Positions 1 through 64,000 of a stretch of DNA of 64,000 bases are shown here, piece after piece (position 1 is the stretch's first letter; each line of letters begins with the position of its first letter). The DNA is taken from contig CATOSZ010000003.1 of NCBI GenBank assembly GCA_951812805.1, positions 2,000,557 to 2,064,556 of the forward strand, in the 5' to 3' direction. Made by a program: the position numbers and the translations under genes. Origin of the DNA: an uncultured Alphaproteobacteria bacterium. GTDB taxonomy: Bacteria; Pseudomonadota; Alphaproteobacteria; GCA-2731375. The notes beneath the pieces were generated by a model that did no database searches, had not been told where the DNA came from, and saw only the letters and a program-made list of their open reading frames with translations.

Positions 1-527
1 CCGTTCGAATGCGCCGCCGGCACGGTGGTGATGGTGACGCCGCCGATCTTCCGGCTCGCCCCGAAGCGCACCAGGAGCGAGTCCTTCGCATTGCCGCGAT
101 TGAACTTCAGCTTGGCCGCAAAGAAACGCGGCATTTCGCTGCCGGTGACGATCTTCGCGCCCTTGGCGAGCGCGATGTTGACCGTGTTGCTGTTGGGCGT
201 CGCGACGGAGGGAAACTGGGGCTTACCGCAGCTCCCCTCGTTCACCTTGCCGATGTGGCGGTCCCCGACATGGTCGCCGTGCATGTGGCTGACCAGCAAG
301 GCGTCGATCCGGCCGAGGCGCGGATCCTCCGGCCCGGCGACGGTGCGTCCCGCATCATAGAGGATCCGCGTGCCGTCCGGATCCTCCAACACCAGGGCGC
401 GGTCGAGACGGCAAAACTCCCCGTCGTGACTGCCGAGCGGGGTGATCTTCACCTCCGCCGCCTGGCCCGAAACCGCCGCCAGCGCGAGCACCGCGCCGGT
501 GAAAACGCCAACCGTCAAACGCATCAT
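1..527 (-). CDS. Exported MBL-fold metal-dependent hydrolase (3' end outside window)
   Basis: The gene runs off the left edge, so only about 175 N-terminal residues are visible. I start it at the ATG at 525-527; a second ATG follows immediately. The first ~23 residues form a hydrophobic signal peptide ending at Gly-Gln-Ala-Ala, so the product should be periplasmic. The metallo-beta-lactamase metal signature H81-M-H83-G-D85-H86 is intact, and a further His lies close to the edge. Overall order resembles the UlaG-like branch of MBL hydrolases more than true beta-lactamases. Substrate is unknown. It is followed, on the same strand upstream, by a 2-hydroxyacid dehydrogenase 104 bases away. Confidence 0.8.
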   Translation of the reverse strand, partial: MMRLTVGVFTGAVLALAAVSGQAAEVKITPLGSHDGEFCRLDRALVLEDPDGTRILYDAGRTVAGPEDPRLGRIDALLVSHMHGDHVGDRHIGKVNEGSCGKPQFPSVATPNSNTVNIALAKGAKIVTGSEMPRFFAAKLKFNRGNAKDSLLVRFGASRKIGGVTITTVPAAHSN

Positions 528-631
528 GTCCACGTCACCTCCCTTATCGTCCCGACGATGTGCCGGGTTGACGCCATCGAAGCGCGAGGCGCCGGCCTTG
601 TCATCTCAAATGTCGGTGTGTCCGCGCGCCA

Positions 632-1633
632 TCAGCGCAGGGTCGCCAGGTAGACATCGAGGTCGACCTCGTTCACCAACGCCTCGCTCGCAATATAGCG
701 CGGCAGGTTGGCGAGGAAGAGGTCGTCGCCACGCGCGAGCGTGCCGTTGCCGGCGAAGGAGCAATGACCGGTGACCCGAACCTGCGGGTGGCCCCAATAG
801 GGATCGCCGGCCGGCAGCGGCTCCGGGTCGAAGACGTCGAGGATCGCGGTGGCGACCTTGCCCGAGTCCAATGCCGCCAACATCGCCGCATCGTCGATGA
901 CGCCGCCCCGTGCCACGTTGACGACGACCACGCCGTCCTTGCAGGCGGCGAGGAAGTCGGCATCGACCAGGCGGTCCGTTTCGCTGGTATGCGGACAGGA
1001 CAGCAGGATCACGTCCGCCTCGCCGAGCACCGATTGGACATCGTCCATGGCGACGACCCGGTCCGCGTGCGGCGACGGCGTCGCGGCGCGGCGGACCCCC
1101 AGCACCCGGGCGCCGAAGGCCTGGGCCCGCTTGCCGACCTCCTGGCCGATCGAGCCATAGCCGACGACGGCCCAGGTGGTGGTGTTGATTTCGCGAAAGC
1201 GCAGCAGCTTCCATTCCCCCGCCGCCTGGGCCGCGCGTTGCTCGGCCAGGGGCTGGAAGACGTCCAGCACCTGGGCGAGCGTGTACTCCGCGATCGCCAC
1301 CGCCTGCGCGTTGGACGCCCCGATGCGAATGCCCTTCGCCGCGACATCGCGGTAGCCTGGATGGTCGAGGCCGGCATTGAAGGTCTGCAGCCACTTCACC
1401 GTGTCGGAGGCGGCAACGGCTTTCATGCAGTCGTCGAACATTCCGCTCTGCGCAATCTCCAGCGAGAGCCAGACCGCTTCCGCCGCGACCTCGGCCAGCG
1501 GCACGGCGGCCCCGTCCACCCGGCAGGTGCCGTCGTCGCCGAGCGGCAGCACCCGCATCGGCAGGTCGAGTGCCGCCAGACGATCGGCGATGCGGTCGTG
1601 GGCGGCATGGTACATGACGACGTCGAGAGCCAT
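632..1633 (-). CDS. D-2-hydroxyacid dehydrogenase (NAD-dependent)
   Basis: 333-residue cytoplasmic dehydrogenase of the D-isomer-specific 2-hydroxyacid family, which interconverts 2-hydroxy and 2-oxo acids with NAD(P)H. The Rossmann glycine motif G-Y-G-S-I-G is at 158-163. The catalytic triad is visible as R242 (NVARGG), E271 (DPEPLP) and H290 (GHCSFAG). The frame stays open far upstream, but homology to the family begins at the ATG at 1631-1633, which is taken as the start. The family covers glyoxylate/hydroxypyruvate reductases and phosphoglycerate dehydrogenases; the exact substrate cannot be read from sequence. It is divergent from the LLM oxidoreductase at 1724. Confidence 0.88.
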   Translation of the reverse strand: MALDVVMYHAAHDRIADRLAALDLPMRVLPLGDDGTCRVDGAAVPLAEVAAEAVWLSLEIAQSGMFDDCMKAVAASDTVKWLQTFNAGLDHPGYRDVAAKGIRIGASNAQAVAIAEYTLAQVLDVFQPLAEQRAAQAAGEWKLLRFREINTTTWAVVGYGSIGQEVGKRAQAFGARVLGVRRAATPSPHADRVVAMDDVQSVLGEADVILLSCPHTSETDRLVDADFLAACKDGVVVVNVARGGVIDDAAMLAALDSGKVATAILDVFDPEPLPAGDPYWGHPQVRVTGHCSFAGNGTLARGDDLFLANLPRYIASEALVNEVDLDVYLATLR

Positions 1634-1723
1634 CGCGTTTCCCCTCGTGTATGGTTGGTGTGACTTACCGGGCGCCCGGATGCTAGAGCATGGCGCGCAC
1701 CGGCGAAACCGGGGGAGCGGAAC

Positions 1724-2641
1724 ATGGCGGGTGGCGGGCTGCAATTCGGTGTCACGTTGCCGTTGACCGATGTCGGCGGCGCGCCGGAGACGGTCCGGCG
1801 CCTGGCCCAGACGGCCGAGGCGATGGGCTATCACCATCTGGGCGCGGCGGACCATGTGCTGGGGGCGAATGTGGCCAACCGGCCGGAGTGGGACCTGACG
1901 CGCAATACCTCGAAGGACCTGTTTCACGATCCCTTCGTGCTGTTCGGCTTTCTCGCCGGCTGCACGGAGCGGATCGGCTTCTCCACCCAGGTGATGATCC
2001 TTCCGCAACGCCAGACCGCGCTGGTCGCCAAACAGGCCGCCAGCCTCGACGTGCTGTCTGGCGGCCGCTTTCGCTTCGGCGTCGGCGTCGGCTGGAACCC
2101 GGTCGAGTTCCAGGCGCTGGGCGAGGATTTTTCCAACCGTGGCCGCCGCTCGGCGGAGCAGGTCCGCCTCATGCGCCGGCTCTGGGCCGAGCCGCACGTC
2201 ACCTTCCAGGGCCGCTGGCACGACGTCGACGATGCCGGCATCAATCCCCTGCCGGCGGCGCGGCGCATCCCGGTCTGGTTCGGCGGCCATCACGACGTGA
2301 CGCTGCGCCGGATCGCCGAACTCGGCGACGGCTGGATCATGAACGCCCACCCCCAGGGCCCCGCCGCCGCGGCCGAGTTCGCCAAGCTGCGCGGCTATGC
2401 CGAGGCGGCCGGCCGCGATCCGGCCGAGATCGGCCTCGAGGTCTGGGTCTCCACGGCCGAGGGCGGGCCGGACGATTGGCGCCGCGCGGCGGAGGGCTGG
2501 GCCGCGCTCGGCGTCACCCACATCACCCTCAACACCGCCTACGGCCGCCTGCACCACGAGCGCATTCCCGAGCGGACCCTGGACGCCCATCTGGCGGCGA
2601 TGGAAGCCTATCTTCCCGTCGTCGCCGATCTCGCGGCATGA
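1724..2641 (+). CDS. LLM class (luciferase-like) flavin-dependent oxidoreductase
   Basis: 305-residue TIM-barrel protein of the bacterial-luciferase-like superfamily. The N-terminal strand (LQFGVTLPLTDVGG) and the G-(V/G)-G-W-N-P-V-E-F segment near residue 120 are typical of the F420-dependent TIGR03619-like subgroup. Such enzymes use F420 or FMN for hydride transfer or mono-oxygenation of small organic substrates. No F420 genes are in the window, so the cofactor is open. The stop codon overlaps the ATG of the next gene (ATGA at 2638-2641), so the two are translationally coupled. Confidence 0.85.
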   Translation: MAGGGLQFGVTLPLTDVGGAPETVRRLAQTAEAMGYHHLGAADHVLGANVANRPEWDLTRNTSKDLFHDPFVLFGFLAGCTERIGFSTQVMILPQRQTALVAKQAASLDVLSGGRFRFGVGVGWNPVEFQALGEDFSNRGRRSAEQVRLMRRLWAEPHVTFQGRWHDVDDAGINPLPAARRIPVWFGGHHDVTLRRIAELGDGWIMNAHPQGPAAAAEFAKLRGYAEAAGRDPAEIGLEVWVSTAEGGPDDWRRAAEGWAALGVTHITLNTAYGRLHHERIPERTLDAHLAAMEAYLPVVADLAA

Positions 2642-3285
2642 GCGACCTCTACCGCCACCATAGGATCGAAACGGCGCCCCGGTGCTGGCGTTCCGTCGCC
2701 GAGGCGATCGTCGCCGCCCGGCCGGCGCTGGAGGCGGCGGGAGGGCGCCTCTACGGGATCTGGCGTTCCCAGATCGGCCGGCCCCGCGATGAGTTGACCG
2801 CGATCACCCACGGGCCGGCGAATGCGGACGACACCGCGTGGCGCGGCCTGCTGGACGGCATCGCCGACGTCGGCGCCCACACCGACGATGTCATGTCGGC
2901 GACCCTCAAACCCGAAAGCCCGGTCCCGCCACGCCGGCAAGGCAACTACGCCTTTCGCTGGTTCGAAACGCCGGCCCTGCACTGGAACGAGTTCCTCGCG
3001 CTCTGTACCGCGGCCTGGCCGGGCTTCGAGGCGGCCTACGATTCGCAGATCGTCGGGCTCTGGCGGCTGGCCGAGGATGGCCCCGGCGGCACCCGGCGCA
3101 GCATGTTGCTGACCCGCCGGCCCGACCTCGCGATGTGGGAACGTTCCAAGATTCCCGCGACCCCGGCGGAGCAGGCGGTCCGCGACCGGCTGTCGCGCCG
3201 TTACGATCTGTGCGAAGCGACCTGGGTCTACACCACGACCCTGCTGACCGCCGAAGACCGGGACGACGCGGTCCGCTGGACCTGA
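2638..3285 (+). CDS. NIPSNAP-like hypothetical protein
   Basis: 215-residue protein with no signal peptide or membrane segment. It starts at the ATG overlapping the stop of the LLM oxidoreductase. The pattern YRHHRIE near the N-terminus, an aromatic-rich middle (YAFRWFE) and a repeated second half (SQIVGLWR matching SQIGR earlier) suggest a tandem dimeric alpha/beta-barrel of the NIPSNAP type. This assignment is tentative. The coupling suggests an accessory role in the same conversion as the oxidoreductase. The gene ends 35 bases before a large palindrome. Confidence 0.6.
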   Translation: MSDLYRHHRIETAPRCWRSVAEAIVAARPALEAAGGRLYGIWRSQIGRPRDELTAITHGPANADDTAWRGLLDGIADVGAHTDDVMSATLKPESPVPPRRQGNYAFRWFETPALHWNEFLALCTAAWPGFEAAYDSQIVGLWRLAEDGPGGTRRSMLLTRRPDLAMWERSKIPATPAEQAVRDRLSRRYDLCEATWVYTTTLLTAEDRDDAVRWT

Positions 3286-3320
3286 GGGCCATCAAATCCC
3301 AGCTGTTCACGAGCATCGAG

Positions 3321-3386
3321 CACCCCAAAAGAGGTCAGGTCTTGTTTGTTGAATTCAACAAACAAGACCTGACCCCTTTTGGGGTG
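3321..3386. repeat. 66-bp near-perfect palindrome, REP/MITE-like or bidirectional terminator
   Basis: Two 33-base arms are complementary with a single mismatch (A at 3332 opposite C at 3375) and no loop; the centre is GAATTC at 3351-3356. It lies between convergent genes (stops at 3285 and 3415), so it could end transcription from both sides. The core GGTCAGGTCTTG resembles short palindromes that I recall being scattered near REP-associated (RAYT-type) transposases; that link is from memory and unverified. Confidence 0.85.
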
Positions 3387-3414
3387 GAAGGACCTGGCGA
3401 TGGAGGACGTCCAG

Positions 3415-4386
3415 TCAAGCGCCGAGGCGGCGGGCGAGGCGGGTGGTGAGGGCGCCGACGACGCGGCGGCGGTACCAGGGCTTGATGGTCGTGGTCCGCA
3501 TCGGGCGGGCCTGGGTGCGGGCGAGATCCCGCAACGCGAGGATCGCCTCGTCGTCGAGGCGGTTGCCGATCAGCGCCTCCGTTCCCGTGACCAGGCGGGG
3601 CGAGGGATTGACGCCGGTGAGGGCGAGGGCGAGGTGATGGATCACGCCGTCGTCGAGGGCGAGCGACAGCGCGACGCCGGCGAGCGGAAAGTCGATCGAA
3701 CCGCGCACGCGGGCCTTTTCGTAGCCGGAGGCGAGATCCGCGATGGGGGCCGGCAGATGGACGGCCACCACCAGGTCCCCCGACGCCAAGGTCAGGTGGT
3801 CGAGGCCGTCGTCGCGCCAGAGCTCGCCGAGCGGCGCGCGGCGGCGACCCTCGGCGCCGGCGATCTCCACCTCGGCGCCCGAGACCAGCAGGGCCGGCGC
3901 CACGTCGCCGGAATAGGCGGCGAAGCAACGGCTGCCTTTCGGGGCGACATGGCAGACCGTGCCCTGGTGTTTCAGGCAGAAGTCGTTCGACGACCGCCAC
4001 CATTCCGACTGGTTGTAATAGAGGCAGCGGGTATCGAGGCAGAGATTGCCGCCGAGCGTGCCGGCACGGCGATGGGTAGGCCCGGCCACCGCGGCGGCCG
4101 CCTCGGCCACCGCCGGATAGCGCGCACCGAGCCGGGCGTCGCCGGCGATATCTTCGAGCCGCACGCCGGCGCCGAGGCGCAGGCCGCCCTTGTCCGTGTC
4201 TTCGATGCCGCCCAGCTCCCCCACCAAGGCCAGGTCGACCATTGCACCCGGCCGTTCGATGCCACGCCGGGTGTTGACCAGAAGGTCCGTGCCGCCGGCC
4301 AGATAGCGCCCGCCCTCGTCGGCATGCGCGAGGGCATCTTCGATCGTCGTCGGCCGGTGCAACGTGAACTCGGGCAGGTATTCCAT
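3415..4386 (-). CDS. hcrB: 4-hydroxybenzoyl-CoA reductase beta-subunit-like FAD protein
   Basis: 323-residue FAD-binding subunit of the molybdopterin dehydrogenase (xanthine oxidase) family. FAD-binding motifs are AGGTDLL (30-36) and TLGGNL (110-115). Between them and the C-terminal domain sits an insertion with Cys121-x15-Cys137-x7-Cys145-x8-Cys154. The extra [4Fe-4S]-binding loop with this cysteine spacing is the hallmark of the 4-hydroxybenzoyl-CoA reductase beta subunit (HcrB), which channels electrons for reductive dehydroxylation of 4-hydroxybenzoyl-CoA. The alpha (molybdopterin) and gamma ([2Fe-2S]) subunits are not adjacent: the neighbours are a YCII-like gene and, convergently, the NIPSNAP-like gene. 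The family is clear; the exact substrate is inferred. Confidence 0.82.
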   Translation of the reverse strand: MEYLPEFTLHRPTTIEDALAHADEGGRYLAGGTDLLVNTRRGIERPGAMVDLALVGELGGIEDTDKGGLRLGAGVRLEDIAGDARLGARYPAVAEAAAAVAGPTHRRAGTLGGNLCLDTRCLYYNQSEWWRSSNDFCLKHQGTVCHVAPKGSRCFAAYSGDVAPALLVSGAEVEIAGAEGRRRAPLGELWRDDGLDHLTLASGDLVVAVHLPAPIADLASGYEKARVRGSIDFPLAGVALSLALDDGVIHHLALALTGVNPSPRLVTGTEALIGNRLDDEAILALRDLARTQARPMRTTTIKPWYRRRVVGALTTRLARRLGA

Positions 4387-4459
4387 AGCTTCTATTTACG
4401 CCGAGATTCCGCGTCCTGGCCAGCCCGAAGATACCGCGCCGGAACCGGGCGGTGAGGTC

Positions 4460-4774
4460 CTACATCTCGATCGCCTCGGCGACCTCTATGGTGCCGCTGG
4501 CGGCGAGATGGGGGCAGCCGCGCGCCTTGCGGTGCGCGTCCTCGATGTCGGCCGCCTCGACCAGGCTGTAGCCCGAAGCGGGATTGGCGCCGCCGCCCTC
4601 GCTGAGCGAACCGTCGCTTGCCACGGTATAGCTCTGGCCGACCGGGTTGCCGCCGTCGAGCAACGCCGCGCCGAGGGAGCCGATCCAGGCGCCCCATTGT
4701 TCCATCACCCGCTTCACCTCGTCGCCCGAGGTCGGGTAGCTGCCGCCGTGATAGATGAAGAGATACTTTGCCAT
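4460..4774 (-). CDS. YCII-related small protein
   Basis: 104-residue protein of the YCII/DGPF-like ferredoxin-fold family, function unknown in general. MAKYLFIYHGG opens the first strand, and the E-A-A-D-I-E-D-A-H segment matches the helix that precedes the last strands. I start at the ATG at 4772-4774 because a GGAGGA ribosome site lies 4-9 bases upstream; the frame is open further but without support. It is on the same strand as the hcrB-like gene, 73 bases upstream of it. Confidence 0.72.
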   Translation of the reverse strand: MAKYLFIYHGGSYPTSGDEVKRVMEQWGAWIGSLGAALLDGGNPVGQSYTVASDGSLSEGGGANPASGYSLVEAADIEDAHRKARGCPHLAASGTIEVAEAIEM

Positions 4775-4883
4775 GACGTCCTCCTCCGGGGTGCCGCCGG
4801 CCGAGGGGCGACCGGCCGGCGCGCCCAGCGACCGACGATAGCGGGCAAATCGGTCCCTTGCCACGACGACGATGCCGCGGGCG

Positions 4884-5654
4884 TCAGGTCATCCAGAGGC
4901 CGCCGGTGACGTTGATCGCCTGGCCGGTCATGTAGGCCGAATCGTCGGAAGCGAGAAAACCGGCGAGCTTGGCGATGTCGTCCGGCAGGCCGGGCCGGCC
5001 GAGCGGCAGCGCGGCGCAACGCTCCGCCGCCGAGGGCACGCCGCGGCGCGCGTTCTCCTGGTCGGCCGCGTCCCGCATCCGGGTCTCGACGATGGTGCCG
5101 GGGCATATCGCGTTGACGCGCACGCCGCCGGATCCGAGTTCCATGGCGAGCGTGCGGGTCAGCGAAATCACCGCCGCCTTGGTCGCGCCGTAGCCGCCGT
5201 AGTCGACCATCGCCGACTTGCCGACCCAGGAGGCCATGTTGACGATCGATCCCCGGCCGCGGGCCAGCATGTCCGGCGCCACGACCTGGGCACCGTGCAG
5301 CACGCCGTCGACATTCACCGCGAACTGGCGCCGCCAGTCCTCGGACTCCATCTCCAGCAGTGCGGCGATCCTGAGGATGCCGGCGTTGTTGACCAGGATG
5401 TCCACGCCGCCGAGCGCCGCGACGGCCTCTGCGTGCGCGGCGGCGAAGGCGGCCCGGTCGGCGACGTCGGCCGCGACCCGCGCCGCGCGCCGGCCATATG
5501 CCTCGATCTCCGCCACGGTCGCTGCCGCCGCATCTTCGTCCAGGTCCAAAATCGCCACGTCGGCGCCCTGCTCGGCCAGCCGCAAGGCGATGCCGCGCCC
5601 GATGCCGACGGCGGCGCCCGTCACCAGGGCCACCCGGCCCGAAAGATCGCTCAT
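4884..5654 (-). CDS. SDR family oxidoreductase (FabG/3-oxoacyl reductase-like)
   Basis: 256-residue classical short-chain dehydrogenase. The cofactor motif TGAAVGIG is near residue 12, NNAG in the middle, and the catalytic Ser (NMASW) and Tyr-x3-Lys (YGATK) are all present. The C-terminal I-N-V-T-G-G is typical of FabG-like members. Start is the ATG at 5652-5654, preceded by a purine-rich ribosome site. It lies 13 bases after the exonuclease III gene and probably shares its transcript. Substrate is unknown; the surrounding genes suggest oxidation of a catabolic hydroxy intermediate. Confidence 0.87.
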   Translation of the reverse strand: MSDLSGRVALVTGAAVGIGRGIALRLAEQGADVAILDLDEDAAAATVAEIEAYGRRAARVAADVADRAAFAAAHAEAVAALGGVDILVNNAGILRIAALLEMESEDWRRQFAVNVDGVLHGAQVVAPDMLARGRGSIVNMASWVGKSAMVDYGGYGATKAAVISLTRTLAMELGSGGVRVNAICPGTIVETRMRDAADQENARRGVPSAAERCAALPLGRPGLPDDIAKLAGFLASDDSAYMTGQAINVTGGLWMT

Positions 5655-5667
5655 CCTCGCCTCTCCC

Positions 5668-6468
5668 CTACACGTCCAGGTCGACCACGACGGGGGCATG
5701 GTCGCTGGGCTTGGGCCAGCCCCGGGCGTCGTCGAAGACGCGGGCGTCGCGGATGCCGTCCGCCAAGGCCGGCGTCACCCAGACATGGTCCAGCCGGCGC
5801 CCCCGGTTGGCGGCGCGCCAGTCGCGGGCCCGGTAGCTCCACCAGCTGTAGAGCGGCTGGTCCGCCGGCACGATCGCGCGCACCGCATCGACCCAGTCGT
5901 GGCTCGCCTGCCAGCGGTCCATGTGCTCGACCTCGATCGGCGTATGGCTCACCACCTTCAGGAGCTGCTTGTGGTTCCACACGTCGCTCTCCAGCGGGGC
6001 GACGTTCAGGTCACCGACCAGGACGAAGCGGTTGGTCTTGCGCTTGCGGCGGCGGAACCAGTCGGTCACCTCGGTCATGAAGCGGAGTTTGTGGGCGAAC
6101 TTGTCGTTCACCTCGACGTCCGGCACGTCGCCGCCGGCCGGGACGTAGAAGTTGTGCAGCTCGATCCCGGCGACCCGGCACTGCAGATGACGCGCGTCCT
6201 CGATCTCGCACCATCGCCGCTTCTCGATCTTTTCGATGGCCGCCTCGCGGCTGAAGACGGCGACGCCGTGATAGGACTTCTGGCCGAAGATCGCATGGTG
6301 GGCGAAGCCCATCTTGCGCAGGTCGGCGAGCGGAAACTGCTCGTCCGCCACCTTCGTCTCCTGCAGACAGAGCAGGTCGGGCGCCTCGGCCTGGACGAAG
6401 CGCTCGACCGCGTCCATGTGGCTGCGGACCGAATTCACGTTCCAGGTGGCGATGCGCAGGCGTGCCAT
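5668..6468 (-). CDS. xth: Exodeoxyribonuclease III (AP endonuclease)
   Basis: 266-residue Mg-dependent 3'-5' exonuclease and AP endonuclease of the ExoIII/EEP family, acting in base-excision repair in the cytoplasm. Diagnostic motifs appear in order: TWNVNSVRS near the N-terminus, LQETK, GDLNVAPLESD in the second half, and the final S-D-H-A-P with the catalytic His. Full length for the family. The start is the ATG at 6466-6468, 10 bases after the FAH-family gene. This housekeeping repair gene is placed between catabolic genes. Confidence 0.93.
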   Translation of the reverse strand: MARLRIATWNVNSVRSHMDAVERFVQAEAPDLLCLQETKVADEQFPLADLRKMGFAHHAIFGQKSYHGVAVFSREAAIEKIEKRRWCEIEDARHLQCRVAGIELHNFYVPAGGDVPDVEVNDKFAHKLRFMTEVTDWFRRRKRKTNRFVLVGDLNVAPLESDVWNHKQLLKVVSHTPIEVEHMDRWQASHDWVDAVRAIVPADQPLYSWWSYRARDWRAANRGRRLDHVWVTPALADGIRDARVFDDARGWPKPSDHAPVVVDLDV

Positions 6469-6478
6469 CGGCCCGGCC

Positions 6479-7168
6479 TCAGGCCGCGTAGGTGATGGTG
6501 AGGGTGCCGACCCCCTCCACCCCGCCGGAGAGCGTATCGCCCGCGCCGACCGCGGCCACGCCCTCGGGCGTGCCGGTGTAGATCAGATCGCCCGGCACCA
6601 GCTCGAAGAGGGCGGAGAGATGGGCGACCGTTTCCGCCACGTCCCAGATCAGGTGCGTGAGGTCGCTTTCCTGCCGCTTCTCGCCGTTGACGTCGACCCA
6701 GATCCGGCCGGTGTTCGGATGGCCGATCTCGGAGGCCGGCACCAGCGGGCTGATCGGGGCGGAGCGGTCGAACGCCTTGCCGGCGTCCCAGGGCCGCCGC
6801 GTGTCCTTGGCCACCTGCTGCAGGTCGCGCCGGGTCATGTCCAGGCCGACCGCATAGCCCCAGACATGTTCGAGGGCGCGGTCCACCGGGATGTCGCTGC
6901 CGCCTGTGCCGATCGCCGCCACCAGCTCGATCTCGTGGTGCAGGTCGGCGGTGGCGCTGGGGAAGGGCAGGGTGGCACCGTCGAAGACCACGGCGTCGGC
7001 CGGCTTGGTGAAGAAGAACGGCGGCTCGCGGTCGGGGTCCGAGCCCATCTCGCGGGCATGCGCTGCATAGTTGCGGCCGACGCAGTAGATGCGGTGCACG
7101 GGAAAACTGTCGGGGGATCCGGCGACCGGAACGGTCGCCTGGGGCGGCTGGGGAATGACGAGAGACAT
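6479..7168 (-). CDS. Fumarylacetoacetate hydrolase family protein
   Basis: 229-residue FAH-fold enzyme. The signature R-I-Y-C-V-G-R-N-Y-A-A-H lies near residue 30, and the acidic metal ligands are in L-H-H-E-I-E-L-V-A-A-I-G and the Asp at the end of Y-A-V-G-L-D. Members hydrolyse or decarboxylate 2,4-diketo acids in aromatic and sugar-acid catabolism (fumarylpyruvate hydrolase, acylpyruvase); the substrate is not resolvable here. The ATG at 7166-7168 is chosen because the conserved fold begins just after it. Probably co-transcribed with xth and the SDR. Confidence 0.87.
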   Translation of the reverse strand: MSLVIPQPPQATVPVAGSPDSFPVHRIYCVGRNYAAHAREMGSDPDREPPFFFTKPADAVVFDGATLPFPSATADLHHEIELVAAIGTGGSDIPVDRALEHVWGYAVGLDMTRRDLQQVAKDTRRPWDAGKAFDRSAPISPLVPASEIGHPNTGRIWVDVNGEKRQESDLTHLIWDVAETVAHLSALFELVPGDLIYTGTPEGVAAVGAGDTLSGGVEGVGTLTITYAA

Positions 7169-7263
7169 GGGCGTCGACGCTCCTGGCGGTGATGACGGAT
7201 CGGGGGCTGACATAGCCCATGCGGGCGAAATTCCAAAGCCCCGAAGGCGTGAGGGGCGAGGTC

Positions 7264-8070
7264 CTATTCGGCCGCGTTCCGCGCCGGCAGCCGCCCGTCC
7301 GGCAACAAAGAGATCACCGTCGTCTCGTTCAGATCCTCGCCGTACCAGGCGCTGATCGCCGCCTCGCGTTCGCCGAGATAGCGGGGCACGCCGTCTTCCA
7401 GCACCATCGGCAGGTCGTGCCCCGGGACCAGCACGTTGCCCGGACGGCGCCGCCAGAGGTCCCAGATCGTCTGAATCGACGCGCGGGTGAGGTCGGCGTC
7501 GTAGCTCATGTTGGCCGCCCGGCTCAGCAGCTCTGCCCGGTTCTTGCAGGCATCGCCCGAGAACACCAGGTCGCGTTCGCCGGTATCGAGAACGAAGACC
7601 AGGCTGCCGGGGGTGTGGCCGGGGGTCTGGTGCGCGGTGATGCCGGGGAAGACCTCATCGCCGTCCTCGATACGCCGCAAGGTCGGCCACTGGTCGAGTT
7701 TCTCGACATAGAGTTCCGGCACCGGGGTTTCGCCCCAGGGCACCTCCAGGGACCAGGCCAGCTCCTCCCGCCCGATGGCGATGTCGGCGTGGGAGAACAG
7801 GGTCCAGTTGATCGTGTGGTCGTAGTGCGCGTGGGTCAGCAACAGGTCGGTGATGTCGCCGGGTGCGAGCCCGCGGGCGGCGAGCTCGGCACGCAGCAGG
7901 TCGCGCTGGCCGAAACTGCCGACGTCGACGAGGGCGATCCGCGCGTCCTTGCGGATCAGCGCGATGGTGCAGAAGCCGAGCGAGCCGTGACAGACCGACT
8001 TGCCCGGAAAGCCGTGCACGATGATGTCGATCTCGAAGCCGCCGCCGCTGAAGCGTTTGCCGTCGCTCAT
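7264..8070 (-). CDS. MBL-fold metallo-hydrolase (lactonase-like)
   Basis: 268-residue metallo-beta-lactamase-fold hydrolase without signal peptide, so cytoplasmic. The metal-binding motif T-H80-A-H82-Y-D84-H85 is complete, followed by HQTPGHTPG, FSGDACK and VPGHD, which supply the other zinc ligands. Organisation resembles the AHL-lactonase/hydroxyacylglutathione hydrolase type. Substrate unknown. It lies 95 bases upstream of the FAH-family gene on the same strand and is divergent from hyuA. Confidence 0.86.
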   Translation of the reverse strand: MSDGKRFSGGGFEIDIIVHGFPGKSVCHGSLGFCTIALIRKDARIALVDVGSFGQRDLLRAELAARGLAPGDITDLLLTHAHYDHTINWTLFSHADIAIGREELAWSLEVPWGETPVPELYVEKLDQWPTLRRIEDGDEVFPGITAHQTPGHTPGSLVFVLDTGERDLVFSGDACKNRAELLSRAANMSYDADLTRASIQTIWDLWRRRPGNVLVPGHDLPMVLEDGVPRYLGEREAAISAWYGEDLNETTVISLLPDGRLPARNAAE

Positions 8071-8197
8071 GCCACTCTCCCCTCGTTCGGTTTCCGCCGA
8101 CAGTCTAGCCCCGACGACGGCATATCGGGAACGGGCGCGCGCGCGTGGGCGAAGTCGGCTATGTCTAGGGCCGGGCTGGAATGGCGGGGAGTATGCG

Positions 8198-10216
8198 ATG
8201 CGTTATCGCCTCGGTGTCGATATCGGCGGCACCTTCACCGATTTCTGCGTTTTCTCCGAGGCGACGAACACGCTTCGGACCATGAAGGTCCTCTCGACCC
8301 CGGAGGATCCCGGCCGCGAGGTCGTGACCGGCCTCGAGCTGCTGGCGGAGCGGCACGGCATCGAGGCCGCCGACATCGTCCACATGACGCATGGCACCAC
8401 CGTCGGCGTCAACACGGTGATCCAGCGCAAGGGCATCAACCTCTGCCTGTTCACGACGGAGAACTTCGAGGACGTGCTCGAACTCGCCCGCCTGAAGATG
8501 CCGGATCCCTACAATCTATTCTCCCGCCGCCCGCCGCCGCTGGTCGACCGCGCGAACGTCTTTCCCATTCGCGAACGGATCCTGGCCGACGGCTCGGTCG
8601 AGGAACCGCTCGACGAGGCAAGCGTCATGGCGGCGCTCGCCCGGGTTCGCAGCGTCGGTGGCGAGGGCGTCGTCATCGCCCTGCTGCACGCCTACCGCAA
8701 CCCCGCGCACGAGCGGGCGGTGGAAGAGATCCTGGCCCGCGAGGCGCCGGACCTCGCGGTGATCCGGGAGTACGAGCGCACCGTGACCGCGGTGGTCGCC
8801 GGCTACGTGCAGCCGCGAATCCGGCACTACCTCACCTCGCTGCAGAGCTCGCTCGCCGCGTGCGGCGTGCCGGCGCCACCGATGATCACCAAGTCGAACG
8901 GCGGCATCATGAGCGCCGAACTGGCCAAGACGCGCTGCGCGCAGATGCTGCTCTCGGGCACCGCGGCCGGCGTCATCGGGGCGAGCCACGTCGCCCGCAT
9001 GACCGACACGGCGCGAACCATGAGCTTCGACGTCGGCGGTACCAGCGCGGACGTCGCCTTCATCCATGGCGGCGAGGCGCAATACGGTGTCGGCGAGGTG
9101 ATCGGCGAGTTCCCGATCTACATCCCGACCGTATCCGTGACCTCGATCGGCGAGGGCGGCGGCTCGATCGCCTGGGTCGACGGCCAGGGCGTGCTGAAGG
9201 TCGGGCCGGAGAGTGCCGGCTCCAACCCGGGGCCGGCCTGCTACGGCCGGGGCGGTGAGCGGGCGACACTGACCGACGCCTTTGCCGTGCTGGGTTTCCT
9301 CGGCCAGGCGGATCTCGGCTACAGCGCCGTACAGATGCACAGCGCGTTGGCCGCCGCCGCGATGGACGGGATCGCCGCGGACTTGGGGATGGAACGCCGG
9401 GCCACGGCGGAGGCGGTCGTCCGTGTCGCCGTCTCCGGCATGTTCCTCGAGGTCTCCAAGCTGGTCTCGCGGCATGGAATCGATCCGCGCGACTTCACCT
9501 TGCAGGCCTTCGGCGGCGCCGGCCCGATGATCGCCTGTTTCCTGGCGCGCGAGCTCGGCATGCGGCACGTCGTCGTTCCGGTGACGCCCGGCGTGTTGAG
9601 CGCCTTCGGCGGCCTGATCGCCGATGTGAAGAACGATTTCATCACCTCCGCCTATCTCGATCTCGACGAGGCCTCGTCGGCGACGGCGGTCCGCGACGGC
9701 TTCGCCGAACTGAGGGCGGAGGCGCTGCACTGGCTGCGGCGGGAGCAGAAATTCGAGGGCGACTATCGGCTGGTCCATTCCGCCGACATGCGCTACCGCG
9801 GCCAGTCCTTCGAGATCGAGACCCATATCGGCGAGGACACGGCGCGGGACGGCGATATCGAGGCGATGATCGAGGCCTTCCACGCCGAGCACCGCCGCGT
9901 CTACGACCACGCCGACGCGCAAGCGCCCGTACAGGCGATCAACCTGCGCCTCGTCGTCGTCGGTGAGGTGGCGAAGCCGGTCTTCGACAAGCTGGCGGCG
10001 AGCGATGCGCCGCCCGAAGCGCGGGCCGAGCTGGAGGTCTTCCACGAGGGGGCGGTGTGGACGGCACCGCTCTTCGATCGGGGGGACTTGCGGGCCGGGC
10101 AACGCTTCGCCGGGCCCGCCGTGATCCAACAGGACGATTGCACCACCTGCGTCCTGCCGGGCTTCGCGGGGCGGATCGACGACTACGGCAACATCATCCT
10201 GACCTCGGAGGCGTGA
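8198..10216 (+). CDS. hyuA: Hydantoinase/oxoprolinase family protein, subunit A
   Basis: 672-residue ATP-dependent amidohydrolase subunit. The actin-like ATPase phosphate motif G-V-D-I-G-G-T-F-T-D-F is at the N-terminus and a second glycine-rich motif (SFDVGGTSADV) lies mid-protein, as in hydantoinase A, acetone carboxylase beta and 5-oxoprolinase. The frame is open upstream, but a GGGGAG ribosome site at 8186-8191 points to ATG 8198. The next gene begins 3 bases after the stop, so A and B subunits are made together. The real substrate (hydantoin, N-methylhydantoin, 5-oxoproline or a ketone) cannot be told. Confidence 0.88.
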   Translation: MRYRLGVDIGGTFTDFCVFSEATNTLRTMKVLSTPEDPGREVVTGLELLAERHGIEAADIVHMTHGTTVGVNTVIQRKGINLCLFTTENFEDVLELARLKMPDPYNLFSRRPPPLVDRANVFPIRERILADGSVEEPLDEASVMAALARVRSVGGEGVVIALLHAYRNPAHERAVEEILAREAPDLAVIREYERTVTAVVAGYVQPRIRHYLTSLQSSLAACGVPAPPMITKSNGGIMSAELAKTRCAQMLLSGTAAGVIGASHVARMTDTARTMSFDVGGTSADVAFIHGGEAQYGVGEVIGEFPIYIPTVSVTSIGEGGGSIAWVDGQGVLKVGPESAGSNPGPACYGRGGERATLTDAFAVLGFLGQADLGYSAVQMHSALAAAAMDGIAADLGMERRATAEAVVRVAVSGMFLEVSKLVSRHGIDPRDFTLQAFGGAGPMIACFLARELGMRHVVVPVTPGVLSAFGGLIADVKNDFITSAYLDLDEASSATAVRDGFAELRAEALHWLRREQKFEGDYRLVHSADMRYRGQSFEIETHIGEDTARDGDIEAMIEAFHAEHRRVYDHADAQAPVQAINLRLVVVGEVAKPVFDKLAASDAPPEARAELEVFHEGAVWTAPLFDRGDLRAGQRFAGPAVIQQDDCTTCVLPGFAGRIDDYGNIILTSEA

Positions 10217-10219
10217 GAC

Positions 10220-12211
10220 ATGGCAATCGACAACGTCACGCTGGAGATCCTGGCCAACCATTGCCGCGCCGCGGCGGAGAGCATGGCCTATACGCTCTAT
10301 CGCACCGCCCATTCGACCTTCGTAAAGGAGACGGAGGATTTCACGACGGCGCTCACCACGCCGGACGGCTTCACCTTCGCGACGCCGACCGAACTCGGCG
10401 CCACCTGGTTCGTCGGCCTCAACTACGGCCCGGTGATCGAGGCCATCGACGGGTACGAGGACGGCGACATCTGCATGACGAACGACCCCTACAGCGGTTT
10501 CGTCTGCACCCATCCGCCCGACCTGCATCTCTGGAAGCCGGTCTTCCACGAGGGCGAAATCGTCTGCTTCGCCGTCGGCCATATCCACAATACCGACGTC
10601 GGCGGGGCGGTGCCGGCGAGCCTGTCGCGCACCCTGACCGAGGTACACCAGGAAGGCATCCGCATCCCGCCGATGAAGCTCTATGCCCGGGGCGAGCTGA
10701 ACCAGCAGATCATCGACATCATGTCGACCAACGTCCGGGTCCCGGACCAGAACTGGGGCGACCTGAAGGCGCAGGTCGCGGCGATGCATACCGGCGAACG
10801 CAAGGTCCGCGAGATGATCGCCAAGTTCGGCGTCGACGTCTTCCGCCGGGGCATCGAAGAGATCATGGACTACGCCGAACGCCAGGCCCGCGACCTGGTT
10901 CGCCGCCTGCCGGACGGCAGCTATTTCTTCGCGGATTACATCGACGAGGACTCGGTCGGCGGCAATCCCTGCCGCATCGCCCTCGAGGTGACGATCGCCG
11001 GCGACGACGTCACCTTCGATTTCACCGGCTCGGACCCGCAGCTCGAAAGCTCGATCAACATGCCGACCGGCGGCGACCCGCGCCACATCCTGATGATGGT
11101 CGGACTGGTCTATGTGCTCTATTCCCTCGACCCGACGATCCTGCTGAATTCGGGCTTGACCCGGGTCTGTCATTCCATCCTGCCGGAAGGCACGGTGGTC
11201 AATCCGACCTTCCCGGCCGCGGTCGGCATGCGCTCGCTCACCTGCATGCGCCTGCAGGGCGTGATCTTCGGCGCCTTCTCCCAGGCCGCCCCCGACCGTC
11301 TGCCGGCCGGACCCGCGAGCGGCGGGCCGATCATGAACGTGAACACCGTCGACAACCGGACCGGGCGCCGGGTCGTCGCCTCGATCGATCCGATCTCCGG
11401 CGGTGCAGGCGGCAACCCGGAACAGGACGGCACCGACGGCTCGGGCGCCAATTCCTCCTTCCTGAAGAACACGCCGGTCGAGATCAACGAGGCCGAGGTG
11501 CCGATCCGCATCCTGCGCTATGGCCTGGCCCGGGATTCGGGCGGGCCGGGGCGTCACCGCGGTGGGTTGGCGAGCGAGCTGACCTTCAAGGTCTTCGCGC
11601 CGAACACCCGCATTACCGCGCGCAACCGCGACCGCACGCGCTTTACCTCGTGGGGCATCCTCGGCGGGCGGGCCGGCGGGCCGTCGGCCTTCCGGCTCAA
11701 CCCCGGCACCAACCACGAGGTCGACCTCGGCAACACCGATATCCTGACCGCGGGCCCGGGCGACGTCATCCATGTCGCCTGCGGCGGCGCCGGCGGCTGG
11801 GGGCCGCCCTGGGAACGACCGGCGGTAGCGGTGCTGGCCGACGTCCGCCGCGGCTTCGTCTCGGCGCAGCAGGCGGAACGCGACTATGGCGTGGTGCTCG
11901 CCAATGGCGACATCGACGGCGAGGCGACGGACCGGCGGCGCACCGAAATGCAAGGCGCGGCGAGCCAAGGCTTCTATCACTTCGGGCCCGAGCGCGAGGC
12001 CTACGAGCGGCTTTGGACGCGCGCGAACTACGACGCGCTGACCGAAGTGCTGGCCAGCCTGCCGGTGCACTGGCGCTTCTTCATGAAGACCCGGCTGTTC
12101 GAGGCGCTTGCCTGCTTGCCGGCGGACGAGCGGAGCGGCGACGGCGGCGAGGTCCACGCCCTGTTCGACGACATCGCCCGCAATTATCCCGAGCTCGCCG
12201 CCCTCAGATGA
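10220..12211 (+). CDS. hyuB: Hydantoinase B/oxoprolinase family protein
   Basis: 663-residue partner of the preceding HyuA. Typical landmarks are the N-terminal M-A-I-D-N-V-T-L-E-I-L, T-N-D-P-Y near residue 90, G-H-I-H-N-T-D-V-G-G, and the Gly-rich segment A-C-G-G-A-G-G-W-G-P-P toward the C-terminus. It is longer than minimal HyuB proteins (~520-580 residues): about 110 extra residues follow the glycine-rich segment. Its last 8 bases overlap the convergent DsrE-like gene. A second hyuB lies at the far right end of the window. Confidence 0.88.
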   Translation: MAIDNVTLEILANHCRAAAESMAYTLYRTAHSTFVKETEDFTTALTTPDGFTFATPTELGATWFVGLNYGPVIEAIDGYEDGDICMTNDPYSGFVCTHPPDLHLWKPVFHEGEIVCFAVGHIHNTDVGGAVPASLSRTLTEVHQEGIRIPPMKLYARGELNQQIIDIMSTNVRVPDQNWGDLKAQVAAMHTGERKVREMIAKFGVDVFRRGIEEIMDYAERQARDLVRRLPDGSYFFADYIDEDSVGGNPCRIALEVTIAGDDVTFDFTGSDPQLESSINMPTGGDPRHILMMVGLVYVLYSLDPTILLNSGLTRVCHSILPEGTVVNPTFPAAVGMRSLTCMRLQGVIFGAFSQAAPDRLPAGPASGGPIMNVNTVDNRTGRRVVASIDPISGGAGGNPEQDGTDGSGANSSFLKNTPVEINEAEVPIRILRYGLARDSGGPGRHRGGLASELTFKVFAPNTRITARNRDRTRFTSWGILGGRAGGPSAFRLNPGTNHEVDLGNTDILTAGPGDVIHVACGGAGGWGPPWERPAVAVLADVRRGFVSAQQAERDYGVVLANGDIDGEATDRRRTEMQGAASQGFYHFGPEREAYERLWTRANYDALTEVLASLPVHWRFFMKTRLFEALACLPADERSGDGGEVHALFDDIARNYPELAALR

Positions 12212-12635
12212 AGACGATCCGGGCAGCGTCGCCCGCTTCCAGATAGAGGGTGGCGAGGCCGCCCTCCTCTATAGCGATGTCGCCGCGCAGCTCGGCCCGG
12301 GTGAGGCCCTCCGCCTTCAGGCCAGCCTCGCAGACCATGATCCGCACGCCGAGTTCGGCGCAGGCCGTCAACAGCGTCTCGAAATCGCCGACCCCGGCCA
12401 AGGCCAAGGCCCGGTCAGAGGCCGCGGCATCGCCGTCGAGGCCATGCCAGCCGGGCCCGCCGGACCCGTCGTCGGCGACCAGCGCCCGGCAGGCGCCCAT
12501 GGTGAAAAATAGCGTCGCGCGTCGTTCGAGCGCCGCCGCCGCGCTCGCCATCGCCAGGGCGTAATGCACCCGGGAAAACGACGCATCGTGGATTACCAGG
12601 GCGAGCGCGCCGCTGTCGGAAAGCTCAGGCGGCAT
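12204..12635 (-). CDS. DsrE-family protein
   Basis: 143-residue protein of the DsrE/DsrF sulfurtransferase-like fold. Visible features are the N-terminal strand L-A-L-V-I-H-D-A-S, a central helix rich in Ala, and the segment E-L-G-V-R-I-M-V-C-E-A-G, where the Cys matches the reactive-cysteine region of this family. The preferred start (ATG 12633-12635) overlaps the moeB stop by 11 bases, which suggests translational coupling with the ThiF/MoeB-like gene. Together they hint at sulfur transfer to a carrier protein or cofactor; that is inference. Confidence 0.7.
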   Translation of the reverse strand: MPPELSDSGALALVIHDASFSRVHYALAMASAAAALERRATLFFTMGACRALVADDGSGGPGWHGLDGDAAASDRALALAGVGDFETLLTACAELGVRIMVCEAGLKAEGLTRAELRGDIAIEEGGLATLYLEAGDAARIVFI

Positions 12636-13419
12636 CGCGGTCGATGGCGCGGATCGACGGGCTTTCACCGCACAGCCGGCACTTGCTGTCCGGCCGGACC
12701 TTGACCTTGCGGAATTCGCAGCCGAGCGCGTCGTAGATCAGCAGGCGGCCCGACATGCTCTCGCCGATGTCCAGCAGTTCCTTGATCACCTCCGTCGCCT
12801 GCAAACCGCCCATGACGCCGGCGACGGCGCCGAGCACGCCGCCCTCCGCGCAGCTCGGCACCAGGTCGGGCGGCGGCGGTTCGGGGAAGACGCAGCGATA
12901 GCAGGGATGGCCCTCGCCCCGGTGGCTCTTGTAGGTCGAAAGCTGGCCGTCGAAGCGCAGGACCGCCGCCGAGACCAGGGTCCGACCGCCCAGGTGGCAG
13001 GCGTCGTTCAGCAGGAACCGGGTGTCGAAATTGTCCGATCCGTCGGCGACCAGGTCGTAACCGGCGATCAGCGCCTCGACGTTGTCCGGCGCCAACCGCA
13101 GCTCGTGCGGCACGATTTCGACGTCCGGATTGATCCGGGCCACCTCGTCGATGGCGCTCGCCACCTTGGGCCGGCCGACGTCGGCGGTGCCGTGCAGGAT
13201 CTGGCGTTGCAGGTTGGAGAGCGAGACCGCGTCGTCGTCGACGAGGCCGATGGTGCCGACGCCCGCCGCCGCCAGATAGGTCACCAGGGGGGAGCCGAGG
13301 CCGCCGGCGCCGATCACCAGCACCCGGCTGGCCAGCAGCTTCTCCTGTCCAATGCCGCCGACCTCGCGCAGGATGATGTGGCGGGCGTAGCGTTCGATTT
13401 GGGTGTCGTCCATGCTCAT
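12625..13419 (-). CDS. moeB: MoeB/ThiF family adenylyltransferase
   Basis: 264-residue E1-like enzyme that adenylates the C-terminus of a ubiquitin-like sulfur carrier (MoaD or ThiS) for molybdopterin or thiazole synthesis. ATP-binding G-A-G-G-L-G-S-P is at 37-44; the Arg of S-N-L-Q-R-Q and the Asp of D-G-S-D-N-F are present; two zinc CxxC pairs (C-Y-R-C and C-R-L-C) flank the C-terminal part. There is no rhodanese domain. Two near starts exist (13419 and 13413). Molybdopterin supply would suit the HcrB-like protein encoded in this window, but the link is only contextual. Confidence 0.85.
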   Translation of the reverse strand: MSMDDTQIERYARHIILREVGGIGQEKLLASRVLVIGAGGLGSPLVTYLAAAGVGTIGLVDDDAVSLSNLQRQILHGTADVGRPKVASAIDEVARINPDVEIVPHELRLAPDNVEALIAGYDLVADGSDNFDTRFLLNDACHLGGRTLVSAAVLRFDGQLSTYKSHRGEGHPCYRCVFPEPPPPDLVPSCAEGGVLGAVAGVMGGLQATEVIKELLDIGESMSGRLLIYDALGCEFRKVKVRPDSKCRLCGESPSIRAIDRDAA

Positions 13420-13467
13420 GGTGCCAGCATACCGAATGCCGGCGGGCCGAGGTAGCCTCGGATCGTC

Positions 13468-14238
13468 TTAGATCGCCGTCGCCGTGGTGACGATCGGCAT
13501 GCTGACGAAGGCGAAGCGGCCCTCGGCGTCGGCGGCGTTCAACTCGTCCAGCCAGCGCCGCGCCGCGGTTTCCTCGACGCCCTGCACCACCGCGAACATG
13601 GCGACCATTTTGGCGTTCCAGAAGGCCGCCGTGTTTTCGTGCAGGTGTCGGTTCATGAAGGCGATGGCCCGTTGCCCGATACCACCGAATCCGGTGGCGG
13701 CCAGCCGTTCCGGCATCTCGATCGGCAGCATCTGGTGCGCGCAGTGGCCCCGCCAGACCTCGTGCATCGCCTCGTTCAGTGCCGGGTCGGGCCCATGGAA
13801 GCGCCAATGATCCCAGAGCACGGAGATGAAGACGGCCCGCCCCCCCGGCTTCAGGACCCGCCGGCATTCGGCCAGCGCGCCGGCGACGTCGGGCACATAT
13901 TCCAGGGTCTGCACCGAGGCGAGGCCGTCGATCTCGCCGTCACCGAGGGGGAGTTCCCCGGCAATGCCCGCATGCAGTTCCACCGCCGGCAGATCGGCGC
14001 ACAGCTCGCGTGCCGCCGCCAGCTGCTTCTCGTTCGGGTCGATGCCGACGGCCCGCCCGTCCGCACCCACCGCCAGGGCGAGGTCGCGCACCAGATGGCC
14101 GCCACCGCAGCCGATATCCAGGACCGAAAGGCCCGGGCGGAGATCGAGCGCGGCGAAGGCCGCCAGGCGCCGGGCGGCGCCCTCCGGCCCTTCCGCGACC
14201 CGGCGCTGCCAGAGGCTGATGTCCTGTTCGATATCCAT
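13468..14238 (-). CDS. Class I SAM-dependent methyltransferase
   Basis: 256-residue Rossmann methyltransferase. Motif I (V-L-D-I-G-C-G-G-G-H-L) lies near residue 40, the acidic SAM-ribose position follows in G-I-D-P-N, and the post-II region has L-K-P-G-G-R. The arrangement resembles the UbiE/arsenite-methyltransferase-like Methyltransf_11 group, so the acceptor cannot be assigned. It is 16 bases from thrB on the same strand; no functional link is apparent. Confidence 0.82.
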   Translation of the reverse strand: MDIEQDISLWQRRVAEGPEGAARRLAAFAALDLRPGLSVLDIGCGGGHLVRDLALAVGADGRAVGIDPNEKQLAAARELCADLPAVELHAGIAGELPLGDGEIDGLASVQTLEYVPDVAGALAECRRVLKPGGRAVFISVLWDHWRFHGPDPALNEAMHEVWRGHCAHQMLPIEMPERLAATGFGGIGQRAIAFMNRHLHENTAAFWNAKMVAMFAVVQGVEETAARRWLDELNAADAEGRFAFVSMPIVTTATAI

Positions 14239-14254
14239 GTGCCGCGGACGCCGT

Positions 14255-15217
14255 TCAGTCGAGGCCGTAGGCGCCCGGACCGCTCACCTGGCGGTGAAAG
14301 CGCAGCCGCGTGAGATAATCGATCGGGTCCTTTGGCTTGACCAACGCCCCCTCCACCTGGTTCAGCCAGTCGTACAAGCGGGTCAGCAGAAAGCGCAGCG
14401 CCGCCCCCTGGGCCAGGATCGGCAGGGCCGCCAGCTCGCGTGGCTCCAGCTCGCGCACCCGGCGATAGCCGGCGAGCAGGCGGCGGGCCTTGGTGATGTT
14501 GAAATCGACGTTGTTCTCGAAACACCAGGCGTTCAGGCAGATGGCGATGTCGTAGGCGAAGGCGTCGTTGCAGGCGAAGTAGAAGTCGATCAGGCCGGAG
14601 AAGTCGTCCCCCAGAAAGAAGACGTTGTCGGGGAAGAGGTCGGCGTGAATGACGCCGGCGGGCAAATCCTCCGGCCAGGCGTTCTGTAGCACCTCGAACT
14701 CGCCCACGATCTCGTCGCGCAGGCCCGGGCGCACTTCGTCGGCCCGGTAGGCGGTCTCGGCGATCAGGCCGGCCCAACCTTCGAGGCCGAGGGCATTGGT
14801 CCGGCGGATCTCGAAATCGGCGCCGGCCAGGTGCATTTCGGCGAGCGCGGCGCCCACCTGTTCGCACTGGCCCGGGGTCTGGCGGCGCGGCCAGTTGCCT
14901 TGCAGGAAGGTGACGATCGCCGCGGGCTTGCCGGCGAGGCGGCGCAACGCCACCCCGTCGCGCGCCGTGACGGGCAACGGGCAGGCGACGCCTTTGGCGC
15001 TCAGATGTCCGATCAGGCCCAGGAAGAACGGCAGGTCGGCCTCCGCCACCCGCTTCTCGTAGATCGTCAGGATGTAGATGCCCTGATCGGTCTGCAGCAG
15101 AAAGTTGGAGTTCTCGACCCCCTCCGCGATGCCCTTGCAGGCGACCGGACGGCCGATGTCGTAAGCCTCCAGGAAGGCGGCGAGGTCTTCGTCCGAGACG
15201 TCGGTATAGACGGCCAT
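14255..15217 (-). CDS. thrB: Homoserine kinase (aminoglycoside phosphotransferase-like, ThrB)
   Basis: 320-residue cytoplasmic kinase phosphorylating L-homoserine in threonine synthesis; this APH-fold form is the usual alphaproteobacterial ThrB. Features are M-A-V-Y-T-D-V at the N-terminus, the [11 protein letters not shown] nucleotide loop, the Brenner-type catalytic segment [12 protein letters not shown], and I-D-F-Y for metal binding. Full length. It sits 9 bases after ispH, an adjacency I recall as common in alphaproteobacteria (usually followed by rnhA, which is not here). Confidence 0.92.
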
Positions 15218-15226
15218 GGTGGGCGT

Positions 15227-16177
15227 TCAGGCGATCTTGCGCAGCTCGCGCGGCAGCTTGAAGGTGACGTGCTCCTCGGCCACCTTGATCTCTTCCATCT
15301 CGATGGTGCGGTGTTCGCGCAGCGCGTCGATGACCTCCTCGACCAGCACTTCGGGGGCGGAGGCGCCTGCGGAAATGCCTATGGTGTCGGCCGCGGCGAT
15401 ACGAGACCAGTCGAGATCACGGGCGCGTTGCACCAGGAAGGCTTCCTCGCAGCCCGACTGCCGCGCCACCTCGACCAGGCGCAGCGAGTTGGAGGAGTTC
15501 GGCGCCCCGATCGCCAGGAACAGGTCGCAGCGCCCGGCGATCCGCTTGACGGCGGCCTGCCGGTTGGTCGTCGCGAAGCAGATGTCTTCCTTGCGCGGCC
15601 CGGCGATGCGGGGAAAGCGACGAATGAGCGCGCCGACCATCTGCGCCGTTTCATCCACCGATAGCGTCGTCTGGGTGATATAGGCGAGGCCGACGTCCTC
15701 GGCGATCTCCAGGGCCTCGACGTCCTCGACCGTTTCGACCAGCGAGATGGCGCCGGCCGGCAGCTGGCCGATGGTGCCGACGACCTCGGGGTGACCGGCG
15801 TGACCGATCAGGATGACGTGGCGCTCGGCGCTATGATGGTGCTCGGCTTCCCGGTGTACCTTGGAGACGAGCGGACAGGTCGCGTCGATATAATAGAGGT
15901 TGCGGTCCTCGGCCTCGATGGGGACCGATTTCGGCACGCCGTGGGCCGAGAAGATGACGTTGGCGCCGGCGGGCACCTCCTCCAGTTCCTCGACGAAGAT
16001 GGCGCCCTGGGTCTCCAGATTTTCGACGACATGGCGGTTGTGCACGATTTCATGGCGCACGTAGATCGGTGCGCCGAAACGCTCGATCGCCAGCTCGACG
16101 ATCTGGATCGCGCGGTCGACGCCGGCACAGAATCCGCGTGGCGCGGCGAGGAGAATCTTCAACGGTCGCTTGTCCAT
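15227..16177 (-). CDS. ispH: 4-hydroxy-3-methylbut-2-enyl diphosphate reductase
   Basis: 316-residue [4Fe-4S] enzyme of the last MEP-pathway step, making IPP and DMAPP. All three cluster cysteines are visible: P-R-G-F-C-A-G-V at the N-terminus (Cys17), D-A-T-C-P-L-V mid-protein and [10 protein letters not shown] in the second half. The frame continues upstream of the real start; ATG 16175-16177 is chosen because [10 protein letters not shown] is the family N-terminus. First gene of the ispH-thrB pair on the minus strand. Confidence 0.95.
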
Positions 16178-16325
16178 GGTCCTCGCTCCCACCTCGTCCG
16201 GGTCGCCGGATCGCGCGCTTGTGCGCAAGCGGCCATCCGGCTTATGGTGCCGCCGTCCCGCGCCCTGCCGCGCCTTACGGCTCGGTTCTTCTAGTACAGG
16301 CGGGCACCCAAGGAAAGGGGAAGCG

Positions 16326-16565
16326 ATGAGCGAGCCGGTCGTGGCGCAGAAGTCACCCATCGAATTCGAGGTCAAGGAAGGGCGGAGCTATTGGTGGTGT
16401 TCCTGCGGGAAAAGCGCCAACCAGCCGTTCTGCGACGGCTCGCACAAGGACACCGACTTCACGCCCGTGCAGTACGAGGCCAAGCGGACGCGGACCGTCT
16501 ATTTCTGCGCCTGCAAAAAGTCCGAGAATTCGCCGCTTTGCGACGGCACCCACAACGATCTCTAG
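16326..16565 (+). CDS. Dual CDGSH iron-sulfur domain protein
   Basis: 79-residue soluble protein with two CDGSH motifs, each C-x-C-x9-C-D-G-(S/T)-H: C-S-C...F-C-D-G-S-H and C-A-C...L-C-D-G-T-H. Each should bind a redox-active [2Fe-2S] cluster through three Cys and one His, as in the type 3 (Miner2-like) and bacterial dual-motif members. There is no membrane anchor. I start at ATG 16326 (M-S-E-P-V), preceded by AAGGGGAAG. Cellular role unknown; electron or cluster transfer is inferred from the family. Confidence 0.9.
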
Positions 16566-16575
16566 GTGCTCCGCG

Positions 16576-17106
16576 ATGACGCCGCTTCGGCCGGCCGGCC
16601 TTGCCGCAGGGCTGCTCTTGCTGCTCACCGGCTGCGGCGTTTTCGACAAGGAACCGCCGAAGCCCTGTCCCGTCGCCCTGGTGCTGAACGAGGCGGGGGA
16701 GGTCGTGCGCTACCGGCCGGGCGGCGGGCGTGACCTGCTGGACGTCGCCTACCGGGCGAATTTCGGGCGCAACAGGCTCGAATGCAAATACAAGGGCAAC
16801 CAGCTGGCCGTCGCCCTCGACCTCGAGGTGGTGGCCGAACGCGGCCCCGGCGCTGAGGCGGCGGAGGCTCGGATTCCCTACTTCGTCGCCGTGCTGGACG
16901 ATCGCCAGAAGATTCTCGCGCGCGAGCTGTTCGAGGCGACGCTGGCTTTCGAGCCCGGCCGCCGCCGCGCCGTCATCGTCGAAGAACTGGCCCAGCGCTT
17001 CCACCTGAACGATTTCCAGAGCGGCGCCAACTTCGAGATCGTCGTCGGCTTCGAGCTGACGCCGGAGGAGCTGGACGAAAACCGGCGCCGTCGGGGCGCG
17101 CGCTAA
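16576..17106 (+). CDS. Hypothetical lipoprotein
   Basis: 176-residue exported protein. A hydrophobic stretch (LAAGLLLLL) is followed by the lipobox L-T-G-C at about residues 17-20, so it should be lipid-anchored to the cell envelope. The rest is soluble, with two conserved-looking strands (L-A-V-A-L-D-L-E-V-V and E-I-V-V-G-F-E-L) and an Arg-rich C-terminus. I do not recognise a named family. It follows the CDGSH gene by 10 bases on the same strand. Confidence 0.78.
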   Translation: MTPLRPAGLAAGLLLLLTGCGVFDKEPPKPCPVALVLNEAGEVVRYRPGGGRDLLDVAYRANFGRNRLECKYKGNQLAVALDLEVVAERGPGAEAAEARIPYFVAVLDDRQKILARELFEATLAFEPGRRRAVIVEELAQRFHLNDFQSGANFEIVVGFELTPEELDENRRRRGAR

Positions 17107-17209
17107 CGGGCAGCCCACACCCTGTCGATTGGCATTTTTGCGCCGTCGCGTTCATCCTGGTCACAAGGCTTCCGGGGGCCGTCGCCCTCGCAGCGACAAG
17201 GAGAACGCC

Positions 17210-18265
17210 ATGCGCTTCGGCCAGTTCGAAATCATCCGTTGGCATCCAGACGTGACGCCCGCGCAAAGCATCCAGGACGTCATGGAGAAGATCGAGCTCG
17301 GCGATACGCTCGGCATCGACGAGATCTGGATCGGCGAGCATCATTTCTCCCGCCACGGGCTCGTCTCGGGCATCTTCTCGATGCTGGGCAACGTCGCGCA
17401 GCGCACCAAGAACGCGCGGATCGGCAGCGCCATCGTCGTCCTGCCCTGGCGCAGCCCCATCCAGGTGGCGGAAGAGGCGGCGACCATCGACATTCTCTCG
17501 GGCGGGCGGCTGACCCTCGGCGTCGGGGCCGGATATCAGGCCCTCGAGTTCGACGGCATGGGGGCGAACATCAAGGAAGCGCGGGCGCGCTTTCGCGAAT
17601 ACGTCGACGTCATCTACGGCTGCTGGCAGGACGGGCCGCTGACCTTCAAGGGCGAGTTCATCGACGTCGAAGACCTGAACGTCCTGCCGAAACCCGTGCA
17701 GAAGCCGATCCCCATGCATATCGCGGTCTCCACCAGCCCCGAAAGCGTAGATTTCGCGGCCTCCAAAGGGATGGCGATCATGGTCGGCGGCCCGACCGCC
17801 GTCATGGGCCAGGTCCCCCAGGTCATCGCCATGTGGCGCGAGCGCATGGAGCACCACGGCCATCCGCACGAGCACATCGACCTCGGCGTCGCGCAGAACC
17901 TCTACGTGGCGCCGACGATGGAGGAGGCGGAGCGGGACATCGCCGGGCTGGAGGACGTGATCGACGCCGAATTCCTGCGGATCGGCAATCCGAAGGATGC
18001 CGCCGGGCAGATGCCGGAGGATTACAAGCACTGGCGCCATCGCGACAAGGACCGCCTGCAGGGCGGCGAGAAGGCGCGCGAGGCCGGCATCTTGCCGCTC
18101 GTCGGCACGCCCGAGGTGGTGGGCGAGCGTATCGCCGCGCTCCGCGATCTCGGGATCAACTCGATCCGCTGCAACTTCGGCAAGGCCGGCCTGGATCAGG
18201 GCAGGATGCGGCGCTGCATGCACATGTTCGCCGAAGAGGTCATGCCCCACTTCACCGGATCATGA
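17210..18265 (+). CDS. LLM class flavin-dependent oxidoreductase
   Basis: 351-residue luciferase-like monooxygenase-fold protein. M-R-F-G-Q-F-E-I begins the first barrel strand; E-I-W-I-G-E-H-H-F, I-G-S-A-I-V-V-L-P and D-I-L-S-G-G-R-L-T-L-G-V-G-A-G are the classical family blocks. Full length for FMN/FMNH2-dependent members. The ATG at 17210 has an AAGGAG ribosome site 7-12 bases upstream. Its end overlaps the convergent haloalkane dehalogenase gene by 6 bases. Second of three LLM genes in the window; substrate unknown. Confidence 0.87.
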   Translation: MRFGQFEIIRWHPDVTPAQSIQDVMEKIELGDTLGIDEIWIGEHHFSRHGLVSGIFSMLGNVAQRTKNARIGSAIVVLPWRSPIQVAEEAATIDILSGGRLTLGVGAGYQALEFDGMGANIKEARARFREYVDVIYGCWQDGPLTFKGEFIDVEDLNVLPKPVQKPIPMHIAVSTSPESVDFAASKGMAIMVGGPTAVMGQVPQVIAMWRERMEHHGHPHEHIDLGVAQNLYVAPTMEEAERDIAGLEDVIDAEFLRIGNPKDAAGQMPEDYKHWRHRDKDRLQGGEKAREAGILPLVGTPEVVGERIAALRDLGINSIRCNFGKAGLDQGRMRRCMHMFAEEVMPHFTGS

Positions 18266-19180
18266 CTCCTCGTGCCGGGCCAGGAAGTCGCGGATCAGCA
18301 CCGCGATCTCGGGCCCGGAATCTTCCTGGAGGAAATGGCGCCCGGTCACCATGTGCGGGCCCTCGGCATGCGGCAGCAGGCGTTTGAAGCGGGCCGCGAA
18401 CGTCTCAGCGTCGAACACCTCGTCCTCGCGGCCCCAGATGATCATGGTCGGCCAGCTGGTCTTCGCCAGTTCCCGTTCCAGCCACTCGAAACGAGGAATC
18501 GCCCGGGCGTCGTCGTCGAGTGGGATCCAACGCGGCCAGACCCAGGTCAACATGCGGGTTGCGGGATCGGGCAGCGTCGCCTCGTAGACGGGCTGTGCCT
18601 CGGCCCGAAAACGTTCCCGGTCCACCACGGAAAGATAGACGCCGCGCCCGCTGAGCGCCGCGTGACGGCCCAGCAGATAGGGCCCGACCAGCGGGGCGTG
18701 CATGGTCCGCCAGGGAAAGATCCGGGTGTGGAACTCCGCCGGCGGGCGGGGCCAGGCCCAGGTGCTCATGATGACGAGGGCGTGGATGCGCGCCGCCTCG
18801 TGCAGCGCGAGGGAGAGGCCGGTCGGCCCACCCCAGTCGTGGCAAACCACGGTCAGCCGTTGGAGGTCGAGCTGGCGAACCAACGCCACCAGGTTGGACG
18901 CATGGCCATCGAGGCTGTGCGCCGCCTCCGCCGTTGGTTTTTCGGAGAGGCCGAAGCCGATCTGGTCCGGGACGATCACCCGACGCCCGGCGGCGACCAG
19001 AGGCGGGATGACCTCGCGCCAGAGATATCCCCAGGTCGGATTGCCGTGCAGCAGCAGGACCGGGTCGCCCTCGCCCTCGTCGACGTAATGCATCCGCCAG
19101 CCATTGACCTGCCGGAAGCGCGGCGTATGCGGCCAGTTCTCGCGAAGTGCCGCCGGCAGGTTCTCCAGGTGTTCGGTCAT
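18260..19180 (-). CDS. Haloalkane dehalogenase-like alpha/beta hydrolase
   Basis: 306-residue alpha/beta hydrolase with haloalkane dehalogenase features: H-G-N47-P-T with the Asn halide ligand, nucleophile D115 followed by W116 (C-H-D-W-G-G), an acid in W-G-R-E-D-E-V-F-D, and the catalytic His in G-R-H-F-L-Q-E-D. The Asn/Trp halide pair argues for a dehalogenase over an epoxide hydrolase. The start at 19180 is preferred over the ATG at 19186 because GGAGG is then 6 bases upstream. It is divergent from the mmsB-like gene. Confidence 0.82.
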   Translation of the reverse strand: MTEHLENLPAALRENWPHTPRFRQVNGWRMHYVDEGEGDPVLLLHGNPTWGYLWREVIPPLVAAGRRVIVPDQIGFGLSEKPTAEAAHSLDGHASNLVALVRQLDLQRLTVVCHDWGGPTGLSLALHEAARIHALVIMSTWAWPRPPAEFHTRIFPWRTMHAPLVGPYLLGRHAALSGRGVYLSVVDRERFRAEAQPVYEATLPDPATRMLTWVWPRWIPLDDDARAIPRFEWLERELAKTSWPTMIIWGREDEVFDAETFAARFKRLLPHAEGPHMVTGRHFLQEDSGPEIAVLIRDFLARHEES

Positions 19181-19347
19181 CTCCATCCTCCACTGCACCG
19201 GGCGCCTTCCCTGTCGCACGTCCGATGAGCCGCGGCAAGATCTCGGGCCACCGAGGCCATGGATCGCATGAGGCGTCCAGGCTAAAGTCCGCCCGGGCGG
19301 TTCACCGCTTCTTCGCCTCACCCCTGACTTCCTTGGAGAGCATCATC

Positions 19348-20238
19348 ATGGCGCGTATCGGCTTCGTCGGCTTGGGCAACATGGGAGGCCCGATGGCCCG
19401 CAACCTCATGAAGGGCGGGCACGCCCTGAAGGTCTTCGACCTCTCGGAGGAGGCGATGAATTTCGCCGTCCAGTCCGGCGCCGAGGCGGCGAGCTCGGCC
19501 AAGGCGGCCGCGGGCGGCGTCGATTTCGCCATCACCATGTTGCCCGAAGGCGCGCATGTCCGGGAGGTGGTGATGAATGACGGCGTCATCGCCGGGGCCG
19601 ATCCCGGGACCGTGCTGATCGACAGCTCGACCATCGATGTCGAAACCGCACAGGCGGCGCACGCGGCGGCCGCGGCGGCGGGCTTCGAGATGCTGGACGC
19701 GCCGGTCTCCGGCGGCGTCGTCGGCGCGGATGCCGGGTCGCTCACCTTCATGTGCGGTGGCAGCACGGCGACCTTCGCCAAGGTCCGGCCCATCCTGGAA
19801 GCGATGGGGCACAACATCGTGCATTGCGGCGGGCCCGGCCTCGGCCAGGCGACGAAGATCTGCAACAACATGCTGGCCGGCATCAACGCGCTGGCCTCGG
19901 CCGAGGCCATGGTCATGGGCACGCGGCTCGGCGTTTCGAAGGAAGTTCTCTACAACGTGATCTCGACCTCGTCCGGGCGCAGCTTCTACTTCGACAGCTC
20001 GAACCCGATGCCGGGCACCGTCGCCGCCTCGCCCGCCAGCAACGGCTTCAAGCCGGGCTTCATGTCGAAGCTGATGCTGAAGGATCTGCGGCTCTCGCAA
20101 GCCGCCGCCCAGGCCTCGGGCACCGCGACGCCGCTCGGCGCGACGGCGACCGCCGCCTTCCAGCACCTGGTCGAGGGCGGCCATGGCGACGACGACACCT
20201 CCAGCATCATCAAGCTGATCGACCCCAAGGCCGGTTAA
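19348..20238 (+). CDS. mmsB: 3-hydroxyisobutyrate dehydrogenase-family oxidoreductase
   Basis: 296-residue beta-hydroxyacid dehydrogenase. The NAD site F-V-G-L-G-N-M-G-G-P-M lies at 6-16, the substrate loop D-A-P-V-S-G-G at 118-123, and the catalytic Lys is K170 in G-Q-A-T-K-I-C-N-N. The C-terminal L-M-L-K-D-L-R-L also fits. Members oxidise 3-hydroxyisobutyrate (valine catabolism), tartronate semialdehyde or related acids; specificity is uncertain. ATG 19348 follows TTGGAGAG. It is convergent with the enolase-superfamily gene, 2 bases away. Confidence 0.85.
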   Translation: MARIGFVGLGNMGGPMARNLMKGGHALKVFDLSEEAMNFAVQSGAEAASSAKAAAGGVDFAITMLPEGAHVREVVMNDGVIAGADPGTVLIDSSTIDVETAQAAHAAAAAAGFEMLDAPVSGGVVGADAGSLTFMCGGSTATFAKVRPILEAMGHNIVHCGGPGLGQATKICNNMLAGINALASAEAMVMGTRLGVSKEVLYNVISTSSGRSFYFDSSNPMPGTVAASPASNGFKPGFMSKLMLKDLRLSQAAAQASGTATPLGATATAAFQHLVEGGHGDDDTSSIIKLIDPKAG

Positions 20239-20240
20239 CG

Positions 20241-21380
20241 TCAGACGTAGCCGGGACCGTCGATGAGCGGGAATCGGGCCAGCGCGGCCTCGTCGACCTC
20301 GACGCCGAGGCCGGGGCCGTCGGGGGGTCGCACGGTGCCTGCGTCGTCGACCTCGGCCCGCCATCCGGTCAGCTCGTCGCGGAAGGGGTTGTGGCGCGAG
20401 ATGTCGGCCTCGAAATAGCCGGCATTCTCGATGCCCGCCAGCAGATGGATCGAGGCCGCGGTATTGAGCCCGGTCAACGAGGTGTGCGGGTTGATCGACA
20501 ATTTCCAGGCCGAGGCGAGCGCGGCGATGCGCAGCGCCTCCGTCACGCCGCCGGTCTTCGAGAGATCCGGCTGCACGATGGTGACGACGCCGTCCTCGAT
20601 CAGGCGGTGGAATTCGAACCGGGTGTAGTGGTTCTCGCCGGCCGCTAAAGGCGTCGCGCCGTAGCTGCGGGCTTCGCCATAAAGGCGATGGTCGTGCGGG
20701 GGAAACGGCTCCTCCAGCCAGCCGACCTGCGCCTCGTCCAACGCCGGCATCACCCGGCGGACGTCGGCCAGCGAATAGGCCGCGTTGGCGTCGGTCAGGA
20801 TCTCGATATCCGGCCCGAAAGCGGCACGAATGGCCTGCACCCGGGCGATGTCGTTCGCCGCCGTATCGCCAAGCCGCAGCTTCAGCGCACCGTAGCCCTG
20901 CGCCAGCGCCTCGCCCGCCTCGGCAACCAGCTCCTCCGGCGGCTGATAGCCGAGCGAGACGCCACCGGCATAGGCCGCAATCGGCCGCGACCGGCCGCCG
21001 AGCAATTTGTAGAGTGGCCAGCCCACCGCCTTGCCGCGGATGTCCCAAAGCGCCATGTCGATCCCGCTCATGGCGATCGCCGCCGCCGCGCCCATGCCGT
21101 GGCTCGCCAGCTGCATCTTGTAGATCCGCTGCCAGATGCCCACCACATCGCTCGCTTCCATGCCGAGGACCAGGTCGCGAAGCGTCGTGTTGGCGAGCTG
21201 GCCGACGGCGCCCGGCGCCCGGCCGGCGTGTGCCTCGCCCCAGCCGACCAGGCCGTCGTCGGTCTCCACCTTGATCAGGACGGCGTCCCGCTTGATCGCC
21301 CGGCCGATGCCGAGGGTGACGCCCTTGGCGGCGGGAATGGGGAACGAAATCGGATGGGCGGTCAGGTTCTGGATTTTCAT
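20241..21380 (-). CDS. Enolase-superfamily enzyme (mandelate racemase/muconate lactonizing type)
   Basis: 379-residue enolase-superfamily member of the MR subgroup. Metal ligands are D197 (T-D-A-N), E223 or E224 (W-L-E-E-P) and E249 (A-G-E-N). The His/Asp general-acid pair matches H299 (I-N-P-H-T) and D272 (Q-P-D-L-S-K-T-G-G). The K-x-K base motif is K167-L-R169 here, with Arg at the second place. Reactions are acid-sugar dehydration or epimerisation; the substrate is not inferable. Divergent from the LLM gene at 21486. Confidence 0.85.
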   Translation of the reverse strand: MKIQNLTAHPISFPIPAAKGVTLGIGRAIKRDAVLIKVETDDGLVGWGEAHAGRAPGAVGQLANTTLRDLVLGMEASDVVGIWQRIYKMQLASHGMGAAAAIAMSGIDMALWDIRGKAVGWPLYKLLGGRSRPIAAYAGGVSLGYQPPEELVAEAGEALAQGYGALKLRLGDTAANDIARVQAIRAAFGPDIEILTDANAAYSLADVRRVMPALDEAQVGWLEEPFPPHDHRLYGEARSYGATPLAAGENHYTRFEFHRLIEDGVVTIVQPDLSKTGGVTEALRIAALASAWKLSINPHTSLTGLNTAASIHLLAGIENAGYFEADISRHNPFRDELTGWRAEVDDAGTVRPPDGPGLGVEVDEAALARFPLIDGPGYV

Positions 21381-21485
21381 CTAGGCTTACTCCCTCGGCT
21401 GGCCAGCGCCGCCAGTCTACGCGACTTTGCAGGGCTTCAAAGCCGGGGGTATGCTCGGCGGGAAACCGGCGAGAGGACCAGCCCC

Positions 21486-22592
21486 ATGCAACTCGGCATG
21501 TTCATGCAACCCGTACACGACCCCAAGCGCGACTATGGCCAGGTGCTGGAGGAGGATCGCCAGAGCGCGATCCTGGCCGACAAGCTCGGCTACAGCGAGG
21601 TTTACGTCGGTGAGCATGTCGCCGCGACGGTCGAACCGATCGCCTCGCCGCTGACCTTCCTGGCGACGGTGATCCACGAAACCAAGCAGGTGAAGCTCGG
21701 CACCGGCGTGTTCTGCCTGCCGCAGCAGCACCCCGCCGCCGTCGCGGCGAGCGCGGCGCTGTTCGACCATCTGGCCAAGGGCCGCTTCATCATGGGCGTC
21801 GGGCCGGGGGCGCTGTCTTCGGATCTCGAGTTGTTCAAGACGACGGACGCCAATCGGGCGGCGATGACGGTCGAGTCGCTGAACATGATTCTCTCCATCT
21901 GGCGCGACGAGCCGCCTTACGACCTGAAGGGCGACTATTGGGACGTCTCCCTCCAGGACATGAGCCGGCTGGAGTATGGCGTGGGCGCCCTGCCCAAGCC
22001 CTTTCAGCAACCCCATCCACCGATCGCCATATCGATCATGTCGCCGAATTCGCCGACCGCACGTCTTGCCGGCAAGGAGGGCTGGATCCCGATCTCCGGC
22101 GCCAGCTTCATCCAGCCCCGCTACATCGCCAGCCACTGGGAGCAATACGTCATCGGTTGCGAGGAGGCGGGCCGGCGGCCCGATCCCGCCGACTGGCGGG
22201 TCTGTCGCTCGATCATCGTCGCGGACTCGGACCAGGAGGCCGAGGACCATGTGCTCGACCCCGACGGTCCCTTCGCCTTCTGGTTCGGCTATCTCGGCAG
22301 CTCGCTCGCGCAACGCAACGCGCAGTTCCTGTTCCGCCCCGACGGGCGCGAGGAGGACGAGACGGTCACCTGGCAGGACGTCGCCCGCAGCCAGGTCGCC
22401 TACGGCAGCCCGAAGACGGTGCTGGAGAAACTCGTCGCATTGCGCGAGACGGTCGGCGATTTCGGCACGCTAATCCAGACGGCGCACGAATGGACGGACG
22501 AGCCTTTCGCGCGGCGCTCCATGACCAAGCTGGCGGAAGAGGTGATGCCGCGGCTGACGCAGCACGCCGGCGCCGGCCGCGCGGCGGAGTAG
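21486..22592 (+). CDS. LLM class flavin-dependent oxidoreductase, first gene of selenoprotein operon
   Basis: 368-residue luciferase-like oxidoreductase. M-Q-L-G-M-F-M-Q-P opens the barrel, followed by V-Y-V-G-E-H-V and the flavin-region block G-R-F-I-M-G-V-G-P-G. The ATG at 21486 is used although the frame is open much further upstream, because family similarity starts there and the upstream part is antisense to the enolase-family gene. The next gene starts 5 bases after the stop, and the set continues through the selenoprotein and CoA-transferase genes, suggesting a four-gene catabolic operon with this enzyme doing the first oxygenation or hydride transfer (inference). Confidence 0.86.
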   Translation: MQLGMFMQPVHDPKRDYGQVLEEDRQSAILADKLGYSEVYVGEHVAATVEPIASPLTFLATVIHETKQVKLGTGVFCLPQQHPAAVAASAALFDHLAKGRFIMGVGPGALSSDLELFKTTDANRAAMTVESLNMILSIWRDEPPYDLKGDYWDVSLQDMSRLEYGVGALPKPFQQPHPPIAISIMSPNSPTARLAGKEGWIPISGASFIQPRYIASHWEQYVIGCEEAGRRPDPADWRVCRSIIVADSDQEAEDHVLDPDGPFAFWFGYLGSSLAQRNAQFLFRPDGREEDETVTWQDVARSQVAYGSPKTVLEKLVALRETVGDFGTLIQTAHEWTDEPFARRSMTKLAEEVMPRLTQHAGAGRAAE

Positions 22593-22597
22593 GGCTG

Positions 22598-23644
22598 ATG
22601 GGCCTCGCCTCGAAACGCCATACCGTCGAAGACGTCGTCCAGGCGCAGGAATTCTTCCACTCCCGCGGTTGGAGCGACGGGCTGCCCGTCGTGCCGCCGA
22701 CCGCCGCGGCGGTCGAGGCCTGCCTCGAGTGGGCGATGCTGCCGCCGGAACATCTGGTCGGCATCGAGCCGGTGCGCGAACGGCCGATCACGGCGGAAAA
22801 GCTGGCGGTCAACGCGGTGATGGCCGGCTGCCTGCCGATGCATTTCCCCGTCGTCGTCGCCGCCTTCACGGCCATGCTGCAGGAGCCCTTCATGCTGCAC
22901 GGGCCGACGGCGAGCACCGGCGGCTGCGCCATCCTGATCGTCATCAACGGTCCGGTCCGCGACGAACTCGGCATGAGCGGCAGCTTCAATGCGCTTGCCG
23001 GCTCGGACCGGGCGACCACGGTGATCGGCCGGGCGATCCGGCTGGTGATCTACAACCTGCTGGACGCGCGGCCGGGGGACGTCGACCGTTCCACCCTCGG
23101 CCATCCGGGCAAGTTCAGCTATTGCATCGCCGAGGACGAGGGCAATTCGCCCTGGAGCCCGCTGGCGGCGGACTTCGGCGTGCCGGACGGCGCCTCGGCG
23201 GTCACCGTCATGGCGGCCGGCGCGCCGCGCCAGATCATGAACGAATGGACGACGGAGCCCGAGCGCATCCTCGATACCTTCGTCGCCGAGATGCGGGCCA
23301 ACATGCGGCATTATTCGATCTGGCCCGGCAACTACGCCATCATCGTGCCGCCGCAACTGCGCAGCCATTTCGAGGACGCGGGCTGGTCCAAGGCCGATAT
23401 CCGCAACTACGTCCACGCCACGGCCAAGATCCGCCGCGGCGAATGGCATGAGTGCGGCAAAGGCGCCGTGGTGGGCGACCGGGGCGAGCGGGAGTATGGC
23501 GCGCTGTCGAAGCCGGAAGACCTGCTGGTCATCGCCGCCGGCGGGCCGGCCGGCGGTTTCGGCGCCATCATCCCGCCCTGGTACGGAAACAAAAGCCACG
23601 CGGTCACCATTGCCATAGGCGCCTGCGTGGATTGCGAGATTTGA
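22598..23644 (+). CDS. Conserved hypothetical protein, partner of the UGSC selenoprotein
   Basis: 348-residue cytoplasmic protein. The N-terminal block R-G-W-S-D-G-L-P-V-V-P-P-T is a pattern I associate with uncharacterised proteins encoded beside UGSC-type proteins. It has the middle block G-P-T-A-S-T-G-G-C-A-I and ends with C343-V-D-C346-E-I, a possible redox or metal CxxC right at the C-terminus. It starts at ATG 22598, 5 bases after the LLM gene, and ends 21 bases before the selenoprotein. It may form a complex or redox pair with the Sec protein; that is inference. No named function. Confidence 0.8.
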   Translation: MGLASKRHTVEDVVQAQEFFHSRGWSDGLPVVPPTAAAVEACLEWAMLPPEHLVGIEPVRERPITAEKLAVNAVMAGCLPMHFPVVVAAFTAMLQEPFMLHGPTASTGGCAILIVINGPVRDELGMSGSFNALAGSDRATTVIGRAIRLVIYNLLDARPGDVDRSTLGHPGKFSYCIAEDEGNSPWSPLAADFGVPDGASAVTVMAAGAPRQIMNEWTTEPERILDTFVAEMRANMRHYSIWPGNYAIIVPPQLRSHFEDAGWSKADIRNYVHATAKIRRGEWHECGKGAVVGDRGEREYGALSKPEDLLVIAAGGPAGGFGAIIPPWYGNKSHAVTIAIGACVDCEI

Positions 23645-23665
23645 ACAACGAAGGAAGCTAAAGCC

Positions 23666-24196
23666 ATGAGTCTGGAAATCCTGGATCCGACCCACGAGGG
23701 GAGCAGCGTCGCCTTTCAGGCCGCCGCCCGCCTCGCCAGCCTGGAGGGCGCGCATATCGCGGTGCTGTCCAACGGCAAGAAGGGCACGATCCCGTTCTTC
23801 AACGCGTTGGAGCGCGAGCTGATCGAAACGCACGGCGCCGCCACGGTCACCCGCCTTACCAAGATGAACTATTCGGCGCCGGCTGAGGCCGGGCTGCTGG
23901 ACGACGCCCAGCGCTGGAACGCTTTGGTCGCCGGTATCGGCGATTGAGGCAGCTGCTCGTCGTGCAGTTTGCATGACGCGATCATCGGCGAACGTCTCGG
24001 CCTGCCCTCGGCCGGCATCATGACCGACAAGTTCATCAGCGCGGCGGAGCTGATGGCCCGTGTGCTCGGGGCGGAGGGCTATCCCTTCGTCACGATTACG
24101 CATCCGATCTCCAGCGCCGGCGAGGCGGCGCTCGCGGAACAGGCGCGAATCGCAGCGGCCCGCGCGCGCGACATCATCCTCGGGGCCAACGCCTAG
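23666..24196 (+). CDS. UGSC-type selenoprotein with in-frame TGA (Sec94)
   Basis: One reading frame of 176 residues interrupted only by TGA at 23945-23947, codon 94. Around it the translation is G-D-[U]-G-S-C-S-S-C-S-L-H-D, giving U94-x2-C97-x2-C100. The sequence after the TGA stays in the same frame, keeps protein-like composition (G-L-P-S-A-G-I-M-T-D-K-F) and ends 3 bases before the next gene. The UGSC-motif family is a bacterial selenoprotein family I know from metagenomic surveys, with Cys forms in other species. ATG 23666 follows AAGGAAG. If TGA were a stop, a 93-residue stub would remain and the second half would have only TTG 23969 without a ribosome site. A thiol/selenol redox role is likely. 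No Sec machinery gene lies in the window. Confidence 0.85.
23945..23990 (+). promoter_or_regulatory. Sec-specifying TGA and candidate SECIS stem-loops
   Basis: Two small hairpins follow the TGA. One pairs 23949-23956 with 23964-23972 (8 pairs, one G-U and one bulged T), loop TCGTCGT; its loop begins only 9 bases after the TGA, closer than usual. The other pairs ATGA (23973-23976) with TCAT (23982-23985) around loop CGCGA; the loop begins 30 bases after the TGA and has G in its second place, as bacterial SECIS elements usually do, but the stem is short. I cannot choose between them by eye. Confidence 0.4.
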
Positions 24197-24199
24197 GGT

Positions 24200-25438
24200 A
24201 TGAACCGTATTCTCGACGGCGTGCGCGTGCTCGACCTCTCGCGCTTTCTCGCCGGGCCGCACGCGACGCTGCTGCTGGCCGGCATGGGGGCGGAGGTCAT
24301 CCGGATCGACGATCCGGCGGCGGGTGACTCGCTCTCGAACAGTCCGGTCTTCCACGGTCGCGAGGGGCCGTCGATCGAACGCCGGCGGGAGGACGACCTC
24401 GGCATCGCCTTCCTCAAGCGCTGCCGCGGCAAGCGCTCGATCTGCCTGGACCTGAAGTCACCGGAGGGGCGCGAGCTGTTTCTCGGCCTCGTCGAGACGG
24501 CGGACGTGGCCGTCGAAAATTTCTCCGTCGGCGTGATGGCCCGCCTCGGCCTCGACTGGCCGCGCCTGCAATCGGTCAATCCGCGCCTGGTCCATTGCGC
24601 CCTCACCGGCTTCGGCTCCAGCGGCCCGGACAAGGGCCGGCGCGGCTACGACGTCACCACCCAGGCGATGAGCGGGTTGATGAGCATCACCGGCGCCCCG
24701 GACGGCCCGCCGATGAAGGCGGGCTCGCCGCTCGCCGATACCATCGGGGCCGGCTTCGCCGTCTCCGGCATCCTCGGCGCGCTGTTCCACCGGGAGCGGA
24801 CCGGCGTCGGCCAGTTCGTCGACGTCTCCATGACCGACGTGTTGTTCAGCCTGCTGTTCGACGAGCCGCTCGACTGCTACGAGGCCCTCGGCCTCTCGCC
24901 CCGCCAGGGCAACCGGGTCATGCGCTTCTCGCCGATGAACGCCTATCCGACGGCCGACGGCTGGATGGTGATCTGCTGCGGCACCGAGGCGATGTGGCGC
25001 GCCATCTGTGCCGAGATGGGCCGCGACGACCTGGCCGAGCATCCCGATTGGGGCCGCATGACCTGGCGGGTCGCCAACAACGAGGCGGTCGACGAGCTGA
25101 TGGTCGCCTGGACCCGCGCCTCGACGAGTGCGGAACTCGACCGCCGATTGGACGCGGCCGGCGTCGTCGCCAGCCCGGTGCAGGACATCGAGGCGCTGTT
25201 GCAATGGCCGCACCTGCGGGCCCGAGGCATGATCCAGCCGGTAGCGCATCCAACGCTCGGCCCCTTGCCGGGCCTGCACGCCGCCGGCTTTCCCCTGAAG
25301 TTCAGCGCGACGGAGGCCGGTTACGACGGCACGGCGGTACCGACCGGCGCCGAAACGCGGGAGATCCTGGCCGAACGGCTTGGCCTCGATGCCGAGCGGC
25401 TCGACGAATTGGCGGCAGCCGGCGTGATCAATCGCTGA
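24200..25438 (+). CDS. CaiB/BaiF (family III) CoA-transferase
   Basis: 412-residue class III CoA-transferase. G-V-R-V-L-D-L-S-R-F-L-A-G-P is the standard N-terminus; the G-Y-D-V-T-T-Q-A-M-S-G segment near residue 155 carries the catalytic Asp that forms the aspartyl-CoA mixed anhydride. Full length. It begins 3 bases after the selenoprotein stop, so it is the last gene of that operon and may activate the product or substrate as a CoA thioester (inference). Its end overlaps the convergent VOC gene by 11 bases. Confidence 0.88.
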   Translation: MNRILDGVRVLDLSRFLAGPHATLLLAGMGAEVIRIDDPAAGDSLSNSPVFHGREGPSIERRREDDLGIAFLKRCRGKRSICLDLKSPEGRELFLGLVETADVAVENFSVGVMARLGLDWPRLQSVNPRLVHCALTGFGSSGPDKGRRGYDVTTQAMSGLMSITGAPDGPPMKAGSPLADTIGAGFAVSGILGALFHRERTGVGQFVDVSMTDVLFSLLFDEPLDCYEALGLSPRQGNRVMRFSPMNAYPTADGWMVICCGTEAMWRAICAEMGRDDLAEHPDWGRMTWRVANNEAVDELMVAWTRASTSAELDRRLDAAGVVASPVQDIEALLQWPHLRARGMIQPVAHPTLGPLPGLHAAGFPLKFSATEAGYDGTAVPTGAETREILAERLGLDAERLDELAAAGVINR

Positions 25439-25829
25439 AAAAGGCGACCAGGTTCTCGGGCATCGTCTCGAAGTCGACCTCGAACAGCTCCAGCAGCACC
25501 TTGTCCGGCGCCTCGCACATGACATAGCGCCAACCGTCGAACTCGCGGATCGGATTGCGAAAGGCGACGCCGTTCGCCGTCATGCGGGCCACCAGATCGG
25601 CCAGCCCCTCGATCCGAACGCCGACATGGTGGATCGGTCCCGTCGTCTCGCCACGCGGCGGCTGGGCGTAGAAGTTCAGCCGGCCGGAGCCCACCTTCAT
25701 GAAGACGTTGCGGGCGCCGCCGAAGTCGCCGTCGAACATGACCTCGCCGCCGAGGTGGCGGCGATACCAATCGACAGAGGCGTCGAGATCCCGGGCGAAG
25801 AGGTGGACGTGATGCACATGCGCGGTCAT
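25428..25829 (-). CDS. VOC family (glyoxalase/dioxygenase-like) protein
   Basis: 133-residue vicinal-oxygen-chelate protein with two beta-alpha-beta-beta-beta modules. H-H-V-H-L-F-A-R-D-L begins module one and I-H-H-V-G-V-R-I module two; L-L-E-L-F-E near the end supplies the Glu metal ligand. It starts at the ATG at 25827-25829, which overlaps the mltG stop (ATGA), so it is the last gene of the fab-mltG transcript. Substrate unknown (glyoxalase I, fosfomycin-resistance and extradiol members share this pattern). Confidence 0.8.
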   Translation of the reverse strand: MTAHVHHVHLFARDLDASVDWYRRHLGGEVMFDGDFGGARNVFMKVGSGRLNFYAQPPRGETTGPIHHVGVRIEGLADLVARMTANGVAFRNPIREFDGWRYVMCEAPDKVLLELFEVDFETMPENLVAFFSD

Positions 25830-26821
25830 TGCGTCTCCGAGCGGGCCTTGGCACGCAGTCGGCGCCACTGCCGGACATTCTTCAGGTGGACTTCATAGGT
25901 CGGCGCGAAGGCGTGACCGCCGGTGCCGTCGGCGACGAAATAGAGATCGCGGGTGGTGAGCGGCTTGACCGCCGCCTCCAGGGCGGCACGGCCGGGATTG
26001 GCGATCGGGCCCGGCGGCAGGCCTTCGACACGGTAGGTGTTGTAGGGGCTGTCCGCCTCGAGGTCGGCGCGGGTGAGCGGCCGGTCGAGCGATCGCGCCC
26101 CGTCGGTCAGGGCATAGACCACCGTCGGATCGGATTGCAGCCGCATGCCGCGCCGCAGCCGGTTGTGAAAGACCCCGGCGATATGGGGCCGCTCGCTCCC
26201 GACGCCGGTCTCCTTCTCGATGATGGAGGCGAGCGTCAAGGCTTCCGCCGGCGTCTTCAAGGGGGAATCAACCGCGCGGCCGGCCCACACTTCGGCAAGC
26301 GCCCGGTCCATGGCCTTCGTCATGCGCCCGGCGAGTTCCGCGCGCGCATCGCCATACTGATAGTGATAGGTCTCCGGCAGCACGCGGCCCTCGGGGATCG
26401 CCGGCACCTCGCCCACCAGGCCCTCGGCCCGTGCCAGCAGGGTGCGCACTTCCTCGATTCTCAAGCCTTCCGGCACGGTCAGGCGGCGGATCACCGTATC
26501 GCCCGACCGCAGCAAGGCCACGACCTCGCGCATGCTGGCCCCGGCCGTCACGCGATATTCGCCGGCCTTCAAATGACGCCCGGCGCCCATCACGCGCACG
26601 CCGACGCGAAACACGTCGGCATCGGTGATGACGCCCGCGTCGAGCAGCCGCCGCGCGATGCCCGCGACGCCGGAGCCACGCGCCAGGATCACGGTCGAGT
26701 CGTGTGTGGTCGGTCCGGGTTTGGTGAACTGGCCATAGCCCCAGAAGGCGATCGCGCCGACGCTGGCGACAACCAGCAGCACCGCCAGGACGAGGGCGGA
26801 GAGGACCCGCCGCGCCATCAC
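25826..26821 (-). CDS. mltG: Endolytic murein transglycosylase MltG
   Basis: 331-residue inner-membrane protein (YceG family) that cleaves nascent peptidoglycan glycan strands. One N-terminal membrane segment at about 8-29 is followed by a LysM-like region and the catalytic domain with S-I-I-E-K-E-T-G, where the first Glu is catalytic, and the later N-R-L and S-P-Y-N-T-Y motifs. Full length. It lies 10 bases after fabF, an arrangement I recall in many alphaproteobacteria, and is coupled to the VOC gene downstream. Confidence 0.93.
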   Translation of the reverse strand: MMARRVLSALVLAVLLVVASVGAIAFWGYGQFTKPGPTTHDSTVILARGSGVAGIARRLLDAGVITDADVFRVGVRVMGAGRHLKAGEYRVTAGASMREVVALLRSGDTVIRRLTVPEGLRIEEVRTLLARAEGLVGEVPAIPEGRVLPETYHYQYGDARAELAGRMTKAMDRALAEVWAGRAVDSPLKTPAEALTLASIIEKETGVGSERPHIAGVFHNRLRRGMRLQSDPTVVYALTDGARSLDRPLTRADLEADSPYNTYRVEGLPPGPIANPGRAALEAAVKPLTTRDLYFVADGTGGHAFAPTYEVHLKNVRQWRRLRAKARSETQ

Positions 26822-26831
26822 CCGCGCGCCC

Positions 26832-28094
26832 TCAGGGCGCCGGGGTCAGAACCAATGAGGCGTTGGTTCCCCCGAAGCCGAAGGAATTCGACAGGACGGC
26901 CTTGATCTCGCGCTGTTTGGCCTCCAGCGGGACCAGATCGATGTCGCAGCCCTCGGACGGCTGGTGCAGGTTGAGCGTCGGCGGGCAGACCCCGTCGCGC
27001 ATCGCCAGGATGGAAAAGATCGCCTCGACGCTGCCGGCCGCGCCCAGAAGATGGCCGATCGCCGATTTGGTCGAGGACATGGAGAGTTGGTAGGCGTGGT
27101 CACCAAACAGCCGCTTGACCGCATTGACCTCGATTTCATCGCCGAGCGGCGTCGAGGTGCCGTGCGCGTTCACGTAGTCGATGGCGTCGGCCGGCAGCTC
27201 GGCCCGCGCCAGCGCCGCCTTCATCGAACGGAAGCCGCCGCTGCCGTCCTCGGCTGGCGCCGTGATGTGATGGGCGTCGCCGGACAAGCCGTAGCCTTTG
27301 ACCTCGGCATAGATGCGCGCACCGCGGGCCCGGGCATGCTCCAGCTCTTCCAGCACGACGATGCCGGCGCCCTCGCCGATGACGAAGCCGTCGCGGCCGA
27401 CGTCCCAGGGACGCGACGCCGTCTCCGGCGCGTCGTTGTAACCGGTCGACAGGGCCCGGCAGGCCGCAAAACCGGCGACGCCGATCGGGCAAATCGCGCC
27501 CTCGGCGCCCCCCGCCACCATGACGTCGGCATCACCCCATTGGATCAGCCGGGCGGCATCGCCGATCGCATGCGCGCCGGTCGAACAGGCGGTGACCACG
27601 GCATGGTTGGGGCCCTTGAAGCCATAGCGGATCGAGACCTGACCGGAGAGTAGGTTGACCAGGCGACCCGGGATGAAGAATGGGCTGATCCGTCGGGGTC
27701 CGCGTTCGTGCAGGGTGATCGAGGCTTCCTCGATTCCCGGCAGGCCGCCGATGCCGGAGCCGAGCATGACGCCGGTGGCGAGGCGCGATTCCTCGTCCTC
27801 CGGCATCCAGCCGGCGTCTTCCACCGCCTGCTGTGCCGCCGCCATGCCGAAGACGATGAACGGATCGACGCGGCGGCGCTCCGACGCCTTCATGAAGTCG
27901 TCGGGATTGAAGTCCGGCGCGCTGTCGCCCACCGGCACCTCGGCCGCGATGGTCACCGCATAATCCGATGCGTCGAAGTGGGTGATCTGCCCGGCCCCCG
28001 ACTTGCCTTCGAGCAATTGGGACCAGACGGCATCGAGGCCGACGCCGAGCGGCGTGACCAGACCCATACCCGTGACGACGACCCGCCGCATCAC
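26832..28094 (-). CDS. fabF: Beta-ketoacyl-ACP synthase II
   Basis: 420-residue condensing enzyme elongating acyl-ACP in fatty-acid synthesis. The Cys-His-His triad is clear: T-A-C-S-T-G-A-H mid-protein, N-A-H-G-T-S-T-P-L-G-D and I-G-H-L-L-G-A-A-G in the C-terminal half. The N-terminal R-R-V-V-V-T-G-M-G is standard; the first or second Met may be the start. It follows acpP by 40 bases and precedes mltG by 10. Confidence 0.95.
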   Translation of the reverse strand: MMRRVVVTGMGLVTPLGVGLDAVWSQLLEGKSGAGQITHFDASDYAVTIAAEVPVGDSAPDFNPDDFMKASERRRVDPFIVFGMAAAQQAVEDAGWMPEDEESRLATGVMLGSGIGGLPGIEEASITLHERGPRRISPFFIPGRLVNLLSGQVSIRYGFKGPNHAVVTACSTGAHAIGDAARLIQWGDADVMVAGGAEGAICPIGVAGFAACRALSTGYNDAPETASRPWDVGRDGFVIGEGAGIVVLEELEHARARGARIYAEVKGYGLSGDAHHITAPAEDGSGGFRSMKAALARAELPADAIDYVNAHGTSTPLGDEIEVNAVKRLFGDHAYQLSMSSTKSAIGHLLGAAGSVEAIFSILAMRDGVCPPTLNLHQPSEGCDIDLVPLEAKQREIKAVLSNSFGFGGTNASLVLTPAP

Positions 28095-28134
28095 GACGCC
28101 TCCTTCCGACCGTTCGCGGAGTGCGGCTCCATTC

Positions 28135-28371
28135 TCAGGAGCCGTTCTCCTCGATGAACTTGATGGCGTCGGAGACGTTCAGGATCTTCTCGGCGGCATC
28201 GTCCGGGATCTCCACCCCGAATTCCTCCTCGAAAGCCATGACCAGCTCGACCGTGTCGAGGCTGTCGGCACCGAGATCGTCAATGAAGCTCGCCCCTTCG
28301 ATGACCTTGTCTTCCTCGACGCCGAGATGCTCGACGACGATCTTCTTGACGCGTTCGGCGATGTCGCTCAT
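28135..28371 (-). CDS. acpP: Acyl carrier protein
   Basis: 78-residue acidic carrier protein. The phosphopantetheine site is the Ser in [11 protein letters not shown]. Helix I ([13 protein letters not shown]) and the C-terminal V-S-D-A-I-K-F-I match AcpP. Start is the ATG at 28369-28371, preceded by an AGGACAG-like site; the frame is open upstream without support. Lies between fabG and fabF, the common order. Confidence 0.96.
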
Positions 28372-28579
28372 TAACTGTCCTCTCGCGCTCGCGGGTCCCA
28401 AAAGGCTCGAAACGGGGTTGTCTCGACGCCTGGCCCGGATTGTTCGTTCACTGGCCTCGGGCCGCACTCGAATCGGTGGCCGGGCCGCGAAAAGCGAGGC
28501 TTCGTAGCACATACCCTCCGGCCATGCAAAGCCCCGCCGAGAGCCCCGAACAGGGGCCTGTCCAGCAGCCGGAAGTCGT

Positions 28580-29320
28580 TCAAATCATGGCCATTCCGCC
28601 GTTCACATGCAGCGTTTGACCGGTAACGTAGGCGGCTTCGCTGCTGGCCAGAAAGGCGACGCAGGCCGCGACGTCCCCGGCCTCGCCCAACCGGCCGAGC
28701 GGCACCTGACCGAGCAAGTCCGCCCGCAGCTCCTCGCCCAGCGCATCCGTCATGGGTGATTCGATGAAGCCCGGCGCGACGCAATTCACCGTGATGGCGC
28801 GGCTCGCCACCTCCTGGGCCAGCGACTTCGACATGGAAATCATCGCCCCCTTGGTCGCCGCATAGTTGGTCTGGCCCGGATTGCCGGTGACGCCGACGAT
28901 GGAGGTGATGTTGACGATGCGCCCGAAGCGGGCCCGCATCATGCCCCGGAGTGCCACGCGAGAGAGTCGTACGGCCGACATCAGGTTGACCTGCCAGACC
29001 GCGTCCCAGTCCTCCTCCTTGAGGCGGAGCGCCAGATTGTCCCGGGTGATGCCGGCGTTGTTGACCAGGATCTCGACCCCGCCGCCGAGCGCCTCTTCCG
29101 CCTGGCCGATCAGGCCCGCCGTCGCCTCGGCATCCGAGAGATCACAGACCACGGGCCGGGCCCGCTCGCCGAGTTCGCCGGCGACGCTCTCCAGCACCTC
29201 CGCCCGGGTTCCGGTCAGGGCCACCGTGGCGCCCTGGTCGTGCAGGGCCCGGGCGATGCCCTGGCCGATGCCGCCGCTGGCGCCGGTGACCAGGGCCCGC
29301 CTGCCCGTGAGATCGAACAT
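28580..29320 (-). CDS. fabG: 3-oxoacyl-ACP reductase
   Basis: 246-residue classical SDR reducing 3-oxoacyl-ACP with [13 protein letters not shown] is near residue 12, N-N-A-G-I-T follows, the catalytic Ser is in [12 protein letters not shown], and the Tyr/Lys pair is Y-A-A-T-K. The C-terminus H-V-N-G-G-M-A-M-I is diagnostic of true FabG, supported by its place 25 bases from fabD and upstream of acpP. Confidence 0.95.
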
Positions 29321-29345
29321 GGCCGCTCTCCTCTATGTCCGTTGT

Positions 29346-30287
29346 TCAAAGCGCCTTGACGAAGGCGTCGATGTCTTCGGGTGTCGAGATTGCGCTCGCG
29401 CTCATCGAACGGTCGATGCGTCGCACCAGGCCGCTCAGCACCTTGCCGGCGCCGAGTTCGACCAGCGTGTCGACCTCGGCGTCGCGCATGGCCAGCACAC
29501 TCTCGCGCCAGCGCACCAGCGCCGTCACCTGCTCGACCAGCTGTTCGCGAATTTGCCCGGGATCGCTGACCGGCGCGGCGGTGACGTTGGCGACCAGGGG
29601 CACCGCCGGGGCCGCGATCTCGGTATCGGCCAGCGCCTCGGCCATCACCTCCTGCGCCGGACGCATGAGGGCGCAATGGAACGGCGCGCTGACGGGCAGC
29701 AGGATGGAGCGGCGGCCGCCGCGATCCTTGGCGATCTCGATCGCCCGCTCGACCGCTTCCGCGTTGCCGCTGACGACGACCTGGCCGTCGGCGTTGTCGT
29801 TCGCCGGATCACAGACCTGGCCCTGGGCGGCCTCGGCGGCGACCTCGCGCGCCACCTCCAGCTCCAGGCCCAGCAGGGCGGCCATGGCGCCGACGCCGAC
29901 CGGTACCGCCTCCTGCATGGCCTGGCCGCGCCGGCGCAGCAGCCGCGCCGTGACGGCGAGCGGCAGCGCCCCCGCCGCACAAAGGGCCGAATATTCACCG
30001 AGGGAATGGCCGGCGACGAATTTGGCCCGGGCCGCCAGATCGACGCCCGCATCTTCCTGCAGCACCCGGGTGACCGCCAGGCTCATCGCCATCAGCGCCG
30101 GCTGCGCGTTCGCGGTCAACACCAGCTCTTCCTGCGGGCCCTCGAACATCAGCCGAGAGAGATTCTGGTCGAGCGCGTCGTCGACCTCCTCGAAGATATG
30201 GCGCGCCGTCGGCAATGCCTCGGCCAGCTCCTTGCCCATGCCGACCGCCTGGGATCCCTGTCCCGGAAATACGAACGCCCGCGCCAT
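29346..30287 (-). CDS. fabD: Malonyl-CoA:ACP transacylase
   Basis: 313-residue acyltransferase loading malonate on ACP. F-P-G-Q-G-S-Q-A-V-G-M-G near the N-terminus and the active-site G-H-S-L-G-E-Y-S-A around residue 95 are complete, and the conserved His follows in the S-A-P-F-H segment. First gene of the fabD-fabG-acpP-fabF-mltG-VOC cluster on the minus strand; ATG 30285-30287. Confidence 0.95.
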   Translation of the reverse strand: MARAFVFPGQGSQAVGMGKELAEALPTARHIFEEVDDALDQNLSRLMFEGPQEELVLTANAQPALMAMSLAVTRVLQEDAGVDLAARAKFVAGHSLGEYSALCAAGALPLAVTARLLRRRGQAMQEAVPVGVGAMAALLGLELEVAREVAAEAAQGQVCDPANDNADGQVVVSGNAEAVERAIEIAKDRGGRRSILLPVSAPFHCALMRPAQEVMAEALADTEIAAPAVPLVANVTAAPVSDPGQIREQLVEQVTALVRWRESVLAMRDAEVDTLVELGAGKVLSGLVRRIDRSMSASAISTPEDIDAFVKAL

Positions 30288-30323
30288 TGCCCTCCGCCCC
30301 CTCGGAAATCGATTCGCCGAGGC

Positions 30324-30351
30324 GTCTTATAGCACTATCGACGCATAAGAC
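30324..30351. promoter_or_regulatory. Inverted repeat in fabD / methionine-synthase-like divergent promoter region
   Basis: GTCTTAT at 30324-30330 and ATAAGAC at 30345-30351 are exact inverted repeats spaced 14 bases apart. They lie in the 132-base gap between divergent fabD and the gene at 30420. A TATAAG hexamer on the minus strand overlaps the left arm, and TTGACA at 30361-30366 could be a -35 element for the rightward gene. An operator is plausible; no regulator is identified. Confidence 0.35.
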
Positions 30352-30419
30352 CCGCCGCGCTTGACAGCTTCGCGCCTGCGGGCAGAGTGCGCAACGGAAG
30401 ACACAAGGAGCGACGGCGC

Positions 30420-31583
30420 ATGCAGGCGAGCGAGGCACGTATTCTCACCACCCATGTCGGCAGCCTGCCGCGCGGGCAGGTGCTGGCCGACCTGATCGTC
30501 GCGCGGGAGGAGGACGGCACCGTCGACGAAGCGGCCTTCGACGCGGCGGTGCGCGAGGCCATTCAGGTCACCGTCGCCCGTCAGCAGGCCGCCGGCATCG
30601 ACATCGCCAACGACGGCGAGATGGAACGGCCGAGCTTCGTCTCCTACATCGCCTCGCGCATGGCCGGCTTCGGGCCGGGGGGCGAACAGGCGCGGCCCCT
30701 GCCGCTCGACGCGCAGAAGTTCCCGATCTGGTTCGACAACATCAACAGGAGCGGGCGCCGCCGCCTCAACGTCTATGCCTTTCCACAGGCGATCGGCGAG
30801 GTCGGCTACGACGACACAAGCGGCGTCGAGCGGGAATGCGCGGACTTCAAGGACGGCCTGGCGGCGGTGGGGGCGGATTTCGCCGAGACCTTCATGACCT
30901 CCGTCTCGCCGGGCTTTGCGGCGACGGCGATGATGAACCGGTACTACGACAGCCACGAGGCCTATGTGCGTGCGCTCGCCCGGGGCCTGGCGCGGGAATA
31001 TCGCCACATCGTCGAGGCCGGCTTCGTGCTGCAGATCGACTCGCCCGATATCGGCATGGAGCGGGCCGGCTACTTCCAGGCCGAGACGCTGGCCGGCTTT
31101 CGCGACAAGATCGCCATGCATATCGACGCGTTGAACCAGGCGCTCGACGGCATTCCGGCCGACCGGGTGCGACTGCACGCCTGCTGGGGCAACCGGGACG
31201 GCCCGCACGTGCACGACCCCGCCGTCGGCGACGTCGTCGACCTGATGTACGAGGCCAGAGTCGGGGCCATCACCCTGCCCTTCGCCAACGCCCGTCACGC
31301 ACATGAGATCGAGGTATTCCGCACCTGCCCGCTACCCGACGGCATGCTGCTGGTCCCGGGCGTGATCGAGACGACCAACAACTACGTCGAGCACCCGATG
31401 GTCGTCGCCGAACGGATCGAGCGCGCGGCCGCCGCCGTCGGCGATCCGAGCCGGATCATCGCCAGCACCGACTGCGGCTTCGGCACCATCGCCGGCGACA
31501 CCTTCACCGCCGAGGACGTGGTCTGGGCCAAGCTCGAAAGCCTGGCCGAGGGCGCACGTCTCGCCAGCGAGCGATTGTTCTAG
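30420..31583 (+). CDS. Cobalamin-independent methionine-synthase-like (MetE C-terminal fold) protein
   Basis: 387-residue protein resembling only the catalytic C-terminal half of MetE. T-T-H-V-G-S-L-P-R is the typical opening. Zinc-ligand positions appear as H-A-C-W-G-N and S-T-D-C-G-F-G. The N-terminal MetE domain is absent, as in the short archaeal-type and epoxyalkane:CoM-transferase-like members. These transfer methyl or alkyl groups to thiols; the acceptor here is unknown. ATG 30420 follows AAGGAG by 9 bases. Confidence 0.82.
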   Translation: MQASEARILTTHVGSLPRGQVLADLIVAREEDGTVDEAAFDAAVREAIQVTVARQQAAGIDIANDGEMERPSFVSYIASRMAGFGPGGEQARPLPLDAQKFPIWFDNINRSGRRRLNVYAFPQAIGEVGYDDTSGVERECADFKDGLAAVGADFAETFMTSVSPGFAATAMMNRYYDSHEAYVRALARGLAREYRHIVEAGFVLQIDSPDIGMERAGYFQAETLAGFRDKIAMHIDALNQALDGIPADRVRLHACWGNRDGPHVHDPAVGDVVDLMYEARVGAITLPFANARHAHEIEVFRTCPLPDGMLLVPGVIETTNNYVEHPMVVAERIERAAAAVGDPSRIIASTDCGFGTIAGDTFTAEDVVWAKLESLAEGARLASERLF

Positions 31584-31608
31584 CGCGGGCTAGCCGCGGC
31601 CCACGTCC

Positions 31609-31956
31609 TTACTTGGCGGCGATCACCATGATCTCGACCAGGAACTGCGGCGCGGCGAGGGCCGAGCACAGGCCGGCGCGGGCCGGCGGGTTGGCCGGAT
31701 CGATCCAGCGGTCCCAGACCTCGTTCATGGCGGCGAAGTTGCGCATGTCGGTCACCCAGAGCTGCGCCCACAACACCTTCGACTTGTCGCTGCCGCATTC
31801 CGCCAGCAGGGCATCGATCTTGTCGAGGATCTGCTGCGTCTGGCCGGCTGGGTCGAGAGAGGCGTCGTCGGCGACCTGGCCGGCGAGGTAGACGGTATCG
31901 CCGTGCTCGACGGCCTGGCTCATGCGGGGACCGGCGTGATGACGGGTGATGCTCAT
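31609..31956 (-). CDS. RidA family protein
   Basis: 115-residue YjgF/YER057c/UK114-fold protein. V-Y-L-A-G-Q-V-A-D-D near residue 25 and N-P-P-A-R-A-G-L with the conserved Arg, followed by L-V-E-I, fit the imine/enamine deaminase family. I start at ATG 31954-31956 because GAGGAGG lies just upstream; the further upstream part of the frame is formed by the inserted IS1182 end. The native upstream neighbour was ampG, in the opposite direction. Confidence 0.85.
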   Translation of the reverse strand: MSITRHHAGPRMSQAVEHGDTVYLAGQVADDASLDPAGQTQQILDKIDALLAECGSDKSKVLWAQLWVTDMRNFAAMNEVWDRWIDPANPPARAGLCSALAAPQFLVEIMVIAAK

Positions 31957-32001
31957 GGGGTGTCCTCCTCTTGGGAATCGGGTGTTCGAAAGATAGTCTA
32001 G

Positions 32002-33545
32002 CAGCCTGTCGGACTCGGGCATGCAAGGATTGGTAAGATTGGCTTGGCGGGCGTCGATGTCATGGATTTACCCCCATGAAGTTGCGAACGCGGGTTGGCC
32101 CGCCCGTTCAGGCGTGGCTGAGGACGAACATCCGCTTGATGTTCCAGGAGAGCGTGGCCAAGGTCCATTCCCCCTTCGCCTTGTCGAGGCCGCGCAGGCT
32201 GAACTGACGCAAGCCCATCACCGATTTGATGATGCCGAACACCGGCTCCGGCGTCTGCTTGCGAAGCGCGTAGAGCGCCCGGCCCTCGGGTGTGGCCAGG
32301 CGATGGCACATCGCCTCGAGCGGCGTCGGATCCTCGGGCGCTGGCGGCGCCTCGGCGAAGCGGTCCCGCCAGGAAAGATGGTGGTGCTCCCGGCCGAGCG
32401 CGATCAGCGGCGCGATCTCCGCTTCCCCGCAGGCCTCGACGTTGGCCTGGCTGAAGTAGCCGCTGTCCGCCAACAGGGTCTCGACCTCGCCAAGCCCGTC
32501 CGGCAGGCCGGCGAGTGCTTCGAGCGTCGGTTCGATCTGCTGCTTGTCGTTCGCCGCCTGCACCACGTCGGCGCTGACCACCAGCAGGCTGCCGGCGGCC
32601 ACCGCAGCCTGGGCGTTGTAGCACTGCTCGAAGCCGCCGCCGGCCACCGGCATGATGCGCGAGTCCGGGTCCGTCAGGTTGACCTGGTCCTTCGCCCGTG
32701 GCCCCGGCTCCGGCGGCTTCGGTGGCCGCCCGCCCGGCTTGCGGCCGGTCCGCGTTTCCTTCGCCTCGCGGGCTGCCAGCTTCTCTTCGTACTCCGCCTG
32801 CTCCCGCGCATGACGCTCGGCCGCCCGCGCCTCGATCTCCGCCTTCGCCGCGGCGATCGCCGCCAGCCGGTCCTCGCGCCGTGCCAGCTCCTCCGGCACG
32901 CTCATGCCGTCGGGAACCTCGGACCGGTCCGCCGCTTCCGCCAACGCCATCAACTCCGCCACCTCGGCCCGCAGCCGGGCTTCGATCTCGCCCGCACGCT
33001 GCCACGACAGGGCGCTGTGCCGGCTCGCGTCGGCATGGATCTTCGTCCCGTCCAGCGCCACCGTGCCCAGTTGCAGCATGCCGGCCTGCCGCGCCAGCAG
33101 CAGAACCTGCACGAACAGCCCCTCGATCAGCGGCAGGAAGCGACGGCGGAACGTGGCGATCGTGTCGTGGTCGGGGTGGTCGTTTGCCGCGATGAAGCGG
33201 AAGGCCACCGAATCATAGCTCGCCCGCTCCAGCTTCCGGCTGGAATGCACCCCCGTCGCGTAGCCGTAGATCAGCAGGCCCAGCAGGACGCTCGGGTGAT
33301 GCGCCGCCGAGCCCGAACCACGATAGGCCTTCACGAACGCAGAGAGATCCAGCTGCTCCAGCACATCGACCACGAAGCGCGCCAGATGACGATCAGGCAG
33401 CCATTCGTCCACCGAAGGCGGCAGAAGATAGCTGGTCTCCCGGTCAACCTGTCGAAAGTTGCTCATCACAAAATCACCGCGCAGGAGAGAATCAGACCGT
33501 GACAGTGAATCTCATCTCGAAACTCGGCTCAAGTCCGACAGGCTG
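32002..33545 (-). mobile_element. IS1182-family insertion sequence, copy 1
   Basis: 1544-bp element with terminal inverted repeats CAGCCTGTCGGACT, exact over 14 bases. It is flanked on both sides by CTAG (31998-32001 and 33546-33549), which fits a 4-bp palindromic target duplication. The right end abuts an ampG-like coding sequence whose N-terminus is lost. It has the same orientation and length as the copy at 48509. The only base difference I noticed is C at 32252 against T in the other copy. Confidence 0.93.
32108..33469 (-). CDS. IS1182-family transposase, copy 1
   Basis: 453-residue DDE transposase. It has the N-terminal DUF772-like region (E-W-L-P-D-R-H-L-A-R-F), the first catalytic Asp in L-D-G-T-K-I-H-A-D-A, a central charged coiled coil rich in Ala/Glu/Arg (about 175-245), the second Asp in L-L-A-D-S-G-Y-F-S, and the Glu in Q-T-P-E-P-V-F-G-I-I-K. 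It is uninterrupted and looks functional. The protein sequence is identical to copy 2. Confidence 0.94.
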   Translation of the reverse strand: MMSNFRQVDRETSYLLPPSVDEWLPDRHLARFVVDVLEQLDLSAFVKAYRGSGSAAHHPSVLLGLLIYGYATGVHSSRKLERASYDSVAFRFIAANDHPDHDTIATFRRRFLPLIEGLFVQVLLLARQAGMLQLGTVALDGTKIHADASRHSALSWQRAGEIEARLRAEVAELMALAEAADRSEVPDGMSVPEELARREDRLAAIAAAKAEIEARAAERHAREQAEYEEKLAAREAKETRTGRKPGGRPPKPPEPGPRAKDQVNLTDPDSRIMPVAGGGFEQCYNAQAAVAAGSLLVVSADVVQAANDKQQIEPTLEALAGLPDGLGEVETLLADSGYFSQANVEACGEAEIAPLIALGREHHHLSWRDRFAEAPPAPEDPTPLEAMCHRLATPEGRALYALRKQTPEPVFGIIKSVMGLRQFSLRGLDKAKGEWTLATLSWNIKRMFVLSHA

Positions 33546-34743
33546 CTAGGCCCGGTTGGTGGGAGGCGTGCCGGGTCTATACCGATCGCCGTGTGCTCGC
33601 CGTCCTGTTCCTCGGCTTTTCGAGCGGCCTGCCGCTGGTGTTGACGCTCGGCACGCTGTCCATCTGGCTGGCGGAGAGCGGTATTTCCAAGACCGCGATC
33701 GGGCTGTTCGCCCTGGTCGGCGTTCCCTATTCCTTCAAGTTCCTCTGGGCGCCTTTCATGGACCGCCTGAGCCTGCCTTGGCTCACGCAGCGCTTCGGCC
33801 GCCGGCGTGGCTGGGCCCTGGCGACGCAAGCTCTGTTGATGATCTCGGTCCTCGGCCTCGGGCAATGCGATCCCGTCGCCAATCCGGAATTGCTCGCCGT
33901 CTGGGCGCTCGTCGTCACCTTCGCCTCCGCCAGCCAGGACATCGTCATCGACGCCTACCGGGTCGAAATCCTGGAAGAGAGGCAATACGGCGCCGGCGCG
34001 GCGACATATGTCGGCGGCTATCGCGTGGGCATGCTGGTGGCGGGCGCGGGCGCCCTCTACCTCGCCGAGGCGATTCCCTGGTCGGCGGTCTATGGGGTCA
34101 TGGCCGCGCTGGTCGTGGTCGGCGTCGTCACGGTACTGGTGAACCCCGAGCCGGAAAGCGCGCCCACGGCCGGCGGGCGGACCGATACGCCAGCGCTCTG
34201 GCTGCGCGAGGCGGTGATCGCGCCCTTCGTGGACTTCGCGCTGCGCCGCGATTGGCTGGTGATCCTGATCTTCGTCGCCCTTTACAAGTTCGGCGACAGC
34301 CTGGCCGGCGTCATGGCCAATCCCTTCTATATAGAGATCGGCTTCTCCAAGGCGGAGATCGCCAACATCTCCAAGCTGTTCGGCCTGCTTGCGACGCTCG
34401 CCGGCACCTTCCTCGGCGGCGTGCTGGTGGTCCGCCGCGGCATCATGTGGAGCCTGCTGGTCTGCGGCCTGTTGCAGATGTTCTCGAACCTGTTGTTCGC
34501 CGTCCAGGCCATCGTTGGTCACGACCTCGCCATGCTGACGCTCACCATCGGGGTTGAAAATCTGGCGGGCGGCATGGGCACCGCCGCCTTCGTCGCCTAT
34601 CTCTCGGCGCTGTGCAATTTCCAGTATACGGCGACGCAATATGCGCTGCTGTCCTCGTTCATGTCCGTCGCGCGCACGATGCTCTCGACGAGCGGCGGCT
34701 GGATGGCCGACCATACGGATTGGACAACCTTCTTCATCGTGAC
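33546..34743 (+). pseudogene. ampG: AmpG-family muropeptide permease, 5' and main part, interrupted
   Basis: MFS permease of the AmpG type, which imports anhydro-muropeptides for cell-wall recycling. The frame is open from the IS1182 boundary: translation begins W-W-E-A-C-R-V-Y-T-D-R-R-V-L, the usual AmpG N-terminal motif, and continues through F-S-S-G-L-P-L and about 11 hydrophobic segments. No ATG survives at the 5' end; a TAG lies in frame just before the insertion site, so the original start is gone, perhaps by a small deletion at the IS. At 34743 an IS21-family element breaks codon I-V-T; the remainder is at 37376-37460. Likely non-functional. Confidence 0.85.
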
Positions 34744-34915
34744 TGCGCGTTTCGGAAAGTCCCGGACACCGATTACGGAAAGTCCTGGCCAGAGATTTCA
34801 GTAAGTCGCGGCCAGTGATTCCGGAAAGTCCCGGACAGCATCACGGGGCGATCTGAGTTCAGCTTTCGGGTGCGCCGTCTCGGCGTCTACCTCTTGGCTT
34901 TTGCCGGGAGGGGAC

Positions 34916-36469
34916 ATGCCCAGACGGAAGCAGACGAGACGAACGACGGTGAGAGATGCACGAACGATCCTGCGGCTGACGCATGACCAAGGCCTCTCGG
35001 CGCGAGAGGTGGCGGAACGGCTGAAGGTCTCCAAGACGACAGTGTCGACCTATTTGCTGCGGGCCCGCGAGGTCGGCCTTACCGCCTGGCCGCTGCCGGC
35101 GGAATACGAGGACGACGCGGTCCTGCAAGAGACGCTGTTCCGCCGCATGGGCCGGCCCCCGCGCGACAGGTGCGAGCCGCACTGGCCGACGGTCGCGGCC
35201 GAGCTGAAGCGCAAGGGGGTGACGCTGACCCTGCTCTGGCAGGAATACCGCGCCTCACATCCCGATGGCTACGGCTACACCTGGTTCTGCGAAGCCTTCA
35301 CGGCGTTCAAGCGGCGCACCGGCGCCACCTGGCGCAACCGCCACGAGGCCGGTGCGGTCATGCAGACCGATTATGCCGGCCAGACGGTGGACATCGTCGA
35401 CCCCGAGACCGGCGAGGTGCACGACGCGCAGATCTTCGTCGCCGTGCTGGGCGCTTCCTCGCTCACCTTCGCCACCGCCAGCCTGACCCAGCGCCTGCCC
35501 GACTGGGTCGCCGGACAATGCCGGGCGCTCGCCTACTTCGGCGGCGTGCCCAAGAGCATCGTCTGCGATAACCTCAAGGCCGGCGTCGCCAAGCCGCTCT
35601 GGTTCGAGCCGACCCTCAACCCGACCTTCGCCGCGCTCGCCGAGCACTACGACACCACCGTCCTGCCGACCCGGGTCCGCAAGCCGCGCGACAAGGCCAA
35701 GGTCGAAGTCGCCGTCCAGGTCGTCGAGCGCTGGATCCTGGCAAGACTGCGCAATACGCGCTTCTTCTCCCTCGACCAGCTCAACCGGGCGATCCGCGAC
35801 CTCCTCGAGGAGCTCAACGAGCGGCCCATGCGCAACCTTGGAAAGAGCCGGCGCCAGATGTTCGAGGCCATCGAGCGCGAGGCCCTGGCACCCCTGCCGA
35901 CGACGCCCTTCGAATATGCCGAATGGAAGACCGCCAAGGTCCATTCCGACTATCACGTCGACGTCGAGCGCAGCTTCTACTCCGTGCCGCACGGCCTGAT
36001 CGGCCGCAAGGTCCAAGTCCGGCTCACTCACCGCACGGTCGAGATCTTCCACAACCACAAGCGCGTCGCCAGCCATCTCCGCCGCTCACCGCATGGCGGC
36101 CATGCCACGATCCCGGCCCACATGCCCAAGGCGCACCAGCGCTATGCCGAGCGAACGCCACAAAGCCTGATCGACCAGGCCAGCCGCATCGGCCCCAACG
36201 CCGCCCTCCTGGTCGAGCGGATGATCCGCGATCGGCCCCATCCCGAGCAAGGCTATCGCAGCGCCATGGGCGTCTTGTCGCTCGCCCGCCGATACGAACC
36301 GGAACGCGTCGAGGCCGCCTGCGCACGCGCGCTCACCATCAACACGACCAGCTACTCATCGCTCGCCGCCATCCTCAAGTCCGGCCTCGATCGCACACGC
36401 CCCGAGCGCGAACCGCTTCTGCCGCTGCCGCCACACACCAACATCCGCGGCCCCGGCTACTACCGATAA
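34916..36469 (+). CDS. istA: IS21-family transposase IstA
   Basis: 517-residue integrase-fold transposase. An N-terminal helix-turn-helix ([13 protein letters not shown]) recognises the ends. The DDE core starts with Q-T-D-Y-A-G near residue 143, then V-C-D-N-L-K and the Glu in R-D-K-A-K-V-E. The C-terminal Y-S-V-P domain is complete. ATG 34916 is preferred to the upstream TTG because GGGAGGGG precedes it. Followed by istB after 17 bases. Confidence 0.95.
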
Positions 36470-36486
36470 CCAGGAGAAGACACCTC

Positions 36487-37263
36487 ATGCTGACACACCC
36501 GACCCTCGACCAGATGCAGGCCCTCGGCTTCAAGGGCATGGCAGAGGCTTACCGCGACATGGCCGAGCGAGGCCAATCATCGGAATTGAACCGCGAGGAC
36601 TGGCTCGCCCTCATGCTCGACCGCGAGGCCGCCACCCGCGCCGACAAGCGCCTCGCCAACCGCCTCAGACAGGCCAGGCTACGCTTCCCCGAGGCCTGCA
36701 TCGAGGACATCGACTTCGCCGCCGAACGAGGCCTCGACCGCCGCGCCGTCCTCTCTCTCGCCCAGGGCGTCTGGCTCAAGGCACACGAGAACCTCATCGT
36801 CACCGGCCAGACCGGAACCGGCAAGACATGGCTCGCCTGTGCCATCGCCCATCAGGCCGCCAGGCTCGATCATTCCGTCCTCTACGTCCGCATGCCCAGG
36901 CTCTTCGAGGACCTCGCCATGGCCCGCCTCGACGGCCGGCTGCCCCGCCTGATCGACCGCCTCGCCCGGGTCCAGCTGCTCGTCCTCGACGACTGGGGAA
37001 CCCATGGCCTGACCGACCGCCAGCGCCTCGATCTCCTGGAAATCTGCGAGGAACGATACCACCGACGCTCAACCCTCATCACCGCGCAGATCCCCGTGAC
37101 CGCCTGGCACGACCTGATCGGCGAGGCCACCATCGCCGACGCCATCCTCGACCGCGTCATCCACAACGCCCACCGCATCGGCTTGAAAGGCGACAGCATG
37201 CGAAAGAAGAAATCGACGACCGACTTGACCCAGCCAACCACAACGGAAAACAATCCCGACTGA
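36487..37263 (+). CDS. istB: IS21-family helper ATPase IstB
   Basis: 258-residue AAA+ ATPase of the DnaC/IstB type that assists IstA in target selection. Walker A is G-Q-T-G-T-G-K-T mid-protein, and Walker B is L-L-V-L-D-D-W-G. The N-terminal [12 protein letters not shown] is typical. ATG 36487 follows AGGAGAAG. Intact, so the element may be active. Confidence 0.95.
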
Positions 37264-37375
37264 CGGCAACAAGGCACCCGAAGCCAAACTCCCGGAACCG
37301 GCCGGGACTTTATGAAATCGGTGGCCAGGACTTACTGAAACCGCCGTCCGGAACTACCGAAATCCGCATCGTGAC

Positions 37376-37460
37376 GACCTTGGCGGCGATCCCCGGGCTC
37401 TTGCTATGGTGGTGGCTGCATCGCCGCGGCCATGCGCCGGGCACGGAGGACAGGGCATGA
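37376..37460 (+). pseudogene. ampG: AmpG-family permease, 3' remnant
   Basis: The last 28 codons of the interrupted permease: [17 protein letters not shown], the end of the final membrane helix, then a short polar tail and TGA at 37458-37460. Joining base 34743 to base 37376, with one copy of TCGTGAC kept, restores an unbroken frame (F-F-I-V-T-T-L-A-A). The stop overlaps the ATG of the macro-domain gene. Confidence 0.88.
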
Positions 37461-37966
37461 ACGGTCGGATCGACGTCGTCGAGGGCGATATCACCAGCTT
37501 CGAGGTCGACGCCATCGTCAACGCGGCCAACGAATCGCTGCTGGGCGGCGGTGGGGTCGACGGGGCCATCCACCGGGCCGCCGGGCCCGACCTGCTGGCC
37601 GAATGCCGCGCCCTCGGCGGCTGCCCGACGGGGGAGGCGCGGATCACCGCCGGCTATCGCCTGCCGGCGCGCCGCGTGATCCACACCGTCGGCCCGGTCT
37701 GGCGTGGCGGCGGCGCGGGCGAGGCGGCGCTGCTGGCCGCCTGCTACCGCAATTGCTTCGCGCTGGGTGAAGCGGACGGGGTCCGCTCGATCGCCTTTCC
37801 CGCGATCAGTACCGGTGTCTACGGCTACCCCTTGGGACCGGCGAGCGAGATCGCCGTCGGCGCGGCGCGGGCCCATCTCGCAAGTGAGGGGGGAATCGAG
37901 CGGATCGTCTTCGCCACCTTCGGCGCCGAGGCGACGCGGACCTATCGGGATCTGCTCTCGCGCTGA
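37457..37966 (+). CDS. Macro domain protein (ADP-ribose / O-acetyl-ADP-ribose hydrolase type)
   Basis: 169-residue macro domain of the MacroD/YmdB type. D-V-V-E-G-D-I-T and [17 protein letters not shown] form the ADP-ribose pocket, with [12 protein letters not shown] following and [15 protein letters not shown] supplying the catalytic and diphosphate loops. ATG 37457 overlaps the ampG stop (ATGA), so translation was coupled to ampG and is now separated from its promoter by the IS21 element. De-ADP-ribosylation is the usual family activity. Confidence 0.9.
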
Positions 37967-38054
37967 TCATGAAAATGTCATCACCCGGAGCGTTGCACCC
38001 GGCGGCGATGTCGATAGTGTCGGAGGGTGACGTGGCATGATCAGGGAGATTTCG

Positions 38055-38240
38055 ATGCGCAAGGCGATCATTTTCGGTGTGATGGGCGTGTTCCTGGCCT
38101 CGAGCGCGGCCATGGCGGGGCGCGACGCGGGCATCGATTCCCGCACCGTTTACAAAAGTCAGACCGTCGCGCAGAGCCAGGGCCAGTCGAAACCGCAAAC
38201 CCAGACGCCCGCCCAACCCCCGGCCGAGACCAGCAATTGA
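38055..38240 (+). CDS. Small exported protein, tandem paralogue 1
   Basis: 61-residue protein with a signal peptide (R-K-A-I-I-F-G-V-M-G-V-F-L-A-S, cleavage after A-M-A). The mature part is about 40 residues, rich in Gln, Thr, Ser and Pro, and lacks Cys. AGGGAG lies 6 bases before ATG 38055; another ATG at 38037 is less well placed. The first 26 coding bases are identical to those of the gene at 38374, so the pair arose by duplication. I do not recognise a family; a periplasmic or secreted peptide is inferred. Confidence 0.7.
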   Translation: MRKAIIFGVMGVFLASSAAMAGRDAGIDSRTVYKSQTVAQSQGQSKPQTQTPAQPPAETSN

Positions 38241-38373
38241 AACTAGACCGGCGCCGCGTGACGGTGCCTGGTCGAGCCAATTGGGACGCTCATCTTGTCG
38301 TTGACGCGTCCCCTGAAGGACCGTAGCCTTGGCGTGCGGGAGATTTACCTCCCGCGCAAGCAAGGAGAGTCAG

Positions 38374-38547
38374 ATGCGCAAGGCGATCATTTTCGGTGTC
38401 GTGGGCGTGTTCATGGCCTCGGGCACGGCGTTTGCCGGCGGCAACTGCAGCTACGGCACCCACTCGGCCTCCAAGGGCCAGACCGTCGTCGACGGCAAGA
38501 GCCAGACTCAAACGCCGGCCCCGACGACCAAAGAAACCAAAAGCTGA
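38374..38547 (+). CDS. Small exported protein, tandem paralogue 2
   Basis: 57-residue protein with a nearly identical signal peptide (R-K-A-I-I-F-G-V-V-G-V-F-M-A-S, cleavage after A-F-A) and a ~36-residue mature part (G-G-N-C-S-Y-G-T-H-S) with one Cys, then Q-T-V-V and a Thr/Pro/Lys tail ending T-K-E-T-K-S. It shares the Q-T-Q-T-P-A motif with paralogue 1. AAGGAGAG precedes ATG 38374. Convergent with pckA, 50 bases from its stop. Confidence 0.7.
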   Translation: MRKAIIFGVVGVFMASGTAFAGGNCSYGTHSASKGQTVVDGKSQTQTPAPTTKETKS

Positions 38548-38597
38548 GACACCCGATAGCGCGGGCTTCCATCGCCCGTCGGCGGTGGTGAGCCCGA

Positions 38598-40205
<1,608 letters not shown>

Positions 40206-40388
40206 AATGCTGATCCTCCGCGGCCACAGGGGCCCGCACTTCCCAAACAATGCATGACCGGCGCGACCGGACGAACCGGCCGACGACCCCCCGACTCCCT
40301 GGCGCGTTCTATACGTGCTCCGTTGCGGGCTGACAACAGTTCCCGGCTGGTCGCATTCGACCCACGCCGGCCCGCCGCCTTGCGATGG

Positions 40389-41129
40389 CTAGGCCTGCGC
40401 CGATTCCCGCGCCCGGCGGGTCAATCGTACCAACTGGCGCCGCGCGCCGTCGCCGTCGCTCACCTCGGCGTCGAACGGCAGTCGGGCCACCGTGCCGCCT
40501 CGCCGGAGGTCGCAGCCGGCCGAATCGCATCCCGTCATCACCCAGCCTCCCGATGCGTGCCCCAGCAGGCGGGTCGCGCAGAGCTCGATCGCGTCGCCAT
40601 GGTCGTCGTTCATGTGGGCGACGATGTCGGCCTCGGCGGCGACGAGCGGTTGTGCGAGCGCGTCGGGCCGCATTAGCGCCACGGCACCGAGCGCGTCGAT
40701 GCGGCCGAAGCCGGCGACCTGGTGCGCCGCTTCGACGTCGACCCGGTAGAAGGCGAAGTCGGCGAAGTCGGCATAGCCGGCGGCCTCGGGATGGCGGGCG
40801 AGGAAGCGGGCGCGATGGCGCGCCTCATCACTCCGCACCGCGCGGCCCTGCACGGTCAGGCGGGCGCCGGTCAGGCGGCTTTCCAGCCCGGCCGTGCCGT
40901 CGAACAGCAGCGAGACGCGATCGTCGACGTCGATGTTGCGGGTGTGCTCCGCCAGGGTCGAGATCAACAGGATCGGAGAGAGGTCATGGTCGACGGCGAC
41001 GAGGACGAGGGAGACGTTGGGCCCCGCATCCACGCGGCGAAGCGTGCCGAGCATGGCCGCGTCGAGGCCGCGCAGCAGATCGCGCGCCTGGGAAATCGCA
41101 GTTTCCTTGGCGGGGTCGGACTCGGCCAT
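40389..41129 (-). CDS. HugZ-like pyridoxamine 5'-phosphate oxidase-fold protein
   Basis: 246-residue protein with an N-terminal split-barrel flavin/heme-binding domain (L-R-G-L-D-A-A-M-L-G-T-L) and a C-terminal DUF2470-type domain with A-H-M-N-D-D-H-G-D-A-I. This pairing is found in HugZ/CREG-like haem-utilisation proteins. Start is ATG 41127-41129; the open frame extends much further upstream only as an antisense shadow of the MATE gene. Divergent from the MATE transporter, 12 bases apart. Haem degradation is inferred from the family. Confidence 0.78.
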   Translation of the reverse strand: MAESDPAKETAISQARDLLRGLDAAMLGTLRRVDAGPNVSLVLVAVDHDLSPILLISTLAEHTRNIDVDDRVSLLFDGTAGLESRLTGARLTVQGRAVRSDEARHRARFLARHPEAAGYADFADFAFYRVDVEAAHQVAGFGRIDALGAVALMRPDALAQPLVAAEADIVAHMNDDHGDAIELCATRLLGHASGGWVMTGCDSAGCDLRRGGTVARLPFDAEVSDGDGARRQLVRLTRRARESAQA

Positions 41130-41141
41130 TAAGGTCCCTCC

Positions 41142-42509
41142 ATGAATACGCCGCGCGCCGTCCCGGGCTCCGTCGTGGAGCCGCCCGATCCGTCCTGGCG
41201 CGGCCAGTTCGTGCGACTGATCGGCTTGGCGACGCCGATCGCCCTCTCGCGGCTCTCGCTGCTGCTCATCGTCATCGAGGATATCGCCTTTCTGGGCCAC
41301 GTCGACAGTGTCGCATTGGCGCATTACGGCATCGCCAACGCCGTGTTCATGGTTCTGCTGCTGACCGGCGTCGGCATGTCGATCGGCGTCGCCGTCCTGA
41401 CCTCGCAGAATCTCGGCGCCGGCGAGGGCGACGCGGCGGCGACCGTGTTTGCCGTCGGCCTCGGCCACGCCGTGGCGATGGGGCTGGGCTTCGTCCTGAT
41501 CTCCTTCGCGGGCGAGCGATTCTATCTCGCCATTGGCCACGCACCGGCATTGGCGCACGGCTCGGCGGGTGTGCTCGCCATGCTGTCGTTCGGCCTGCCG
41601 GCCCTCCTTGCCTTCACGGTGGCCAGCCTGTTTCTCGAAGCGCTCGGCCGACCGCGCGTCGGCCTCGTCGTCATGCTGCTGGCCAACCTGGTGAACATCG
41701 CCGCCAACGCCGTCGCGATGGAGATGGCGGTCGATCCGGCGGAGGGTGTCGCGCTGGCCTCGACCCTTGTGCGCTACGCCATGGCGGCGGCGATGCTCGG
41801 CTATCTGCTGGTGACGGCGCAACGGCTGGCGATCGGCCATGTCGAGATCGCGCGCTTCGCCGAGGTCTCGCGCAAGCTGCGCCGCATCGGCTATGCGATG
41901 GGGTTGGCGCAGGGCTTGGAATCGATGGCCTTCTCCTCCCTCACCATCGTCTCCGGCTATCTCGGTGCGGCCGCCGTCGCCACCTTCCAAGTGGTCATGC
42001 AGTTCATGGGCATCGCCTTCATGGGCGCCGTCGGCGTTTCGACGGCGACGGCGGTCGAGGTCGGGCGTGCCGTCGGGCGGGGCGACGGCGCCGGCCTGCG
42101 CCGGGCGGGCTGGAGCGGGTTCGCCGTCATCGCCCTTTATATGGGGGTGGTGGCCGTCTTCGTGCTGTTCTCCGCCGACTGGCTCGCCGGCCTGTTGAGC
42201 GGCGACCCGGCGGTCGTCGCCCTGGCCGCCCCGGCGCTGACTTTGGTTGCCATCATGTTGATCCCGGATGGTGCGCAGGGCGTACTGATGGGCGCGCTGC
42301 GCGGCACGGGCGATGCCTGGGTGCCGACGGTGTTGCACCTCTTCGCCTTTCTCGGCGTCATGGTGCCGGGCGCACGGCTACTGGCGATCGAGGCGGGCTT
42401 CGGCGTGCCGGGCCTTATCGGGGGAACGTTTCTCGGCGTCAGCGTCGCCACCGTGGCGCTGGCCCTGCGGTTCCGGGTCGTCACGCGGCGCGAAGTGCGG
42501 CGACTTTGA
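41142..42509 (+). CDS. MATE family efflux transporter
   Basis: 455-residue inner-membrane protein with about 12 hydrophobic segments in two homologous halves (segments begin near F-V-R-L-I-G-L-A-T-P-I-A-L and again near R-R-I-G-Y-A-M-G-L-A-Q-G-L). It belongs to the NorM/DinF-like MATE exporters, which expel cationic drugs or metabolites using Na+ or H+. Full length. It ends 111 bases before chvI; the gap holds no recognisable gene. Substrate unknown. Confidence 0.87.
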   Translation: MNTPRAVPGSVVEPPDPSWRGQFVRLIGLATPIALSRLSLLLIVIEDIAFLGHVDSVALAHYGIANAVFMVLLLTGVGMSIGVAVLTSQNLGAGEGDAAATVFAVGLGHAVAMGLGFVLISFAGERFYLAIGHAPALAHGSAGVLAMLSFGLPALLAFTVASLFLEALGRPRVGLVVMLLANLVNIAANAVAMEMAVDPAEGVALASTLVRYAMAAAMLGYLLVTAQRLAIGHVEIARFAEVSRKLRRIGYAMGLAQGLESMAFSSLTIVSGYLGAAAVATFQVVMQFMGIAFMGAVGVSTATAVEVGRAVGRGDGAGLRRAGWSGFAVIALYMGVVAVFVLFSADWLAGLLSGDPAVVALAAPALTLVAIMLIPDGAQGVLMGALRGTGDAWVPTVLHLFAFLGVMVPGARLLAIEAGFGVPGLIGGTFLGVSVATVALALRFRVVTRREVRRL

Positions 42510-42620
42510 GGCGAAGATGCCCGCCGGGCGCCGTCTGGCGGTCATGAAGCGGCCATAATGGCGGGCGAGGCTGCAATCGGTCCTCGCAGGCCCTACATAT
42601 GGCGAGGTCACGGGGGTAGA

Positions 42621-43325
42621 ATGATGGCAAATACGATCGCGCTGGTCGATGACGACCGGAACATCCTCGAAAGCGTCTCGATCGCGCTGGAGGCGGAAGG
42701 CTTCAAGGTCCGATCCTACAGCGACGGCGCCAGCGCGCTGCGGGAACTCACCAGCCGGCCGGCCGACCTCGGCGTCTTTGACATCAAAATGCCCGGCATG
42801 GACGGCATGGACCTGCTCGGCCGGTTGCGCCGCGAAAACACCATGCCGGTGATCTTCCTGACCTCGAAGGACGACGAAGTCGACGAAGTCCTTGGCCTGA
42901 AGATGGGCGCGGACGATTATATCCGCAAACCCTTCTCCCAGCGTCTGCTGATCGAGCGCATTCGCGCCGTCCTTCGCCGCAGCGACGACACGATCGAGCC
43001 GGCGGGCGGCGGCGAAGCGGCCAAGGCCATGCGGCGCGGCGACCTCACGCTCGATCCCATACGCCATGTCTGCGACTGGCGCGGCACCGCCATCCAGCTC
43101 ACCGTCACGGAGTTTCTGATCCTGCAATCCCTGGCCCAGCATCCGGGCCATGTGAAGACCCGCGATCAGCTGATGGACGCGGCCTATGACGACAATGTCT
43201 ATGTCGACGATCGCACCATCGACAGCCACATCAAACGGCTGCGCCGCAAATTCAAGGAAGCGGATTCTGAGTTCACCGCCATCTCCACGCTCTACGGCCT
43301 GGGCTACCGCTTCCAGGCCGAGTGA
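42621..43325 (+). CDS. chvI: Response regulator ChvI (OmpR family)
   Basis: 234-residue receiver plus winged-helix DNA-binding protein. The receiver shows V-D-D-D-R-N at the acidic pocket, the phosphorylation Asp in [10 protein letters not shown], and the Lys in Y-I-R-K-P-F-S. The C-terminal half ([22 protein letters not shown]) is OmpR-type. Start at 42621 or the next ATG. Its GTGA overlap with the kinase gene and the following PTS genes identify it as ChvI of the ChvG/ChvI system, known for acid, envelope and host-signal responses. Confidence 0.93.
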
Positions 43326-45007
43326 CGGTGGAACGGCTTCGCTCCGCGCCGCCGGCGCCGGCGGCGTCCCTCGGCGCGCCGGGCCCACGTCCAGGCGCGA
43401 TGCCCGCCCCGCTGGGGCGTGGTGTGGAGGTGCGCGGGCGCCGTTTCAGCTCGCTCACCCTGCGCATCCTGGCGCCCAACGTCGTCGCCTTGGCGATTTT
43501 GGTCGGCGGTGTCTTCTATCTCGACCAATATCGCGGCGCCCTGATCGAGGCGAAGATCGCCGCCCTGCAAACCCAGGCCGAAGTGGTCGCCGGCGCCGTG
43601 GCCGAGAGCGCGCTCTCCGGCCCACCGGAAAGCCGGGCCGTGGATTCCCGCCTGGCCGGGCGGATCGTCGGCCGGCTGATCGTGCCGACCGGGACCCGCG
43701 CGCGGCTGTTCGATCGTGACGGTACGTTGCTGATCGACAGCCGTCTGCTGGCCGGGCGCGACGTGCAACTGCGCTACCTGGCGGCGGACGAGCCGGGCAA
43801 TGTCGCGACCCGGCTGCTCTCCGAACTGTACGACTGGATCCTGCCGCGCCTGCCGAGCCGGGGCAGTCTTCCGACCTATGTCGAGCGGGTCGGCCAGAAG
43901 GCGGGCGATTACGGCGAAGCGGCCGGCGCGCTCGCCGGCGAGGTCGGCGGCGTCGTGCGCCAGGACGAGGAGGGGGGATTGATCCTCTCCGTGGCGGCGC
44001 CGGTGGCCGAGTTACACGGCGTGCTGGCGGCGCTGATGCTGACCGCCGACGGCCGCGACATCGCAGAGAACGTGCGTCGGGTTCGCGTCGCGGTGCTGGA
44101 GGCATTCGCCCTCACCCTCGTCGTCACGGTGCTGCTGTCGATGTTCCTGGCGGGTACCATCGCCCGGCCCGTCCGGCGGCTGGCGCAGGCGGCGGACCAG
44201 GTGCGCCGCTGGCGGGGCCGCCGGGTGACGATTCCCAACCTGCGCCATCGCAAGGACGAGATCGGCGATCTCTCGGTAGCGCTGGGTGCCATGACGGAAG
44301 CGCTCTACACCCGTCTGGACGCGATCGACGCCTTTGCCGCCGACGTCTCGCACGAGCTGAAGAATCCGCTGAGTTCGCTCCGCAGCGCCGTCGAAACCCT
44401 GGCGGTGGCGCCGACGCCCGAACAGCGCGAGCGCCTCTTCCAGATCATCAAGCAGGACGTGGCCCGGCTCGACCGCCTGATCAGCGACATTTCCAACGCC
44501 AGCCGGATCGACGCTGAAATGAGCCGGGCGGAGAGCGAACCGTTCGACCTGGTCGCTCTCCTCGTCGCCCTGGTCGAAGTCTACCGGGCCCGCCACGGCG
44601 AGGGCGGACCGGAATTGCGCCTCGAACTGTCGGCGCCGGGGCCGCTGGAGATGGAGGGGCTTTCGAGCCGTTTGGCCCAGGTGGTGGAGAATCTGCTGGC
44701 CAACGCCGCGTCCTTTTCCCCGCCGGACGGCGTGGTGCGTCTCTCGCTCGCCCGTGACGGCGCTCAGGCGGTGCTGACCGTCGACGACGAGGGCCCGGGC
44801 GTGCCGGAGGAGGGTGGCGAGCGGATCTTCGAGCGCTTCTATTCCGCCCGCCCCGCCGCGGAAGGCTTCGGCCACCATTCGGGCCTCGGTTTGTCGATCG
44901 CCAAGCAGATCGTCGAGGCGCACGGCGGGCGCATCGAAGTCACGAACCGGCGCGACGAGGCGGGCGGCATCCTCGGCGCACGCTTCGTCGTTCGCCTGCC
45001 GGTTTGA
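43322..45007 (+). CDS. chvG: Sensor histidine kinase ChvG
   Basis: 561-residue membrane kinase. The GTG start overlaps the chvI stop (GTGA). Hydrophobic segments near 50-70 and 255-280 bound a periplasmic domain; a HAMP follows. The H-box is [10 protein letters not shown]; the ATP-binding domain has N-L-L-A-N-A, D-D-E-G-P-G-V and G-L-G-L-S-I-A-K-Q. Partner of ChvI. An ExoR-type periplasmic inhibitor is known in rhizobia; none is in the window. Confidence 0.93.
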
Positions 45008-45017
45008 GGCGGGAGAG

Positions 45018-45446
45018 ATGGAGCGCATCCATGCCACCTGCGTCGAATGGGACGGCGTCGGAATTCTCCTTCAGGGCCCGAGCGGCGCGGGCAAGTCAGA
45101 TTTGGCGTTGCGGCTGATCGATGCGGGTGCGCATCTGGTGGCGGACGATCAGGTGGTGCTGGCGCGTGAGGGGACGGTGCTGATCGCGCGGGCGCCGGAG
45201 CCGCTCGCCGGCCTGCTGGAGGTGCGGGGCATCGGCATTGTCAGGCTGGCCCACCGGGCCTCCGCACGGGTCGGCGTGGTGGTCGACCTCGATCCGAGCC
45301 TGGCGATCGAACGGCTGCCGGAGCCGGCCGAGGTGGAAGTGCTGGGCGTGCGGGTGGCGTCGGTCGCGCTCTCGGCGTTTGAAGCCTCGGCGCCGGCCAA
45401 GCTGCGCCTTGTCGTGCGTGGCCTCGACTTGCATAGTGGGTCGTGA
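45018..45446 (+). CDS. hprK: HPr kinase/phosphorylase, short alphaproteobacterial form
   Basis: 142 residues, against ~310 for the Gram-positive enzyme: the N-terminal domain is missing, as is normal for alphaproteobacteria. Walker A is G-P-S-G-A-G-K-S near residue 20, followed by V-A-D-D-Q-V and the conserved L-E-V-R-G-I-G-I. It phosphorylates HPr on the regulatory Ser. Located 10 bases after chvG and followed by rapZ and two PTS genes. Confidence 0.92.
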   Translation: MERIHATCVEWDGVGILLQGPSGAGKSDLALRLIDAGAHLVADDQVVLAREGTVLIARAPEPLAGLLEVRGIGIVRLAHRASARVGVVVDLDPSLAIERLPEPAEVEVLGVRVASVALSAFEASAPAKLRLVVRGLDLHSGS

Positions 45447-45465
45447 GCTAGAGCCGAGCGCCCCG

Positions 45466-46382
45466 ATGACCGCCGATCCCGCGTCGCCCGAAATGTTCCG
45501 CGTCCTGCTGGTCACCGGCATGTCCGGTGCCGGCAAGACGTCGGCGCTGAAGTCGCTTGAGGACCTCGGCTACGAGGTCGTCGACAACCTGCCGCTCGGC
45601 CTGGTCGGTCGCCTGGTCGATCCGCCCGGCATTCGCGCCGCCGGGCACGAGGCGCTCGCCATCGGCGTCGACTTTCGCACGCGGGGCTTCGATGCGGACC
45701 TGTTCGCCCGCATGTTGACGCCGCTCCGCCAGATGGCGGGCCTGGAACTCGCCGTGTTGTATCTCGATTGCGACGACGAGGTTCTCGTCCGCCGCTTCAC
45801 CGAAACGCGCCACCGCCACCCTTTGGGCGAGGATCGACCGGTCGCCGACAGCATCCGGCGGGAACGCGAGCTGTCCCCGGCGATCATCGCCCTGGCGGAC
45901 CTGGTCGTCGATACCTCGCATTTGTCGATCCACGACCTGCGCCGCCGGCTCGAGGCCGAGTATCGCCTGGCGTCCAGCCGCCCGATGATGGGGTGCAGGC
46001 CTTGTCCTTTTCCTTCCGTCAGGGGGTGCCGCGCGACGCCGACCTGGTGTTCGACGTCCGCTTCCTCGCCAATCCGCACTATGACGACGCGTTGCGACCG
46101 CTCGACGGACGGGACGCGCCGGTCGCCGCCTTCATCGAGACCGATCCCGCGTGCGACGCCTTCGCCGAAAAGGTGGAGGACCTGCTGCGCCTCGTGCTGC
46201 CGTTGCATCGACGCGAGGGAAAGAGCTATTTGACCATCGCGTTCGGCTGCACCGGGGGACGCCATCGTTCGGTCTATATGACCGAACGGATCGCGGCGGC
46301 ACTGGCAGACGAGGGCGACGGGGTGGAGATCCGCCACCGCGACCTGGCGGTCGACGGAACAGGGGAGGCGAAGCGCCCATGA
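45466..46382 (+). pseudogene. rapZ: RapZ-type RNase adapter/nucleotide-binding protein with a one-base frameshift
   Basis: The gene reads M-T-A-D-P from ATG 45466 with Walker A G-M-S-G-A-G-K-T and L-G-Y-E-V-V-D-N-L-P, up to about base 45993. There the frame is lost in the run GGGG (45990-45993); the conserved C-terminal domain (F-R-Q-G-V-P-R-D-A-D-L-V-F-D, G-C-T-G-G-R-H-R-S-V) continues in the next frame to the TGA at 46380-46382. Adding one G restores M-M-G-V-Q-A-L-S-F-S-F. Left as is, the protein would run into nonsense and end at 46233. Either a real mutation or an assembly/sequencing error; the stop still overlaps the next ATG. Confidence 0.9.
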
Positions 46383-46786
46383 TCGGCATCGTCCTGGTGA
46401 CCCACGGCCGTTTGGCCGAGGAATTCGTGGCCGCGCTGGAGCATGTCGTCGGACCGCAGGAGGCGATCCATTCCATTTGCATCGATGCCGACGACGACAT
46501 GGATGCCCGGCGTCGGGAAATCCTCGAGGCGGTTCGCGCCGTCGAGCAGGGCGATGGCGTCATCCTGTTGACCGACATGTTCGGCGGCACACCGTCGAAC
46601 CTGGCGATCAGCATGCTGGATCACGGCAACGTCGAGGTGATCGCGGGCATGAACCTGCCCATGCTGATCAAGCTGGCGAGCGTGCGTTCGAGCGCGGACC
46701 TCGCGGCGGCGGTGGAAAGCGCCCAGGACTCGGGCCGCAAGTACATCAACGTCGCCTCGAAGCTGCTGTCGGGAGAGGCGAGTTGA
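46379..46786 (+). CDS. PTS EIIA component, mannose family (regulatory)
   Basis: 135-residue EIIA-Man domain. The phospho-acceptor is H9 in V-L-V-T-H-G-R-L-A, and L-T-D-M-F-G-G-T-P-S-N is the family core. No IIB, IIC or IID genes are near, so it is a regulatory PTS protein receiving phosphate from HPr, as in other alphaproteobacteria. ATG overlaps the rapZ stop; its own stop overlaps the TTG of the HPr gene, so the three are translationally linked. Confidence 0.93.
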   Translation: MIGIVLVTHGRLAEEFVAALEHVVGPQEAIHSICIDADDDMDARRREILEAVRAVEQGDGVILLTDMFGGTPSNLAISMLDHGNVEVIAGMNLPMLIKLASVRSSADLAAAVESAQDSGRKYINVASKLLSGEAS

Positions 46787-47061
46787 GCGACGGCGAGCAC
46801 CGGGCGACCCTCGAGATCGTCAACAAGCGCGGCCTACATGCCCGGGCCGCGGCCAAATTCGTGAAATGCGTCGAAGCGCACGAGGCCGAAGTCTGGGTCT
46901 CGCGGCTCGACATGCGGGTTTCAGGCCAATCGATTATGGGCCTGATGATGCTCGCTGCCGCGACGGGCTGCGAAATCTGCGTCGAGTGCCGCGGGCCTGC
47001 GGGCGCGGCCGTCATGGCGGCGTTGACCACCCTGATCGAAGGCGGCTTTCACGAAGAATGA
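46783..47061 (+). CDS. ptsH: HPr phosphocarrier protein
   Basis: 92-residue HPr. Phospho-His is H19 in N-K-R-G-L-H-A-R-A-A and the HprK-target Ser is S50 in S-G-Q-S-I-M-G-L-M-M. The best start is TTG 46783, overlapping the EIIA stop (TTGA) with a GGGAGAGG site upstream; no ATG is available before the conserved region. Links HprK, PtsP-type EI (not in the window) and the EIIA. Confidence 0.92.
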   Translation: MSDGEHRATLEIVNKRGLHARAAAKFVKCVEAHEAEVWVSRLDMRVSGQSIMGLMMLAAATGCEICVECRGPAGAAVMAALTTLIEGGFHEE

Positions 47062-47095
47062 CGTCGACAGACGTCGTTTCCGAATATTTAACGAT

Positions 47096-47111
47096 ATAAA
47101 GATGTCTTTAT
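47096..47111. promoter_or_regulatory. Palindromic operator candidate upstream of sahH
   Basis: ATAAAGA (47096-47102) and TCTTTAT (47105-47111) form a perfect inverted repeat with a two-base spacer, in an AT-rich patch within GC-rich DNA, about 100 bases before the sahH start. Such a site upstream of S-adenosylhomocysteinase would suit an ArsR-family SahR-like or other methyl-cycle repressor; the assignment is inference. Confidence 0.5.
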
Positions 47112-47209
47112 GCTTGCTATGACCGGGCGGCGTTGCTATGTCCCGGTCGGGCCGGCCGGCACGCGCCGACACCGGCCCGGAAAACACTGGAAGATGCAGG
47201 AGCACGACA

Positions 47210-48508
47210 ATGAGCAGCGCCGGCAACGACTACAAGGTCGCCGATATTTCCCTGGCCGATTGGGGCCGTCGCGAGATCGCGATCGCCGAGACCGAGATGC
47301 CGGGCCTGATGGCCGTTCGCGAGGAATACGGTGCGGATAAGCCGCTCGCTGGTGCGTGCATCATCGGCTGCCTGCACATGACGATCCAGACCGCGGTGCT
47401 GATCGAGACGCTGACCGCGCTCGGCGCCGAGGTCCGCTGGTCGTCTTGCAACATCTTCTCGACCCAGGATCATGCCGCCGCGGCGATCGCCGCCAGCGGC
47501 GTTCCCGTCTTCGCCTGGAAGGGCGAGACGGAGGAGGAATACTGGTGGTGCGTCGAGCAGAGCATCGTCGGCGATCCCGCGTGGAAGCCGAACCTGTTGC
47601 TCGACGACGGCGGTGACCTCACCGTCATCATGCACGAGAAGTACGGCGAGCTGATGGACGATGTCCTCGGCCTCTCGGAAGAGACCACGACCGGTGTGCA
47701 TCGGCTCTATGACATGGCCAAGGCGGGGACGCTGAGGGTGCCGGCGATCAACGTGAACGACTCGGTCACCAAGTCGAAGTTCGACAATCTCTACGGCTGC
47801 CGGGAAAGCCTGGTCGACGGCATCAAACGGGCGACCGACGTCATGCTGGCCGGCAAGATCGCCGTGGTCTGCGGCTATGGCGACGTCGGCAAGGGCTGCG
47901 CGGTCAGCCTGCGCGGACAGGGCGCACGCGTCATGGTGACGGAGGTCGATCCGATCTGCGCCCTGCAGGCGGCCATGGAAGGCTATCAGGTCGTCACCAT
48001 GGACGAGGTGGCAGGCATGGGCGACGTCTTCGTCACCGCGACCGGCAACCGGGATATCATCACCCTCGACCACATGCGGCAGATGAAAGACCGCGCCATC
48101 GTCTGCAACATCGGCCATTTCGATGCCGAGATCGACGTCGCCGGTCTGCAGAACCTGGAATGGCACAACGTCAAGCCGCAGGTCGACGAGGTCGAGTTCC
48201 CCGATGGCAAGCGGTTGATCCTGCTGGCCGAAGGGCGGCTGGTCAATCTCGGCTGCGCTACCGGCCATCCGAGCTTCGTGATGAGCACGTCCTTCACCAA
48301 CCAGGTGCTGGCGCAGCTCGAGCTCTGGCAGCGCGGCGGCGAATACGGCCGCGATGTCTACACGCTTCCGAAACATTTGGATGAGAAGGTCGCGCGCCTG
48401 CATCTCGGCAAGCTCGGCGCCCAACTGACCGAGCTGACCGACGTCCAGGCCGAGTATATCGGCGTGCCGGAACACGGTCCGTTCAAGCCGGAGCATTATC
48501 GCTACTAG
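47210..48508 (+). CDS. ahcY: S-adenosylhomocysteinase
   Basis: 432-residue NAD-dependent hydrolase splitting S-adenosylhomocysteine to adenosine and homocysteine. [14 protein letters not shown] near residue 80, the NAD motif G-Y-G-D-V-G-K-G mid-protein, and the C-terminal H-Y-R-Y are all present. Start ATG 47210 with an AGGAG site. The stop TAG (48506-48508) is part of the CTAG target of IS1182 copy 2; duplication of CTAG kept the stop codon intact, so the protein is full length although its downstream transcript is broken. Confidence 0.96.
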
Positions 48509-50052
48509 CAGCCTGTCGGACTCGGGCATGCAAGGATTGGTAAGATTGGCTTGGCGGGCGTCGATGTCATGGATTTACCCCCATGAAGTTGCGAACGCGG
48601 GTTGGCCCGCCCGTTCAGGCGTGGCTGAGGACGAACATCCGCTTGATGTTCCAGGAGAGCGTGGCCAAGGTCCATTCCCCCTTCGCCTTGTCGAGGCCGC
48701 GCAGGCTGAACTGACGCAAGCCCATCACCGATTTGATGATGCCGAACACCGGCTCCGGTGTCTGCTTGCGAAGCGCGTAGAGCGCCCGGCCCTCGGGTGT
48801 GGCCAGGCGATGGCACATCGCCTCGAGCGGCGTCGGATCCTCGGGCGCTGGCGGCGCCTCGGCGAAGCGGTCCCGCCAGGAAAGATGGTGGTGCTCCCGG
48901 CCGAGCGCGATCAGCGGCGCGATCTCCGCTTCCCCGCAGGCCTCGACGTTGGCCTGGCTGAAGTAGCCGCTGTCCGCCAACAGGGTCTCGACCTCGCCAA
49001 GCCCGTCCGGCAGGCCGGCGAGTGCTTCGAGCGTCGGTTCGATCTGCTGCTTGTCGTTCGCCGCCTGCACCACGTCGGCGCTGACCACCAGCAGGCTGCC
49101 GGCGGCCACCGCAGCCTGGGCGTTGTAGCACTGCTCGAAGCCGCCGCCGGCCACCGGCATGATGCGCGAGTCCGGGTCCGTCAGGTTGACCTGGTCCTTC
49201 GCCCGTGGCCCCGGCTCCGGCGGCTTCGGTGGCCGCCCGCCCGGCTTGCGGCCGGTCCGCGTTTCCTTCGCCTCGCGGGCTGCCAGCTTCTCTTCGTACT
49301 CCGCCTGCTCCCGCGCATGACGCTCGGCCGCCCGCGCCTCGATCTCCGCCTTCGCCGCGGCGATCGCCGCCAGCCGGTCCTCGCGCCGTGCCAGCTCCTC
49401 CGGCACGCTCATGCCGTCGGGAACCTCGGACCGGTCCGCCGCTTCCGCCAACGCCATCAACTCCGCCACCTCGGCCCGCAGCCGGGCTTCGATCTCGCCC
49501 GCACGCTGCCACGACAGGGCGCTGTGCCGGCTCGCGTCGGCATGGATCTTCGTCCCGTCCAGCGCCACCGTGCCCAGTTGCAGCATGCCGGCCTGCCGCG
49601 CCAGCAGCAGAACCTGCACGAACAGCCCCTCGATCAGCGGCAGGAAGCGACGGCGGAACGTGGCGATCGTGTCGTGGTCGGGGTGGTCGTTTGCCGCGAT
49701 GAAGCGGAAGGCCACCGAATCATAGCTCGCCCGCTCCAGCTTCCGGCTGGAATGCACCCCCGTCGCGTAGCCGTAGATCAGCAGGCCCAGCAGGACGCTC
49801 GGGTGATGCGCCGCCGAGCCCGAACCACGATAGGCCTTCACGAACGCAGAGAGATCCAGCTGCTCCAGCACATCGACCACGAAGCGCGCCAGATGACGAT
49901 CAGGCAGCCATTCGTCCACCGAAGGCGGCAGAAGATAGCTGGTCTCCCGGTCAACCTGTCGAAAGTTGCTCATCACAAAATCACCGCGCAGGAGAGAATC
50001 AGACCGTGACAGTGAATCTCATCTCGAAACTCGGCTCAAGTCCGACAGGCTG
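48509..50052 (-). mobile_element. IS1182-family insertion sequence, copy 2
   Basis: 1544 bp, ends CAGCCTGTCGGACT as in copy 1, flanked by CTAG at 48505-48508 and 50053-50056. It is inserted exactly at the stop codon of ahcY and separates it from divL, its usual neighbour. Same orientation as copy 1. The near identity of the copies (one base difference noticed) implies a recent transposition. Confidence 0.94.
48615..49976 (-). CDS. IS1182-family transposase, copy 2
   Basis: 453 residues, same protein as copy 1. The single base difference I noticed (T at 48759) is synonymous, in the Thr codon of K-Q-T-P-E-P. All DDE motifs are intact (L-D-G-T-K-I-H, L-A-D-S-G-Y-F-S, T-P-E-P-V-F-G). Because it points leftward into the end of ahcY, transcription from it would be antisense to ahcY. 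Confidence 0.94.
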   Translation of the reverse strand: MMSNFRQVDRETSYLLPPSVDEWLPDRHLARFVVDVLEQLDLSAFVKAYRGSGSAAHHPSVLLGLLIYGYATGVHSSRKLERASYDSVAFRFIAANDHPDHDTIATFRRRFLPLIEGLFVQVLLLARQAGMLQLGTVALDGTKIHADASRHSALSWQRAGEIEARLRAEVAELMALAEAADRSEVPDGMSVPEELARREDRLAAIAAAKAEIEARAAERHAREQAEYEEKLAAREAKETRTGRKPGGRPPKPPEPGPRAKDQVNLTDPDSRIMPVAGGGFEQCYNAQAAVAAGSLLVVSADVVQAANDKQQIEPTLEALAGLPDGLGEVETLLADSGYFSQANVEACGEAEIAPLIALGREHHHLSWRDRFAEAPPAPEDPTPLEAMCHRLATPEGRALYALRKQTPEPVFGIIKSVMGLRQFSLRGLDKAKGEWTLATLSWNIKRMFVLSHA

Positions 50053-50144
50053 CTAGGACGGCATCGGGGGCCCGAGACTTGTCGCCTCGGGAGAAGGTTG
50101 CTTAGATCCCCTCGGCCGGCCGTGCCGGCCGAGGAGGTTCGCTC

Positions 50145-52583
50145 ATGACGGCTTATCGATCCCTGGTGTTGGCCCTGCTCGGGCTGCTGCTCCTAGTAAC
50201 GCCCGCACGGGCCGCCTACGGACCCTACGAGACGCCCGTATTTCTTGCGATGTCGGTACTGATGCTCGCGGGTCTGGCGGCGCCGGTCCTGTGGTGGCGC
50301 GGCAGGACCGCTGCGCGGCAGGCAGCGGACGCGATGGCGGCTTTGCGTCGCCGCTTCGACGCATTGAACCATCGTCTCGAGTCCTGGCCCGACGGCGGCT
50401 TGCGTGTCGACGCGGACGGTGCCGTGGCCTTTGGCGCCTTGGCCGCCAAACTCGGCGCCGGCGAGGCCCGCGTGCAACCGCTGGCCAGCCTGTTGGTGCC
50501 GCTCTCGCCCAACACGCGCGCACGCCTCGAACGGGCCGCCGCCGGTGGCGACGAGAGCGGGCGGTTCCTCTTGCACGATGAGGCGACGGCGAGTTGCCAC
50601 GAGGTGGTCGTCATCGGCGCCGGCGAGGCACGCCTGCTCGCGTTTCACGACGTCACGTCATTGCACGAACGCCTCACGGCGGCCGAGGCCCGGGCCGAGC
50701 GGGCGGAGGCGGCACACGGCTATCTGCGCGATGTGGCCGATAGCGTTCCCATCCCCCTTTGGCGGCGCGACGGCGCGCAACGGATCGACTGGTGCAACGC
50801 CGCCTATGCGCGGGTTGTCGGGTCCTCACGCGACGAGGTCCTGCGGGACGGCGGGATTGAAATCGAGGCGCAGATCGACGCGGGCGAGGCCCGGCGCCTG
50901 GCGCGAGACGTGCTGACGAGCGGTGTGGCGGGGCGCGCCGAGCGCCACTTCGTCGTCGACGACCAGCGTCGGAACCTGGCGACGACGGAAACGCCTTGCC
51001 CCGCCGGCGCGGGCACCATCGGGTGCGCCATCGACGTTACCGACCGGGACGAACTGGAAGTGGAACATCGCCGTTTCGTCGACGCGACGAGCGAAGTGTT
51101 GAACAATCTGAACTCGGCGATTGCGATATTCGGTGCCGATCGGCGCCTGGTCTTCCACAACCGCGCCTATGCCCGGCTTTGGCACCTCGACGAGGACTGG
51201 CTCGCCGGCGCGCCGACGCATGCGCAGCTGCTGGACGAAATCCTCGAACGCCGCCTGCTGCCGGAGCAAGCCGACTATCCCGCCTACAAGGCCCGCGTCA
51301 TGGGGCTGTACACCAATCTGTTGGAGACGACGGAGGAGTTCGAGTACCTCCCCGACGGCCGAACCCTCCGTTCGCTGGTGGCGCCCCATCCGCTCGGCGG
51401 ATTGTTGATCGTGCACGAGGACGTCACCGACCGCATGCGTCTCGAACGGTCCTACAACACGTTGATCGCGGTGCAGCGCGAGACCCTGGAAAACCTGCAC
51501 GAGAGCGTTGCCGTGTTCGGCGCGGACAGTCGCCTGAAGCTGCACAATTCGCAGTTTCGCGAGATGTGGCGCCTCGACGAGAGCGATCTCGAAAGCGAGC
51601 CGCACGTGACGGATATCCTCGCCTCGATCAACGAGGCCTATGGCCGGCCGAGCGAGTGGGCCGAGCAGTTCCCACGCACCGCCGCCCTGATCGCGGAGCG
51701 CCACGCGCTGCACGTCAGCGTCGATCGGCCCGACGGCAGCGTCGTCGACTTTGCCACGCAGCCGCTGCCCGACGGCAATCTGCTGGCGACCTATATCGAC
51801 GTCACCGACCGGGTGCGCATCGAGCGCGCGCTGCGCGAGCGGAACGAGGCCCTGCAGACCGCCGATCGCCTGAAGACCGAGTTCATCGCCAACATGAGCT
51901 ACGAGCTGCGCTCACCGCTCAACGTGATCCTCGGTTTCATCGAAATCCTCGACCAGGAATATTTTGGCGAGCTGAACGAAAAGCAGAAGACCTATTGCGA
52001 GGGGATCATCGATTCGTCCCACCGTCTTCTCGCCTTGGTGAACGACATTCTCGATCTCGCCAGTGTCGAGGCGGGACAACTGGAGCTGGATCTGAGCGAG
52101 TTCGACGTCGAGGCCCTGTTGGCCAGCGTCATCGATCTAACGCGCGAGAACGCGCGCGCCCGCGGCATTGGCCTGGAACTCGACGCGGCGCCGGATCTCG
52201 GCGAGATCACGGGCGATGCCCGCCGGTTGCGCCAGGTGATGATGAACCTGCTTTCCAACGCCTATCAGTACAGCCCGCAGGGCAGCCAGGTGGTGGTTCG
52301 CGCGCGCCGTACCGCCGACGGCGTCACCGTAACCGTCGGCGACGAGGGGATCGGGATCGAGGCGGAACAGCAGAACAGGGTCTTCGAACGCTTCGAGCGG
52401 GGCGACCGGGGGCGGGGCGGATACGGTGCCGGTCTGGGACTGGCCCTGGTCAAGAGCTTCGTCGAGCTGCATGGCGGCGACGTGACGCTGAAGAGCGATG
52501 TCGATCAAGGCACCGAGGTGACGGTGAGCTTGCCCTTGGTGCCGCGCGAAGACGGTCCGGCGGAGGGACTGGACGTCGTTTGA
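50145..52583 (+). CDS. divL: DivL-like PAS sensor kinase with Tyr in place of the H-box His
   Basis: 812 residues. Two hydrophobic segments at the N-terminus (about 6-24 and 30-50), then several PAS-like domains (recognisable at about 195-300, 310-430 and 445-555, each ending in a D-V-T-D-R signature), then DHp and HATPase. The H-box reads F-I-A-N-M-S-Y586-E-L-R-S-P-L-N: the phospho-acceptor His is Tyr, as in Caulobacter DivL (Tyr550). The ATP-binding part looks intact (N-L-L-S-N-A, G-D-E-G-I-G-I, G-L-G-L-A-L-V-K-S). DivL controls CckA and the CtrA cell-cycle pathway at the pole. Neighbourhood to ahcY is conserved. ATG 50145 follows GAGGAGG. Confidence 0.8.
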   Translation: MTAYRSLVLALLGLLLLVTPARAAYGPYETPVFLAMSVLMLAGLAAPVLWWRGRTAARQAADAMAALRRRFDALNHRLESWPDGGLRVDADGAVAFGALAAKLGAGEARVQPLASLLVPLSPNTRARLERAAAGGDESGRFLLHDEATASCHEVVVIGAGEARLLAFHDVTSLHERLTAAEARAERAEAAHGYLRDVADSVPIPLWRRDGAQRIDWCNAAYARVVGSSRDEVLRDGGIEIEAQIDAGEARRLARDVLTSGVAGRAERHFVVDDQRRNLATTETPCPAGAGTIGCAIDVTDRDELEVEHRRFVDATSEVLNNLNSAIAIFGADRRLVFHNRAYARLWHLDEDWLAGAPTHAQLLDEILERRLLPEQADYPAYKARVMGLYTNLLETTEEFEYLPDGRTLRSLVAPHPLGGLLIVHEDVTDRMRLERSYNTLIAVQRETLENLHESVAVFGADSRLKLHNSQFREMWRLDESDLESEPHVTDILASINEAYGRPSEWAEQFPRTAALIAERHALHVSVDRPDGSVVDFATQPLPDGNLLATYIDVTDRVRIERALRERNEALQTADRLKTEFIANMSYELRSPLNVILGFIEILDQEYFGELNEKQKTYCEGIIDSSHRLLALVNDILDLASVEAGQLELDLSEFDVEALLASVIDLTRENARARGIGLELDAAPDLGEITGDARRLRQVMMNLLSNAYQYSPQGSQVVVRARRTADGVTVTVGDEGIGIEAEQQNRVFERFERGDRGRGGYGAGLGLALVKSFVELHGGDVTLKSDVDQGTEVTVSLPLVPREDGPAEGLDVV

Positions 52584-52606
52584 CGGTGAGGGGGTGGGCC
52601 GGCGCG

Positions 52607-53470
52607 TCACACCAGCGCGTCGCGCATCGGCTCCAAGGCCTCGCGCAACTTGGCGATGGCCTGGTGTTCGATCTGGCGGACCCGTTCCTTGGACAGGCCG
52701 AGACGCTCGCCGAGGGCGTCGAGTGGAATCTTCTCGGCGCTCAGCCGGCGCTCGCGAATGATGGTCTGCTCCCGCTCGTTCAAGTCGGAGACCGCCTCCG
52801 CGATCAGCCGTTCGATCTTCGGTCGATCGTTCGCTTCCGCGACCATGCCTTCGGGCCCCTGGCGATCGTCCGGAATGATTTCGATCGCTTCGGTGCTACC
52901 GTCGTTTACCAGCGGCACGTTCAGCGAGCGGTCGCGGGCCGACAGCCGGGTTTCCATACGCTCGACATCGTTGAGCGATACACCGAGTTCGCGAGCCACT
53001 TGGACCCGGGTATCCGCAGGCGAGCAGTCGCGCTCGGCCTGAATGCGGGCCCGTAGCCGGCGGAGATTGAAGAACAGGGATTTCTGGCTGGCCGTGGTGC
53101 CCGTGCGCACGATCGACCAGTTGCGCAGCACATAATCCTGCATGGTCGCCCGGATCCACCAGCCGGCGTAGGTCGAGAAGCGGACGTCACGGGCCGGCTC
53201 GAACTTGGCGGCGGCCTGTAGCAGGCCGAGATTGCCCTCTTGCACCAGATCGCCCATCGGCAGGCCGTGATGGCGAAATTTGACCGCATGCGCGACGACG
53301 AGGCGGACATGGGCTTGAATCAGCTGGTGCAGCGCCTCCTCGTCCCGCTCGCGATGCCAGCGGTCCGTAAGGTCGCGTTCTTCCTCCAGGCTCAGCAACG
53401 GCACGCGCATAGCGCGCTCGATAAAATGCCGATCGGCCCGAACGGCCTCCCGTGAGTCCCCTAAGATCAT
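52607..53470 (-). CDS. rpoH: RNA polymerase heat-shock sigma factor RpoH
   Basis: 287-residue sigma-70-family factor. Region 2 has G-D-L-V-Q-E-G-N-L-G-L-L and F-S-T-Y-A-G-W-W-I; the RpoH box is Q-K-S-L-F-F-N-L-R-R-L; region 4 ends K-E-R-V-R-Q-I-E-H-Q-A. This box separates RpoH from RpoD and RpoS. Alphaproteobacteria often have several RpoH paralogues. I start at ATG 53468-53470 because a GGAG site lies upstream; an in-frame TTG at 53491 is weaker. Confidence 0.9.
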   Translation of the reverse strand: MILGDSREAVRADRHFIERAMRVPLLSLEEERDLTDRWHRERDEEALHQLIQAHVRLVVAHAVKFRHHGLPMGDLVQEGNLGLLQAAAKFEPARDVRFSTYAGWWIRATMQDYVLRNWSIVRTGTTASQKSLFFNLRRLRARIQAERDCSPADTRVQVARELGVSLNDVERMETRLSARDRSLNVPLVNDGSTEAIEIIPDDRQGPEGMVAEANDRPKIERLIAEAVSDLNEREQTIIRERRLSAEKIPLDALGERLGLSKERVRQIEHQAIAKLREALEPMRDALV

Positions 53471-53490
53471 CCGCTCCGTCCATCCCCGCA

Positions 53491-53504
53491 ACGTGACGTC
53501 ACGT
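53491..53504. promoter_or_regulatory. 14-bp perfect palindrome in the rpoH leader
   Basis: ACGTGACGTCACGT reads the same on both strands and lies 21 bases before the rpoH start, downstream of the candidate promoter. It may be an operator or form a hairpin in the 5' leader that controls RpoH translation. No regulator is identified. Confidence 0.5.
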
Positions 53505-53549
53505 CACTGCCCAGACAATCGAGCATGGCACTGAATGCAGTACATTTGT

Positions 53550-53579
53550 ACTGTAAATTAATGTAACCTCATATGTCAA
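53550..53579 (-). promoter_or_regulatory. Candidate sigma-70-type promoter for rpoH
   Basis: On the minus strand TTGACA (53574-53579) is followed after 18 bases by TACAGT (53550-53555), about 75 bases before the rpoH start. The region is distinctly AT-rich compared with its surroundings. Confidence 0.5.
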
Positions 53580-53963
53580 GCCGGTTTGGACCAAGGCAAC
53601 TGTTCGTCGTTTTGCACAAAATCGACAATAAATCATTTTTTACAACAAACGGTTTATTGATGCGAATCCATCGGATCGGAAATGGGCCTGAATTTGCGCG
53701 CGCTCGACGGCCTTGCCGGGTTTGGTACCGCCGAGATTCGCCTCATGGCTCCCTAATGTGTCGGCGCGACCGGCAATTTTCTCGCGAGTAGGTTTGTTGC
53801 GATCTAGGAATAACCGCCGGATTCCAGCGATCTTTGCCCCGAAGTCCAAAGTTCCCGTCACCTTGACGGTCGAACGGCATGGCGTCACGTCGGCAGGCAC
53901 GGCGCGCCGCGAAGCCCGCTTCGCCAAGGGTCCGAGCGCGCCGCTCGTCCTATCTAAATGGTT
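53580..53963. other. Non-coding gap between rpoH and the phosphoesterase-like gene
   Basis: Together with the rpoH leader this is about 490 bases without a convincing gene. The left part (to about 53680) is AT-rich with runs of A and T; the rest returns to normal composition. Short open frames exist on both strands, but none has a ribosome site or protein-like composition. No RNA gene was recognised. Confidence 0.5.
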
Positions 53964-54770
53964 TCAAGTGGTCAGGCGTTCGAGGGAGGTGCCGTCGCGC
54001 GCGAGACATTCCGCGATCAGCGGGCCCCCGAAGCCGGCCCCGCCATCCAGGCTCAGCCGATGGCTGTCGGCGATCGGGGCGTGGCGTCGCGAATCATGCC
54101 CGCGAACGACCCGGAGGTAGGTCCCATAGGGGCCGCGCATCGCGTCGAAGCCGCCGCCGCCCCACCAGAACCGGTCGCCCTGGCCATCGAGCGGGCGGTC
54201 GGGATCCAGCCCGGCCGCGACGAAGAGAAGCCGGCGGTCCTGATCCACGGCAAAGCGCCGCAGGGTCGCCATGAAGGTTTCATGGCCTGCCCGGGCATGC
54301 ATGGCGTCGCGCAGGTCGCTGGTCCAGCGGGTAATCGCCGACGGTCCCTGACGCGCCACATGACGCGCCTCGGCGACGGTACCGCCGTAGGCCGCGAGCG
54401 TCGTCTCCAGGCCCTGGCCCAACATCCACTCCAAGACGTCCGAGGGTGCCACGGCGAACTGCAGCAGCAGCAGCTTCTGCCACATTTCCTCGTGGGCGCC
54501 GCGCAGCACCACGACGTCCCAGGGCTCGGCCCCCGGCAGCATCAGCGCCAGGCGACGAAAGCGGAGCACTTCGTCGATCGTCGCCGCGCCGTCACCGCCG
54601 ACGCCGAGCAGGTTGCCGAGGTAGATCAGCCGGTCGCCGGGCCGCAGCTTGTCCTCGAGGGCGCGATGCAGAGACCGAAGGCGGCGGGCCTCGCCCTGGA
54701 TGGCACCCACCGCCCAGATGCGGCCGGGCGCTTCCAGCACCGCGTATCGTTCATTACCCCTGTCGACCAT
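53964..54770 (-). CDS. Metallophosphoesterase-like protein with degenerate active site
   Basis: 268 residues with the layout of a bacterial Ser/Thr phosphatase (ApaH/PrpE-like), but with catalytic motifs changed: G-D-x-H-G is G-A-I-Q-G, G-D-x-V-D-R-G is G-N-L-L-G-V-G, and G-N-H-E is G-A-H-E. The structural parts remain (A-A-G-L-D-P-D-R-P-L, F-W-W, V-R-G-H-D). Loss of the metal-binding Asp and His residues suggests a binding or regulatory pseudo-enzyme. It lies 87 bases downstream of carD on the same strand and may be co-transcribed. Confidence 0.72.
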   Translation of the reverse strand: MVDRGNERYAVLEAPGRIWAVGAIQGEARRLRSLHRALEDKLRPGDRLIYLGNLLGVGGDGAATIDEVLRFRRLALMLPGAEPWDVVVLRGAHEEMWQKLLLLQFAVAPSDVLEWMLGQGLETTLAAYGGTVAEARHVARQGPSAITRWTSDLRDAMHARAGHETFMATLRRFAVDQDRRLLFVAAGLDPDRPLDGQGDRFWWGGGGFDAMRGPYGTYLRVVRGHDSRRHAPIADSHRLSLDGGAGFGGPLIAECLARDGTSLERLTT

Positions 54771-54857
54771 GGCCCCGGTGCCGCCTCACGACCATAAGGA
54801 AAGGCCCGACGCGTCGGGCGCCGGGCCATATGTCCAATCGTCCTGGAGGACGACGCT

Positions 54858-55433
54858 TCACGCCGCTTGCAGTACCTTTTCCAGCCGCTCCGTCGCCTGT
54901 TCCTCGTCCAGTCCTTCGACCGCGGCGAACTCGCGCACCAGGCGATCAAGCGCAGCCTCGTAGATCTGCCGCTCGCTGTAGGACTGTTCCGGCTGGCCGG
55001 TGGCGCGATGCAGATCCCGTACCACTTCGGCGATCGACAGCGGATCGCCGGAGTTGATCTTGGCTTCGTACTCCTGCGCCCGGCGGCTCCACATGGTCCG
55101 CTTGACCCGGGCCCGGCCTTTGAGGGTGGCGAGCGCCGTCTTCATCTTTTCCGGCGAACTCAGGCTGCGCATCCCGGTCTGGTCGGCCTTGGTGACCGGC
55201 ACCCGCAGGGTCATCTTCTCCTTGTCGAAGTCGACCACGAAGAGCTGCAGGCTCGCGCCGGCGAACTCCTGTTCCTCGATGCCGGTGATCTTGCCGACGC
55301 CATGGGTCGGATAGACGACGTACTCGTCGATCGAAAAAGCGAACTGCCGTTTGCGGGGGCTGGCCTTCGCCTTGACCGGCTTCTTGGCCGCCGGCTTCGC
55401 GGTCGCCTTGGATTTCGTCGTGCTCTTCGCCAT
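54858..55433 (-). CDS. carD: CarD family transcriptional regulator
   Basis: 191-residue RNA-polymerase-binding regulator. A Lys/Ala-rich N-terminal tail (about 30 residues) precedes the Tudor-like RNAP-interaction domain, with D-E-Y-V-V-Y-P-T-H-G-V-G-K-I and L-R-V-P-V-T-K-A, then the helical DNA-binding domain (R-T-M-W-S-R-R-A-Q-E-Y). Such proteins stabilise open complexes at rRNA and other promoters. In alphaproteobacteria a ferredoxin gene often lies nearby; none is here. The 287 bases upstream hold nothing recognisable. Confidence 0.93.
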   Translation of the reverse strand: MAKSTTKSKATAKPAAKKPVKAKASPRKRQFAFSIDEYVVYPTHGVGKITGIEEQEFAGASLQLFVVDFDKEKMTLRVPVTKADQTGMRSLSSPEKMKTALATLKGRARVKRTMWSRRAQEYEAKINSGDPLSIAEVVRDLHRATGQPEQSYSERQIYEAALDRLVREFAAVEGLDEEQATERLEKVLQAA

Positions 55434-55720
55434 GCAGTTTCACTCCGCTTTTTTCGCGACAAAAGGACCCTCGGCGTTTCCTTCCGGATACACCGTCCCC
55501 CGTCGTTCGATTGTCAAAACATCTCCCTCCCCGCGCGGGTCCGTACAATCCTCGGCGCGGATCGCCACATCCCTTTCGCATGACGATGAGATGACACTAT
55601 CATAAAGTCCGGGCTCTTGGAAGGGTGCCCCCCGCGCGGTTCTGCCGCACCCTCGCCGACACGTGCCTTCAACGCCCTGAAATCACCCGTATGTTAGCGC
55701 TTGCTCCGATGCTTCGCGGG

Positions 55721-56343
55721 TTAGGCGTCGAAGTCCGCCTGGGTGATCGGCACATGCCCCGGCTGGTCCGCGACCCGGTCCAGCCAGGCCCGCACCGCGC
55801 GATGTGGTGCCAGGTCGAATCCCCCTTCGTCGGCCACGTGCGTGTAGGCGTAGAGGGCGACGTCCGCGATCGTATAGCGCTCGTCGACGAAGAAATCCCG
55901 GCTCTGGAGGTGCGTTTCCATGACCTCGAGGGCGGCGCGTCCCTGGGCCTGACGCTCTGCCAGCGCACGTTCCCAATAGGGGTCGCCGGCCCGCTCCGCC
56001 CACTGGAAATGGCGCCAGAAGCGGGCGACGGCGATGTTCGGCTCGTGGCTATATTGCTCGAAGAACAGCCATTGGCAGACTTCCGCACGGGCGAAGGGAT
56101 CGTCGGGCAGGAACGGCGTGCCTTCGGCGAGGTAGAGCAGGATCGCGCCCGATTCCACCAGGCGCCGGCCGTCGTCCAATTCCAGCAACGGAATTCGTCC
56201 GTTCGGATTGCGCGCCAGGAAGTCGGGCGTGCGGGTCTCGCCCCGCAGGATGTCCAGCAGCACCAGCTCGAACGGCCGGCCGAGCTGGGAGAGCAGCAGG
56301 CGACACTTATAGCCGTTGCCGGATTCGAGAAAATCGTAGAGCT

Positions 56344-56347
<4 letters not shown>
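55721..56347 (-). CDS. Glutathione S-transferase family protein
   Basis: 208 residues with an N-terminal thioredoxin fold (M-K-L-Y-D-F at the first strand, cis-Pro in G-R-I-P-L-L, and V-E-S-G-A-I-L-L-Y-L-A for glutathione binding) and an all-helical C-terminal domain (T-I-A-D-V-A-L-Y-A-Y). The early residues S-G-N-G-Y-K-C-R fit Ser-type members. It starts on the ATG that overlaps the recQ stop (ATGA), so it is translationally coupled to recQ. Substrate unknown. Confidence 0.87.
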
Positions 56348-58167
<1,820 letters not shown>

Positions 58168-58221
58168 GGCTCTATCTACCCGCCAGACGGTCCTTCGCGC
58201 AATGCGAAGTCCCTCGTCCTC

Positions 58222-59451
58222 TCAACCCGTCGTCGTCGCCTCGATGATGAGATCGTAGTATTGATAGACCTGTTTCCAGCTGCCGCGGCTTTCCTTGCGG
58301 GGAAACAGGCCCTTGGTTTCGATCGCCTCGAACAGGTCCTGGAAGTTCTTGAGGAAGCCCGCCGTTCCCTCGTCCTTCTTGGCGAAAAAGCGCACGCCCG
58401 CGCGCAGGTTGCCCCTGCCCCCGTCGTCCTCCGACGCGTTGTCGGAGTAGTAGAGCTGTGCACAGTCGACCACGCGTTTGAGGATCCGCTTGATTTCCGC
58501 ACCGTCTTTCTGCCGGTCCGGCGGCGTGGTGCCGTCCCCGACGTGGGTGATTACGAAGACGGAGAATCGCATACAGGAATCGGCGAGGCGGGCACGGCGT
58601 AGAACGGCGAGTGTGGCCGCCATTTCGTTCAGCAGGGTGAAGGACGTCTTCTCGTGGATCGCCTGTATGCGCCGGATGCCGTACAGCTCCAGCGTCTTGC
58701 CGCCGGGTCCGGGCCGACCGCCGATGCGCTGCTGGAACATCTCGTTGATGAAGGCGATGAAGAACTTGGCGAACTGGTGGTCCGCCGCGCCGGGGCCGAG
58801 ATCGTCCTGATAGAGATCCTCGAGAAACCGCAGAAACCGTTGCATGCGGCGGGCCTCGCCCCGGGCGAGGTAGGTGACGTTTGCCTTGAAGATGCCAAAC
58901 AGGCGGACCCACTCGGTCGGCGTGGCGACGTAGCCATGGTCGATCAGCAGCTTGATGGCCAGGAGAACGGAATCCAGGTTGTCGTCGTGAATGAGATTCC
59001 GGTCCGTGTGGACCATGGGATAGCTCTCGCGGAACGCGGTGCCGGCGTCGGGCTGGGCCTTGACGGAGATCCGGGCGATCCGGCCGTCGAACAGGTCGGC
59101 GCCGTTGAAGTTGGTCACCGGGATAACCCGAAGCCGCTCGTTGGTTCGCGGATCGTGGACCGCGCCATAGATGAAGCCCTTCGTGACGTTGCCGGGCCAG
59201 CGCAGATCGCGGATGGAGAAGTGAAACTGACCCTGCGTTCGCTCGCCCGGCGACAGGGTCATGGAATTCGCGTGATGGCGACGCAGGCCGCCCGCCTCGT
59301 CGATGCCGCCCTCGAGAACATAATGCAACGTCGCCGTGGCGTTCTTGATATCCGAAATGCCGGAGACGATGACGTTGAGATGGAGCTGCCGCGCCTGCGC
59401 CCCGACGGCCATGACGATGAAGACAATTGAGAATAAGGCCGCCGAATACAT
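58222..59451 (-). CDS. Unrecognised exported protein A, paralogue of the gene at 60014
   Basis: 409 residues; signal peptide 1-20 (cleavage after A-Q-A), the rest soluble, so periplasmic or secreted. ATG 59451 follows GGAGGG. The N-terminal third looks beta-rich (L-H-Y-V-L-E-G-G, K-G-F-I-Y-G), the rest helical. It shares conserved blocks in order with the gene at 60014: Y-V-L-E-G-G, F-R-E-S, L-I-D-x-G-Y-V-A-x-P-x-E-W-x-R-x-F-G-I-F-x-A-N, V-D-C-A-Q, and L-F-P-R-x-E...V-Y-Q-Y-x-D-L-I. No known domain was recognised. A 109-base AT-rich gap separates it from the membrane-protein gene. Confidence 0.85.
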   Translation of the reverse strand: MYSAALFSIVFIVMAVGAQARQLHLNVIVSGISDIKNATATLHYVLEGGIDEAGGLRRHHANSMTLSPGERTQGQFHFSIRDLRWPGNVTKGFIYGAVHDPRTNERLRVIPVTNFNGADLFDGRIARISVKAQPDAGTAFRESYPMVHTDRNLIHDDNLDSVLLAIKLLIDHGYVATPTEWVRLFGIFKANVTYLARGEARRMQRFLRFLEDLYQDDLGPGAADHQFAKFFIAFINEMFQQRIGGRPGPGGKTLELYGIRRIQAIHEKTSFTLLNEMAATLAVLRRARLADSCMRFSVFVITHVGDGTTPPDRQKDGAEIKRILKRVVDCAQLYYSDNASEDDGGRGNLRAGVRFFAKKDEGTAGFLKNFQDLFEAIETKGLFPRKESRGSWKQVYQYYDLIIEATTTG

Positions 59452-59560
59452 CTTCTCGTCCCTCCAACGTTATGAATACAATATAGATGGAAAGATTTCT
59501 AGTAAAAATACGCCTGTTTCACTTTGGTTTTGAAGTTTTCCGATCGTCGGGCGGTGACGG

Positions 59561-59992
59561 TCACCCGCCGTTGTTGGCGGCCGCGCCGTCCGACTGTTTG
59601 ACCGCAAAGAGCTTCGTCAATACGAAGCCGAAGATGCCGCCGAAGGCACCCTCGAGATAGAGGAAGGTCTTGTTCAGCTGCTCGACGGTCATGTCCAAGT
59701 TGTGCTCGAAAGCGACGAGGACACCGAGCAGGCCCGACAGCATGGCGCCGACGATCATGATCACCAGGATGACGAAGGGGAGCCCGACGGTCTCCCGCGA
59801 TGTCACGTTTCCCTTGTTTTCGAAGAACCACATGGCAATGGAGGAAACGTAGGCCAAGGTCACGGGGGTGTTGATTTCGACGACTTTCGAGTCGGCCGGC
59901 GCGTCGAATTTCAGGAAGAGAAAGAACGTTATTCCGATGTGCACGGCGACGATTGCCAGGCCGACGAACATCGAAAATCTCTGGGCGTTCAT
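59561..59992 (-). CDS. Small unrecognised membrane protein of the paralogue cassette
   Basis: 143 residues with hydrophobic segments at about 8-28, 43-61, 70-95 and 112-132, and short polar ends, so an inner-membrane protein with three or four helices. Between the last two helices lies a loop (F-E-H-N-L-D-M-T-V-E-Q-L-N-K). The C-terminal helix (G-A-F-G-G-I-F-G-F-V-L-T-K-L-F) is glycine-rich. No family recognised. It lies 21 bases after the exported paralogue B, suggesting joint transcription. Confidence 0.82.
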   Translation of the reverse strand: MNAQRFSMFVGLAIVAVHIGITFFLFLKFDAPADSKVVEINTPVTLAYVSSIAMWFFENKGNVTSRETVGLPFVILVIMIVGAMLSGLLGVLVAFEHNLDMTVEQLNKTFLYLEGAFGGIFGFVLTKLFAVKQSDGAAANNGG

Positions 59993-60013
59993 GGGATGCG
60001 TTCCGTTCGGCGA

Positions 60014-61243
60014 TCAGTTCGAGATGAGGTCGAAGTACTGGTAGACCTGCAACCAGTCTCCGTGGCGTTCGGGACGCGGGAACAGACGACGCTGCTCCAT
60101 GGCCCTGAACAGTTCCTCGAAGCTTTGCAGGTGAATGATCGATGCCGGTGTCGCCTTGCGCAGGAAGTCGACGCCGCCGCTGAGATTTCCCCGACTGGCG
60201 TCCGTATCGTTCGTCCAGGTGACGTAGAAGCGTTGCGCGCAGTCGACGGCGCTCTTCAGGACCCGTTTGATCCGCTTTTCCGCGGCGGAGCGGTCTTCGA
60301 CGCCGTTCATGAAGGCGGTGTTCGTCACCAGGGCCTGCATGGCCGAGGTCGAAATCGCCATGCAGAGCTCGTCCATCCGCAGGCTGTCCAGGTTGGCCAG
60401 AATGATCGTGATCTTGCCCAGCACGCGGGCGAGATCGGATTTGAAAATGTCGCGTTTCTTCTTCAGGGCATATTGTTCCAGGGTCAAACCCTCGCCACCC
60501 TTTCCGCCGCCGAAGTCCTTGATATGGATCTTCGTCAGAAAGTCGAGATAGAACGCGCCATAATCGCCCGACCTGCCGGCATCCGAGACGCTGCGTTGGT
60601 AATACTCGTCGATGAAGCGCAGCAGCTTCTCGACATTGTGCGGTTGACCCGATTCCAGGTAGTCGAAGTTGGCATTGAAGATTCCGAAGATGCGTTTCCA
60701 TTCCACGGGCGACGCGACGTAGCCTTCGTCGATCAGGACCCGCAGTTTCGAGAGGACGAGCCCGAGATCGTCGTCGTTGAACAGGTCGCGATCCGGGCCG
60801 GTCAGCGGCGCGCTCTCGCGAAACGCGGCCCCGCCGGGGAGCCGAGCCCGCAGGGTCAGTCTCAGGCGCTGGCGATCATCGAGGTTGGATTGATGAAAGA
60901 GGGTGAGCGGAATCAATCGCAGGACCTTGTCGGTACCGGGCTCGACGAGCTTGCCGTAAACGAAACCGCGCTTGCCGTTTTGCGGCCAGGTCAGTGAATT
61001 CTCCCGATATCGGAATTGGCTGTTTCGCCGATTTGCCTGCTTGAGCGCCAATTGAACCGATATCGCCGGCTGCCAGGCGCCATTGCTGTCGCGGCCGCCC
61101 TCCAAGACGTACGTGAGATGACTCTCGGCATTGGGAACACTGGCCAAGCCGGCGATGGTGACATCCAGCGTCCAAGAGAAGGCTCGCGTCACCGATAGGG
61201 TCGCTATCACCAGGGAGAATACAATAGTAGTACAAGGTTTCAT
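60014..61243 (-). CDS. Unrecognised exported protein B, paralogue of the gene at 58222
   Basis: 409 residues, the same length as paralogue A. The signal peptide M-K-P-C-T-T-I-V-F-S-L-V ends after R-A-F-S; ATG 61241-61243 with AAAGGG upstream is preferred, and the upstream extension lacks signal character. In one aligned 27-residue block starting at L-I-D, 19 positions match paralogue A. The middle and C-terminal parts differ more, apart from V-D-C-A-Q and V-Y-Q-Y-F-D-L-I. First gene of the cassette; about 96 AT-rich bases precede it. Function unknown. Confidence 0.84.
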   Translation of the reverse strand: MKPCTTIVFSLVIATLSVTRAFSWTLDVTIAGLASVPNAESHLTYVLEGGRDSNGAWQPAISVQLALKQANRRNSQFRYRENSLTWPQNGKRGFVYGKLVEPGTDKVLRLIPLTLFHQSNLDDRQRLRLTLRARLPGGAAFRESAPLTGPDRDLFNDDDLGLVLSKLRVLIDEGYVASPVEWKRIFGIFNANFDYLESGQPHNVEKLLRFIDEYYQRSVSDAGRSGDYGAFYLDFLTKIHIKDFGGGKGGEGLTLEQYALKKKRDIFKSDLARVLGKITIILANLDSLRMDELCMAISTSAMQALVTNTAFMNGVEDRSAAEKRIKRVLKSAVDCAQRFYVTWTNDTDASRGNLSGGVDFLRKATPASIIHLQSFEELFRAMEQRRLFPRPERHGDWLQVYQYFDLISN

Positions 61244-61339
61244 TTTGACAACCCTTTCGGGCTGATAGGAACATAAATGAACCTTGTTACTCAAGATATT
61301 TCAACAAAACACGCAGTACGTACGGTGCTGGGACGTCCG

Positions 61340-61999
61340 TTACGTGTCTAAGGCGGCACGCGTAATGCTCTCGATATAGTCGAGCAGGGCATCGGAGGCT
61401 TCGGCCGACAGGCCGCCGTCGCCCGCGGCGATGCCTTCCGCGAGTTCGGCGTGTAGGCGTGCGGAGAGCGGCAGGTCGGCGACCTGGCGGTGATGGCGGT
61501 ACCAGAAGCGGCGCGAGAGGCCGTGCATTAGACCCATGGTCTTGGCCGCATACTCGTTGCGTGCTGCTGCTGCCGACAGCAGGTTCAGGCGGCGGTCGAG
61601 CCGCATGAAGCCGAGGTCGTCGTTCTCCGCCGCCGCCAGCCGCATGCCGGCCGCGATCTCGGCGAAGGCATGGCGTTCACCGGAATTGGCGCGGCGGGCG
61701 GCGGAGCGGGCGATCAGCCGTTCGATCTCGCGGCGCACCTCCAGCAGGCGAAGCTGCGCGGCGATGTCGATCTCGGAGATCAGGATGCCACGCCGCGGCA
61801 GGATCACCACCAGGCCCTCACGCGCGAGGCGATGGAGGGATTCGCGCACCGGCGTGCGGCCGATCGCCAATCGTTCGGCCAGCTGCCCCTCCGAGTGCGC
61901 GGTACCCGGCGCCAGCGTCAGGGTGACGATCAGCTCCTCCAGCTCCCGGTAAGCCCGGTCCGCGAGGCTGGCCCCCGTCGTTCCCTCGTCCCCGGTCAT
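61340..61999 (-). CDS. GntR family (FCD-type) transcriptional regulator
   Basis: 219 residues. N-terminal winged helix with L-A-E-R-L-A-I-G-R-T-P-V-R-E-S-L-H-R-L, the diagnostic GntR recognition segment, and a helical FCD ligand-binding domain with Asp/His metal positions (F-M-R-L-D-R-R-L, H-A-E-L). It lies 8 bases after the acyl-CoA dehydrogenase gene, whose cluster it probably controls. Confidence 0.88.
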   Translation of the reverse strand: MTGDEGTTGASLADRAYRELEELIVTLTLAPGTAHSEGQLAERLAIGRTPVRESLHRLAREGLVVILPRRGILISEIDIAAQLRLLEVRREIERLIARSAARRANSGERHAFAEIAAGMRLAAAENDDLGFMRLDRRLNLLSAAAARNEYAAKTMGLMHGLSRRFWYRHHRQVADLPLSARLHAELAEGIAAGDGGLSAEASDALLDYIESITRAALDT

Positions 62000-62007
62000 T
62001 GCCGTGA

Positions 62008-63219
62008 TTAGAGCCCGAGGATCAGCTTGGCCATGATGTTGCGCTGGATCTCGTTCGAGCCGCCGTAGATCGAGGCCTTGCGCAGGTTGAAATAACGCCC
62101 AGCCACGTTCATCGAATAATCCGGGCCGATCGGCGGCATGTTGGCGCCGAAGGCCAGGACGTCGTGGTCGTAGGGCTGCGCGTAATAGCCGATCGCCTCG
62201 ACCGCCAGCTCGCTGATCGCCTGGCTGACCTCGGTGCCGCGGGTCTTCAGTATGGAGGATTCAGCGCCCGGCCGCTCCCCACTCGACAGCGAACTCAGGA
62301 TGCGCAGCTCCGTCACCTCGACGGCGCGGGTCTCGATCTCCAGCGAATCCAACCGGCGGCGGAAACTGTCGTCCGCGATCAGCGGCGCCTGGCCGGCGCT
62401 TTCGTGCTCGGCCATGTGGCGTACCTTGGCGATGGCGCCGTAGAGGCCGCCGGCAGACGCGTTGCCGCGCTCGAACTCCAGCAGGTACTTGGCGACGGTC
62501 CAGCCCTGGTTTTCTTCGCCGATCCGGTTGCTCTGCGGCACCCGGACCTCATCGAACACCACCTCGTTCACCTCCTGCAGAGGCGCGGGTGTCTGGTCCA
62601 GGATCGGCAGGGGGAGGACCTCGACGCCGGGCGCGGTCATGTCGATCAGCAGAAAGGTGATGCCGGCCTGGCGCTTGCCCTCGTTGCTGGTGCGGACCAG
62701 GCAGAAGATCCAGTCGGCGTCCTGCGCCCGGGTCGTCCAGATCTTGCGCCCGGTGACGATGTAGTCGTCGCCGTCCGGCACCGCGCGGGTCTGCAGGCTG
62801 GCGAGGTCGGAGCCGGAGCCGGGCTCGGAGTAGCCCTGGCACCACCAGACATTGGTCGCCAGGATATCCGGCAGGAAGCGTTCCTTCTGCGCGTCGGTGC
62901 CGAACTGCATGATGACGGGTGCGACCATCTTCAGCCCGAAGGACACCGGGCGCGGGGCGCCGGCGCGTTGCAGCTCCGTCTCGAAGATGTACTTGCGCGA
63001 GGGCGACCATTCGGCGCCGCCGTATTGCTTGGGCCAGTTGGGCGCAATCCAACCCTTGGCATAGAGCGCCTTCTGCCAGCGGACGTGGTCGTCCTTCTCC
63101 AGGTAGCCGGTCGTCGACTTGGACGTGCGCCGGCGCATGTCCTCGGTGTATTCCTCGGCGATGAAGGCGCGGACCTCCGTGCGGAAGGCCTCGTCCTCGG
63201 GGCTGAAGTCAAAATCCAT
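62008..63219 (-). CDS. Acyl-CoA dehydrogenase family protein
   Basis: 403-residue flavoprotein. The N-terminal helical domain (M-D-F-D-F-S-P-E-D-E-A-F-R) is followed by the FAD-binding blocks W-C-Q-G-Y-S-E-P-G-S-G-S-D-L-A and I-V-T-G-R-K-I-W-T-T and by the C-terminal G-G-S-N-E-I-Q-R-N-I. I cannot place the catalytic Glu with certainty. Full length. Its ATG overlaps the end of the hyuB-like gene by 11 bases, suggesting one operon hyuB-acd-gntR. Confidence 0.9.
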   Translation of the reverse strand: MDFDFSPEDEAFRTEVRAFIAEEYTEDMRRRTSKSTTGYLEKDDHVRWQKALYAKGWIAPNWPKQYGGAEWSPSRKYIFETELQRAGAPRPVSFGLKMVAPVIMQFGTDAQKERFLPDILATNVWWCQGYSEPGSGSDLASLQTRAVPDGDDYIVTGRKIWTTRAQDADWIFCLVRTSNEGKRQAGITFLLIDMTAPGVEVLPLPILDQTPAPLQEVNEVVFDEVRVPQSNRIGEENQGWTVAKYLLEFERGNASAGGLYGAIAKVRHMAEHESAGQAPLIADDSFRRRLDSLEIETRAVEVTELRILSSLSSGERPGAESSILKTRGTEVSQAISELAVEAIGYYAQPYDHDVLAFGANMPPIGPDYSMNVAGRYFNLRKASIYGGSNEIQRNIMAKLILGL

Positions 63220-64000
63220 CGCTCTGTCCGTCCTCGTCCTGCGCCAGGCGCGCCCTCTTTATCAGGTCCCTTGCCCGGCTGGCCAGCACTTCCCCATAGG
63301 CGTTCGTCTCGTGCAGCTTGCCGTCCGCCAGGTCCCGCGCCAGCGCCGCCGCCGGCCGCGCGCCGGGATCGCCGAGGCCGCCGCCGCCGGGCGTTTCCAT
63401 GCGGATCGACTCCCCGGCCGAGAGCACGATGCGCGAGGGCTTGGAGGACAGCTCCTCCTCCGCCCCATTGCGCCGGCGGTAGAGCATCCGCGCCCGCGCG
63501 CCCTCGCCGCCGCCATCGAGCCCGGGCGCCCCCGTCTCGTGGCCATCGGAGCGCGCGGAGAACACGATGCCGTCGCGCGTCGCCGCGATTTCCCGCGCGA
63601 TGCCGAGGCCGCCGCGCCGGGTACCGGCGCCGCCCGAATCCTCCACCAGTGCGTATTCGACGACCCGCAGGCAGTATTCGTGCTCCAGCGCCTCGGCCGG
63701 CAGGTTGGAGGTGTTGGTCATATGCATCTGGACCGCTTCCATGCCGTCGGCGTCCAGGGTCGCACCGCCGCCGCCGCCGACCGTCTCCAGATAGACGAAG
63801 GGCTCGCCGTCGGCCGGCCGGGGCCCCGAGTAGACGATCGCCGGCACGATGTCGTGCCCGGCGGACATCGCCCGTTCGGCCGGCAGCAGAGGCGCGAAGG
63901 CGCGGAACAGCGCCCGGGCGATCTTGTTGCAGGTGATCGAGCGGGCGCCGCAGGCGGCGGGTGCGTCCGGGTTGACCAGGCTCGCCGGCGGCAGCACCAC
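63209..64000 (-). CDS. hyuB: Hydantoinase B/oxoprolinase family protein (5' part outside window)
   Basis: Only the C-terminal 263 residues are inside the window; the true start is beyond the right edge. N-T-S-N-L-P-A-E-A-L-E, R-R-G-G-L-G and the Gly-rich T-P-G-G-G-G-L-G-D-P-G-A-R match HyuB. It ends soon after this segment, unlike the longer hyuB at 10220. A hyuA partner is expected just outside. Confidence 0.87.
   Translation of the reverse strand: MVLPPASLVNPDAPAACGARSITCNKIARALFRAFAPLLPAERAMSAGHDIVPAIVYSGPRPADGEPFVYLETVGGGGGATLDADGMEAVQMHMTNTSNLPAEALEHEYCLRVVEYALVEDSGGAGTRRGGLGIAREIAATRDGIVFSARSDGHETGAPGLDGGGEGARARMLYRRRNGAEEELSSKPSRIVLSAGESIRMETPGGGGLGDPGARPAAALARDLADGKLHETNAYGEVLASRARDLIKRARLAQDEDGQSDGF

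Follow-up and report, generated by a model that had tools for sequence, protein, structure and literature searches.

An in-frame TGA in a UGSC-family gene and its conserved upstream partner gene in an uncultured alphaproteobacterium

The glycine, betaine and sarcosine reductases and D-proline reductase contain the selenocysteine (Sec) subunits GrdB and PrdB, and clostridial grd operons start with trxB-trxA-grdE. Thioredoxin-fold selenoproteins (Trx-like, Prx-like, DsbA-like) share a UxxC motif with the UGSC proteins treated here and differ from them in predicted fold and gene context. UGSC has been known as a selenoprotein family since at least 2008 (PMC2398784). The available excerpts of the UGSC literature assign it a Trx-like fold and describe neither a partner gene nor a relation to GrdB/PrdB; the GOS data of 2008 include a fusion of UGSC to a domain called 'Unknown_1' (PMC2398784).

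The window, a stretch of 64,000 nucleotides from the genome of an uncultured alphaproteobacterium, carries a UGSC gene that the original prediction both oversold and undersold: UGSC had been described as a selenoprotein family before (PMC2398784, PMC13188914), and the gene is one of eight copies in its genome and inseparable from the gene upstream. To the known family the present analysis adds a fixed partner, a predicted fold and a specific, testable kinship.

The selenocysteine codon of the UGSC gene

The UGSC gene (23666..24196, plus strand) starts with ATG at 23666, a few bases 3' of a likely ribosome-binding site read from the sequence (AAGGAAG, 23652..23658, plus strand), and ends with TAG at 24194-24196. 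The TGA at 23945..23947 (plus strand), said to interrupt a single frame of 176 codons, does so at codon 94; start, TGA and stop are all found as predicted. Translated with TGA as Sec (U94), the product has 176 aa and the motif GIGD-U94-GSC97-SSC100-SLHD. Without read-through the mechanical ORF list holds only a 93-aa ORF and a TTG-started ORF of 75 aa, so a standard gene caller would lose the gene and report the 93-residue fragment that had been foreseen.

The assignment to the UGSC family likewise holds: the protein matches Pfam PF24696 with E=3.6e-42 and 144.9 bits (gathering cut-off 25) over positions 1-169 of 172, and both halves, taken separately, match a UGSC profile built in this analysis. 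Its score against NCBIfam UGSC_fam NF041046 is 107.5 bits, below the curated equivalog cut-off of 125, and the protein is therefore placed in PF24696, not in the narrower NF041046. It shares with the members of these families the motif, the length, the position of Sec, a profile match over the whole length and the Sec habit in bacteria.

Named genomes of bacteria and archaea, searched with peptide patterns without the Sec codon, gave 80 independent UGSC loci in other genomes, every one with TGA at the homologous codon and intact coding downstream. Cys takes the place of Sec in more distant relatives, namely plasmid homologues of haloarchaea, Arthrobacter, Roseovarius and Variovorax. The proposed comparison of homologues at codon 94 returns Sec or Cys in these relatives. 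UGSC is present in 28 of the 289 sampled genomes of the class, with one in-frame TGA in 77 of 78 matches; the single exception (L068) has Cys (ANCGSCTGW). The eight UGSC genes of the own genome contain exactly one in-frame TGA each, at the same place of the motif.

Branches in Sporomusa and Vibrio possess neither Sec nor Cys at the site. UGSC is replaced by MGTS in UGSC-partner fusions of a Sporomusa plasmid (L203:8317-10041) and a Vibrio plasmid (L204:6371-8056), with genes for aconitase X and DUF126 near. This branch has lost the redox residue, and because of these fusions not every UGSC member can be a redox enzyme; some must carry out a different chemistry.

A SECIS-like hairpin (23958..23978, plus strand) with a 9-bp stem and the apical loop GUU (23967-23969) begins 10 nt past the TGA. 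It lies shortly 3' of the TGA and its apical loop opens with G, as in bacterial SECIS elements. The local hairpin folds with -12.0 kcal/mol, about 9% of its synonymous variants are equally stable, and the 51 nt that follow the TGA do not fold more stably than their shuffles. For this last reason the element was tested by synonymous-codon and covariation comparisons, and, stability being unremarkable against shuffles and synonymous variants alike, it is conservation and not free energy that supports it. The loop codon of Ser101 is AGT in 80/80 genomes (6.1/78 expected from the codon usage of the neighbouring partner genes), and that of Leu102 is TTG in 55/80 (9.8/78 expected on the same basis). 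The stem covaries among the eight paralogues (GTGCA/TGCAT to GTGGA/TCCAT), two of which have a different, G+C-rich stem (CGCCCGC/GCGGGCG). An Rfam scan of the window and the TGA region gave no SECIS and no other credible match, although Rfam need not contain this bacterial SECIS. The SECIS expected after the TGA is thus represented by a hairpin under apparent selection, with strong synonymous-codon constraint and covariation.

The genome also contains selA (572 bits) with a selB match 20 nt downstream, a tRNA-Sec (70.2 bits in the model scan; called tRNA-SeC by ARAGORN) and selD about 1.4 kb from the tRNA-Sec, which completes the set of genes that the prediction proposed to look for. The tRNA-Sec model has nine matches; of the eight compared with ARAGORN, one is a tRNA-Sec and seven overlap genes for tRNA-Ser, Tyr, Gly or Leu. 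The remark that Sec proteins are uncommon in alphaproteobacteria is fair, with selA above the cut-off in 41/289 sampled genomes of the class. selA goes together with UGSC: it occurs above the cut-off in 27/28 genomes with UGSC vs 14/261 without it (Fisher p=1.3e-26), and the only UGSC genome without selA above the cut-off is a 77%-complete one.

The conservation of TGA or Cys, the Sec machinery, the eight own copies and the constrained, covarying hairpin mark a genuine selenoprotein, and on this comparative evidence the TGA of the window gene is almost certainly decoded as Sec. The two ORFs of the mechanical list would also fit a real stop or a sequencing error, with the downstream ORF as a pseudogene remnant or separate gene. 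The probability of this is minimal, given the same TGA with intact 3' coding in all 80 relatives, the own paralogues, a complete Sec machinery and the synonymous constraint over the SECIS region; an error in particular is untenable in view of eight own copies and 80 other genomes.

The partner protein and the gene neighbourhood

The partner subunit gene (22598..23644, plus strand) encodes 348 aa with a RGWSDGLPVVPPT motif near the N-terminus and a C-terminal CVDC. It has no Pfam or NCBIfam match, and a scan of 43 homologues brought up nothing but scattered matches with E above 0.01. The partner is present in 78 of the 80 UGSC loci, nearly always directly upstream, and also accompanies the Cys-form homologue L068. 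All 10 partner copies of the own genome sit within the eight UGSC loci, fused behind UGSC at three (L023, L029, L030) and as a separate gene at five. Compared across these loci, UGSC and the partner very probably form a two-subunit unit. The 'Unknown_1' domain of the GOS fusion is possibly the same protein.

Cysteines C343 and C346 of the terminal CVDC are invariant in the 43 aligned partners of the window's subfamily, and a CxxC lies within the last 15 residues in 72/78 partners. The C-terminal CxxC tail is absent from the partners of the own copies L026 and L027 (L033:6385-7836 beside L026, L034:8385-9818 beside L027), which have a thioredoxin-like CPTC domain fused N-terminally; this domain adjoins UGSC in eight related loci, seven others of the class scan and L119. 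From their distribution the CPTC domain and the C-terminal CxxC look like alternative electron inlets. Two extra partner paralogues stand in tandem with partner-UGSC units (L037:9573-10751 and G000:C8:21312-22100), which suggests partner heteromers.

Structure matches of the partner are weak (fumarase/Toblerone-like, TM ~0.27), and those to fumarase, cyanuric acid hydrolase or chorismate-mutase-like folds are too weak to name its fold; a PDB sequence search with the partner returned nothing. Pfam scans gave no homology to GrdE/PrdA. The idea of a pyruvoyl proprotein was dropped because the own paralogues share no single Cys (or Ser) fit for this role in the TT/ST-rich loop of the partner.

Downstream, 3 nt past the UGSC stop, lies a gene for a CaiB/BaiF-type (family III) CoA-transferase (24200..25438, plus strand; PF02515, E=7e-115), probably an operon member with UGSC. 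A CaiB gene is found within 6 kb of UGSC in 24/80 relatives; in 11 of these it is the immediate neighbour in the same orientation. Other neighbours of UGSC are luciferase-like, SDR, aldehyde dehydrogenase and enoyl-CoA hydratase genes.

Thioredoxin genes accompany UGSC in several lineages: the gene order is trxB-trxA-partner-UGSC(Cys) in Arthrobacter and partner-UGSC-trxB in Roseovarius, trxB lies a few genes upstream of UGSC in Variovorax, and a TrxB-like gene follows a fused Sec copy in the own genome. None of the 80 closest Sec-type relatives was found to have a trxB nearby. Genes annotated as phosphosulfolactate synthase lie near Cys-form UGSC in Arthrobacter and a haloarchaeon (L197:5672-6460, L198:5500-5967), a possible hint at the substrate.

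Upstream of the fused copy L023 of the own genome, an exact direct repeat, reported as 300 nt long, occurs at L031:1984-2283 and 5074-5373, 3090 nt apart. It overlaps the starts of two 532-aa ORFs that begin alike and probably encode a transposase.

Predicted fold and kinship with GrdB/PrdB

The AlphaFold model of UGSC (43 sequences, pLDDT 88.6, pTM 0.84) alternates strands and helices throughout and places Sec94 between the third strand (86-92) and helix 95-110. The structure matches listed for it include flavodoxin, lumazine-synthase, response-regulator and periplasmic-binding-like folds, with Z up to 10.2. Model and matches indicate a Rossmann/flavodoxin-like fold, and the strand-helix order together with these matches makes the Trx-like fold of the literature doubtful. 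Foldseek matches to GPCR crystal constructs probably concern flavodoxin fusion partners and reflect a flavodoxin-like shape only. The PDB sequence matches of UGSC are three pentatricopeptide-repeat proteins (E ~1e-6, ~25 residues), composition-driven and with no matched stretch passing.

The UxxC motif would equally suit a thioredoxin-fold thiol oxidoreductase that reduces disulfides or peroxides, with Sec decoded in the same way and the likeness to GrdB/PrdB confined to a short motif of UxxC and helix. This is unlikely in the light of the predicted strand/helix alternation with Sec after the third strand and of the flavodoxin/Rossmann-like matches, among which as listed there is no Trx chain, an absence that is itself no proof. 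A thioredoxin-like domain, moreover, scores at background level against UGSC in hhalign, and UGSC nearly always occurs with its large partner, often in catabolic clusters.

Profile comparison points instead to GrdB/PrdB. In hhalign, UGSC aligns with PF07355-type PrdB-like proteins with P=9.4e-6 unmasked and, for all UGSC with the Sec column masked, 1.1e-4; the TPAV-type UGSC subgroup reaches P=2.2e-6 with Sec masked. The alignment sets UxxC on UxxC and runs on over G(I/V)PT as far as the following strand. Among 36 control families without relation to UGSC the highest score is 26, vs 46.7 for PrdB-like proteins. The hhalign probability varies from 29 to 92% with masking and subgroup and is not conclusive. 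PF07355 has no match to the window protein in the Pfam scan, for which reason membership of GrdB/PrdB is not claimed; we infer a distant homology. A PDB sequence search with PrdB-like proteins returned nothing, and no solved GrdB/PrdB relative was found.

UGSC and GrdB/PrdB are alike in the UxxC placed where a strand ends and a helix follows, with a G(I/V)PT strand next, in a fixed second subunit and in the thioredoxin genes of related operons (trxB-trxA in Arthrobacter). They differ in that UGSC has no PF07355 match and another partner, without a conserved pyruvoyl-type Cys, and that it occurs in catabolic clusters of mostly non-clostridial organisms with no GrdA-like protein seen adjoining.

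Four more selenoprotein genes of the same genome are of the PF07355 type (L040-L043; G000:C8:328150, C3:1748973, C3:1462852 and C2:138247), with UPNC, UPFC or UPVC at an in-frame TGA. These PrdB-like proteins resemble UGSC in Sec and in a distant profile similarity in register; unlike UGSC they are PF07355 members, and no gene for the UGSC partner lies within about 6-7 kb of them.

Proposed chemistry of the pair

The best explanation as a whole, with a probability of roughly 0.6, is a Sec-decoded UGSC that would act with its partner as a GrdB/PrdB-like, thioredoxin-fed reductase in catabolic gene clusters. The TGA would be decoded by SelA, SelB, SelD and tRNA-Sec of the genome, aided by the SECIS hairpin just 3'. 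UGSC would be the catalytic subunit, with a function resembling that of the Sec-containing GrdB/PrdB in clostridial glycine/D-proline reductase, and the partner encoded directly upstream the second subunit of the enzyme. With Cys97 and Cys100 as putative resolving thiols (UxxCxxC), the selenol at the helix start may attack an activated C-X bond in a small substrate of catabolism that the partner holds. Thioredoxin would then re-reduce the selenenyl-sulphide, either through the C-terminal CVDC of the partner or through the fused thioredoxin-like domain. The chances that the pair carries out reductive chemistry of the GrdB/PrdB kind are about even.

With Sec equally real, the pair may be a lyase, isomerase or transferase without reductive activity. 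Its selenol would then serve as a nucleophile in covalent catalysis, and the thioredoxin genes would do no more than keep the selenol in the reduced state. The CaiB CoA-transferase and other CoA-ester genes near, the homologous fusions without Sec and Cys beside aconitase X and the weak fumarase-like matches of the partner would all suit such an enzyme, but the UxxCxxC with its resolving Cys, the CxxC tail and the fused thioredoxin-like domain of the partner and the trxB/trxA genes in operons point to a turnover of reducing equivalents. The non-reductive enzyme is clearly the less probable candidate next to the thioredoxin-fed reductase.

UGSC and its partner might constitute a so far unrecognised family of reductases or reductive lyases driven by thioredoxin. 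Such a family would be a branch related to GrdB/PrdB and distributed across mostly uncultured Alphaproteobacteria, Acidimicrobiia, SAR324 and, in the Cys form, haloarchaea, and it would have diversified within single genomes to serve several catabolic pathways in parallel (eight copies in the own genome); this wider proposal is tentative, its odds slightly short of even. With a fixed partner, a predicted fold and a likely electron donor, an 'unknown selenoprotein', whose gene is halved by gene callers, becomes a testable two-subunit enzyme. If the link to GrdB/PrdB is true, catabolic clusters of marine and soil bacteria contain a relative of anaerobic Stickland chemistry.

The conjugative IncP plasmid p2-T1 of Acidovorax sp. 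T1 (L201) also carries, unannotated, a gene in which UGSC and partner are fused and which contains an in-frame TGA, with IS1071 and IS91-like transposases near. This gene is useful only in hosts with Sec machinery.
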